Shown: positions 1 through 38,855 of the stretch, in pieces
How the letters are laid out: every line of letters starts with the position of its first letter
Position numbering within the stretch: the stretch's first letter is position 1
NCBI GenBank assembly: GCA_947258515.1
Contig: CAMYIO010000030.1
Coordinates: 1-38,855, forward strand
DNA: 38,855 bases
Reading direction: 5' to 3'
Source of the DNA: an uncultured Ectothiorhodospiraceae bacterium
GTDB lineage: Bacteria > Pseudomonadota > Gammaproteobacteria > UBA9214
The notes under the pieces: model-generated
Databases searched by the model: none
The model's input: only the letters and a program-made list of their open reading frames with translations
What the model was told of the DNA's origin: nothing
Position numbers and translations under genes: made by a program

Positions 1-1
1 C

Positions 2-511
2 AGTGCCATGGCCTATGAATATTCAGATACAGTCGACCTGTTCAGGAATGCCGGTGACAGCAGCTGGTTCGTTGACAACAGCTACGGCTACGCCGTCTTT
101 CCGACCATCGGCAAGGCGGGATTTGTTGTCGGTGGCGCACACGGCAAGGGACGCGTCTATGCCGAGGGTAAACACACGGGCGACACCGCCGTGACCCAGT
201 TGAGTGTCGGATTCCAGCTGGGTGCTCAAGGCTTTAGCGAAATCATCTTTTTCGAGGACAAGCGTGCCTATGATGAATTCACCAGTGGCAACTTCGAGTT
301 CAGTGCCGATGCCACGGCCGTGGCGATCACTGCCGCTGCAACCGCATCAGCTGGCTCTACCGGCAGCTCTGCCGGTGCCAGTGGTGGCAAGAAAGACGCC
401 ACCACCAAAGGCTCCTACCACAAGGGCATGGCGACCTTTACCGTGACAAAGGGTGGCCTGATGTACGAGGCCGTGCTTGCCGGACAGAAGTTCTCCTACA
501 CCGCGAAGTAA
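2..511 (+). CDS. SYLF (Ysc84-type) lipid-binding domain protein, 5' end missing
   Basis: The reading frame is already open at the left edge, so this is the C-terminal part (about 169 residues) of a longer gene. The stretch YGYAVFPTIGKAGFVVGGAHGKG and the following GFQLGAQGFSEIIFF are typical of the SYLF domain, known from yeast Ysc84 and many bacterial periplasmic or lipid-binding proteins. Full bacterial members usually begin with a signal peptide and 30-50 further residues; these would lie upstream. Around residues 110-130 there is a low-complexity insert rich in Ala, Ser, Gly and Thr just before the final beta strands (FTVTKGGLMYEAVLAGQKF). The first ATG in view (position 8) is probably internal because the domain is already under way there. 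The exact role of bacterial SYLF proteins is unsettled; binding to membranes or phosphoinositides is known for eukaryotic members only. Confidence 0.85.
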   Translation, partial: SAMAYEYSDTVDLFRNAGDSSWFVDNSYGYAVFPTIGKAGFVVGGAHGKGRVYAEGKHTGDTAVTQLSVGFQLGAQGFSEIIFFEDKRAYDEFTSGNFEFSADATAVAITAAATASAGSTGSSAGASGGKKDATTKGSYHKGMATFTVTKGGLMYEAVLAGQKFSYTAK

Positions 512-536
512 TATTCCAGTAAAAACAGCGGTCGTT

Positions 537-566
537 CCCGGCTGAATCAACCCTGATTCGGCCGGG
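537..566. terminator. Bidirectional hairpin between convergent SYLF gene and lnt
   Basis: A 13-bp stem (537-549 with 554-566, one G-T pair) closes a 4-base loop ACCC. It lies 25 bases after the SYLF stop and 16 bases beyond the lnt stop on the other strand. Read on the minus strand it is followed a little later by a run of five T (GTTTTTAC), so it fits best as the terminator of the miaB-lnt operon. The plus-strand T run is missing. Confidence 0.7.
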
Positions 567-582
567 CAGTCCCGTTCAACAC

Positions 583-2097
583 TCAGGCACCACGCTCACC
601 CGGCAGGTCACTGACCCGCTTGCGGCAGGCAAACCCGCAGAGCAACAGGCAAACCACGCTCAGGACAACGATCGGCACATTACCCATCCGTACATAGGGC
701 GTGGCGCCCTGCATGGGGATCACGGGTCCGGTCACTACCGCAATTTCAAACTGCGGGCTTTGCTGCACAATGCGACCGTCGTGATCGATGATCGCGGAAA
801 TACCGGTATTCGTCGCCCGCAGCATCGGGCGTCCCGTTTCCTTTGCGCGCATGCGCGCCATTTCCAGGTGTTGATGCGGCGCGAGTGAGTCGCCAAACCA
901 GGCATCGTTACTGACGTTCACCAGCATGGCCGCCTCTGGCAGCGCCTTGATGATCTGCTCACCAAACACGACCTCGTAACAGATGGTCGTCGCCACCGGG
1001 TAGCCGGCCGCCTGCAGCAGCGGCTGTGTGTCCGTGCCACTGGAAAAATCGGCATTCGGCACGGCCAGCGCATCCAGGGCATGACCGATCAGCCAGCGCA
1101 TCGGCAGGTATTCACCATAGGGCACCAGGTGCTGCTTGTAATAGAAGGCCTGTTCCCCGCCCAGCGTAATCACCGCGTTGTAGTATTCCCAGCGCTGCCT
1201 GTCCAGCACCGGAATCCCGGTCAGCAGCGAGGCACCGGTTTTCGCCAGTTCCGTTTCCAGGTAGGCGATAAAACCGTCGTTCACCTGGTCATGAAAGGCA
1301 GGAATCGCGGTCTCGGGCCAGATCGTCAGGTCACTGACCTGCGAGGTAAAGGTGAGATCCGTGTAGCGACTGAAGGTATTCAGAAGATTTTCCGGCGCCC
1401 ACTTGTCATCCTGGCTGATATTGCCCTGCACCAGGCTCACCTGGATCGCCTCGCCACGCGGCGTGGTCCACTGCACCCGGTCCAGCAGATAGCCCGTTAG
1501 CGGCACCATGACCAGCAAGGCCACACTGGGCAAACGTCGCTGGTTCTTCACGATCGCCAGCAACAGGGCCGGCAACAGCGCCAGCAACCAGCCCGTGCCA
1601 TAGACACCGAGCACGGGTATATAGCCGGCCAGCGGGCTGTCGATCTGGCTGTTGGCGATATTCAGCCATGGAAAGCCGGTAAACAGCCAGCTGCGCAGCC
1701 ACTCGGCGAACACCCAGCCGGCCGGAAAGGCACTCACCAGCACCGGCCAGGACGGTGCGCGACAGAAACGTCCGAGGCAATAACCCAGCAGCGCGGGATA
1801 GAGGCTCAGGACCACGACCAGACCGAGTGTCACGGCGAGGGCACCGGCAACCGGCACATGGCCAAACACGTGGATACTGTTGAATACCCACGTGATACCG
1901 GTGCCAAAAAACCCCAGACCGAACAGGAAGCCGTGACGCAGCGACTGCCGTGGCGTGTCGCGTGACCACTGCTTGAACAGCAGTAACAGCGAGCCGATGA
2001 TGACAGGGTAGTAACCAAACGGTGCAAAGGCCGTGACCGCTGCCGCCCCCGCGAAAAACATCAACAGTCCGCCGAAACGATCCATCAGACCGTTCAC
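583..2097 (-). CDS. lnt: Apolipoprotein N-acyltransferase
   Basis: Lnt transfers the third acyl chain onto the N-terminal cysteine of lipoproteins in the inner membrane, the last step of lipoprotein maturation. The 504-residue protein has the usual make-up: several hydrophobic segments in the first ~200 residues, then a nitrilase-type domain, then a last membrane helix near residue 475. The catalytic triad is visible: E262 in WPETAIPAF, K321 in YYKQHLVPYGEYLP and C373 in TICYEVVFGE. These correspond to E267, K335 and C387 of the E. coli enzyme. The start codon is GTG at 2097 and overlaps the corC stop by 4 bases (GTGA), which suggests translational coupling. An ATG four codons further in is an alternative. 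It is the last gene of the operon. Confidence 0.96.
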   Translation of the reverse strand: MNGLMDRFGGLLMFFAGAAAVTAFAPFGYYPVIIGSLLLLFKQWSRDTPRQSLRHGFLFGLGFFGTGITWVFNSIHVFGHVPVAGALAVTLGLVVVLSLYPALLGYCLGRFCRAPSWPVLVSAFPAGWVFAEWLRSWLFTGFPWLNIANSQIDSPLAGYIPVLGVYGTGWLLALLPALLLAIVKNQRRLPSVALLVMVPLTGYLLDRVQWTTPRGEAIQVSLVQGNISQDDKWAPENLLNTFSRYTDLTFTSQVSDLTIWPETAIPAFHDQVNDGFIAYLETELAKTGASLLTGIPVLDRQRWEYYNAVITLGGEQAFYYKQHLVPYGEYLPMRWLIGHALDALAVPNADFSSGTDTQPLLQAAGYPVATTICYEVVFGEQIIKALPEAAMLVNVSNDAWFGDSLAPHQHLEMARMRAKETGRPMLRATNTGISAIIDHDGRIVQQSPQFEIAVVTGPVIPMQGATPYVRMGNVPIVVLSVVCLLLCGFACRKRVSDLPGERGA

Positions 2098-2978
2098 ACG
2101 TCGCTTGCTGCGGGTTCGACCGTGCGTTCGACAGTTTCAGGTAACAGGGTGAGTTGCAGCATGTGGACACGACGACTGTCGGCACGCAGGATCTTGAACA
2201 ACAGGTTGCCGATGACGACCCGTTCTCCCCGCTTCGGCAGGTGTCCGATCTCGTGTACCACCAGGCCACCGATGGTGTCGAATTCTTCATCGGAAAGTGA
2301 CAGCTTGAAATACTCGTTGAAGTCCTCGACCGGTGTCAGCGCCTTGATGGTGTAATGGACTTCACTGTGCTTGCGGATGGTGTCCTCTTCCTCGACATCA
2401 TGCTCGTCTTCAATTTCGCCGACAATCTGCTCCAGCACATCTTCAATCGTGACCATTCCGGCGACACTGCCATACTCATCAACCACGATGGCCATGTGAT
2501 TGCGACTGGAGCGAAATTCCTTTAACAGCACATTCAGCCGTTTGCTTTCCGGGACAAAGATTGCCGGGCGCAAAATATTGCGTACGTTCAGCAGGTTGTC
2601 GGTGCGTTCGAAGGCATACAGCAGGAAGTCCTTCGCCAGCAGAATACCGACGACCTCGTCACGGTTATCGCCGATCACCGGAAAACGGGAGTGTCCGGAT
2701 TCGACGATGCGGCGCAGCAGCGCATCGGGACGGGTATCACGCGCCAGCATGACAACCTGGGAACGCGGGATCATGATGTCCCGCACCTGCATATCGTCCA
2801 CCTGCAGCACGCCTTCAAACATGGCGAGCGCATCGCTATCGAACAGACCGGCTTGTTGCTCGGCACGCAGCATTTCCAGCAACTGTTCCTTGTCGGCGGG
2901 CACCCGCGTCAGCGCCTGTTTGATCCCGGATACCCAGGAACGCTTCGCGGGGCCACTGGAAGATTGATCTTTGTTCAT
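2094..2978 (-). CDS. corC: CorC/YbeX CBS-pair protein (Mg/Co homeostasis)
   Basis: A cytosolic 294-residue protein without membrane segments, matching the soluble CorC/YbeX form. Two CBS domains occupy roughly residues 65-190 (the first begins DIMIPRSQVVML, the second ends VDEYGSVAGMVTIEDVLEQIVGEI). A CorC_HlyC domain follows at about 205-285. The family is linked to magnesium/cobalt efflux in Salmonella, and in E. coli ybeX affects rRNA processing; which role applies here is not visible. The gene sits 82 bases after ybeY with no clear Shine-Dalgarno sequence before the ATG. The gap is AT-rich and could carry an internal promoter. It overlaps lnt by 4 bases. Confidence 0.93.
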   Translation of the reverse strand: MNKDQSSSGPAKRSWVSGIKQALTRVPADKEQLLEMLRAEQQAGLFDSDALAMFEGVLQVDDMQVRDIMIPRSQVVMLARDTRPDALLRRIVESGHSRFPVIGDNRDEVVGILLAKDFLLYAFERTDNLLNVRNILRPAIFVPESKRLNVLLKEFRSSRNHMAIVVDEYGSVAGMVTIEDVLEQIVGEIEDEHDVEEEDTIRKHSEVHYTIKALTPVEDFNEYFKLSLSDEEFDTIGGLVVHEIGHLPKRGERVVIGNLLFKILRADSRRVHMLQLTLLPETVERTVEPAASDV

Positions 2979-3060
2979 TAAATATTAGTTAGTTATGCGA
3001 CATTTGTAATACTAACATCACATTCATTGCGGAGTACACTGCAGCAGCACAGATCGCATA

Positions 3061-3537
3061 TCAACGCTCAGATGCGCGGCCCTGATACGGATCCGGGTAA
3101 CCCAGGTTGATCAATAGATCGGTTTCACGGGTCTCCATCTCATGGGCATGAGCGTCGTGCTGATGGTCGTAACCCAGCAGGTGCAATACGCCGTGAACCA
3201 CGATATGCGCCCAGTGCGCATCAAGCGGTTTGTCTTGCGCAACGGCTTCGCTGGCCACCACGGGGGCACAAATCACGATATCGCCCAGCAGAGCGGTGTC
3301 CACGCCGGGGATGCCTTCGTAGGGGAACGACAGCACGTTGGTTGCGCCATCCTTGCCACGGTACTGGCGATTGAGCGCGGTGATTTCCGCTTCATCCACG
3401 ATACGTACCGTCAACTCGGCATCTATTTTATGTTCCGGCAATGCCTGTAATACCCACTGCCTGATGGCATCCTCACCCGGTATGCCTTCAACGGCCATCG
3501 CGAACTGAACATCGACTGTCTGATGTGTATTGCTCAT
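3061..3537 (-). CDS. ybeY: Endoribonuclease YbeY (rRNA maturation factor)
   Basis: YbeY is a small metal-dependent endoribonuclease needed for 3' maturation of 16S rRNA and for ribosome quality control. The zinc-binding signature HGVLHLLGYDH is present, with metal ligands H115, H119 and H125. The length of 158 residues is normal. The ATG at 3537 is preceded by AGGA at a suitable distance. The gene follows ybeZ by 18 bases and precedes corC, the conserved order of this operon in proteobacteria. The acidic ends and central FPYEGIPG segment also fit the family. Confidence 0.95.
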   Translation of the reverse strand: MSNTHQTVDVQFAMAVEGIPGEDAIRQWVLQALPEHKIDAELTVRIVDEAEITALNRQYRGKDGATNVLSFPYEGIPGVDTALLGDIVICAPVVASEAVAQDKPLDAHWAHIVVHGVLHLLGYDHQHDAHAHEMETRETDLLINLGYPDPYQGRASER

Positions 3538-3555
3538 AAATGAGTCCTGTAGGGA

Positions 3556-4542
3556 TTATTTGTCGTTAGCAGCTGACTGCTCATACTTTTCGTATGCAGA
3601 AATAATACGCTGCACCAGCGGGTGCCGGACAACATCGTTCGACGAAAAGAACGTGAAACCGATGTCGTCATAGAGATTCAGCACTTCGGTCACCTGTCGC
3701 AGGCCGGACTCAACGTGTTTCGGCAAGTCAATCTGGGTAATGTCGCCGGTCACCACGGCGGTTGAGCCAAAGCCGATACGCGTGAGGAACATCTTCATTT
3801 GCTCGACGGTGGTATTTTGCGCCTCGTCGAGAATAATAAAGGCGTCATTCAGGCTGCGGCCGCGCATAAATGCCAGCGGTGCAATCTCGATCACGTTGCG
3901 TTCGATGAGTTTTGCAACCCGGTCAATACCGACCATTTCATAGAGCGCGTCGTACAGCGGCCGTAAATAGGGGTCCACTTTCTGCGTCATGTCACCCGGC
4001 AAAAAGCCAAGCCGTTCGCCCGCTTCAACGGCCGGGCGCACCAGTACCAGGCGGCTGACGCTTTCCTGCTCCAGTGCCTGCACCGCACAGGCAACCGCAA
4101 GGTAGGTCTTGCCGGTACCGGCCGGGCCGATACCGAAGTTCAGGTCATGTTCAATAATATTACGCAGGTACTGTTTCTGATGATCGCCGCGCGGTGTAAT
4201 GGCACCACCCGGTGTCTTGATCACGATCATGCCGCGTTTCCCGGCATCCCCGACGGTAACCACCTGAGCGGCACCCGCCTCCTGCAGGTAGAGGTGTATT
4301 TTCTCAGGCGTGAGTGAAGCGGAACCCGTTTCCAGATACAGGCCTTGCAGTATCTGGCTGGCGCGCTTCACCACGCCGGCCTCACCAATGATGCGAAACT
4401 GGTTGCCGCGACTGTTGATTTCCACGCCGAGGCGCTGTTCCAGCTGGCGCAGGTGCGCATCCAGCTGGCCACACAATTCCGCCAGCCGCTCGTTATCGGC
4501 AGGTTCCAGCGTGATATCGACCGAGAGCGTGTCAGCGTTCAA
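3556..4542 (-). CDS. ybeZ: PhoH-like ATPase YbeZ
   Basis: A P-loop NTPase of the PhoH family that works with YbeY in RNA metabolism. The Walker A motif GPAGTGKT lies at residues 139-146 and the Walker B motif FIILDEAQN around 235-243. The family also shows here the RPAVEAGERLGFLPGD segment. The N-terminal part (about residues 10-100) resembles the single-strand nucleic-acid-binding region of YbeZ. The start codon is TTG at 4542, six bases after the miaB stop. It is supported because the characteristic LEPADNERL block begins only about 11 residues in, so a later start would cut the domain. No strong ribosome-binding site is seen, which suggests coupling to miaB translation. Confidence 0.93.
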   Translation of the reverse strand: MNADTLSVDITLEPADNERLAELCGQLDAHLRQLEQRLGVEINSRGNQFRIIGEAGVVKRASQILQGLYLETGSASLTPEKIHLYLQEAGAAQVVTVGDAGKRGMIVIKTPGGAITPRGDHQKQYLRNIIEHDLNFGIGPAGTGKTYLAVACAVQALEQESVSRLVLVRPAVEAGERLGFLPGDMTQKVDPYLRPLYDALYEMVGIDRVAKLIERNVIEIAPLAFMRGRSLNDAFIILDEAQNTTVEQMKMFLTRIGFGSTAVVTGDITQIDLPKHVESGLRQVTEVLNLYDDIGFTFFSSNDVVRHPLVQRIISAYEKYEQSAANDK

Positions 4543-4548
4543 GGCGGC

Positions 4549-5913
4549 TCAGGATGCCTTCATTTGCAGTGAAGGGGCAGCATCCTCAACTGACAGCAGT
4601 TCGCCACGCAAAGAATTCGGCAGTGCCTCGGTAATGCGCACATCCACAAAGCGGCCGATCAACGCCGGCGCCGCATCAAAATTAACGACACGGTTGTTCG
4701 CCGTGCGGCCGCTGAGCTGATCATTGCGTTTGCGTGATATCTTTTCGACCAGGATACGCTCGGTCCTGCCCACCATGCCGTCACTGATTGCAGCGGCCAT
4801 TTCATTAATGCGTTGTTGCAGTCGTGACAGGCGCGCCTTCTTGGTCGTGTGCTGTACATCATCCGGCAGATCGGCTGCCGGTGTACCGGGGCGCTGGCTG
4901 TAGATAAAACTGAACGACTGGTCGAAGCCAGTTTCTTCAATCAGTGCCATGGTTTGTTCGAAGTCGTCAGCGGTTTCTCCGGGAAAACCGATAATAAAGT
5001 CAGAAGACAGGCTGATATCGGGGCGCACCTTGCGCAGGCGCCGGATAATGGACCGGTATTCCAGCGCCGTGTGGTTACGTTTCATCAGGGCGAGCACCCG
5101 GTCCGAACCGGACTGTACCGGCAGGTGCAAATGACTGACCAGCGCAGGGACTTCCGCGTAGGCCTGTATCAGGCTGTCGCTCATCTCCACCGGGTGTGAG
5201 GTGGTATAACGTAGGCGGCCGATACCCTCGATCGCGGCGATGTAGTTGATCAACAGCGCCAGGTCGGCGCTATCGCCGTCGTCCATCAGGCCACGGTAGG
5301 CATTGACGTTCTGGCCCAGCAGGTTCACCTCGCGCACGCCCTGCCCGGCCAGCGCCGCGACCTCGGCAAGGATGTCGTCGAAGGGTCGGCTCACTTCTTC
5401 GCCACGCGTGTAGGGCACCACGCAGAAACTGCAATACTTGCTGCAGCCTTCCATGATGGACACAAACGCTGTCGGCCCGTTGGCACGCGGTGCCGGCAGG
5501 CAATCAAATTTTTCTATCTCGGGAAAGCTGATGTCAATCACCGGCTGCTGCGCACGGCGCGCGGTATCCAGCATTTCCGGCAACCGGTGCAGCGTCTGTG
5601 GCCCGAACACGATATCGACATAGGGTGCGCGGGCACGAATGGCCTCTCCTTCCTGGCTGGCCACGCAGCCACCGACGCCGATCACCAGTCGTGGACGCTG
5701 GTCCTTCAGTTCCTTCCAGCGGCCCAGTTCGGAAAATACCTTTTCCTGTGCCTTTTCACGGATGGAGCAGGTATTCAACAACAGCACGTCCGCCTGCGCA
5801 GGATCCTGCGTCAGTTCCATCCGGTGTGAGGCTGCCAGTACGTCCGCCATCTTCGACGAGTCGTACTCGTTCATCTGGCAACCGTGGGTTTTGATATAGA
5901 GTTTGTTCGCCAT
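4549..5913 (-). CDS. miaB: tRNA-2-methylthio-N6-dimethylallyladenosine synthase MiaB
   Basis: MiaB is a radical-SAM methylthiotransferase that modifies A37 of tRNAs reading UNN codons. I chose the ATG at 5913, which gives 454 residues. With this start the cysteines fall at C12, C49 and C83 (second iron-sulfur cluster) and at C157, C161 and C164 ([12 protein letters not shown]-binding cluster); the last three match the E. coli numbering exactly. An in-frame GTG at 5973 would add 20 residues with no family likeness. The radical-SAM domain runs to about residue 370 and a TRAM domain ([13 protein letters not shown] onward) closes the protein. It is the first gene of the operon leading to lnt, with a candidate promoter about 80 bases upstream. 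Confidence 0.95.
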
Positions 5914-5993
5914 GCCACTTGAATCTTTGGAGTTCGTCACGGGAATATACGTGGTTTGACACCCTGTTTCCACGTATCGATGTTGACTTTATG

Positions 5994-5999
5994 ATTATA
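5994..5999 (-). promoter_or_regulatory. Candidate -10 box of the miaB operon
   Basis: Read on the minus strand this is a perfect TATAAT within TTTATAATCAT. Transcription would start near 5987, leaving a leader of about 75 bases before the miaB ATG. No good -35 box is seen at 16-18 bases upstream, so the call rests on the -10 and its position alone. Confidence 0.4.
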
Positions 6000-6045
6000 A
6001 ATCAGGCTTTATCCTGAAATTATTGAACCCTGGCTGGCGCAGTGC

Positions 6046-6197
6046 ACCCCCTTTCCCTCCGGAGAGTGTTGTAAAAGTAATGTAGGGTGCGCCGTGCGCA
6101 CCGAAAAGAACATGCAAGCTGTTGATCCATGGTGCGCAAGGCGCACCCTACGATAGTACGAACACCTTTCGCGACACCCTCCTCCGGGGGAGGGGGT
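6046..6197. repeat. Nested palindromic repeat region
   Basis: Pyrimidine/purine arms at 6046-6069 (CCCCCTTTCCCTCCGGAGAG) and 6174-6197 (CCTCCTCCGGGGGAGGGGG) are imperfect reverse complements and flank the 70-bp palindrome at 6082-6151. The whole stretch could fold into one long hairpin. It fills most of the 249-bp gap between miaB and the AsmA-like gene and may end transcription of the latter. I see no gene in the gap. Confidence 0.55.
6082..6151 (-). repeat. 70-bp palindromic repeat, copy A
   Basis: The unit begins GTAGGGTGCGCCGTGCGCACC and ends GGCGCACCCTAC, so its ends are inverted repeats. The centre carries CGAAAAGAACATGCAAGC. The reverse complement aligns over its full 70 bases with the copies at 32282-32351 and 35800-35869; orientation here is given relative to those two. 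Confidence 0.8.
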
Positions 6198-6222
6198 CAA
6201 CCCGGTGCTTTATGTATACCGC

Positions 6223-9200
6223 TTACTCATAATAATCCGGAAGATTCGTAATATAGTCTGCCGGGGTATCTACCGGTGCTTCTGTCGGGGTACCGGCCGG
6301 GGTACCTGTCAGTGGTTCTGTCGGTGCATCCGCGGGTGTTTCCGATGCAGGTGCCGAGGTCGGCGGGGCATCGGTATATTCGACGGGCTCACCCTCTTCA
6401 TCCATCCACAAATGCCGGACATTGCCGATCAGGCCCGATATGGGACGCGTCAGCCCGCCCAGTACCGCCCCCTTGCCGGCCGTCTCGATGATCTCCGACA
6501 GGTTGGATTCCGATTGTGCCACCGTGCCCCAGAACTTGATGGCCGGCCCTGTCCAGTAGCCATAGACATCGCGTTCATCCTCCAGCAGGTCGAGGTCATA
6601 GAAAATCGCGGCGCCACGGCCACGCAAATTAAGCTGTGATTCCATCTTCAGCGGGCTGTGCAACACGTCAACGCCTTCCTCGTAGCTAATCCCGCCGTTG
6701 GCCGTCATCAGTATTTCCGGACTCTGCACCACGTATTTCCGGATCTCCACATTACCCGATTCATCGCGCACAAAGTGTGCATCAACCTTGTCGTACGGGA
6801 CGGCCTTGATGTAATTGACCAGCCTTGCGACCGCACCCATACCGAATAACCCGGTCGGAACGTAAGAGACACCCTCACCCACGGCGCCGGCAAAATTTGA
6901 ACTCCCTGTGACCAGCGGATCGTTGGGATCAAGCAGGCGGAACACACCGTCGCGGCTCTGCATGCGCATATCAAAGTACAGGTTGTTGCGGTACTGCGCC
7001 ATGTTCGGTGAATTACCGTGGGCATCGACCTTGACGTCAAACAGTCCTTCCGCCGGTGGTATGGACTTGGGATCGAGTTCAGTCAAAAAAGTCGCGAGAT
7101 CGAACCGATCAACACTGGCCTGCATCTCCAGGTTGTAGGGTTCTTCCCCGGGTGTAAAGGTGATGACGGAATTAAGCGCAATGGGACTGTCATGGAATTG
7201 CGCCTTGAAGTCATCGAGAGAGAGCCTGCCAGCCGAGGACTCGGCACGTCCCGTGATGTCATCGACTTCCAGGTAGTCGGTGTAAAAGAGTCGCTTGATA
7301 TTGTAGGTTACATACCGCTTATAGGGCACCACATCCCAGAAGGCCGTCTCGTCCGGGAGTGCCTCTCTGGCCTCCTTTTCAGCGTCAATGGCCGCCTGCT
7401 GTTCCTCGCTGAGTTCCGCCCCGACTTCCCTGGCCGCCCTTGTCCTGGCAACCAGGTTCAGGGTATTGAGGATGTCATTGAGGTAGAACACGCTGCTGTC
7501 GACGCTGACAAAAAGGTCATTTTTCCCGACTTCCTTGTGGACATCCCACAGCTTTAGTTTCAGATCGCTTTCCCCTGACTTGCCGCGCGTGCTGATGGGC
7601 ATGGAAAGGTCGAAAGTGCCATTGTCGTTCAGTTGTCCGCCGACCTGTATCTCCAGGAGTTCCAGCGGCAAGTCATTCCTGCTCTTCAATCCCTGCACAC
7701 GCGTCGTTGAATCGAGTTTGCCGCTGGAATCCAGCGTGGTCACGGAGGTCAACTCACCGGCCGTCAGGCCGTGACCGGGCAGGATCGCTGGCTGATCCAG
7801 CAAGGCGGGCAACTGCATGTTGACATTCGCAGTCAGGGTCTCGACCCTTGTCCTGTCACCCCGGCCTTTCACAATCACATCCACGTTGGCGTCGAGTGCA
7901 GGCTTGCCCCGGTCCTTATCAAACGTAATATTGAATTGTTTTAATTTTGCATGCAGCGTATCGCCCTGCATCACGGTTTCGGAATCCAGCGTCAGGGTGA
8001 AGGATTGCAGCACCTGTTTGTCTCCCGTCTTCAACACTGCGCCCGTCACCCTGAACGGCTCAAGAGTATCGACGCGCAGTGACTTGCCATCCGAGCTGAG
8101 TACCGCCTTGCCGTTGGCATCGGTCAAGCTCAGGCCATTGGCCGCCAGTATTCCGGCAAACGGTTCAGGGGTAAGATTCGCCACCGTCAGGGTCACCTTG
8201 CCGCGGGCCCGACCCAGTTCGGATTGTCTGCTACTCAAGTTTGTGCGCACACGGACGTTTGAATCGGCCTGCAGTGATATACGCGGCTGCTTGTCCGCAT
8301 AGCGCAGGTTCGCTGACAGGCGGCTCAGGTCGATACTGGATTCACCCTGTGCCAGCTTGTAATTCGCATCCAGCCACAGCGGCGCCTCTATGGAACCCTG
8401 CAACGCCCTGGCAACAACCGGCTGTCGGGAAAATGCCTGCACATCCATATCCAGTTGACCCTCGGCCAGCAGGGGTTTGTCCGCCTCACCCGGCAGGGTC
8501 AGCTCACCGCTGCCTGCCAGCAGCTGTTGCTTCTGGCCAGTGACAGTGAGGTCCTTGTAAGTGATGCCGGTGCCCTCCGGCGCCAGGCGAATGCTGGGCC
8601 GCACGCTGATAGCAACATCCTTGAGCATCGGCCCGTCCGGGCCGGTGATGGTGACATGACTCAGCCTGACCGGTTTAGCCGCGGCCAGGGTAGCGACCCC
8701 CTGCCCCTGCGCCGCCAGTGTAAAATCAGCAGACTGTAGCTGGCCCTTTAAGGTGGTATTCGGCACAAAGGCGGAGAACCAGCCAAGCTGGATGTCACTG
8801 ATATTGACTGTTGCCAGCTGCCCTTTCTCGTTTGCTATGCGGGTACCTGCCGCCGAGCTTTTCATGACCAGTGGTTGCAGCAGGTCCAGATGCAGCAGGC
8901 GGGTCTTCTTGTCCAGCAGCAGGTTTGCATCCAGCGCATTCACACGCACGGCATCGGCCTGCTGCTGGATCGCCGTCTTGAAATCCAGTGAAAGCTTTTT
9001 CGGCAGGGTCTGTCTGCCCGACGGCTCAATGGCCAGCAGCTCCACCAGCCTGTGCAAATCCAGGTCAGCCGTGGCCCGTGCATTGATGGCACCCGGTTGC
9101 TCTGCCAGCGGCACGGTGGCCGTCATGTCTGCCGTCGCCACGGTTCCCTTGCCCGCATCGACCAGAAGCTCTTGCAGCGAGACATCCAGCGCGTCGCCGT

Positions 9201-10686
9201 GGTAGCTGACACGTGGCAGCACACTCAGATTGAGTCCCTCGACGACCACCTGCTCGCCCTGCAACAGGGTAAATCCTGTCACCTTGAGTGGCTTGACAGG
9301 AATGACGTGGATAGAACCCGCCGTGTCCGTGGTAATCTCGAACGCCCCTGTCAGTGTACCTTCCATGAGTTCGTGCTCGGGCAGCAAGATGTCAAACCAG
9401 GCCAGCGGCACCTCGGGCAACTCGAAGGCCAGCAGGGTGTTCTCCTGATGCATGAAGGCATCGATATCCTGCAGGGGGATATCCAGATCTTGCGGCAGAC
9501 TGGAAGTCAGTGGCCGGGTCGTCGTTTCATCGGTCATGCCCGAATAAATTGTCTCGACGCGCAAGCGTATACCAGGCAACAGCGACAAACGGAAGTTATT
9601 CTCGAGACGCAGCAACTCGGGGAGCTTTTCGTTGCTGTGCGTTTCCTTGATCTGCTTGACCAGCAGATTGCTGATGACGGTGATGTGTCCGGTGGTGTCC
9701 GCGATATTAAAAAGCAGGTCGCCGCTGAGTACTTCTTCCGTGGGTGGTATGACCGTACCTTTTACATAGCGCTGCAGCAATCGCTCGTTCGCCGTTATCC
9801 GGTAAGCACCGTCAAACACACCACTGTTGCCGTCATAGCGGCCTTCAAGCGTCAACTCGGAACGCTGCTTGCCGTCCGCATCGAGCTGCAGGTTTACAAG
9901 CTGCCACGTCTCTGGCGCATAGTGAGGCTCTTCGCCTGCGGCCTGCAGCGACAATTGCCCGGCTTCAGTTAGTAGCGCCGGGGTCAGCCGCAGTATCACC
10001 TGGGCACTTTCGGTCTCCGGCAGGGCCGCCAGTGCCGCGTCAATATCAAACACGGTTTCTATTGAATTGAAGCGGCCGCGTGTCAGCTGGTTGAGGACAA
10101 GACGGCCATCAAGGGCAATCAGCTCGTCCTCCTTGCCGGTATGGAAGTGCGCCTTCATATTGATAGCGCCCGTTGTTTTCGGCTTGATGCCACCACCGCT
10201 TATGCTGGCCGAGACTGATTGCTGATCCGGCAGTATTACCTCTGCATTGATATCCACATCCTGCAGGGTGTAACCGAGCCCGTGTTGCAACACCGCCAGC
10301 ACACCGGGAAAAATCCCGCCATCGGGTTCCGGTTCCGGCTTCTCCGGGGGATTGAATTCGCTCAGGTCAACATGGACATCCTGCAGTGCAAGCGTCTTGA
10401 TATTGGCATTCAGCAACAGCAGTGATGACAGACAGTAGCGCAACGTTCCCTGTTCCAGCTCGAAATGTCCGCCCGCATACTCCACGGCAACCTTGTTAAG
10501 GTGCAGTGACCAGGGGGTAAAGTGAATGTATTCAAGCTGCAGCGAATCAACCAGCGGGCCCACATGCTTGAGCAGCATCTTTTTCTGGAAGGCGGGATTA
10601 AAGACCAGCGCGGACAACACGGCAAGAACTAACAGCAGGCCAATCGGGATATAAAACCGGGGTCGTTTTAAATCAGCGAGCTGCAT
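6223..10686 (-). CDS. Giant AsmA-like envelope protein
   Basis: A 1487-residue protein with one N-terminal membrane anchor (about residues 12-30, FYIPIGLLLVLAVLSALVF) and a very long beta-rich periplasmic part. Repeated short patterns such as DVHVDLSEF, LLLNANIKTL and ATADLDLHRL are typical of the AsmA/YhdP/TamB group. The last 300 residues resemble the AsmA-like C-terminal region (LYFDMRMQSRDGVFRLLD, GPAIKFWGTV). Members are envelope proteins and several are thought to form hydrophobic grooves that carry phospholipids to the outer membrane; that role here is inference. It ends with a Pro/Thr/Ala-rich tail (about 45 residues, repeats of TPAG/TPTEAP/DTPAD) that looks unstructured. It stands alone, with its own candidate promoter near 10790. 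Confidence 0.8.
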   Translation of the reverse strand: MQLADLKRPRFYIPIGLLLVLAVLSALVFNPAFQKKMLLKHVGPLVDSLQLEYIHFTPWSLHLNKVAVEYAGGHFELEQGTLRYCLSSLLLLNANIKTLALQDVHVDLSEFNPPEKPEPEPDGGIFPGVLAVLQHGLGYTLQDVDINAEVILPDQQSVSASISGGGIKPKTTGAINMKAHFHTGKEDELIALDGRLVLNQLTRGRFNSIETVFDIDAALAALPETESAQVILRLTPALLTEAGQLSLQAAGEEPHYAPETWQLVNLQLDADGKQRSELTLEGRYDGNSGVFDGAYRITANERLLQRYVKGTVIPPTEEVLSGDLLFNIADTTGHITVISNLLVKQIKETHSNEKLPELLRLENNFRLSLLPGIRLRVETIYSGMTDETTTRPLTSSLPQDLDIPLQDIDAFMHQENTLLAFELPEVPLAWFDILLPEHELMEGTLTGAFEITTDTAGSIHVIPVKPLKVTGFTLLQGEQVVVEGLNLSVLPRVSYHGDALDVSLQELLVDAGKGTVATADMTATVPLAEQPGAINARATADLDLHRLVELLAIEPSGRQTLPKKLSLDFKTAIQQQADAVRVNALDANLLLDKKTRLLHLDLLQPLVMKSSAAGTRIANEKGQLATVNISDIQLGWFSAFVPNTTLKGQLQSADFTLAAQGQGVATLAAAKPVRLSHVTITGPDGPMLKDVAISVRPSIRLAPEGTGITYKDLTVTGQKQQLLAGSGELTLPGEADKPLLAEGQLDMDVQAFSRQPVVARALQGSIEAPLWLDANYKLAQGESSIDLSRLSANLRYADKQPRISLQADSNVRVRTNLSSRQSELGRARGKVTLTVANLTPEPFAGILAANGLSLTDANGKAVLSSDGKSLRVDTLEPFRVTGAVLKTGDKQVLQSFTLTLDSETVMQGDTLHAKLKQFNITFDKDRGKPALDANVDVIVKGRGDRTRVETLTANVNMQLPALLDQPAILPGHGLTAGELTSVTTLDSSGKLDSTTRVQGLKSRNDLPLELLEIQVGGQLNDNGTFDLSMPISTRGKSGESDLKLKLWDVHKEVGKNDLFVSVDSSVFYLNDILNTLNLVARTRAAREVGAELSEEQQAAIDAEKEAREALPDETAFWDVVPYKRYVTYNIKRLFYTDYLEVDDITGRAESSAGRLSLDDFKAQFHDSPIALNSVITFTPGEEPYNLEMQASVDRFDLATFLTELDPKSIPPAEGLFDVKVDAHGNSPNMAQYRNNLYFDMRMQSRDGVFRLLDPNDPLVTGSSNFAGAVGEGVSYVPTGLFGMGAVARLVNYIKAVPYDKVDAHFVRDESGNVEIRKYVVQSPEILMTANGGISYEEGVDVLHSPLKMESQLNLRGRGAAIFYDLDLLEDERDVYGYWTGPAIKFWGTVAQSESNLSEIIETAGKGAVLGGLTRPISGLIGNVRHLWMDEEGEPVEYTDAPPTSAPASETPADAPTEPLTGTPAGTPTEAPVDTPADYITNLPDYYE

Positions 10687-10745
10687 TCGGGATCCTTTTT
10701 ATCGACCACCCTGTAACTGGTGTCCGTCCATAAAGGCAGTAATTT

Positions 10746-10830
10746 CACGCAAAGACGCAAAGGCGCCAAGAGAGAGATATCAGCATGTAATTATAACAAT
10801 GACTTGTACCTTTGCGCGCTTTGCGTCGTG
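10746..10830. repeat. Imperfect inverted repeat upstream of the AsmA-like gene
   Basis: CACGCAAAGACGCAAAGG (10746-10763) and CCTTTGCGCGCTTTGCGTCGTG (10809-10830) are imperfect reverse complements with an AT-rich centre. Such CGCAAAG-rich elements are frequent in intergenic DNA of many bacteria. The candidate promoter of the AsmA-like gene lies in the loop. The rest of the 231-base gap shows nothing further. Confidence 0.5.
10790..10798 (-). promoter_or_regulatory. Candidate extended -10 promoter of the AsmA-like gene
   Basis: On the minus strand the sequence reads TGTTATAAT, an extended -10 box, about 100 bases ahead of the ATG at 10686. No convincing -35 hexamer is present, which is common for extended -10 promoters. 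Confidence 0.35.
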
Positions 10831-10917
10831 TCGAGAGTTTTTTCTTTCTGGATGGCGACTAACTACATAATAGCTGATAATAACTGAAGTATTAGACATC
10901 ACCTGCAGGAGTGGGAT

Positions 10918-11913
10918 TTACTTCGCCGCATCGGGGCCATCCACTTCCTCGACCTGCGTCCAGCCCGGGCCTGGATCATAGGCCGTCATCGCCCCGGCAA
11001 TGCTGGCGCTGTCCGGGCCCAGGTCCTGCTGGTAGACCATACCGGCATGGCTCACCATGAAACTCATCACCCCGCTGTCACCGTATTCAACCGGCCAGGC
11101 AATCACTGCAAACCCGGCACGCATCTGGTCCCCGATCAGGAAACTGTAGGCACCGCCCCGGGCATGTTCTCCCTGTGCATCCAGTATCCGGTAAAAGTAG
11201 CCATGGTAACCGCCACCCGGTGTGTGATCGGCCATTAACGGCCCCAGTGGACTGGGCGTTTCACCGGGCCCGACCTCCCAGTACAAGCCGTCCCGGGTCC
11301 CGGGTGTGCTGATAAAGCGTTGCGCATATTCCAGCAAACCGTCTCCATTTCGATCCTTCTCGGCGTATTCCATCTGTGCATCGTAGTAGGCGAGCACGGC
11401 CTGCATGGTCGCGAGTTCATTCCTGCCGATGCGTCTTATGCGCATGCGTTCCAGGCCCTCATCGACATCAAAATACCAGCCGCTTGCCCCGCTCACGACG
11501 GGAATGGGCAAGGTCCAGTCATGGTCTCCGACGGCAATCAGCATTTTACCGTCACCTTCCGGCAACAGCGTATTGTGCTTTTCCCAGGCAGCAATAAAAC
11601 GGTCGACATCTTCTTCATCCACGTCATCCAGTGGCAAAACCTCGCGGTAGTCCGCACCGAGTACCTGGCCAAGCATTTCCGTATCCTTGCTGGTAAGCGA
11701 TTGCACAAATGCACTCGCTGCCTCCCCGGGCGCGGCAAAAACGGCCTGACCCAGAACGGGATCGACCGTCAACTCCACGCTTGCCTGATCCGGTCCGGAA
11801 CACGCCGCTGACAACAGCATCGCGCCCGCGGCCATCGCAGTGAACAGGTCTTTAGCCATGGCGTGTAACCGGCTGACAACAGTCTGTTGAGTGATTTCTG
11901 ATCGTTCGTTCAT
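10918..11913 (-). CDS. DUF2950 family protein, probable lipoprotein
   Basis: A 331-residue protein recognised as DUF2950 by its long conserved C-terminal half (FYRILDAQG...GGAYSFLIGDQMRAGFAVIAWPVEYGDSGVMSFMV). The N-terminus carries a short basic lead and a hydrophobic segment ending LLSAACSG, which could be a lipobox with an unusual Ser at -3, so export to the periplasm and lipid attachment are likely. The ATG at 11913 is set by a strong AGGAG seven bases upstream. It lies 12 bases after the DUF3300 gene; the two families are often neighbours, pointing to a joint but unknown envelope function. An acidic stretch (PLDDVDEEDVDRF) follows the signal region. Confidence 0.85.
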   Translation of the reverse strand: MNERSEITQQTVVSRLHAMAKDLFTAMAAGAMLLSAACSGPDQASVELTVDPVLGQAVFAAPGEAASAFVQSLTSKDTEMLGQVLGADYREVLPLDDVDEEDVDRFIAAWEKHNTLLPEGDGKMLIAVGDHDWTLPIPVVSGASGWYFDVDEGLERMRIRRIGRNELATMQAVLAYYDAQMEYAEKDRNGDGLLEYAQRFISTPGTRDGLYWEVGPGETPSPLGPLMADHTPGGGYHGYFYRILDAQGEHARGGAYSFLIGDQMRAGFAVIAWPVEYGDSGVMSFMVSHAGMVYQQDLGPDSASIAGAMTAYDPGPGWTQVEEVDGPDAAK

Positions 11914-11925
11914 GTCGCTCTCCTG

Positions 11926-13275
11926 TTATCGCCCACGTCCGCCACCGCCACGACCGCCACCCCCGCCGCCACGGCCACCGCCGCGACTGCTCATGGAACG
12001 GTTACTCGACTGGCCACGATTGATACTCTGGCGGGATTTCTGTGCATTACCCGCGCCCTTGAGGGCGCTGTCCCTGGATTTTGTTTGCCTGCTGGCTGTA
12101 TCACGTGACTTGCCAGCGTCACGTGCCTTGCCGGTATCACGGCTCTGCAGCGAACCCGTGGCCTTATCTCGATCCATTCCCTTGGCAGCATCGCGTGTCT
12201 TGCCGGCACCCCGATCACCCAGCTTGCCCTGCGCAACCTCGCGGTTGGCCTTATTCACCGAATCCCGCGCCTTGTCACCTCCTGCACCCTTTAGTTCTTT
12301 TCGGCCTTCGGACGGATCGACCCCACGCCTGTCAAGCGACTCCCTGGCCTTGTCACGCTGGGCATCACGGCCCCGGAAATCCTCGCGCGTGTCGGCCCCG
12401 CCGCGCTTGTTATCAAACTGCTGGCGGCTTTTCCCATCCTTGTAAGGCACACCACGACGATTGTTGGCATTGTGGTTCCAGTTGGTATTCTTCCTGCTGG
12501 CGTCGAGCTTGTTGCGATTGACGTTGATGTTGTTGTACCTGTTGACGTTGATATCGACGCTGCCGCGGCCGCGGCCCCAGTGACAACCGCCCCAGAGTGC
12601 ATTGGTGATGCCGACACCAATACCGAAACCGATACCTCTCACCACGGCGGAACCAAACCCATAACCATAGGGACGGTAATACCACGGTGTGTAGCGAGGC
12701 CACCACCAGGCGCCATAGATGATAGTGGGATTGTAGGATGGCACATAGATGATCTGGGGGTCGGCCGGCTCGATGATAATGACCGTCTCACTGGAGGACG
12801 GCGCTTCCACGATCACCGTCTGCTGCTCGGTCGTCTCGAGATTACCCTCTTCTTTGGCCTTGCTGCGTAACGTCTGGACGGTGTCCATGACGCCGTCCGA
12901 ATCGGCCAGGAAGGCATCACCCACATTCTGCACCCAGTCCGGCTGCTCCCCCATCATGGCCAACACCTGTGGAAAGGCAACCAGCGACATCACGCTGGGG
13001 TCCCAGGACTTGTCCTGCACGGCCTCCACCGCTGCATCACCGTCCTGGTCGGGGTTGTCATTCGACCACTTGACGGCCTCGGCCACATCCGCAGGATAGG
13101 TCGTGGCCATCAGGATCTGTGCCAGCAATGCGTCCGGGTACAGCGCAATCGGCGCCATCATCTGGTCAAGCTCAGCCTCGCTGAAAGTCGCATCCTCAGC
13201 ATGCACGGTGCCGGGAGACAGACAAAGCATGGTGGCAAATACGAGTTCGCCAAGAGTCGCTAACAGTTTTCTCAT
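11926..13275 (-). CDS. DUF3300 family protein with RGG-rich tail
   Basis: The ATG at 13275 is preceded by AAGGGGAA and opens a clean signal peptide (MRKLLATLGELVFATMLCLS, cleaved near VHAED), giving 449 residues. An in-frame start 33 bases upstream lacks these signals. The DUF3300 domain covers about residues 30-190 (LDQMMAPIALYPDALLAQIL and the PQVLAMM region). A short Tyr/Trp/Gly stretch follows (YGAWWWPRYTPWYYRPYGYG), as in many members. The last ~200 residues are low complexity: Asn/Arg repeats, many RD/KARD/KSRD units, then a pure Gly/Arg end (GGGRGGGGGGRGGGGRGR). The protein is therefore strongly basic at its C-terminus. It forms a two-gene operon with the DUF2950 gene. Function unknown. 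Confidence 0.85.
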   Translation of the reverse strand: MRKLLATLGELVFATMLCLSPGTVHAEDATFSEAELDQMMAPIALYPDALLAQILMATTYPADVAEAVKWSNDNPDQDGDAAVEAVQDKSWDPSVMSLVAFPQVLAMMGEQPDWVQNVGDAFLADSDGVMDTVQTLRSKAKEEGNLETTEQQTVIVEAPSSSETVIIIEPADPQIIYVPSYNPTIIYGAWWWPRYTPWYYRPYGYGFGSAVVRGIGFGIGVGITNALWGGCHWGRGRGSVDINVNRYNNINVNRNKLDASRKNTNWNHNANNRRGVPYKDGKSRQQFDNKRGGADTREDFRGRDAQRDKARESLDRRGVDPSEGRKELKGAGGDKARDSVNKANREVAQGKLGDRGAGKTRDAAKGMDRDKATGSLQSRDTGKARDAGKSRDTASRQTKSRDSALKGAGNAQKSRQSINRGQSSNRSMSSRGGGRGGGGGGRGGGGRGR

Positions 13276-13363
13276 AAGTTGTTCCCCTTGCATCTGACGT
13301 CCTGACACGGGTCAGGCCGGTTTCCCGCCTGTCTCGCGGCCAACAGCCGCGAGACAAATCCGG

Positions 13364-14263
13364 CTATGCAGCCGAACCACTAACAATATGTATATCGCGC
13401 TGCGGAAACGGGATGCCGATGCCGGCCTCATCAAAGCGGTTCTTGATGGTCTCGGTGGCATCAAACTTGACGCCCCAGTAGTCCCCGGATTTGGTCCAGA
13501 CACGCACAATAAAATTGACACTGCTGTCCGCAAGCTCGGCGACCACAACCTGCGGTGCCGGATCAGGCAGGATACGTTCCTCCTTGCTGATGATGTCATT
13601 GAGCACGTCCCTGACCTTTGACAGGTCTGCATCGTAGGCGACACCGACGGTCATATCGACACGGCGGTTTTCCTCCGCCGAGTAATTAATGATGTTGTCA
13701 CCGGATATTTTCGCATTCGGAATGATAATGGTCTTGTTGTCGCCGGTTTTCAGGGTGGTGGTAAAAATCTGCATATCCTTGACAACACCGGCCACGCCGG
13801 CAGCCTCGACAAAATCCCCGACCTTGAAGGGACGAAACATAATCATCAGGAAACCGGCCGCGAAGTTTGCCAGCGATCCCTGCAAGGCCAGACCCACGGC
13901 AAGACCGGCAGCACCGAGAATGGCAATAAAGGAGGTCGTCTGTATGCCGAGCTGACCGAGTGCCGCGATGACGACGAAAGCCAGCAAGGCAATGTAGGTA
14001 ATACTGCCGACGAAACCGATGATGATGGGATCAACACCGCCCTTTTCCATCATGCGACGCACGCCGCGGCGGATACCCTTCGCGACCCAGCGACCAATAA
14101 TAAAGATGGCCAGCGCGGCCAGGACCTTGATTCCCCAGTCGGTGGCCAGATCCTGCACCGTCAACCATAACTGACTGACATCCTCGACACTGGTCGGAAT
14201 AACCTCCATGACATCCATGGGAGTGGCTGTTTCTGTGGTTGCTGTTGCTTCGCTGGGATCCAT
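13364..14263 (-). CDS. mscS: Small-conductance mechanosensitive channel MscS
   Basis: A 299-residue inner-membrane channel that releases solutes on hypo-osmotic shock. Three hydrophobic helices lie at about 40-60, 75-100 and 105-140. The third has the Ala/Gly pattern of the pore helix (ILGAAGLAVGLALQGSLANFAAG) followed by RPFKVGDFVE, the start of the MscS beta domain. The C-terminal alpha/beta part ends with IPFPQRDIHI, the usual family end. I prefer the ATG at 14263, with AAAGGAG at good spacing, over the TTG one codon earlier. The first ~30 residues are Thr/Glu-rich and not conserved. Confidence 0.93.
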   Translation of the reverse strand: MDPSEATATTETATPMDVMEVIPTSVEDVSQLWLTVQDLATDWGIKVLAALAIFIIGRWVAKGIRRGVRRMMEKGGVDPIIIGFVGSITYIALLAFVVIAALGQLGIQTTSFIAILGAAGLAVGLALQGSLANFAAGFLMIMFRPFKVGDFVEAAGVAGVVKDMQIFTTTLKTGDNKTIIIPNAKISGDNIINYSAEENRRVDMTVGVAYDADLSKVRDVLNDIISKEERILPDPAPQVVVAELADSSVNFIVRVWTKSGDYWGVKFDATETIKNRFDEAGIGIPFPQRDIHIVSGSAA

Positions 14264-14525
14264 CAACGTTCTCCTTTAAGTAAAAAATTGCTTGCACATA
14301 CCGGGTCATTCATCGAGGAAACCCTGAATAAATCAGAAAAATCATGGCATTCAAATAGTGCAATATCTGCTGGACGCGCGCTGTGCACCCTGCATGGATT
14401 ATTTGAATTAATCAGGGCATCAATAATTCGTCATAGCCGCGCATTAAACCATTAATTGCCCGTCTTGAAAACAATCATGCACATAAATCAGCACACACAG
14501 ACCGGTTCTTGACAATCGGTCACGT
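14264..14525. other. Intergenic gap with a degenerate inverted repeat
   Basis: This 262-base AT-rich gap holds ACCCTGAATAAATCA (14321-14335) and an imperfect inverted partner TGAATTAATCAGGGC (14404-14418). The ends resemble short dispersed elements common in gammaproteobacteria. No reading frame with coding features and no clear promoter is seen, although mscS must start transcription here or upstream. Confidence 0.4.
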
Positions 14526-15548
14526 TTACTGGAAAAGGCGCTGCTTCGCCACCAGTTCATCACGCGGAAACGTTATGGTCAGCACAATGCGCCTGATCTC
14601 GTCACCCAGTAATAATTCAGTCAGCTCCAGATCATTTGCGGCACCGGGTGCTTGTTCGTCACGCTTGATATTCATCTGGCTGAGTCGCATGGTGATGTGC
14701 CGGGCCTTGAAATGTTCTGCAGGATGACCGAGCACCTCTGTAATGCGATCAATATAGTCATCCAGCGTCAGCAACCGCGCACTGGCCTGTTCGAACGCCT
14801 GCGTCGTGTGCTGCTGCTGTTGCAGCAGCGCATCGAGGTCCTCTGCCCCGGCATCCCTGTCCTCGAGCAGTGACGACAGACTGGCCTGTTTCACCTGCGC
14901 CAGCCTGAGTTGCATGTCCAGCAGCAGCTGTGTTTCCTTGAGCGAATGCCGGTCGGCTATCATGGCGGTGATGCGTTCAAGCACATAGGCCACCAGCACT
15001 TCAAACGCCCGCTGTTCCAGCTCCTGGCGCAATTGTGCTTCCGATGCGGCCGGCTTGACGACCTTGCGGTCCTTGAAACTGACACTGGTCTGCAATACGT
15101 CCCGCTTGATGATATCGCCACCGCCCTCCACCCCCAGTACCGTGCGCTCGCTGCGCTGCATGTTTAACAGGGCATAACAGGGTTGCTGTGCACTTTTGTC
15201 ACCCGCGAAATAGTCATGGACCTCATCATTGCGGCTCAGCACCTGGCGCATATCCTCAACCCCGGTAAAGAAGGCCCGCACCATCGGATCACTGCTCCAT
15301 GCCGTCCTGTTGACTGCTACCGGACCCGGTACACTCGCCACGATTTCCTTGCTGAACGCGAGGGCGCGCTCGACAGGTTGCCGGAGTTTTTTCCGGTAGT
15401 TACTGACAGCACGCAGCTTCGGGTTGATCTCGTCAACAACGTGCTCGATGGCCAGCCGCACTTCTTCATCCCTGGCACGCGCGGCTGCCCTTGCCGCCCG
15501 GCGTTGACCAAGGCTTTGTTTGATTCGGGCTATCAGTTGTTGGAGCAT
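14526..15548 (-). CDS. Conserved-looking hypothetical protein, coiled coil
   Basis: I do not recognise this 340-residue protein. It has no signal peptide or membrane helix and looks cytosolic. The N-terminus is strongly basic (RRAARAAARARDEE). Helical, Gln- and Leu-rich stretches around residues 175-265 (EAQLRQELEQRAFEVL, LLLDMQLRLAQVKQASLSSLL, LLQQQQHTTQAFEQ) suggest coiled coils. A middle block (WSSDPMVRAFFTGVEDMRQVL, YALLNMQRSERTVLG) and the end (LLGDEIRRIVLTITFPRDEL) look globular. It lies 55 bases after the antiporter gene on the same strand, so the two may be co-transcribed, with mscS further on. No function is proposed. Confidence 0.75.
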   Translation of the reverse strand: MLQQLIARIKQSLGQRRAARAAARARDEEVRLAIEHVVDEINPKLRAVSNYRKKLRQPVERALAFSKEIVASVPGPVAVNRTAWSSDPMVRAFFTGVEDMRQVLSRNDEVHDYFAGDKSAQQPCYALLNMQRSERTVLGVEGGGDIIKRDVLQTSVSFKDRKVVKPAASEAQLRQELEQRAFEVLVAYVLERITAMIADRHSLKETQLLLDMQLRLAQVKQASLSSLLEDRDAGAEDLDALLQQQQHTTQAFEQASARLLTLDDYIDRITEVLGHPAEHFKARHITMRLSQMNIKRDEQAPGAANDLELTELLLGDEIRRIVLTITFPRDELVAKQRLFQ

Positions 15549-15603
15549 CGTTTAATTGCTTTCAGTTTGCTGGCGACTGTGTCCGGGCACGTCATACTTG
15601 CGC

Positions 15604-17235
15604 TCATGCGCCCGCGGGTGTTTGCGGGGGTGCGCCGGTGGAAGCAGACTCAGCTGTTTTGTCGATAGCATCACCGAAACAGGCAATGACTTCTTCAGCA
15701 TAACCAATACCGGCCTCGGCGTAAAAACTCCAGGTGGCTTCCACGCCTGCGTCCTTGAGGATTGCCGCATCTTCCGGGTATTGCACCACGGCAAAGAGAT
15801 GCCCGTCAGTGCGGTGGCTGCGGATCCCGCGGGTGACGCCAAGATTCTGTTCAAGCTCGGGAAGCGCCAGCATCACCACCGAGACCTTGCCTTTTCCGGT
15901 TCTTGCCCAGAACTCATCATCGGTTGCATCGGCGTGGATGACATTGCGACCGGCCGCGACATGCCGGGACACCGTGTCGGGGTCAACGTCGATACCGAGC
16001 AGCCAGTCGCCGTAGTGCTTATTAAGGGTATCGTATGCGCTGCTACCGACACGGCCCATGCCAACGATCGCAATACGTGCCTCCCCCGGGTCAATGGGCG
16101 CATCCTCCGGCAGGGGGGTAGCCGTCTCGAAAAGGGCAATGTGCGCCCTGAACTTTTTATACAGCGTGCGTGAACCCGCATTCAGGGGGGCAGCCGCAAT
16201 AAAGGTCAGGGTCAGCGCCAGGGCGATGATTACCAGCCAGTCACTGCTCAGCCAGCCGTTGGCGACGGCAATGGCCCCGACGATCAGGCCGAATTCACTG
16301 TAGTTGGCAAGCGCCAGCGAGGCGAACAGCGAGGTGCGTGCACGCAGCCGGAAGCGGGTGAACAAACCGAAATACAGCATCACCTTGAGCATGACGACCA
16401 CGGCCAGACCCAGCGCTACCAGCAATGCGGAAACGCTGATGGTACCGGACATACCGATACTCAGGAAGAAACCGACCAGCAGCAGGTCCTTGAAGCCAAG
16501 CAGCTTTTTCGACAACTCGCCCGCAGCGGGGTGTGCCGCCAGCAGCGCCCCGACAATCAGCGCACCCAGGTCGCCCTTCACATCGACCATGTTGAACAGT
16601 GACCAACCACCAAAAGCCAGTGCCAGACCGAGGAGGATCTGTAATTCATTATGACCGGCGCGGTTCATCAGGTTCATCAGCACACCACGTAGCGGGATCA
16701 GTGCGAACAGTGCCAGCGCCCATGGCGAGGGAATCTTCCCGGCTGACACGGCAAGAAACAGCACCGCAAAGATATCCTGCATAATCAGGGTGCCAATCGC
16801 GAGTTGCCCGTATTTCGAGGTGTATTCACCCTTCTCCTCCAGCACCTTGACCGCAAAGACGGTACTGGAAAAACTGAGCGCGAATCCGATCAGCAGTGCA
16901 ATCCTGAAATTCACATCGGCGAAGATTGCCAGACCCGTCAGGCTCAGCCAGTAAAGCGCTGTCCCGAAGAGTGCGATGACTGCCAGCATGTGCAGGGTCG
17001 TGCCGGCCCAGATGACCGGACGCAGCAGTGAGCGCACATCCAGTTTCAGGCCGATGGTGAACAGCAGCAGTGTGACGCCGAGATTGCCGATCGCAGCGAG
17101 TTTTACGTGGTCGACGAAACCCAGGGCATTGAGGACAAACCCGGCGATCAGGTAGCCCACCAGCGGCGGCAGGCCAAAGCGTACGGCCAGCAGTCCGGAT
17201 ACCAGGGCAGGCCCAAGCCAGTAAAGGTCATTCAT
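15604..17235 (-). CDS. CPA2 cation/proton antiporter with TrkA-N domain (KefB/KefC-like)
   Basis: An inner-membrane antiporter of 543 residues. The first ~365 residues form about 11-12 hydrophobic helices with the CPA2 patterns FGLPPLVGYLIAGF and LLFTIGLKLDVRSLL. A cytosolic Rossmann (TrkA-N) domain follows, with the nucleotide-binding motif GMGRVGSSAYD starting at G392 and the acidic end of the second strand in LLGIDVDPD. KefB/KefC proteins exchange potassium for protons and protect against electrophiles; the close relative YbaL is less well understood. The ligand-gated subtype cannot be fixed from sequence alone. There is no KefF/KefG partner nearby. Together with mscS it makes this a region for ion and osmotic balance. 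Confidence 0.88.
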   Translation of the reverse strand: MNDLYWLGPALVSGLLAVRFGLPPLVGYLIAGFVLNALGFVDHVKLAAIGNLGVTLLLFTIGLKLDVRSLLRPVIWAGTTLHMLAVIALFGTALYWLSLTGLAIFADVNFRIALLIGFALSFSSTVFAVKVLEEKGEYTSKYGQLAIGTLIMQDIFAVLFLAVSAGKIPSPWALALFALIPLRGVLMNLMNRAGHNELQILLGLALAFGGWSLFNMVDVKGDLGALIVGALLAAHPAAGELSKKLLGFKDLLLVGFFLSIGMSGTISVSALLVALGLAVVVMLKVMLYFGLFTRFRLRARTSLFASLALANYSEFGLIVGAIAVANGWLSSDWLVIIALALTLTFIAAAPLNAGSRTLYKKFRAHIALFETATPLPEDAPIDPGEARIAIVGMGRVGSSAYDTLNKHYGDWLLGIDVDPDTVSRHVAAGRNVIHADATDDEFWARTGKGKVSVVMLALPELEQNLGVTRGIRSHRTDGHLFAVVQYPEDAAILKDAGVEATWSFYAEAGIGYAEEVIACFGDAIDKTAESASTGAPPQTPAGA

Positions 17236-17293
17236 GGCATGAAAACATCAGGCGCTATCCGGCTTGTTATTGCTATGCCGCAACGGCTGGAAG

Positions 17294-17815
17294 TTACTGT
17301 ACAGCATAAAATTGTTTCGCCATGTAGGCAATGATATCCCTGGATGAGACGATTCCGGCGGGTCGGTCGCTGTCATCGACAATAGGCAGGTAGCGGATAT
17401 CGCTGATGATCACGCGCTGCAGTGCGTAACCCAGGGGAAGGTCCGGCTTGCTGCTTTCCGGGGCCCGGGACATGAAATCCCTGACAAGACATTCACCGAG
17501 ATCGAGACCCCGTGCTGCCACCTTATGCAGCAGGTCCCGCTCTGTCAAAATGCCGGTCAGCTTGCCGTCATCTGCCGTGATCAGCACACAGCCAATGCCG
17601 TGGTTGCGCATCAGTTGAATCGCGTCATCCAGAGAGGTTTGAAGATCAACCGTCAGCGGCCTGATCGGTTGCAGGCACTCAACCGGGTCTTCCATCAGGC
17701 TGCGCTCGACCTCGCTACCCGCCTGGGGCACATCCTCCCGGGTCAGGCTGGTGCCGCAGTTCTCGCAGGCATCCGCACCGGGCAGATTCCGGTAACCACA
17801 AGCTGGACATTTCAT
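17294..17815 (-). CDS. CBS-pair protein with N-terminal zinc ribbon
   Basis: A 173-residue cytosolic protein. Residues 1-25 form a zinc ribbon with C3, C6, C17 and C20 (CPAC...CENC). Two CBS domains follow at about 50-110 and 112-170 (DAIQLMRNHGIGCVLIT, LTGILTERDLLHKVA, IRYLPIVDDSDRPAGIVSSRDII). CBS pairs bind adenosine ligands such as AMP, ATP or SAM. The start is set by AGGAGG directly ahead of the ATG. It lies 119 bases after korB on the same strand, and a second CBS protein lies on the other side of korAB, which suggests that both regulate this oxidoreductase. That is inference. Confidence 0.88.
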   Translation of the reverse strand: MKCPACGYRNLPGADACENCGTSLTREDVPQAGSEVERSLMEDPVECLQPIRPLTVDLQTSLDDAIQLMRNHGIGCVLITADDGKLTGILTERDLLHKVAARGLDLGECLVRDFMSRAPESSKPDLPLGYALQRVIISDIRYLPIVDDSDRPAGIVSSRDIIAYMAKQFYAVQ

Positions 17816-17934
17816 CTCCTCCTATCTCACGAAGTAAAAATAATTGCTCACATTCTAAACAAAAGCAAATCTATTACTACTCATTACTTTGGTATGACGT
17901 ACCTTTTGTTGTAGTAGCTAATCGTTTTCAAATA

Positions 17935-18675
17935 TCATCTAAACTCCCCCTGTTTTCCGAAACGCATCGGCTTGCCGTGTTCCAGGTACAGGACATGATC
18001 GAGGCGATTGTCAGGGTCGGTCATGTACCCCCAGGTGGCATCGTTGAAGATGATGCAGTTTTGCGCAATCTCGACCAGCGCCGCCCCGCGGTGGTCAGCG
18101 GAACGTCTCAGCACACCGGACATGTGCTTCTGGAAGACGTCCACGGTACGCGCGATGAAGCTGGCCTCGGCACCAATGGCAATACCGACAGGATTCACCG
18201 GATTCTCTATCGAGCCATCCGGACTGGAGCTGGTTATTGCACCGATCCCTGACGTCGGAGAATACTGTCCCTTGGTCAGTCCGTAGATGCGGTTATTGAA
18301 CAGCAGTATGTTGATGTCGATATTGCGGCGCAGCGCATGCATCAGGTGGTTGCCACCGATTGCGAGGCCGTCACCATCACCGGTCACCACCCACACCTGC
18401 AGTTCGGGGCGTGCCACCTTGAGTCCCATGGCCAGGGTCGGCGCCCGGCCGTGAATGGAGTGAATGCCATAGGTATTCATGTAGTACGGGAAGCGGCTCG
18501 AGCAACCGATCCCGGAGATGATCACAATGTTCTCGCGCGGAATCCCCAGTTCGGGCAGTGTCTTCTGCATCTGCGCGAGGATGGCGTTATTGCCGCAACC
18601 CGGACACCAGCGCACATCCTGACCGGAGGCGAAATCCTTGCGCGTGAGCGTCACGGCGACTGGCCCGGGGTTCAT
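17935..18675 (-). CDS. korB: 2-oxoacid:ferredoxin oxidoreductase, beta subunit
   Basis: This subunit binds thiamine diphosphate and a 4Fe-4S cluster and catalyses CoA-dependent oxidative decarboxylation of a 2-oxoacid (probably 2-oxoglutarate) or, with reduced ferredoxin, the reverse. Cluster ligands are C24 and C27 (WCPGCG), C58 (GIGCSSR) and C207 (AQNCIIF). The ThDP motif GDGDGLAIGGNH starts at G99 and ends with the NN pair at 127-128. The protein is 246 residues. From memory, long-form relatives carry about 60-90 further residues after the GKPMRFG segment, whereas here a TGA comes six residues after it. The start ATG overlaps the korA stop by 4 bases, so the two are translated together. 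Confidence 0.9.
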   Translation of the reverse strand: MNPGPVAVTLTRKDFASGQDVRWCPGCGNNAILAQMQKTLPELGIPRENIVIISGIGCSSRFPYYMNTYGIHSIHGRAPTLAMGLKVARPELQVWVVTGDGDGLAIGGNHLMHALRRNIDINILLFNNRIYGLTKGQYSPTSGIGAITSSSPDGSIENPVNPVGIAIGAEASFIARTVDVFQKHMSGVLRRSADHRGAALVEIAQNCIIFNDATWGYMTDPDNRLDHVLYLEHGKPMRFGKQGEFR

Positions 18676-20513
18676 GACAACAGTTCCTCGATACGTGCCT
18701 CGATTTCACCGACCGTAAAAGGCTGGCCCCTCAGTTTCGGAAATGAAATGGCATCGACGAGATACCTGGCACGGATCAACAGCGCCAGCTGCCCCGCGTT
18801 CAGTTCCGGGATCAGTACCGTCTCATAGCGGCCCAGCAGCTCCCCCAGGTTTCGTGGGAAGGGATTCAGGTAGCGAAGATGTGCGTGGGCGACGCAGCGA
18901 CCCTGTTGCCGGGCGCGTTGCACTGCGGTGAGCGCCGCGCCACAGGTCCCGCCCCAGCTGAGCACCAGCAGCGTCGCTTCATGCTCGCCGGTCACCTCGA
19001 GCGCCGGAATAAAATCAGCCACACGCGCCACTTTATCTGCACGCAGTTGGCACATCGCCTCGTGATCTTCCGGGGCATAACTGACGGCCCCGGTGAGCGG
19101 CTGTTTTTCCAGCCCGCCGATGCAGTGTTCCATCCCGGGGGTTCCCGGCAGTACCCAGGGCCGCGCCAGGGTCGCCGCATCGCGTGCATAGGGCTGAAAG
19201 CCGTCAGGGTCTACCGGGTGTCTAACCACAATCGGTTCCAGTTCCTGCAGCGAGGGAATGCGCCAGGGTTCGCTGCCGTTTGCCAGGTAGCCCTCGCTGA
19301 GGATAAACACCGGTGTATTGTGCCGCACCGCGATACGAAAGGCCTCGATGGCGGTATAGAAGCAGTCGCCCGGGCTTGCAGCGGCAAGGATCGGCAGCGG
19401 GCTTTCACCCTGACGTCCAAACAGGGCCTGTAACAGGTCGGCCTGCTCCGTCTTGGTCGGCAGCCCCGTGGATGGACCGCCACGCTGCACATTGAGGATG
19501 ACCAGCGGCAATTCCAGCATGATCGCAAGCCCGATGGCCTCGCTCTTCAGACAGACACCGGGTCCGCTGGTACCTGTCACCGAGAAGGCACCGCCGTAGG
19601 CGGCCCCGATCGCCGCGCCCATGGCCGCAATCTCATCCTCGGTCTGGATGGTGCGTACATCCATGTGCTTCCAGCGCGACAGATGGTTGAGCACATTCGT
19701 GGCCGGCGTGATCGGATAACTGCTATAGACAAGCGGCTTGTCCGCCAGTTGTGCAGCCGTTACAAACCCCAGCGCACTGGCCTCGTTGCCGTCGATGATG
19801 CGATAGCTACCCGCCTCGCTGCGGGCACCCGGCACCGTCCGTTGCACCGCAAAGGCCCCGCAGGTTTCTCCATAATAATAACCGGCCTGCAATGCCAGGC
19901 GATTGGCTTCGGCCACCAGCGGCATGCGCGAAAACTTCCGTTTAATCCATTCCAGACTCTGCTTCAACGGGCGATCATAGAGCCAGTACACCAGCCCGAG
20001 GGTGAAGAAGTTCTTGCAGCGCGTCTTCACTGTACGTTTCAGATCAAGATTCTGCAGTGCATTCAGCGTCAGGGTGGTAACCGGCACACGGTGTAGCTGG
20101 TAACGGCTGCCCAGTTCAGGATCATGCAGCGGGTCTTCCTCGTAACCGGCCCTGGCCAGATTGCGTTCCGAGAACGCGTCCTGATCCACGATCAGGACGC
20201 CCTTGGGCAGCAAGCGTGGCAGACTGGTCTTGAGCGCTGCCGGATTCATCGCCACCAGCACATCGGGATTGTCACCGGGGGTGTGAATTTCCTGATGGGA
20301 GAAATGCAGCTGAAACCCGGAGACACCGGCCACGGAACCGGCGGGCGCACGAATTTCCGAGGGATAATCCGGCAGCGTGCTGACGTCATTGCCAAGCATG
20401 GCGGACGTCGTGGTCAGCTGGCTTCCGGTCAGCTGCATGCCGTCCCCGGAATCGCCGCTGAACAGGATAGTGACCTGTTCGAGTTGCTCGCTTGTTTTGG
20501 CGGAAGCCGTCAT
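18672..20513 (-). CDS. korA: 2-oxoacid:ferredoxin oxidoreductase, fused gamma-alpha subunit
   Basis: A 613-residue subunit that joins the gamma domain (about residues 1-195, starting VTILFSGDSGDGMQLTGSQL) with the alpha, pyrimidine-binding domain (about 215-600; SYPITPATNVLNHL, QTEDEIAAMGAAIGAAYGG, GTSGPGVCLKSEAIGLA). This is the usual layout of KorA-type subunits partnered with a separate beta subunit. Together with korB it forms a complex that links the TCA cycle, forward or reductive, to ferredoxin. The motif SGPGVCLKSE and QRGGPSTGLPTKTEQ favour the 2-oxoglutarate type, but pyruvate or branched acids cannot be excluded. There is no ferredoxin gene next door. Confidence 0.92.
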   Translation of the reverse strand: MTASAKTSEQLEQVTILFSGDSGDGMQLTGSQLTTTSAMLGNDVSTLPDYPSEIRAPAGSVAGVSGFQLHFSHQEIHTPGDNPDVLVAMNPAALKTSLPRLLPKGVLIVDQDAFSERNLARAGYEEDPLHDPELGSRYQLHRVPVTTLTLNALQNLDLKRTVKTRCKNFFTLGLVYWLYDRPLKQSLEWIKRKFSRMPLVAEANRLALQAGYYYGETCGAFAVQRTVPGARSEAGSYRIIDGNEASALGFVTAAQLADKPLVYSSYPITPATNVLNHLSRWKHMDVRTIQTEDEIAAMGAAIGAAYGGAFSVTGTSGPGVCLKSEAIGLAIMLELPLVILNVQRGGPSTGLPTKTEQADLLQALFGRQGESPLPILAAASPGDCFYTAIEAFRIAVRHNTPVFILSEGYLANGSEPWRIPSLQELEPIVVRHPVDPDGFQPYARDAATLARPWVLPGTPGMEHCIGGLEKQPLTGAVSYAPEDHEAMCQLRADKVARVADFIPALEVTGEHEATLLVLSWGGTCGAALTAVQRARQQGRCVAHAHLRYLNPFPRNLGELLGRYETVLIPELNAGQLALLIRARYLVDAISFPKLRGQPFTVGEIEARIEELLS

Positions 20514-20532
20514 ATTGGAATGCTCAATTTAT

Positions 20533-20580
20533 TCGTCATGCCGGCCTGCGCCTGCATGACGGAATTCGCCGGGATGACGA
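20533..20580. repeat. REP-like palindrome
   Basis: TCGTCATGCCGGC (20533-20545) and GCCGGGATGACGA (20568-20580) pair over 12 of 13 positions around a 22-base loop. This CGTCATGCCGGC type is a familiar dispersed palindrome of proteobacterial intergenic DNA. It lies between the CBS gene and korA. Confidence 0.6.
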
Positions 20581-20624
20581 TGAGGGAATGAATCGCAGGT
20601 ACCCTGAACAGATGCCGCATGGCA

Positions 20625-21092
20625 TCAACCGCCTTCCGGTGTGCGTGCAATCTGCTCCGGGTCCGGCGGCAGATTCAGCACATGCCCGGCAAAGTGGTCG
20701 ACCAGGTAGGCAGCGATGTCCTTGTGGCGTACACAGCCGGCAACCTGACCGCTGGCGTCGATGATCGGAATCTGGCGATGGCCGCCCTGGTGCATCAATA
20801 ACAGCACCTTGCGGACCGGGTCCCCTGCGGCAACACAGACCGGATCAGGGCTCATGTACCCGGACACCGGACGGGACAGGACGGCATCATTGCCAAGTAC
20901 AGAGAGGAACACATCGCGTTCCGTGAAAATCCCGACAAGACGATTGTTTCGCATGATCAGTGCGTAACCATGACCACTGTCCTGCATCTCCCGAATCACG
21001 TCAGCCACACGGGTTGAGCCGTCAAGCAGCAGTGGCGGCTGCAGCTCCAGCGACAGCACCTCGACTTCCCGCAGGCTTCGTTCAATCTTCAT
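20625..21092 (-). CDS. CBS-pair protein upstream of korA
   Basis: A 155-residue cytosolic protein made of two CBS domains (about residues 15-75 and 80-145), with typical segments RVADVIREMQDSGHGYALIM, LVGIFTERDVFLSVLG, RKVLLLMHQGGHRQIPIID and VAGCVRHKDIAAYLVDHF. It has no zinc ribbon, unlike the CBS protein on the far side of korAB, and resembles that protein only at the domain level. It lies 111 bases upstream of korA on the same strand. A part in sensing adenylate charge or another nucleotide for the oxidoreductase is plausible but inferred from position only. The C-terminus (LPPDPEQIARTPEGG) looks unstructured. Confidence 0.88.
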   Translation of the reverse strand: MKIERSLREVEVLSLELQPPLLLDGSTRVADVIREMQDSGHGYALIMRNNRLVGIFTERDVFLSVLGNDAVLSRPVSGYMSPDPVCVAAGDPVRKVLLLMHQGGHRQIPIIDASGQVAGCVRHKDIAAYLVDHFAGHVLNLPPDPEQIARTPEGG

Positions 21093-21438
21093 GACGTTCC
21101 CTGATCTATTTATGTAGAGCTAATCCCGATTATGGCACGATCCTGCAGGCGTTTTGTCCGCGGCGCACATCGCGGCGGGACGCCGCTACACGAATACTGA
21201 TGCATTGGTAGCCGACCGCAGCCGCGATTATTTCGATGCTGCTCACGCCACGCTGATGCGATTGACTGCATAAACGGGCAGGATTGAACCCCTGGATCCG
21301 CGACCACCGGGCACTTGAGCGCTCCGGGCGCGTTGTTTTGCAAGGGCTTTCAGATAAGTCCGGCGGCGAGGTTTTAACCGGGCCCGAGATTCGCGATAAT
21401 GCCGCCCCAGCGAAGCGAACTCGAGACACAGGTGTTGC
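21093..21438. other. Divergent intergenic region
   Basis: This 346-base region separates the minus-strand CBS-korAB genes from the plus-strand vWA/ABC genes. It holds a GC hairpin (GCGGCG 21172-21177 with CGCCGC 21181-21186) inside a CATCGCGGCGGGACGCCGCT sequence of a type often found dispersed in genomes. A candidate plus-strand promoter lies at 21372-21400. Short open frames here lack coding features. No RNA gene is recognised. Confidence 0.4.
21372..21400 (+). promoter_or_regulatory. Candidate promoter of the Sel1-vWA-ABC genes
   Basis: TTTTAA (21372-21377) and GATAAT (21395-21400) are spaced by 17 bases, 39 bases ahead of the first ATG. The -35 box is a weak match, so this is only a suggestion. 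Confidence 0.3.
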
Positions 21439-22158
21439 ATGGCAAAAGATTACGCAGATGTAAACAGCAGCGGCAAATGGAACCCAGGCCGTACCAAGGC
21501 ACTGATGGTGATGGTCGTCATTATTACGGCCATTGCCATATGGCTGGTACCGGTCGACGACAAACAGACGCCGCCGTCGCTGCCTGCCATACCGTCTGCG
21601 CCACAGTCGACCGAGTCACTGCCGCTGCCGTCAGCAGCCGGGACTTCAGAATCACTGCCATTACCTTCAGCAGCCGACACCCCGGCGTCAGGGCCATTAC
21701 CGTCAGCAGCCGGGACCTCCGAGTCACTGCCGCTGCCGCCACCACCGGGCGGGATTGCCACCGTCACCAACGGCGGCGACAGGGCACGCGCCTTCATTTA
21801 CAAATTGCGCTCCGACGGTGCACAGCCGGATGCGGACGTGGTCTTCGCCGAGGCAGAGCGCATGCAGGACGAGGGTAACCCGCTCGATGCCTACCTGCTG
21901 TACCGCTTCGCTGCACGCCATGGCCAGGCACAGGCGGCCCTGATCCTCGGCACGCAGGCCGATCCGGCCTATCACACGGCGGCCGGCAGTTATTTGCCCG
22001 ACGCGGAACCGGCGCAGGCCTACAAGTGGTACAACATGGCGGCGACGGCAGGAAGCAAAAAGGCTGCACTGCGTCTGCTGGATCTGCGCAAGCGTGTGCA
22101 ACAGGATGCCGCGGCCGGAGACGAGCAGGCCCGGCGCCTGTTGCTGCAGTGGCAATAA
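21439..22158 (+). CDS. Membrane-anchored Sel1-like repeat protein
   Basis: A 239-residue protein. Residues 21-38 form one membrane helix (ALMVMVVIITAIAIWLV), so the rest is likely periplasmic. Residues 45-105 are a Pro/Ser/Leu-rich linker built of repeats (ESLPLPSAAGTS and variants). The C-terminal ~120 residues contain Sel1/TPR-like helices (AEAERMQDEGNPLDAYLLYRF, AQAYKWYNMAATAGSKKAALRLL). Sel1 repeats usually bind other proteins. It is the first gene of the plus-strand set and lies 20 bases ahead of the vWA protein gene, so the two probably belong to one transcript. The ribosome-binding site is weak (CAGGTG). I know no close named homologue. Confidence 0.8.
   Translation: MAKDYADVNSSGKWNPGRTKALMVMVVIITAIAIWLVPVDDKQTPPSLPAIPSAPQSTESLPLPSAAGTSESLPLPSAADTPASGPLPSAAGTSESLPLPPPPGGIATVTNGGDRARAFIYKLRSDGAQPDADVVFAEAERMQDEGNPLDAYLLYRFAARHGQAQAALILGTQADPAYHTAAGSYLPDAEPAQAYKWYNMAATAGSKKAALRLLDLRKRVQQDAAAGDEQARRLLLQWQ
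21613..21737 (+). repeat. In-gene tandem repeat coding a Pro/Ser linker
   Basis: Degenerate units of about 30-42 bases built on GAGTCACTGCCGCTGCCG and TCAGCAGCCGGGACTTC occur three to four times. They keep the reading frame and encode the ESLPLPSAAGTS linker. Such units may change in number between strains. Confidence 0.7.
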
Positions 22159-22178
22159 TTTTCCGGGAGATTGCAATC

Positions 22179-24137
22179 ATGAAGAAACTTTTACTCGCGC
22201 TCGTCATCGCCATCACGCCGCTACCCGGAATGACAGCCGCGCCAGTCGACAATGCTGACCGGCCGTTGCTGATGGCGGGCAAGCACAGCCTTTACCAGCG
22301 GGTGCTGTCGGTGCCCGATGCCCGTCTCGCCAGCGAGGCGGGTGGCAAGCAAGGCGCGACGGTTGTGCCGTTTACCGCCTTCTACGTCTATGCGCGCAGC
22401 GAAAAGGCCGGCAAGCAGTGGATAGAGGTTGGCACGGATCGTTTTGGCAGCCGCGCGGGCTGGTTGTCCGCTGCCGATTGCATCGAGTGGAACCATGGGC
22501 TGACAGCCGCCTTTCGCGATCCGGCAGGGCATGACCGGGTGCTGCTGTTCGAGGACAGCGACTCCCTGCGCGAACTCGCCGGGCAATCCAGTTTGAAGAC
22601 CTATCAACGTCTCTACGCGGAAGCGGCGCAGGGACAACTGTCCGCCGACTCGCCCGTGGTTGCCATTCAGCCACCCGGCTACATCGACGTTCGTGAAGAT
22701 TTCTACCTCGTGCCGATTCACCGCTACGAGGACGTCTACCTGGGGAGCGAGAAGGCACGCCTGCTGCAGGTGTCGAGCGTCCCCCTGGTGAGCGGATCGG
22801 GCAGCCCCGGCAACACCGGCACCGGCAAGCGCGGCTATACCGCGGGACTGGTGTTTGTCGTCGACTCTACCCTGTCGATGCAACCCTACATCGAACGCAC
22901 GCGCGCGGCCGTGAGCACGATCTTCGATACCCTCGGCAAGGCCGACCTGCTGGGACAGATGAGCTTTGGCCTGGTGGCGTATCGCGACAACCTCTCTGCC
23001 GCCCCCGGCCTCGACTACCTGGTGCGTACCTATGTCGACCTCGATGAGGGCCGCAACGCAGCCGGTTTTCTGTCCCGCCTGAAGTCGCTGCGCGACGCCA
23101 GTGTCTCGAGCCGGGACTTCACCGAGGATGCCTATGCCGGTGTGAAACAGGCGATCGAGTCGATCAACTGGGCGGGCCACGACGCCCGCTATATCGTGCT
23201 GGTGACGGATGCCGGTGCGCGTGAGTCCAATGACCCGCTGTCGAGCACCGGCCTGGGTGCCGAGAGTCTGCGGCAAATGGCCCAGCAGAAGGGCATCGCC
23301 ATTTTCGTGCTGCACCTGCTGACGACGGCCACCATGCCCGACCAGGCAGCGGATGCCGAACAGTATCGCCGGCTGGCGGACTTTCCTGGCATCGGCAGCC
23401 TCTACTATGGTGTACCCACCGGCGACGTCCAGGAGTTCGGCAAGGTGCTGGATGCGCTGGCCGGGCAGATTACCGGGCAGGTGCAGATGGCGTCCGCGAA
23501 CAAGGCGGCCCCTGCACCGGTACTGGCAAGTGATAACGCGCAACTGGCCGAACTGCAGGCCAGGGTGGCGAAGCTCGGCTACGCACTGCGCATGAATTAC
23601 CTGCAGAAAACCGGCGATGGCGAGGTGCCTAATGTGTTCAATGCCTGGCTGCTGGACCGCGACTTCCGCGATCCCGCACGCGCCACCCTGGACATCAGGG
23701 TGCTGCTGACCCGCGACCAGCTGTCGGACCTCAGTGAGGTGCTCACACAGGTGCTGGAAGCGGCGGAAGACGGCCTGCTGTCACCGCAGAATTTCCTCAG
23801 CGAATTGCAGAGCCTCGCGGCCACGGCAACGCGTGACCCCGAGTCGCTGGGAGCCACCACGACCAGCACCGCGGGTACAGGCAACAGCCTCGCGGACATG
23901 GGCTTCATGCGCGAGTACATCGAGGACCTGCCCTACACGGGTGAAGTCATGGGTCTGTCGCTGGATGACTGGCAGAGCTGGTCCACGCAACAGCAGATTG
24001 CCTTCCTGCACCGTCTCGAGGAAAAGGTCAGCTATTATCGGGCCCTGCACGACCACACCGATCTCTGGGTCAGCCTGGATGGCGGACCGATCAACGGTGA
24101 TTCCGTTTACCCTGTCGAGCTGGAACAGCTGCCCTGA
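22179..24137 (+). CDS. Secreted von Willebrand A protein, PpkA C-terminal-like
   Basis: The ATG at 22179 follows GGGAGA and opens a signal peptide (MKKLLLALVIAITPLPGMTA), giving 652 residues; the open frame upstream of it only shadows the preceding gene. Residues ~30-200 contain an SH3-like region (VPFTAFYVYARSEKAGKQWIEV). The vWA domain starts near 222 with the metal site D229-S-T-L-S233 (DSTLSMQPY), a DxTxS variant of DxSxS, and continues with VLVTDAGARE. The C-terminal ~170 residues are helical and end DSVYPVELEQLP. The layout resembles the part of type VI PpkA that follows its kinase domain, as far as I recall. No kinase is present here. It overlaps the ABC ATPase gene by one base. Confidence 0.82.
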   Translation: MKKLLLALVIAITPLPGMTAAPVDNADRPLLMAGKHSLYQRVLSVPDARLASEAGGKQGATVVPFTAFYVYARSEKAGKQWIEVGTDRFGSRAGWLSAADCIEWNHGLTAAFRDPAGHDRVLLFEDSDSLRELAGQSSLKTYQRLYAEAAQGQLSADSPVVAIQPPGYIDVREDFYLVPIHRYEDVYLGSEKARLLQVSSVPLVSGSGSPGNTGTGKRGYTAGLVFVVDSTLSMQPYIERTRAAVSTIFDTLGKADLLGQMSFGLVAYRDNLSAAPGLDYLVRTYVDLDEGRNAAGFLSRLKSLRDASVSSRDFTEDAYAGVKQAIESINWAGHDARYIVLVTDAGARESNDPLSSTGLGAESLRQMAQQKGIAIFVLHLLTTATMPDQAADAEQYRRLADFPGIGSLYYGVPTGDVQEFGKVLDALAGQITGQVQMASANKAAPAPVLASDNAQLAELQARVAKLGYALRMNYLQKTGDGEVPNVFNAWLLDRDFRDPARATLDIRVLLTRDQLSDLSEVLTQVLEAAEDGLLSPQNFLSELQSLAATATRDPESLGATTTSTAGTGNSLADMGFMREYIEDLPYTGEVMGLSLDDWQSWSTQQQIAFLHRLEEKVSYYRALHDHTDLWVSLDGGPINGDSVYPVELEQLP

Positions 24138-24928
24138 TGACTGCAGGTTCCCTGCACGACGTGAATACCGAAGCTGCCGCGATTTCTGAACCCAGGCATT
24201 CCACCATCTATCTGCTGCGTGACGTGGTCAAGAACCGTGAGGCGAAAGGTATTGCCTTCCGCCTCAGGGTTCCGCACCTGCATATCAACCGTGGAGAGAA
24301 AATCGCCGTGATTGGTGAGTCCGGCAGCGGCAAATCGACACTGCTGGACATGCTCGCTTTCATCCTGCAACCCTCAACCGCCGGCTCCTTCCGTTTTCGT
24401 CCCGATGAGGATGACATGGAACCCGTCGATGTGGATGCCTGCTGGCAGGCGGACAATCTGAACACCCTTGGCGATATGCGCAAGTGGCATATCGGTTACG
24501 TGATGCAGACCGGCGGCCTGCTTCCCTACCTGTCGGTATATGACAACATCAACCTTTCCCGCAGCGTACTCGGACTGAAACGCGACGGCACGATCGAGCA
24601 CCTCGCCGAGATGCTGGGCATCGCCAACCAGCTGAAGAAACGACCGGACGCCCTGTCCACCGGCGAACGCCAGCGGGTAGCCATCGGCCGTGCACTGGCG
24701 CACCGGCCCGCGATCGTGATCGCGGATGAACCCACCGCATCACTTGACCCGTACGCGGCGGAGAATGTCATTTCACTGTTTCTGGCGCTGGCGGAAGAAT
24801 TCAACAGCACGGTGATCCTGGCCACCCATGCCTGGCGCCACATCAAGGAACTGGGTATGCGTCGACTGTCGCACAGGACCACGCATTCCCAGGACCGCAA
24901 GCTGACCGAAACCGTGGTCCACGGCTGA
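24137..24928 (+). CDS. ABC transporter ATPase, TagT-like
   Basis: A 263-residue ATP-binding subunit. Walker A GESGSGKST is at 60-68, the Q-loop at Q124, the signature at 173-178 reads LSTGER (Thr instead of the first Gly), Walker B IVIADE ends at E198 and the H-loop is H231 (ATHAW). It belongs to the LolD/MacB type that works with FtsX-like permeases. The region between Walker A and the Q-loop carries an unusual insertion (about residues 85-115, DEDDMEPVDVDACWQADNL). The order vWA-ATPase-permease recalls the PpkA/TagT/TagS genes of the threonine phosphorylation pathway that controls some type VI secretion systems. The ATG overlaps the upstream stop (TGATG). Confidence 0.88.
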   Translation: MTAGSLHDVNTEAAAISEPRHSTIYLLRDVVKNREAKGIAFRLRVPHLHINRGEKIAVIGESGSGKSTLLDMLAFILQPSTAGSFRFRPDEDDMEPVDVDACWQADNLNTLGDMRKWHIGYVMQTGGLLPYLSVYDNINLSRSVLGLKRDGTIEHLAEMLGIANQLKKRPDALSTGERQRVAIGRALAHRPAIVIADEPTASLDPYAAENVISLFLALAEEFNSTVILATHAWRHIKELGMRRLSHRTTHSQDRKLTETVVHG

Positions 24929-24931
24929 GCC

Positions 24932-26143
24932 ATGTTCAAAAGTCTCTTCAAGGTGTACCGCCTCGCAACCCGCGACTACCTTCACGAGTGGCAGATGTCG
25001 GTGTGCTTCATGCTCGGACTGGCGGCTGTTCTCGGCCCCATGATGGTGCTGTTCGGCCTCAAGTTCGGCATTGTCGGTGCCATGATGGACCAACTGATCG
25101 AGGACCCCGGCAACCGCGAGATCCGACCCATAGGCAGCGGCCGCTTCGACCAGGCCTGGCTGGAGAGTGTCCGCGGACGGCCGGATGTCGCATTCCTGGT
25201 GCCGCGCACCCGCAGCATTGCAGCGACCATCGAGCTGTCCAGCAGCGCCTCATCCCGCATTGTACCGGTCGAGCTGATTGCCTCCGCCGCCGGCGACCCG
25301 CTGCTCACACCGGGTGAGCCGTTGGCGGATGGCCTCAACCAGCTGGTGCTGTCGCGCAGCACAGCTGAAAAACTGTCGGTGAAGGCCGGGGACACGCTCG
25401 ACGGCAGCCTTGCCCGGCGCTATCGCGGCGAGCAGGAACGGGTACACCTGGAGCTGCGTATCGCGGCGGTCGCACCGGAACGGGCGTTCTCGCGTGACGG
25501 CGCCTTTGTCTCGGTGCAACTGCTTGAGGCACTGGAGGATTTCCGCGACGGGCGGGCGGTACCTGAACTCGGCTGGGGTGGCACGCCGGATTACAGCGAG
25601 CGCAGTTACCCGGGATTCCGGCTGTATGCGCGTTCCATCGATGACGTGGCGGGGCTGCGCGAGGCGTTTGCCGACATCGGCGTCGATGTGCACACCCAGG
25701 TGGCCGGAATCGAGCTGGTGCAACGCATGGACCGAAATCTGACCGCCATCTACTGGGCGATTGCGGTGATTGGCCTGGTGGGGTTCTCGCTCTCGCTCGG
25801 CGCCAGCCTGTGGGCCAACGTCGACCGCAAGCGCAAACAGCTGTCGGTGTTACGCCTGGTGGGATTCCGCACCCGGGACATCGTCTGGTTTCCAATGGTC
25901 CAGTCGCTGTACACCGCCGTCCTGGGCTGGGTGCTGGCCGTGTCCATCTACTATGTAACCGCCAGGATAATCAATGGCATGATGGCCGAGCAAGTGCAAG
26001 CGGGACAACTGGTCTGCCGGTTATTGCCAGTGCATTATGCGATCGCCCTGGGGCTGACCTGCAGTGCCGCCATCCTCGCGGCGTGCCTGGCGGGTATGCG
26101 CTCGGCGCGCATCGAACCCTCCGAGGGCCTGCGTGAACTGTAA
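24932..26143 (+). CDS. FtsX/MacB-type ABC permease, TagS-like
   Basis: A 403-residue inner-membrane protein with one N-terminal helix (about 22-45), a periplasmic domain of some 220 residues, and three C-terminal helices (about 272-292, 325-345, 365-385). This is the standard FtsX-family layout. The last helix is followed by the short tail RSARIEPSEGLREL, also typical. It begins 3 bases after the ATPase stop, so both are translated together. Transporters of this kind usually do not move small solutes but transmit force or extract lipoproteins; a role in envelope signalling is inferred. Pairing with the upstream vWA protein suggests that this protein is its membrane partner. Confidence 0.87.
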   Translation: MFKSLFKVYRLATRDYLHEWQMSVCFMLGLAAVLGPMMVLFGLKFGIVGAMMDQLIEDPGNREIRPIGSGRFDQAWLESVRGRPDVAFLVPRTRSIAATIELSSSASSRIVPVELIASAAGDPLLTPGEPLADGLNQLVLSRSTAEKLSVKAGDTLDGSLARRYRGEQERVHLELRIAAVAPERAFSRDGAFVSVQLLEALEDFRDGRAVPELGWGGTPDYSERSYPGFRLYARSIDDVAGLREAFADIGVDVHTQVAGIELVQRMDRNLTAIYWAIAVIGLVGFSLSLGASLWANVDRKRKQLSVLRLVGFRTRDIVWFPMVQSLYTAVLGWVLAVSIYYVTARIINGMMAEQVQAGQLVCRLLPVHYAIALGLTCSAAILAACLAGMRSARIEPSEGLREL

Positions 26144-26333
26144 GCACAGTAGTAGATTGTATCCGTGCCCTCGATGGCTATACGCGGCACGTCGTGTCCA
26201 TGACGATCCATGCCGTCATCTGGCCCGCTGCTGCAGTGGCACAAGCGCACTTCGTTGTCACCACCGGGCACGCTATACTGCTGCTGCGCAATAAAGCAGT
26301 CTCTATTTATCCAGAACACAAGGAGAACCACCG
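26144..26333 (+). promoter_or_regulatory. Gap with a possible promoter for the PA2779/PA2778 pair
   Basis: The 190-base gap holds TATACT (26274-26279) about 55 bases before the next ATG, with a weak TTCGTT at 17-base spacing. This suggests that the following two genes have their own start of transcription. Nothing else is recognised in the gap. Confidence 0.3.
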
Positions 26334-26723
26334 ATGCATAAATTTCAACGCCCGCTGGCCTGGGTGCTTTCCGTCCTGCTCGTGCTGATGCCCGTCATGA
26401 GTGCTCAGGCGGCCATACTCGATACGGACACACTGATCACAACTACCCGGTCGCAACAATCGATCACCGGTCTGCAACAGCTGCTTGGGCGCGAGGATGC
26501 ACAACAGCAGCTGCTGGCACTCGGCGTCAGCCCGGACCAGGTCAGCGAACGCGTTGCCAACCTGAGTGACAGCGAACTGGCCCGCATCAACCAGGGCATC
26601 GACACCCTGAATGCCGGCGGCGACAGTGTGCTGGGTATCCTGCTGGTGATCTTTATCGTGTTTGTGATCACCGACGTCCTGGGTGCAACGAACATCTTCC
26701 CGTTCATTCACCCGATCAAGTAA
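26334..26723 (+). CDS. PA2779 family protein
   Basis: A 129-residue exported protein. The signal peptide spans residues 1-26 (VLSVLLVLMPVMSAQA). A helical middle follows (QQLLGREDAQQQLLALGVSPDQVSERVANLSD), and a hydrophobic helix near the end (LGILLVIFIVFVITDVLGA). This is the pattern of the PA2779 family, small membrane-anchored periplasmic proteins of unknown function. AAGGAG precedes the ATG at ideal spacing. It lies 6 bases before a PA2778-family gene, the same pairing as in Pseudomonas aeruginosa. Confidence 0.88.
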   Translation: MHKFQRPLAWVLSVLLVLMPVMSAQAAILDTDTLITTTRSQQSITGLQQLLGREDAQQQLLALGVSPDQVSERVANLSDSELARINQGIDTLNAGGDSVLGILLVIFIVFVITDVLGATNIFPFIHPIK

Positions 26724-26729
26724 ACAGTC

Positions 26730-27719
26730 ATGAACTGCACAGCAAATACCCGTCACATGGCGGGTATTTTGCTGTCTGGCATACTATTAATTGGCTGCAG
26801 CAGCGCCCGGCAGACCCGTGCGCTGCTGCAACAGCCGCCCGCGCAACTGCCCGCAGCCACCGAACTGGCTGACACACCTTTCATTCCGCAACAGCGCTAC
26901 CAGTGTGGCCCTGCCGCACTGGCGACCGTGTTGCAGGCACGGGCCATCCCGGTCACCGCGCAGGAACTGGTCGATGCCGTCTACATACCCGCGCTGCAGG
27001 GCAGCCTGCCCGAGGAAATGGCCGCAACGGCACGCCGCCACGGGCTGCTCGCCTACCGCCTGCAACCCGCACTCGCCGATCTGCTGACCGAAATTGCGCA
27101 GGGTAATCCGGTGCTGGTCTACCAGAACCTCGGCCTGTCGTGGCTGCCAAACGGGCATTTCGCCGTGGCCATCGGTTACAGCCTGCCCGACAATGAGCTG
27201 ATATTGCGTTCCGGCACCACGCGGCGCTGGCGTACCACGCTGGCCAGCTTCGAACGGAGCTGGTCACGCGGCGACTACTGGGCGCTGGTTATCCTGCCGC
27301 CCGGTGAACTACCGGCCAGCGCACGGCTGTCTGGCTATCTGCGCGCCAGCCGCGACCTCGAACAGACCGCCGGCAGCGAACGCGCCCTGCCCGCCTATCT
27401 GGCGGCTACCATGCGCTGGCCGGATGAGCCCCTGCCGTGGCTGACGCTGGGCAACAGTTATTACGCGCGCAGCGATTACGCGGCGGCGGAACAGGCCTTC
27501 AGGCAGGCAACCCGCCTTGCACCGCACACACCCGAGGGCTGGAACAATCTGGCCTATGCACTGCTGCAAAACGATTGTCCGCGCCTGGCCCTGGAAGCCG
27601 CGCGTTGCGCCGCAGACATCGCGGGTGATGATGCGCGTTATCTTGAAAGTGTGAATGAAATCCGCCCTGCGGCGCATGGCGCAGACGCGCCACATTGCCA
27701 GGCAATTAACTGCCTGTGA
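26730..27719 (+). CDS. PA2778 family C39-like peptidase lipoprotein with TPR
   Basis: A 329-residue protein. The N-terminus has a good lipobox (LLIGC, C23), so it is likely an outer-membrane lipoprotein. Residues ~48-180 form a C39-peptidase-like domain with the nucleophile C59 in QCGPAAL and H143 in NGHFAVAIGY. The third catalytic residue, Asp before Pro in C39 enzymes, is not evident (the place reads LILRSG), so activity is uncertain. Residues ~220-300 carry TPR helices (PLPWLTLGNSYYARSDYAAAEQAF, APHTPEGWNNLAYALLQ). The substrate is unknown. It partners with the PA2779 protein and may be co-expressed with it. Ribosome-binding signal weak; an ATG nine codons later is possible. Confidence 0.87.
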   Translation: MNCTANTRHMAGILLSGILLIGCSSARQTRALLQQPPAQLPAATELADTPFIPQQRYQCGPAALATVLQARAIPVTAQELVDAVYIPALQGSLPEEMAATARRHGLLAYRLQPALADLLTEIAQGNPVLVYQNLGLSWLPNGHFAVAIGYSLPDNELILRSGTTRRWRTTLASFERSWSRGDYWALVILPPGELPASARLSGYLRASRDLEQTAGSERALPAYLAATMRWPDEPLPWLTLGNSYYARSDYAAAEQAFRQATRLAPHTPEGWNNLAYALLQNDCPRLALEAARCAADIAGDDARYLESVNEIRPAAHGADAPHCQAINCL

Positions 27720-27736
27720 CCGAAATTTCACCGCGG

Positions 27737-29680
27737 TTATTGAGTCCCCTCTTCCATGTGCATGCCCTCGCTCGCAGGAACGAAGGTCTTTTGCAGGGCC
27801 GCATTCACATGGCCGGCCATGAGGTCGATGCGGGCATAGTGCTTCTCTGTGAGCTGTTCGCCCAGCAACGCCTTCTGCTCTTCCAGTACCGCCAGAATAT
27901 CCGCGCGCATTTCCTCACGGTTGAGCACTTCATCCAGCTCCACCAGTGCCTTGTCGACGGTAAACCAGGTAATCAGTCCGGCAGTCACACCGCAGAGAAT
28001 AGCCAGCGGCCCGGTCGGCGCACAGACCGCGGTACCGACACCGGCTGACAACAGCGTCGATGATCCCTTCTTGGCAAGTGTCTTGGTGGCCAGTGCCGCG
28101 CCGGTCTGGAATGATTTCTTGGCCGCCACCTTGCCAACCACGGCTGCGGTGGTCTTGCTGGCCAGCGCCTTGCTGGCAACGAGTCCCGCACCGATGCCAC
28201 TGGTCGCCGCCACCGAAGCCCTGAGCGTGTCGTGATCCAGCTCCGACAGGGGCGCGACTGACAGCGTGCCGATGTCGCAGCTTGCACTGGCCAGTTGCTG
28301 TCCGAGTTGCGGCGTCAGCTGCGCAAAGCGGTCGGTCGTTTTGTGTTCAATCTCGTGATCAAGGGTGTCGAGTTGTGCATCAAAATCACTGTTCGCAAAC
28401 AGGTATTTCTCGAGCTGCTCGCGCATGGTGGCGGCCACATCGGCCGTAAACACGGCCGCCAGCCGCTGGTATTCACCTAACACCGTAAAATACCAGTCAA
28501 GGTAATGATCAACGCCCTGTTCGATGTCGATGAACATCGTATCAAGTCCCTGACCCACTTCTTCATCAACAGCGTGCATTGCCTGCCTGCGTTCGGCCGC
28601 TACACCAGCGTCCAGCCGTGCGCGTAACCGGTCGCGACTCGCAGCATCCTGCTTGCAGGGATCTATCAACGGCGCTGCATCATCACCGGGCTCAAAAATT
28701 GCGGGATCCAGTTCGCTGAGCTTTACTGCCGCGTAAAAAAACGGCAGCGCAAGAATGATGATAGTGATAATAAACGACCGCGCCAGGGTACTGCCCGACG
28801 GGTGTCCGTGACGCCGCAGCGCCCGTTTCTCCATGAGGGTGCTGACACCAAGTAACAAGGCCGTCGCCAGCCAGGCCACGGTTGCGGCGCGCAGCAGAAA
28901 GAAACTCCACGCAATCAGTTTCGCGCTCATGTCCGGCAGGTTCGGTATCAGCAGTTGCGAACCATGCCAGGCGAGCGCCTCCACTGCTGCCGCGGCACCG
29001 GCACCCACACCCCAGAGCACGCAACCGGCCTGACGGTAATTATCGAGGTAAACCTGTTCGGCCAGGGTATTCCACGCCAGTTGACGGGTGTCCGTTGCGC
29101 CGACCACGGCAAAGTCGAGCAACATGAACGCCACGGTAAGGACAAGGCCGTTTATCAGGAACAAGGGCCAGCGACGCACTACCGCACCCAAATGCTGTGT
29201 AGCGATGGTGTTGGAGAGTCCGCGTGTGACGGGAACATAGATCAGGGCGAGGAACACACCGTCCGCGGCGAGCGCCAGCCAGTGTGGCGTCGACAGGGGA
29301 GACACGAGGGTGAGCAGCAGCCATGCCAGGCACAGCGACACCATCACCTGGAGAGCCCTGGTCATATTGCCGCTCCAGAACAGTCTTCTGATGCGACTCG
29401 ATGATTGCGTCACGCCACCAAGCACCAGACGCCGGCGAAACAGCAGGTACTCGATGCGGTACTGCCAGATGGGCCAGCACACCAGGCTGACCAGCAGAAA
29501 CACCCCCCAGCACGGTAGCGGCCGGGTGATGCGGGAAATATAAAACAGCACGGCGACGGCAAGCAGCAGCCACAGGCTGTGCGAGACTATGAAGCGCATA
29601 ACCTGCCAGCGAGATGGCCTGCCCGGATCAGCTGTTTGTTGTGGCGTTTGCTGCATGTACGGTGAGACTGTGTAACACAT
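27737..29680 (-). CDS. Unrecognised polytopic membrane protein
   Basis: I do not recognise this 647-residue protein. The first ~340 residues contain about eight hydrophobic segments (for instance LLLAVAVLFYISRI, GVFLLVSLVCWPIW, ALQVMVSLCLAWLLLTLV, SFIITIIILALPFFYAA). Then come ~200 mostly helical soluble residues with many charged positions. Near 530-600 there is an Ala/Gly-rich part that could form paired helices (GIGAGLVASKALASKTTAAVVG, GVGTAVCAPTGPLAILCGV), followed by an acidic helical tail. The start is uncertain: the ATG at 29680 has no ribosome-binding site, and later Met codons (residues 9 and 28) are possible. It begins 31 bases after the 3' end of rnpB on the same strand, so read-through is possible. 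It converges with the PA2778 gene with only 17 bases between stops. Confidence 0.75.
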   Translation of the reverse strand: MCYTVSPYMQQTPQQTADPGRPSRWQVMRFIVSHSLWLLLAVAVLFYISRITRPLPCWGVFLLVSLVCWPIWQYRIEYLLFRRRLVLGGVTQSSSRIRRLFWSGNMTRALQVMVSLCLAWLLLTLVSPLSTPHWLALAADGVFLALIYVPVTRGLSNTIATQHLGAVVRRWPLFLINGLVLTVAFMLLDFAVVGATDTRQLAWNTLAEQVYLDNYRQAGCVLWGVGAGAAAAVEALAWHGSQLLIPNLPDMSAKLIAWSFFLLRAATVAWLATALLLGVSTLMEKRALRRHGHPSGSTLARSFIITIIILALPFFYAAVKLSELDPAIFEPGDDAAPLIDPCKQDAASRDRLRARLDAGVAAERRQAMHAVDEEVGQGLDTMFIDIEQGVDHYLDWYFTVLGEYQRLAAVFTADVAATMREQLEKYLFANSDFDAQLDTLDHEIEHKTTDRFAQLTPQLGQQLASASCDIGTLSVAPLSELDHDTLRASVAATSGIGAGLVASKALASKTTAAVVGKVAAKKSFQTGAALATKTLAKKGSSTLLSAGVGTAVCAPTGPLAILCGVTAGLITWFTVDKALVELDEVLNREEMRADILAVLEEQKALLGEQLTEKHYARIDLMAGHVNAALQKTFVPASEGMHMEEGTQ

Positions 29681-29710
29681 CGGTCAGGATGCGTAGAAGG
29701 GAAAGTAAAA

Positions 29711-30064
29711 GGGAGCCGGCCGATAAGCCGGGTTTTGTCGTGGACAGTCATTCATCTGGGCACTGCGTCACCGCAGGCCTCAAGCAACCTACCCGGGAAC
29801 CATGCGGGCCGCATGAATGTTCCCCTATTTGGTCTTGCTCCGGGTGGGGTTTACCCTGCCACGCCTGTTACCAGCCGCGCGGTGCGCTCTTACCGCACCA
29901 TTTCACCCTTACCCGTACGCATACGGGCGGTATATTTTCTGTGGCACTTTCCATAGACTCGCGCCTCCCAGGTGTTACCTGGCACCCTGCCCTGTAGAGC
30001 CCGGACTTTCCTCCCCGCAGCTGGCCCGGGGGCCAGTTACGGAGCGACTGCCTGGCCGACTCCC
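29711..30064 (-). ncRNA. rnpB: RNase P RNA (type A)
   Basis: The catalytic RNA that removes 5' leaders from tRNA precursors. On the minus strand it shows the universal segments GAGGAAAGTCCGGGCTC, CAGGGTGCCAGGTAAC, GGGTGAAATGGTGCGGTAAG, GAGCGCACCGCGCGGCTGGTAAC, GGAGCAAGACCAAATAGGGG and GATGAATGACTGTCCACGAC, in the order of E. coli M1 RNA. The 5' end GGGAGTCGGCC pairs with the 3' end GGCCGGCTCCC to form helix P1, which fixes both ends and gives about 354 bases. A -10 box sits exactly seven bases before the 5' end. No strong terminator follows, only a pyrimidine-rich run (CCCTTTTACTTTCCC). Confidence 0.97.
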
Positions 30065-30071
30065 GGCCACC

Positions 30072-30077
30072 AGTATA
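30072..30077 (-). promoter_or_regulatory. -10 box of rnpB
   Basis: TATACT on the minus strand, followed by seven bases and then the GGGAG start of RNase P RNA. The -35 region (about 30095-30100) shows no good hexamer and overlaps the 3' end of the upstream gene. Confidence 0.6.
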
Positions 30078-30081
30078 AAGG

Positions 30082-30097
30082 AACCCGCCACCGGGTT
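30082..30097 (-). terminator. Small hairpin after the TPR gene
   Basis: On the minus strand AACCCG and CGGGTT form a 6-bp stem with a 4-base loop, just after the TPR stop codon, followed by CCTTTATACT. The T run is short. It could separate the TPR message from rnpB, whose -10 box comes immediately next. Confidence 0.4.
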
Positions 30098-30100
30098 GGC

Positions 30101-30604
30101 TCATTCTTTTTTGCGATAGGCATGACGCGTGCCGCGCAGTAATTTTCCAACCAGGCGATTAACGATATTGTTACGCTTCAGTCCTGGAATTAAACCGTGT
30201 TTTTTGCGTAACACCAGCTGTTGCTTGAGGCGCAACAAGCCGGCGTGTTCAGGGTTGACCTTCAGTCCGCGCCGCAAGGCCATGTAGGTACTCTCGCGAA
30301 ATCCCAGGCGGTGCTCGGCCATGGCCAGGTTGTAGTACACCTCGACATCCCTCGTCTCGCCCACCACGGCCTTTCGACACAGCTTCACACCACTGCTGTC
30401 GCCCATGTATACGCGCGACAGGCCATGAAACGAGGTATAGCGATTCTGGTAGATGTCATCCATTTCGGCACACTCATCCGCGGCACGGAACAACAACAGT
30501 GCGCCTTCATAGTCATCAGTTCTGAAACATTCGAGACCATCAAGGAAGTCATCACGCATGCGCAGGTCCTGGTCGGACATATGCGGACCGAACGGGTTAG
30601 CCAT
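30101..30604 (-). CDS. Small TPR-like protein
   Basis: A 167-residue cytosolic protein with tetratricopeptide-like helices (DGLECFRTDDYEGALLLFRAADECAEMDD, VEVYYNLAMAEHRLGFRESTYMALRRGLKVNPEHAGLLRLKQQL). The C-terminal 35 residues are basic (LRKKHGLIPGLKRNNIVNRLVGKLLRGTRHAYRKKE), which could favour contact with RNA or membranes. GAGGGGG precedes the ATG. It lies directly upstream of rnpB on the same strand and is divergent from glgA. TPRs bind other proteins; the partner is unknown. Confidence 0.8.
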   Translation of the reverse strand: MANPFGPHMSDQDLRMRDDFLDGLECFRTDDYEGALLLFRAADECAEMDDIYQNRYTSFHGLSRVYMGDSSGVKLCRKAVVGETRDVEVYYNLAMAEHRLGFRESTYMALRRGLKVNPEHAGLLRLKQQLVLRKKHGLIPGLKRNNIVNRLVGKLLRGTRHAYRKKE

Positions 30605-30760
30605 ATCGCCCCCTCTACGAATATGCTCACCTGCTATCAGCGGTAGCTTGTATTACAATAGACAGGCTACGCGCTCCCCCCTGTCTGTGGAGATTAAACC
30701 GTTTGCGCGAAAACGCAAGCAACCCGTCTTATTGATTAATTGCCAAAATACTGACACCTA

Positions 30761-32257
30761 ATGAACATTCTTTTTGCCAGCTCTGAAGCACACCCACTGA
30801 TCAAAACAGGCGGACTGGCCGATGTGGCGGGTAGTTTGCCGCACGCTATCCGCAATCTGCGTCACGATATTCGTGTTGTCATCCCTGCCTACCAGTCGGT
30901 GCTGAAACAGACAGAGAAATTCACCCTGGTTGCACACCTTGAACTCGAAGGCGTGAAGCAGCCGGTACGCATCCTCGCCGGTCGACTGCCCGGCAGTGCG
31001 GTCACGCTGTACCTGGTAGATTCGCCGGAACACTTTGACCGTCCGGGCAATCCTTACACCATGAAACAGGGTAGCGAATGGCCGGATAATGCCGAACGCT
31101 TCACAACCTTCTGCCGTGCTATTGAAGCACTGGCACTGGACAGCGCCGGACTTGACTGGCAACCGGACATTGTCCATTGCAATGACTGGCAAACCGCGCT
31201 GGTAGCGCCGCTACTGGAGCGCCACGACAGTCGGCCTGCAACGGTATTCACCATCCATAACCTCGCCTACCAGGGTCTTTACGACTGGAAGGTGTTCAAG
31301 ACACTGGAATTACCCGCAGATTTCTGGGGCACAAAAGCCATGGAATTTCATAACCAGTTCTCATTCATCAAGGGTGGACTGGTGTTCGCTGACTGGATAA
31401 CGACTGTCAGCCCCACTTACGCACGGGAAATCCAGACAAGTGAATACGGTTGCGGGCTTGAAGGACTCATCAGTCACCGCACTGACAAGCTTACCGGCAT
31501 CCTCAACGGCGTTGATTACAGTGTCTGGGACCCGGCACGCGATCCGCACATACCGGTGCAATACAATGCACGCTCGCTGCCCCACAAGCTGCAAAACAAG
31601 CAGACCCTGCAGGAACACTTTGCACTGCCCGTCGATGACACAACGCCCGTATTCGCCGTCATCAGCCGACTGGTCGAACAAAAGGGCATTGATCTGGTCC
31701 TGGATATCGTCCCGGAACTGGTTAAACAACAGGCCCAGCTAGTGATACTGGGCAGCGGCGATGCCGCACTCGAGGCCGCCATCAGCGATGCGGTCACAGC
31801 CTACCCGAAACATGTTGCGGCCCATATCGGTTACGACGAGGCACTGTCGCATCATATTGAAGCCGGCGCAGATATTTTTCTCATGCCTTCACGCTTTGAA
31901 CCGTGCGGCCTGAACCAGATATACAGCCAGCGTTACGGCACCGTGCCCATTGTACGGCATACCGGCGGACTGGCCGACACGGTAACGGATACCACGGATG
32001 AAACACTGGAGGCGAACACGGCCACCGGTTTCAGTTTTAACAAGGCCACGTACACGGCCCTGAACGCGACCGTTACACGGGCCCTTGGATACTATCGCCA
32101 GCCGGCAATCTGGCAACAGCTTGTCTGCACCGGCATGAAACAGGATTTCAGCTGGAAACGCAGCGCACAACGCTATCTGGAACTCTACCAGACCGTGCTG
32201 GAACAACGTGCCGTGAAGGCCACTGCCAGGCCTTTAATATTGCAGTCACTGTTGTAG
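30761..32257 (+). CDS. glgA: Glycogen synthase (ADP-glucose)
   Basis: GlgA elongates alpha-1,4-glucan from ADP-glucose. The 498-residue GT5 enzyme shows the ADP-glucose-binding motif K15-T-G-G-L-A-D-V near the N-terminus, the catalytic His region (WQTALVAPLLERH) and the C-terminal PSRFEPCGLNQIYSQRYG with E380 and C382. The length is slightly above the E. coli form (477). The ATG at 30761 has no obvious Shine-Dalgarno sequence, but it places the KTGGLADV motif at the same position as in E. coli, so the start is sound. pgm lies two genes downstream and would supply glucose-1-phosphate; glgC and glgB are not in the window. Confidence 0.95.
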   Translation: MNILFASSEAHPLIKTGGLADVAGSLPHAIRNLRHDIRVVIPAYQSVLKQTEKFTLVAHLELEGVKQPVRILAGRLPGSAVTLYLVDSPEHFDRPGNPYTMKQGSEWPDNAERFTTFCRAIEALALDSAGLDWQPDIVHCNDWQTALVAPLLERHDSRPATVFTIHNLAYQGLYDWKVFKTLELPADFWGTKAMEFHNQFSFIKGGLVFADWITTVSPTYAREIQTSEYGCGLEGLISHRTDKLTGILNGVDYSVWDPARDPHIPVQYNARSLPHKLQNKQTLQEHFALPVDDTTPVFAVISRLVEQKGIDLVLDIVPELVKQQAQLVILGSGDAALEAAISDAVTAYPKHVAAHIGYDEALSHHIEAGADIFLMPSRFEPCGLNQIYSQRYGTVPIVRHTGGLADTVTDTTDETLEANTATGFSFNKATYTALNATVTRALGYYRQPAIWQQLVCTGMKQDFSWKRSAQRYLELYQTVLEQRAVKATARPLILQSLL

Positions 32258-32281
32258 CTGTCGGCCCGGTTGCAGCAGTCC

Positions 32282-32351
32282 GCAGGGTACGTCCTGCACA
32301 CCGTTTATCAATAGCTTGCCTGTTATTTTCGGTGCGCAGAGCACACCCTGC
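32282..32351 (+). repeat. 70-bp palindromic repeat, copy B (diverged)
   Basis: It begins GCAGGGTACGTCCTGCACACC and ends TTTTCGGTGCGCAGAGCACACCCTGC. It aligns without gaps to copy C over all 70 bases, with about 17 differences, in the same orientation. Confidence 0.7.
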
Positions 32352-32403
32352 CTTGATTCAGCGAATTAATAGGGCATACCCGGACCCGACAGGCTCCTCG
32401 ACG

Positions 32404-32427
32404 AAAGTGGCACGCACAGGCCACTTT
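32404..32427 (+). terminator. Probable glgA terminator
   Basis: AAAGTGGC and GCCACTTT form a perfect 8-bp stem with an 8-base loop, followed by TC and A. T's in the second arm plus one more give TTTT. The flanking A run on the left lets it work on both strands. It lies about 147 bases after glgA. Confidence 0.65.
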
Positions 32428-32451
32428 TCAAACCACGTATTTCCCTGCAGC

Positions 32452-32460
32452 TGCTATAAT
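32452..32460 (+). promoter_or_regulatory. Extended -10 promoter of an orphan transcript
   Basis: TGCTATAAT is a perfect extended -10 box. Transcription would begin near 32467. No protein gene lies downstream on this strand. Confidence 0.5.
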
Positions 32461-32466
32461 AGTTAC

Positions 32467-32650
32467 AGGAGGATGATAGAGGAAAGAGGGCAAGAAAGAC
32501 ACGTGCCCTCGCCGTGAAACGGGCAACTGTTTAGGTCACCCTTCGGACGCCTCGGGTAGCAACGGGCGGGTAACAGGAGTCAGGTCGTTCTGACAGCCGT
32601 GTGTTTGGTGGGGCGGTGCCACCAGCCAAGCCGTGCAACACCGGGGCGTT
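32467..32650 (+). ncRNA. Candidate structured ncRNA
   Basis: A GC-rich stretch after a perfect extended -10 box. It can form separate hairpins: GAGGGCA/TGCCCTC (32486-32492 with 32504-32510), CCGT/ACGG just after, GTCAG/CTGAC (32579-32583 with 32590-32594) and TGGTGG/CCACCA (32606-32611 with 32619-32624) inside a GTGT/ACAC stem. Several GGA triplets (AGGAGGATGATAGAGGA, TTCGGAC, ACAGGAG) lie between or in loops, as in CsrA/RsmA-binding RNAs. It does not match any riboswitch or RNA I know. A degenerate mobile-RNA fragment is another possibility. The 3' end is a guess. Confidence 0.35.
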
Positions 32651-32681
32651 TCTATGTGAAGATTTCTGCCGTCAGGAAAAA

Positions 32682-33599
32682 TCAGCCGGTAAAGCTGCCG
32701 CTGCGCACCCGCTCGACTTCCATCATCTCGAGTTCACGCGACCCCGACACGATGATGTTCTCATCGAGGGCAAAGTCCAGCGAGTCGTCGAACCGTGCGT
32801 ACGGCATGGCATTGAGGATGGTCTTGATGGCATTCAGCCGCGCAAGGTGCTTGTCATTGGAACGCACCACCGTCCAGGGTGCATCAATGGTGTGGGTGCG
32901 CTTCAGCATTTCATACTTCACGCTGGTGAAATCATCCCAGCGGTCCTGTGCCTGCAGATCGACCTCGCTGAGTTTCCACTGCCGCAGCGGGTCCGTCTTG
33001 CGACGTTCAAAACGGCGCGCCTGCTCTTCCTTGGTGACGCTGAAGTAGAGCTTCACCAGGATGGTGTCCTGCCGCACAAGGTCGCGCTCAAAGCCGACCA
33101 CCCCGCGCATGAAATCGTAGTATTCCTTTTCGGTGCAGTAACTGAACACCCGCTCCACCATGGCGCGGTTGTACCAGCTGCGGTCAAACAGCACGATCTC
33201 GCCGGCGCGCGGAAACGTCGACACATACTTCTGATAGTACCACTGGGTCTTCTGTTCCTCGGTCGGCTTGCCAAGCGCCACCACACGGTAATGCTTCTCA
33301 TTCATATAGCGGGTGACGCGGCGAATGGTACCGCCCTTGCCTGCCGCGTCCCGACCCTCGAACAGGATAATCATGCGCCGCTGCTTTTCCTCCAGATACT
33401 GCTGGACTCGCAGCAATTCGGCCTGGAACGGCTTCAGCTCTTCCTCGCGCCGGTAACGCTTGACTGCCTTTTTCTTCTCGGCCTTGAGGCGGCCATTCTC
33501 CTCGGCAAGCTGCTGGTGTTCATGCACATAGTCCTGCAGCTTCAGCGTCTTGCCTTCCACGTTAATCTGCTCTGGATTCAGTTCCTGGTCCACGCTCAT
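32682..33599 (-). CDS. ppk2: Polyphosphate kinase 2
   Basis: PPK2 moves phosphate between polyphosphate and nucleotides, mostly making GTP or ATP from polyP. The 305-residue protein has the Walker A motif EGRDAAGKGG (81-90, with the phosphate-orienting D84), Walker B FDRSWYNR (138-145) and the lid segment RRFERRKTDPLRQWKLS. A single PPK2 domain of this length with GRDAAGKGG fits the class I group. The N-terminal 60 residues are helical and charged. GAAAGGAG precedes the ATG. It is convergent with glgA and divergent from pgm, so it sits within a storage-compound region: polyP and glycogen metabolism side by side. Confidence 0.94.
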   Translation of the reverse strand: MSVDQELNPEQINVEGKTLKLQDYVHEHQQLAEENGRLKAEKKKAVKRYRREEELKPFQAELLRVQQYLEEKQRRMIILFEGRDAAGKGGTIRRVTRYMNEKHYRVVALGKPTEEQKTQWYYQKYVSTFPRAGEIVLFDRSWYNRAMVERVFSYCTEKEYYDFMRGVVGFERDLVRQDTILVKLYFSVTKEEQARRFERRKTDPLRQWKLSEVDLQAQDRWDDFTSVKYEMLKRTHTIDAPWTVVRSNDKHLARLNAIKTILNAMPYARFDDSLDFALDENIIVSGSRELEMMEVERVRSGSFTG

Positions 33600-35623
<2,024 letters not shown>

Positions 35624-35626
<3 letters not shown>

Positions 35627-35899
35627 GATGTTCTGATCAATTCGCAAAAGGCTTTCTTCCAGAAGAGCCTTATTTCAATAAGGCAGTGTCCCTGACTCGT
35701 TGACAGCAGCGATCCGCCCGGGCACCTGCCGTGCTCGCAGCCGTTTGGAAAAACTCTGATTAGTTCGCAATTTCCCGGTATTCATGTTTTGCGCTGTCTG
35801 CAGGGCGCGCCGTGCGCACTCTGGATCAACCGCTTGCAGGTTCTTTTCGGTGCGCACGGCGCACCCTGCAAAGGTTCGTTATATTGATCAGAGATCCCT
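35624..35899. repeat. Second inverted-repeat-bounded element in the pgm-DUF1631 gap
   Basis: AGGGATGTTCTGATCAAT (35624-35641) and ATTGATCAGAGATCCCT (35883-35899) are reverse complements apart from one indel. Inside are two near-perfect hairpins (35649-35670; GCCTTATT/AATAAGGC at 35667-35684), an internal relative of the left end (35754-35770) and the 70-bp palindrome copy C. No gene is seen. It directly abuts the 123-bp element. Confidence 0.6.
35800..35869 (+). repeat. 70-bp palindromic repeat, copy C
   Basis: It begins GCAGGGCGCGCCGTGCGCAC and ends GGTGCGCACGGCGCACCCTGC. Its reverse complement matches copy A at 6082-6151 at about 60 of 70 positions. Confidence 0.8.
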
Positions 35900-36012
35900 T
35901 AATTCAACGATTTCAGTAATGTCTGTGCCAGCCGATGAACCGGGAAGAACACCCGTACCCATGCACCGCATGCATTCTTTCACCTGTTTGTAACGGAAGA
36001 CGAGACACCGGC

Positions 36013-38346
36013 ATGAAAACGCAATCCAGTCAAAACCCCCGGCAGTGGATAAACAGCTTCATGGATGGCTGTCACGAGATGGTCCTGAATCATCTGCGAC
36101 CACAAATCCAGGAAATGTTCGAAAACTGCAGCATTGCATTGCTTGAATTCTCGGAAAAGGCGCAGTCCAGTGCTTCCCAGATACGTTTCATGGAAGCCGG
36201 CACCATCATTACGAATCAACGTGAAAAGGTCGAAGCTGTCTTTTACCATGAGCTGCAGAAGGGCTTTACTCAATTCAAACATCCAAGCCGGCGGGGTGCT
36301 GACCCCGTACCGGCGGACATCACCGACCCGGGCAGCAGTGAGGAGCAACTGACGCTCATCAGCAAGGAAGATTCCGACAACCAGGTTGCCATACAAAACA
36401 TACTCAATAACGGCCGCAAGCTACGGGAGCAACAAATACCGGCCGGGCCGGATGCACTTGCCAGTGCCTTTTACAAGGCCGCCGGTGAACTGCCACTGGA
36501 GCACGAGTTGAAGTTGATTGTTTACCTGCTGTTCGACAAGTTCGTATTGAGTAAAACCGCTCCACTGTACGATGAATATAACAGACGCTTGCTGAAAGCC
36601 GGCCTGCTGCAGAACCTCAAGTATGAGGCGCGCAAGTACCCGAAGAAACCGCAGTCACGGTACAGCACACCAGAGCAAGCAGCAGAAAAGACGGGCCGGC
36701 ATTCACCGGCTACAGGCAGCCATGCTCCTGCCCGCAGCAACAAATCACTTGGCGATGAACTGTTTGACAGCATTCTCGAACTGATGTCGCGGCGCCAGCC
36801 ACATGCAGAACATCCTCCAGCCAAACCTGTCCCGCAGGCTGTGCTGGTCTCGGCAATACACCGCTTGCAACAAAACAGCGGCAATCACGATGCACACACC
36901 CGGGCCGTCGCGACATCCGCAGGCACTGTCGCGAGCGAGCAGGACATCGCGAACATGGTGGAGAACCTGTCCAGCGAGCGCAAACAGCTGTTCCGGGGTA
37001 TTGACCGCCGCCAGCTGCCAACGGCTGACACACAGGTAATCGACCTGGTAGGTATGATGTTCGAATACATGCTGAATGACGACGAGATTCCGTATGCAGC
37101 GAAGGCGGAACTGAGTCGCCTGCACACGCCCTACCTGAAGGTTGCCATCATTGACAAGACCTTTTTCACCGACGACACGCATCCGGCAAATGAGTTGCTC
37201 AATGAGCTTGCGCGCGCCAGTACACGCTGGGTATTCGAAGACAATCTCGAACGTGGCGTCTTTCCGTGCATGCGCAAGATCGTCACGCGTATTATCCGCG
37301 ACTTCAACAACAACCTGGATATCTTTCTGGAAATGCTGGAGATGCTGCACGTCTGTCTTCATGATCTGGACAACAAGGCAATCGCAATCGAGGTACGTTC
37401 CCGCCAGGCAGCTGAAGGCAGGGAAAAACTCGAACTGGCTCGACAGTGTGCTGCCAGCACAATCGAGGAAGCAGTCAGATCGCAGCCTGTCCCGGGTGCC
37501 ATCCGTCAAATGCTCGGTGATGTCTGGCGTGACAAGCTCATGTTTATCTACCTGCGCGAACCGGATGCTGACCGGAGTGACAGCTGGAGACTGGCCACAC
37601 AGACAATAGAATCAATTCTGTGGTGCGTGGAACCACGCATTACGACTGAACAGCAGCGAGATCTGCGTGCGCTGAGTCCGTACGTCCACACCCAGCTCAA
37701 GCAGTCCCTTGATACACTCAGTGCCTATGGAGCCAGCGATGTCGTCGCAGAATTCGCACTGATCAAGGAATTCACCGAAGCCGCCATAAATCCCGCGGAT
37801 CTTTCTGCAACAACCGTCATCGAGAATGAAGACACGGACGAAGCCTCGCAATCAGATCCTCAGCCCGCGGCTGACACTAACAGCGACGAACCCGTCCAGA
37901 CACTAGCGCAGCAATCGACAGAGACACACAGCGACAGTCCCGCTGTTGCCAAAACGGCTGCCGACACCGCGCCTCCGGATGCTGTCGTTGATGATGCAGA
38001 AGGTCATGATGAAAGTTACAGTAAAGCCGATGACCTGACACCCGAGATCGCAGCCAAACTGGCTGAACTCAATGATGTGCCGTTTGGCAGCTGGTTCAGT
38101 ATTCGCAAAGACACCATGCATACCCCTGTCCGGGCCAAGCTCTCCTGGTACTCGGGAATATCCGGTAATTACATGTTTGTTAACGGCATGGGCATCAAGG
38201 TTGCCGTCTTCAAACAGCGTGAACTGGCCGAACTTCTGGCATCAGGCCAGGCGGAAATACTACACGAAGAAGAGCACCCGTTGATTCAACGGGCACTGCA
38301 GGCAATTCGTCGCATGCTGGGCAGTGACCAGACGGCGCATGCATAA
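36013..38346 (+). CDS. DUF1631 family protein
   Basis: I chose the ATG at 36013 (MKTQSSQNPRQWINSF), giving 777 residues; the open frame 26 codons upstream has no family likeness and a Cys-rich start. The DUF1631 signature begins at once (LEFSEKAQSS...RFMEAGTIITNQREKVEAVFYHEL), and the central part (GMMFEYMLNDDEIPYAAKAELSRLHTPYLKVAIIDKTFF, HPANELLNELARA) is its most conserved block. Residues ~600-680 form an acidic Thr/Asp/Ala-rich linker. The C-terminus (FGSWFSIRKDT...AKLSWYSGISGNYMFVNGMGIKVAVF) resembles a PilZ-like fold. The family is linked by context to cyclic-di-GMP signalling; its mechanism is not known to me. A PilZ gene follows 23 bases on. Confidence 0.88.
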   Translation: MKTQSSQNPRQWINSFMDGCHEMVLNHLRPQIQEMFENCSIALLEFSEKAQSSASQIRFMEAGTIITNQREKVEAVFYHELQKGFTQFKHPSRRGADPVPADITDPGSSEEQLTLISKEDSDNQVAIQNILNNGRKLREQQIPAGPDALASAFYKAAGELPLEHELKLIVYLLFDKFVLSKTAPLYDEYNRRLLKAGLLQNLKYEARKYPKKPQSRYSTPEQAAEKTGRHSPATGSHAPARSNKSLGDELFDSILELMSRRQPHAEHPPAKPVPQAVLVSAIHRLQQNSGNHDAHTRAVATSAGTVASEQDIANMVENLSSERKQLFRGIDRRQLPTADTQVIDLVGMMFEYMLNDDEIPYAAKAELSRLHTPYLKVAIIDKTFFTDDTHPANELLNELARASTRWVFEDNLERGVFPCMRKIVTRIIRDFNNNLDIFLEMLEMLHVCLHDLDNKAIAIEVRSRQAAEGREKLELARQCAASTIEEAVRSQPVPGAIRQMLGDVWRDKLMFIYLREPDADRSDSWRLATQTIESILWCVEPRITTEQQRDLRALSPYVHTQLKQSLDTLSAYGASDVVAEFALIKEFTEAAINPADLSATTVIENEDTDEASQSDPQPAADTNSDEPVQTLAQQSTETHSDSPAVAKTAADTAPPDAVVDDAEGHDESYSKADDLTPEIAAKLAELNDVPFGSWFSIRKDTMHTPVRAKLSWYSGISGNYMFVNGMGIKVAVFKQRELAELLASGQAEILHEEEHPLIQRALQAIRRMLGSDQTAHA

Positions 38347-38369
38347 CGAAACAGAGGGAGTCAAAGGCA

Positions 38370-38723
38370 ATGAAAGCAACCGATACCGCAGCAAAGGACA
38401 ACCGTGGCCAGAACCGTATCGAGGTTTCCGAGGTCATCCACGTCATCGACAGACAAACAGGTAACACCATCGGGCAACTGGTCAACATCAGCGAGGAAGG
38501 ACTCATGCTGCAGGGTCCGGAACCGGTAGCGGAGAACGGTATCTACCAGCTGTCACTGGAGTTTGAAGCAGACTCGGCCTCTGCCGCCGACGGCCCTCTC
38601 ATGATCGGTGTCGAGAGTCTCTGGTGCCACTCGTCCAGCGACCAGGCGCAGCACTGGAGCGGCTTCTATATCATCGATATTTCCGAGCATGATCTGCAAC
38701 GTATACGGCAACTCGCGAGGTAA
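38370..38723 (+). CDS. PilZ domain protein (cyclic-di-GMP receptor)
   Basis: A 117-residue single-domain protein. The two cyclic-di-GMP-binding motifs are intact: RxxxR at R12-R16 (RGQNR) and NxSxxG at N39-I-S-E-E-G44. The rest fits the PilZ beta barrel (GIYQLSLEFEAD, WSGFYIIDIS). It therefore probably binds cyclic-di-GMP and controls a partner such as motility, adhesion or polysaccharide export. AGGGAG lies ahead of the ATG. It forms a two-gene unit with the DUF1631 protein, which may be that partner. A MITE-like copy starts 20 bases after the stop. Confidence 0.92.
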   Translation: MKATDTAAKDNRGQNRIEVSEVIHVIDRQTGNTIGQLVNISEEGLMLQGPEPVAENGIYQLSLEFEADSASAADGPLMIGVESLWCHSSSDQAQHWSGFYIIDISEHDLQRIRQLAR

Positions 38724-38742
38724 CCCAGCGGCGCTTCAGGCT

Positions 38743-38855
38743 CCTAGGAGCCTGTGGGACTTAGGATTAATCTACTGCGCTGATGGGAGAACGGCCCAAA
38801 TACCCCCGATTCCTCGTTGCGTAGGCCCACTATGCGCCTCGAAATCGTGACCATT
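38743..38855. mobile_element. Related MITE or IS end, cut by the window edge
   Basis: It starts CCTAGGAGCCTGTGGGACTT, matching the 23-bp end of the element at 35504 with one change. It then shares TGATGGGAGAACG, after which 38815-38855 equals the reverse complement of 35561-35601 over 41 bases. The right end lies outside the window. It may be a longer member of the same family or an end of its parent element. Confidence 0.75.

Follow-up and report, generated by a model that had tools for sequence, protein, structure and literature searches.

Can a vWA protein, an ABC ATPase and an FtsX permease that recall PpkA, TagT and TagS of type VI secretion (T6SS) form a module of their own when kinase and secretion genes are missing, and what might such a module do? 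The locus that raises this question lies in the window, the 38,855-nucleotide stretch of DNA analysed here, which lies on contig C30 of a draft genome (3.59 Mb, 269 contigs, 97.9% complete). Four genes in the order anchor-vWA-ABC-FtsX (Table 1) span positions 21439-26143 with spacers of 20, -1 and 3 bases, just as the initial annotation had placed them, and its naming of the last three is borne out by Pfam matches exceeding the curated cut-offs for VWA (residues 224-404, 4.1e-7), ABC_tran (1.6e-26) and FtsX (1.6e-9). It had also seen no secretion gene, and Pfam searches of the main ORFs detected neither a kinase nor a secretion gene within the window. Since the homology to the T6SS-linked proteins is full-length, the genes form their own clade, TssB, TagF and SrfB were not found in the genome and selection is purifying, the locus very probably belongs to a genuine clade of the TagTS-PpkA-type module that has no kinase and is independent of T6SS. 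Taken together with the outward-working complex proposed below, we give this reading as a whole a probability of about 0.5.

Table 1. Positions of the operon, its neighbours and the related loci discussed in the text
Feature	Location	Coordinates	Strand	Description
Anchor gene	window	21439..22158	+	ORF, 239 aa
vWA protein gene	window	22179..24137	+	ORF, 652 aa counted from ATG at 22179
ABC ATPase gene	window	24137..24928	+	ORF, 263 aa
FtsX permease gene	window	24932..26143	+	ORF, 403 aa
PA2779-family + PA2778-family pair	window	26334-27719		C39-like peptidase plus TPR
Large protein	window	6223-10686		1487 aa
Protein	window	27737-29680	-	647 aa
Soluble Ser/Thr kinase + PP2C phosphatase gene pair	contig C155 (L048)	1441-3115		same draft genome
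Second vWA-ATPase-permease copy	G000 contig C226 (L192)	1-3230		same draft genome, partial
Full type B cluster	L080	4005-17999		
Full type B cluster	L112	5950-20547		
Full type B cluster	L111	7144-19405		
Full type B cluster	L113	7461-19268		
TagR-like FGE protein	L083	4521-6137		Sel1-like C-terminal domain
vWA-family protein	L222 (MN423363.1)	420-2387		~655 aa, Klebsiella plasmid

The likeness to PpkA, TagT and TagS that the initial annotation suggested turned out to be full-length and not confined to the vWA fold. When 249 Pseudomonadaceae genomes, a sample whose family was recognised from a strong OprF match in one genome (G183), were searched with a profile of the window's vWA family, the matches formed two full-length groups, one at 725-760 bits and one of 33 proteins at 522-563 bits. 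Frames in the second group are nearly all ~1000-1190 residues long, with one divergent copy besides, and these long-frame proteins match at E-values of 1e-156 to 1e-169 with a typical profile coverage of 19-667 of 667. Twelve long-frame loci were examined, 11 from the main group and the divergent copy (L171). All twelve carry a kinase motif (Pkinase confirmed by Pfam in three), and all four proteins checked have a transmembrane helix between the kinase and vWA regions. Genes for a homologous ATPase, a homologous permease and an FGE/SUMF1 (TagR-like) protein come next in 11/12, and the T6SS component TssB is encoded ~11-12 kb away in 12/12. Family, architecture and T6SS linkage thus identify these loci as the predicted ppkA-tagT-tagS-tagR arrangement (type A). 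In P. aeruginosa, PpkA is described as a kinase that spans the membrane and has its vWA domain on the extracellular side (PMC3224232). Compared with TagQRST-PpkA of the H1-type T6SS of Pseudomonas, the window has full-length homologues of the PpkA C-terminus, TagT and TagS in the same order, with 41-49% identity between the ATPases and 42-47% between the permeases. However, the kinase half is absent, as annotated: the vWA protein has no Pfam kinase match and begins with its own signal peptide instead. The window further differs by an extra Sel1 anchor, a separate clade, an operon that includes neither a SUMF1 (TagR) gene nor a TagQ counterpart, and a genome in which no T6SS was found, so that on kinase, TagR and T6SS it falls outside that pathway. 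Among T6SS, TagQRST is reported to be confined to Pseudomonas (PMC6082577); in agreement with this, 20 T6SS (TagF) loci sampled broadly from gammaproteobacteria contained no member of the module family.

Searches of the window's genome detected no TssB and no TagF, absences that are not absolute because the genome is a draft. Neither a similarity limited to the vWA fold nor a T6SS locus carrying the missing kinase was encountered. The only protein-kinase match in the genome is a soluble Ser/Thr kinase whose gene adjoins a PP2C phosphatase gene on contig C155; it was rejected as a PpkA orthologue (E=0.016 vs PpkA). The same draft genome contains a second, partial vWA-ATPase-permease copy on contig C226, which is 65-74% identical to that of the window. 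This copy is either a paralogue or a contaminant contig, and possibly it is partial only through the contig ends.

The vWA-ABC-FtsX core is also found next to srfABC, in a sister system that the initial annotation overlooked. These type B clusters read (SrfA)-SrfB-SrfC-anchor-vWA-ABC-FtsX-SUMF1, often with two small lipoprotein-like genes, and their vWA protein is standalone. Their hosts are Pseudomonadaceae and plasmids of Lelliottia, Gluconobacter and Cereibacter, and full clusters occur on chromosomes as well as plasmids (Table 1). L080 and L075 score 1363-1414 bits with the SrfB Pfam model; in the window's genome no SrfB was detected by a search that was weak, as the named control genomes gave no match either. 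Published work describes srfABC as a virulence operon whose function is unclear. The two systems share the anchor-vWA-ABC-FtsX order, the lack of a kinase and homologous anchor C-terminal domains, whereas the window lacks SrfA/B/C, SUMF1, the two lipoprotein-like genes and the anchor's putative cytosolic domain. TssB was found in 8/14 type B genomes. Matches to the vWA family are also common on Klebsiella plasmids. One such protein (L222) is annotated 'Serine/threonine protein kinase', a label that looks inherited from PpkA, since its length fits the kinase-less form.

We thus find the core in three settings: PpkA-TagTSR (A), srfABC (B) and the minimal anchor-vWA-ABC-FtsX operon of the window (C). 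Many gammaproteobacterial genomes encode relatives of the vWA protein, those of sulphur-oxidising symbionts (Thiodiazotropha and symbionts of tubeworms) as well as other MAGs being examples, and among 369 class-level genomes the profile matches split into long ones covering most of the profile and vWA-only ones below 45 bits. The anchor-vWA-ATPase-permease order recurs in gammaproteobacterial loci with enough flank, and because it is repeated in so many other gammaproteobacteria it goes far beyond what chance would give. The type C loci represent nine family-level groups, with a fixed gene order, and none has a kinase motif or Srf or SUMF1 neighbours. Type A and type C are each recovered as one clade in the vWA, FtsX, ABC and concatenated trees (SH-aLRT 97-100), a clade in these unrooted trees being one side of a branch; type B is a single group in the FtsX and ABC trees. 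TssB was detected in 5/21 type C genomes, always on another contig than the operon. Intermediate loci were also found. L078 and L220 read vWA-ABC-FtsX-SUMF1, and in L083 the anchor-vWA-ABC-FtsX genes are followed by a SUMF1 (TagR-like FGE) protein with a C-terminal domain resembling the anchor's Sel1 part, a natural anchor-TagR fusion. Against the nearest relative, dN/dS reaches 0.27 in the anchor gene and lies at 0.11-0.14 in the other three, indicating that all four genes are under purifying selection.

The vWA protein comprises the annotated signal peptide, a beta-rich N-terminal domain (~30-110), the vWA domain and a conserved C-terminal region to residue 652. Its MIDAS is intact (D229, T231, S233, D344), and an alignment shows these positions, with T/S at 231, to be common to types A, B and C, as are G94-W95, W104, P179, P585-Y586 and W630 outside the vWA domain. 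A structure model of low confidence (mean pLDDT 48) has a beta-rich N-terminal segment and a weak vWA/integrin I domain match. A sequence search returned no PDB relatives at E<=0.01.

The anchor consists of an N-terminal tail of ~20 residues, one transmembrane helix (21-39), a Pro/Ser-rich linker and a periplasmic, Sel1-like C-terminal domain (~110-239). Taken alone it falls below the Pfam threshold for Sel1 (E=0.13), but 5/22 anchor homologues match Sel1 (best 1.8e-6), and we have kept the Sel1-like label of the initial annotation for this reason. Srf-linked anchors have an N-terminal region of ~140-190 residues, a transmembrane helix at ~140-208 and a Sel1-like C-terminal domain that is homologous to that of the window anchor (hhalign probability 97.5, E 7.4e-12, 92 columns). 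Nothing corresponding to their N-terminal region exists in the window anchor or in type C. The basic residues preceding the helix and the signal peptide of the partner protein suggest that this region is cytosolic. The type C anchor would then stand in for the membrane-spanning half of PpkA without any cytosolic domain, a feature that the initial annotation had missed, and the slot held by the kinase in type A, or by the cytosolic domain plus SrfABC in type B, would be empty in type C.

The best NCBIfam matches place the ATPase, a TagT homologue, in the LolD/FtsE/MacB class. The permease, a TagS homologue, has a LolE/LolC- and MacB-like fold. A fold search with its structure model (pLDDT 81) put LolE/LolC on top by E-value (4.6e-17), whereas MacB and YtrEF were equal or higher by TM-score (0.62-0.68), so the fold does not point to Lol alone. 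Because the model matches LolE/LolC, MacB and YtrEF, the permease-ATPase pair is predicted to be a mechanotransmission-type ABC system. Its permease fold and ATPase class are in common with LolCDE and MacB (type VII, mechanotransmission ABC transporters), but the window has one permease gene, and vWA and Sel1 partners where LolA/LolB or MacA/TolC stand.

In the explanation that we prefer, the four gene products would make up one inner-membrane/periplasmic complex. FtsX and ABC subunits would form a transporter of the MacB/Lol mechanotransmission class, the secreted vWA protein would be its periplasmic partner and bind a target through the MIDAS metal site, and the Sel1 anchor would keep the vWA protein at the inner membrane. 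ATP hydrolysis could then drive outward work in the periplasm, for example by loading the vWA protein onto a target (peptidoglycan, outer membrane or lipoprotein) and releasing it again in cycles. We put this outward mechanism close to, but short of, even odds. It is favoured over inward signalling because the short anchor tail leaves no cytosolic output domain. At the level of parts, to judge from homology, the set should work like TagTS plus the sensor region of PpkA, and periplasmic work is at least as likely as sensing.

An envelope-stress or contact sensor is the foremost alternative, and we consider it rather unlikely. Here the vWA protein would detect damage or contact, and the permease-ATPase would pass the signal into the cell, through the ATPase or to a cytosolic partner encoded elsewhere, as TagQRST passes it to PpkA. 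The nearest characterised relative, TagTS-PpkA of P. aeruginosa, is a sensor (PMC6082577, PMC6657622) that helps to detect incoming attack and damage to the membrane (PMC6082577, PMC6657622, PMC10482370), and the vWA protein and permease are full-length homologues of the PpkA C-terminus and TagS. However, the operon has no equivalent of TagQ or TagR, without which TssK does not assemble in P. aeruginosa (PMC6657622), and the rest of the genome showed no close TagR-like SUMF1/FGE homologue (BLAST scores of 76 bits at most, vs at least about 230 bits for srf-linked copies). The single protein-kinase match of the genome is no PpkA orthologue, and the missing cytosolic domain of the anchor further weakens any inward-signalling reading.

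It is also possible, if doubtful, that the operon encodes a Lol-like machine whose task is to extract or sort a particular lipoprotein or periplasmic cargo, in which case the vWA protein would serve as acceptor or chaperone. The E-value ranking of the permease fold speaks for this, as do LolD and FtsE among the best ATPase family matches, whereas the TM-scores of MacB and YtrEF and the lack of a conserved lipoprotein gene accompanying type C speak against it. Genes flanking type C operons are conserved only among near relatives or as housekeeping synteny, and they therefore give no functional clue. A decaying remnant of a T6SS or srf locus, to which the smallest form of the module and the partial copy on contig C226 might point, is very improbable; purifying selection throughout the clade has largely disproved it, and the invariant MIDAS residues and the fixed gene order of one clade in nine family-level groups also speak against it.

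Returning to the complex with outward function, a wider picture can be drawn, which we offer tentatively and at less than even odds: one vWA-ABC-FtsX core may have become connected to at least three different set-ups in the cytosol (a T6SS-arming kinase, SrfABC, or nothing), the window clade being an output-free machine of the periplasm that is driven by ATP and has a metal-dependent vWA arm, maybe near the ancestral function. With kinase, TagR, TagQ and secretion system all missing, this natural form lays bare the minimal core of a TagTS-type transporter, and it predicts that the vWA protein, permease and ATPase function jointly by themselves. SrfABC may fill the cytosolic output slot of a TagTS-like core, as the kinase does in T6SS. 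Literature searches found no description of the minimal anchor-vWA-ABC-FtsX form. Host-associated Deltaproteobacteria with srfBC and tag/ppka-like genes, mostly without T6SS, were reported in 2013 (PMC3608642). That report anticipates use of the module independently of T6SS but not the minimal form, and what is new here is the distinct kinase-less clade of a known module.

A scan for sigma-70 promoters and terminators gave matches not above chance, and PADLOC found no specific anti-phage defence match, only generic ATPase matches. Two further proteins of the window had no Pfam match, the 1487-aa protein at E<=1e-5 and the 647-aa protein at E<=1. A PA2779-family and PA2778-family pair is encoded directly downstream of the permease gene, and such a pair is also present near the operon in L017, these being the two loci in which it was seen with the operon.
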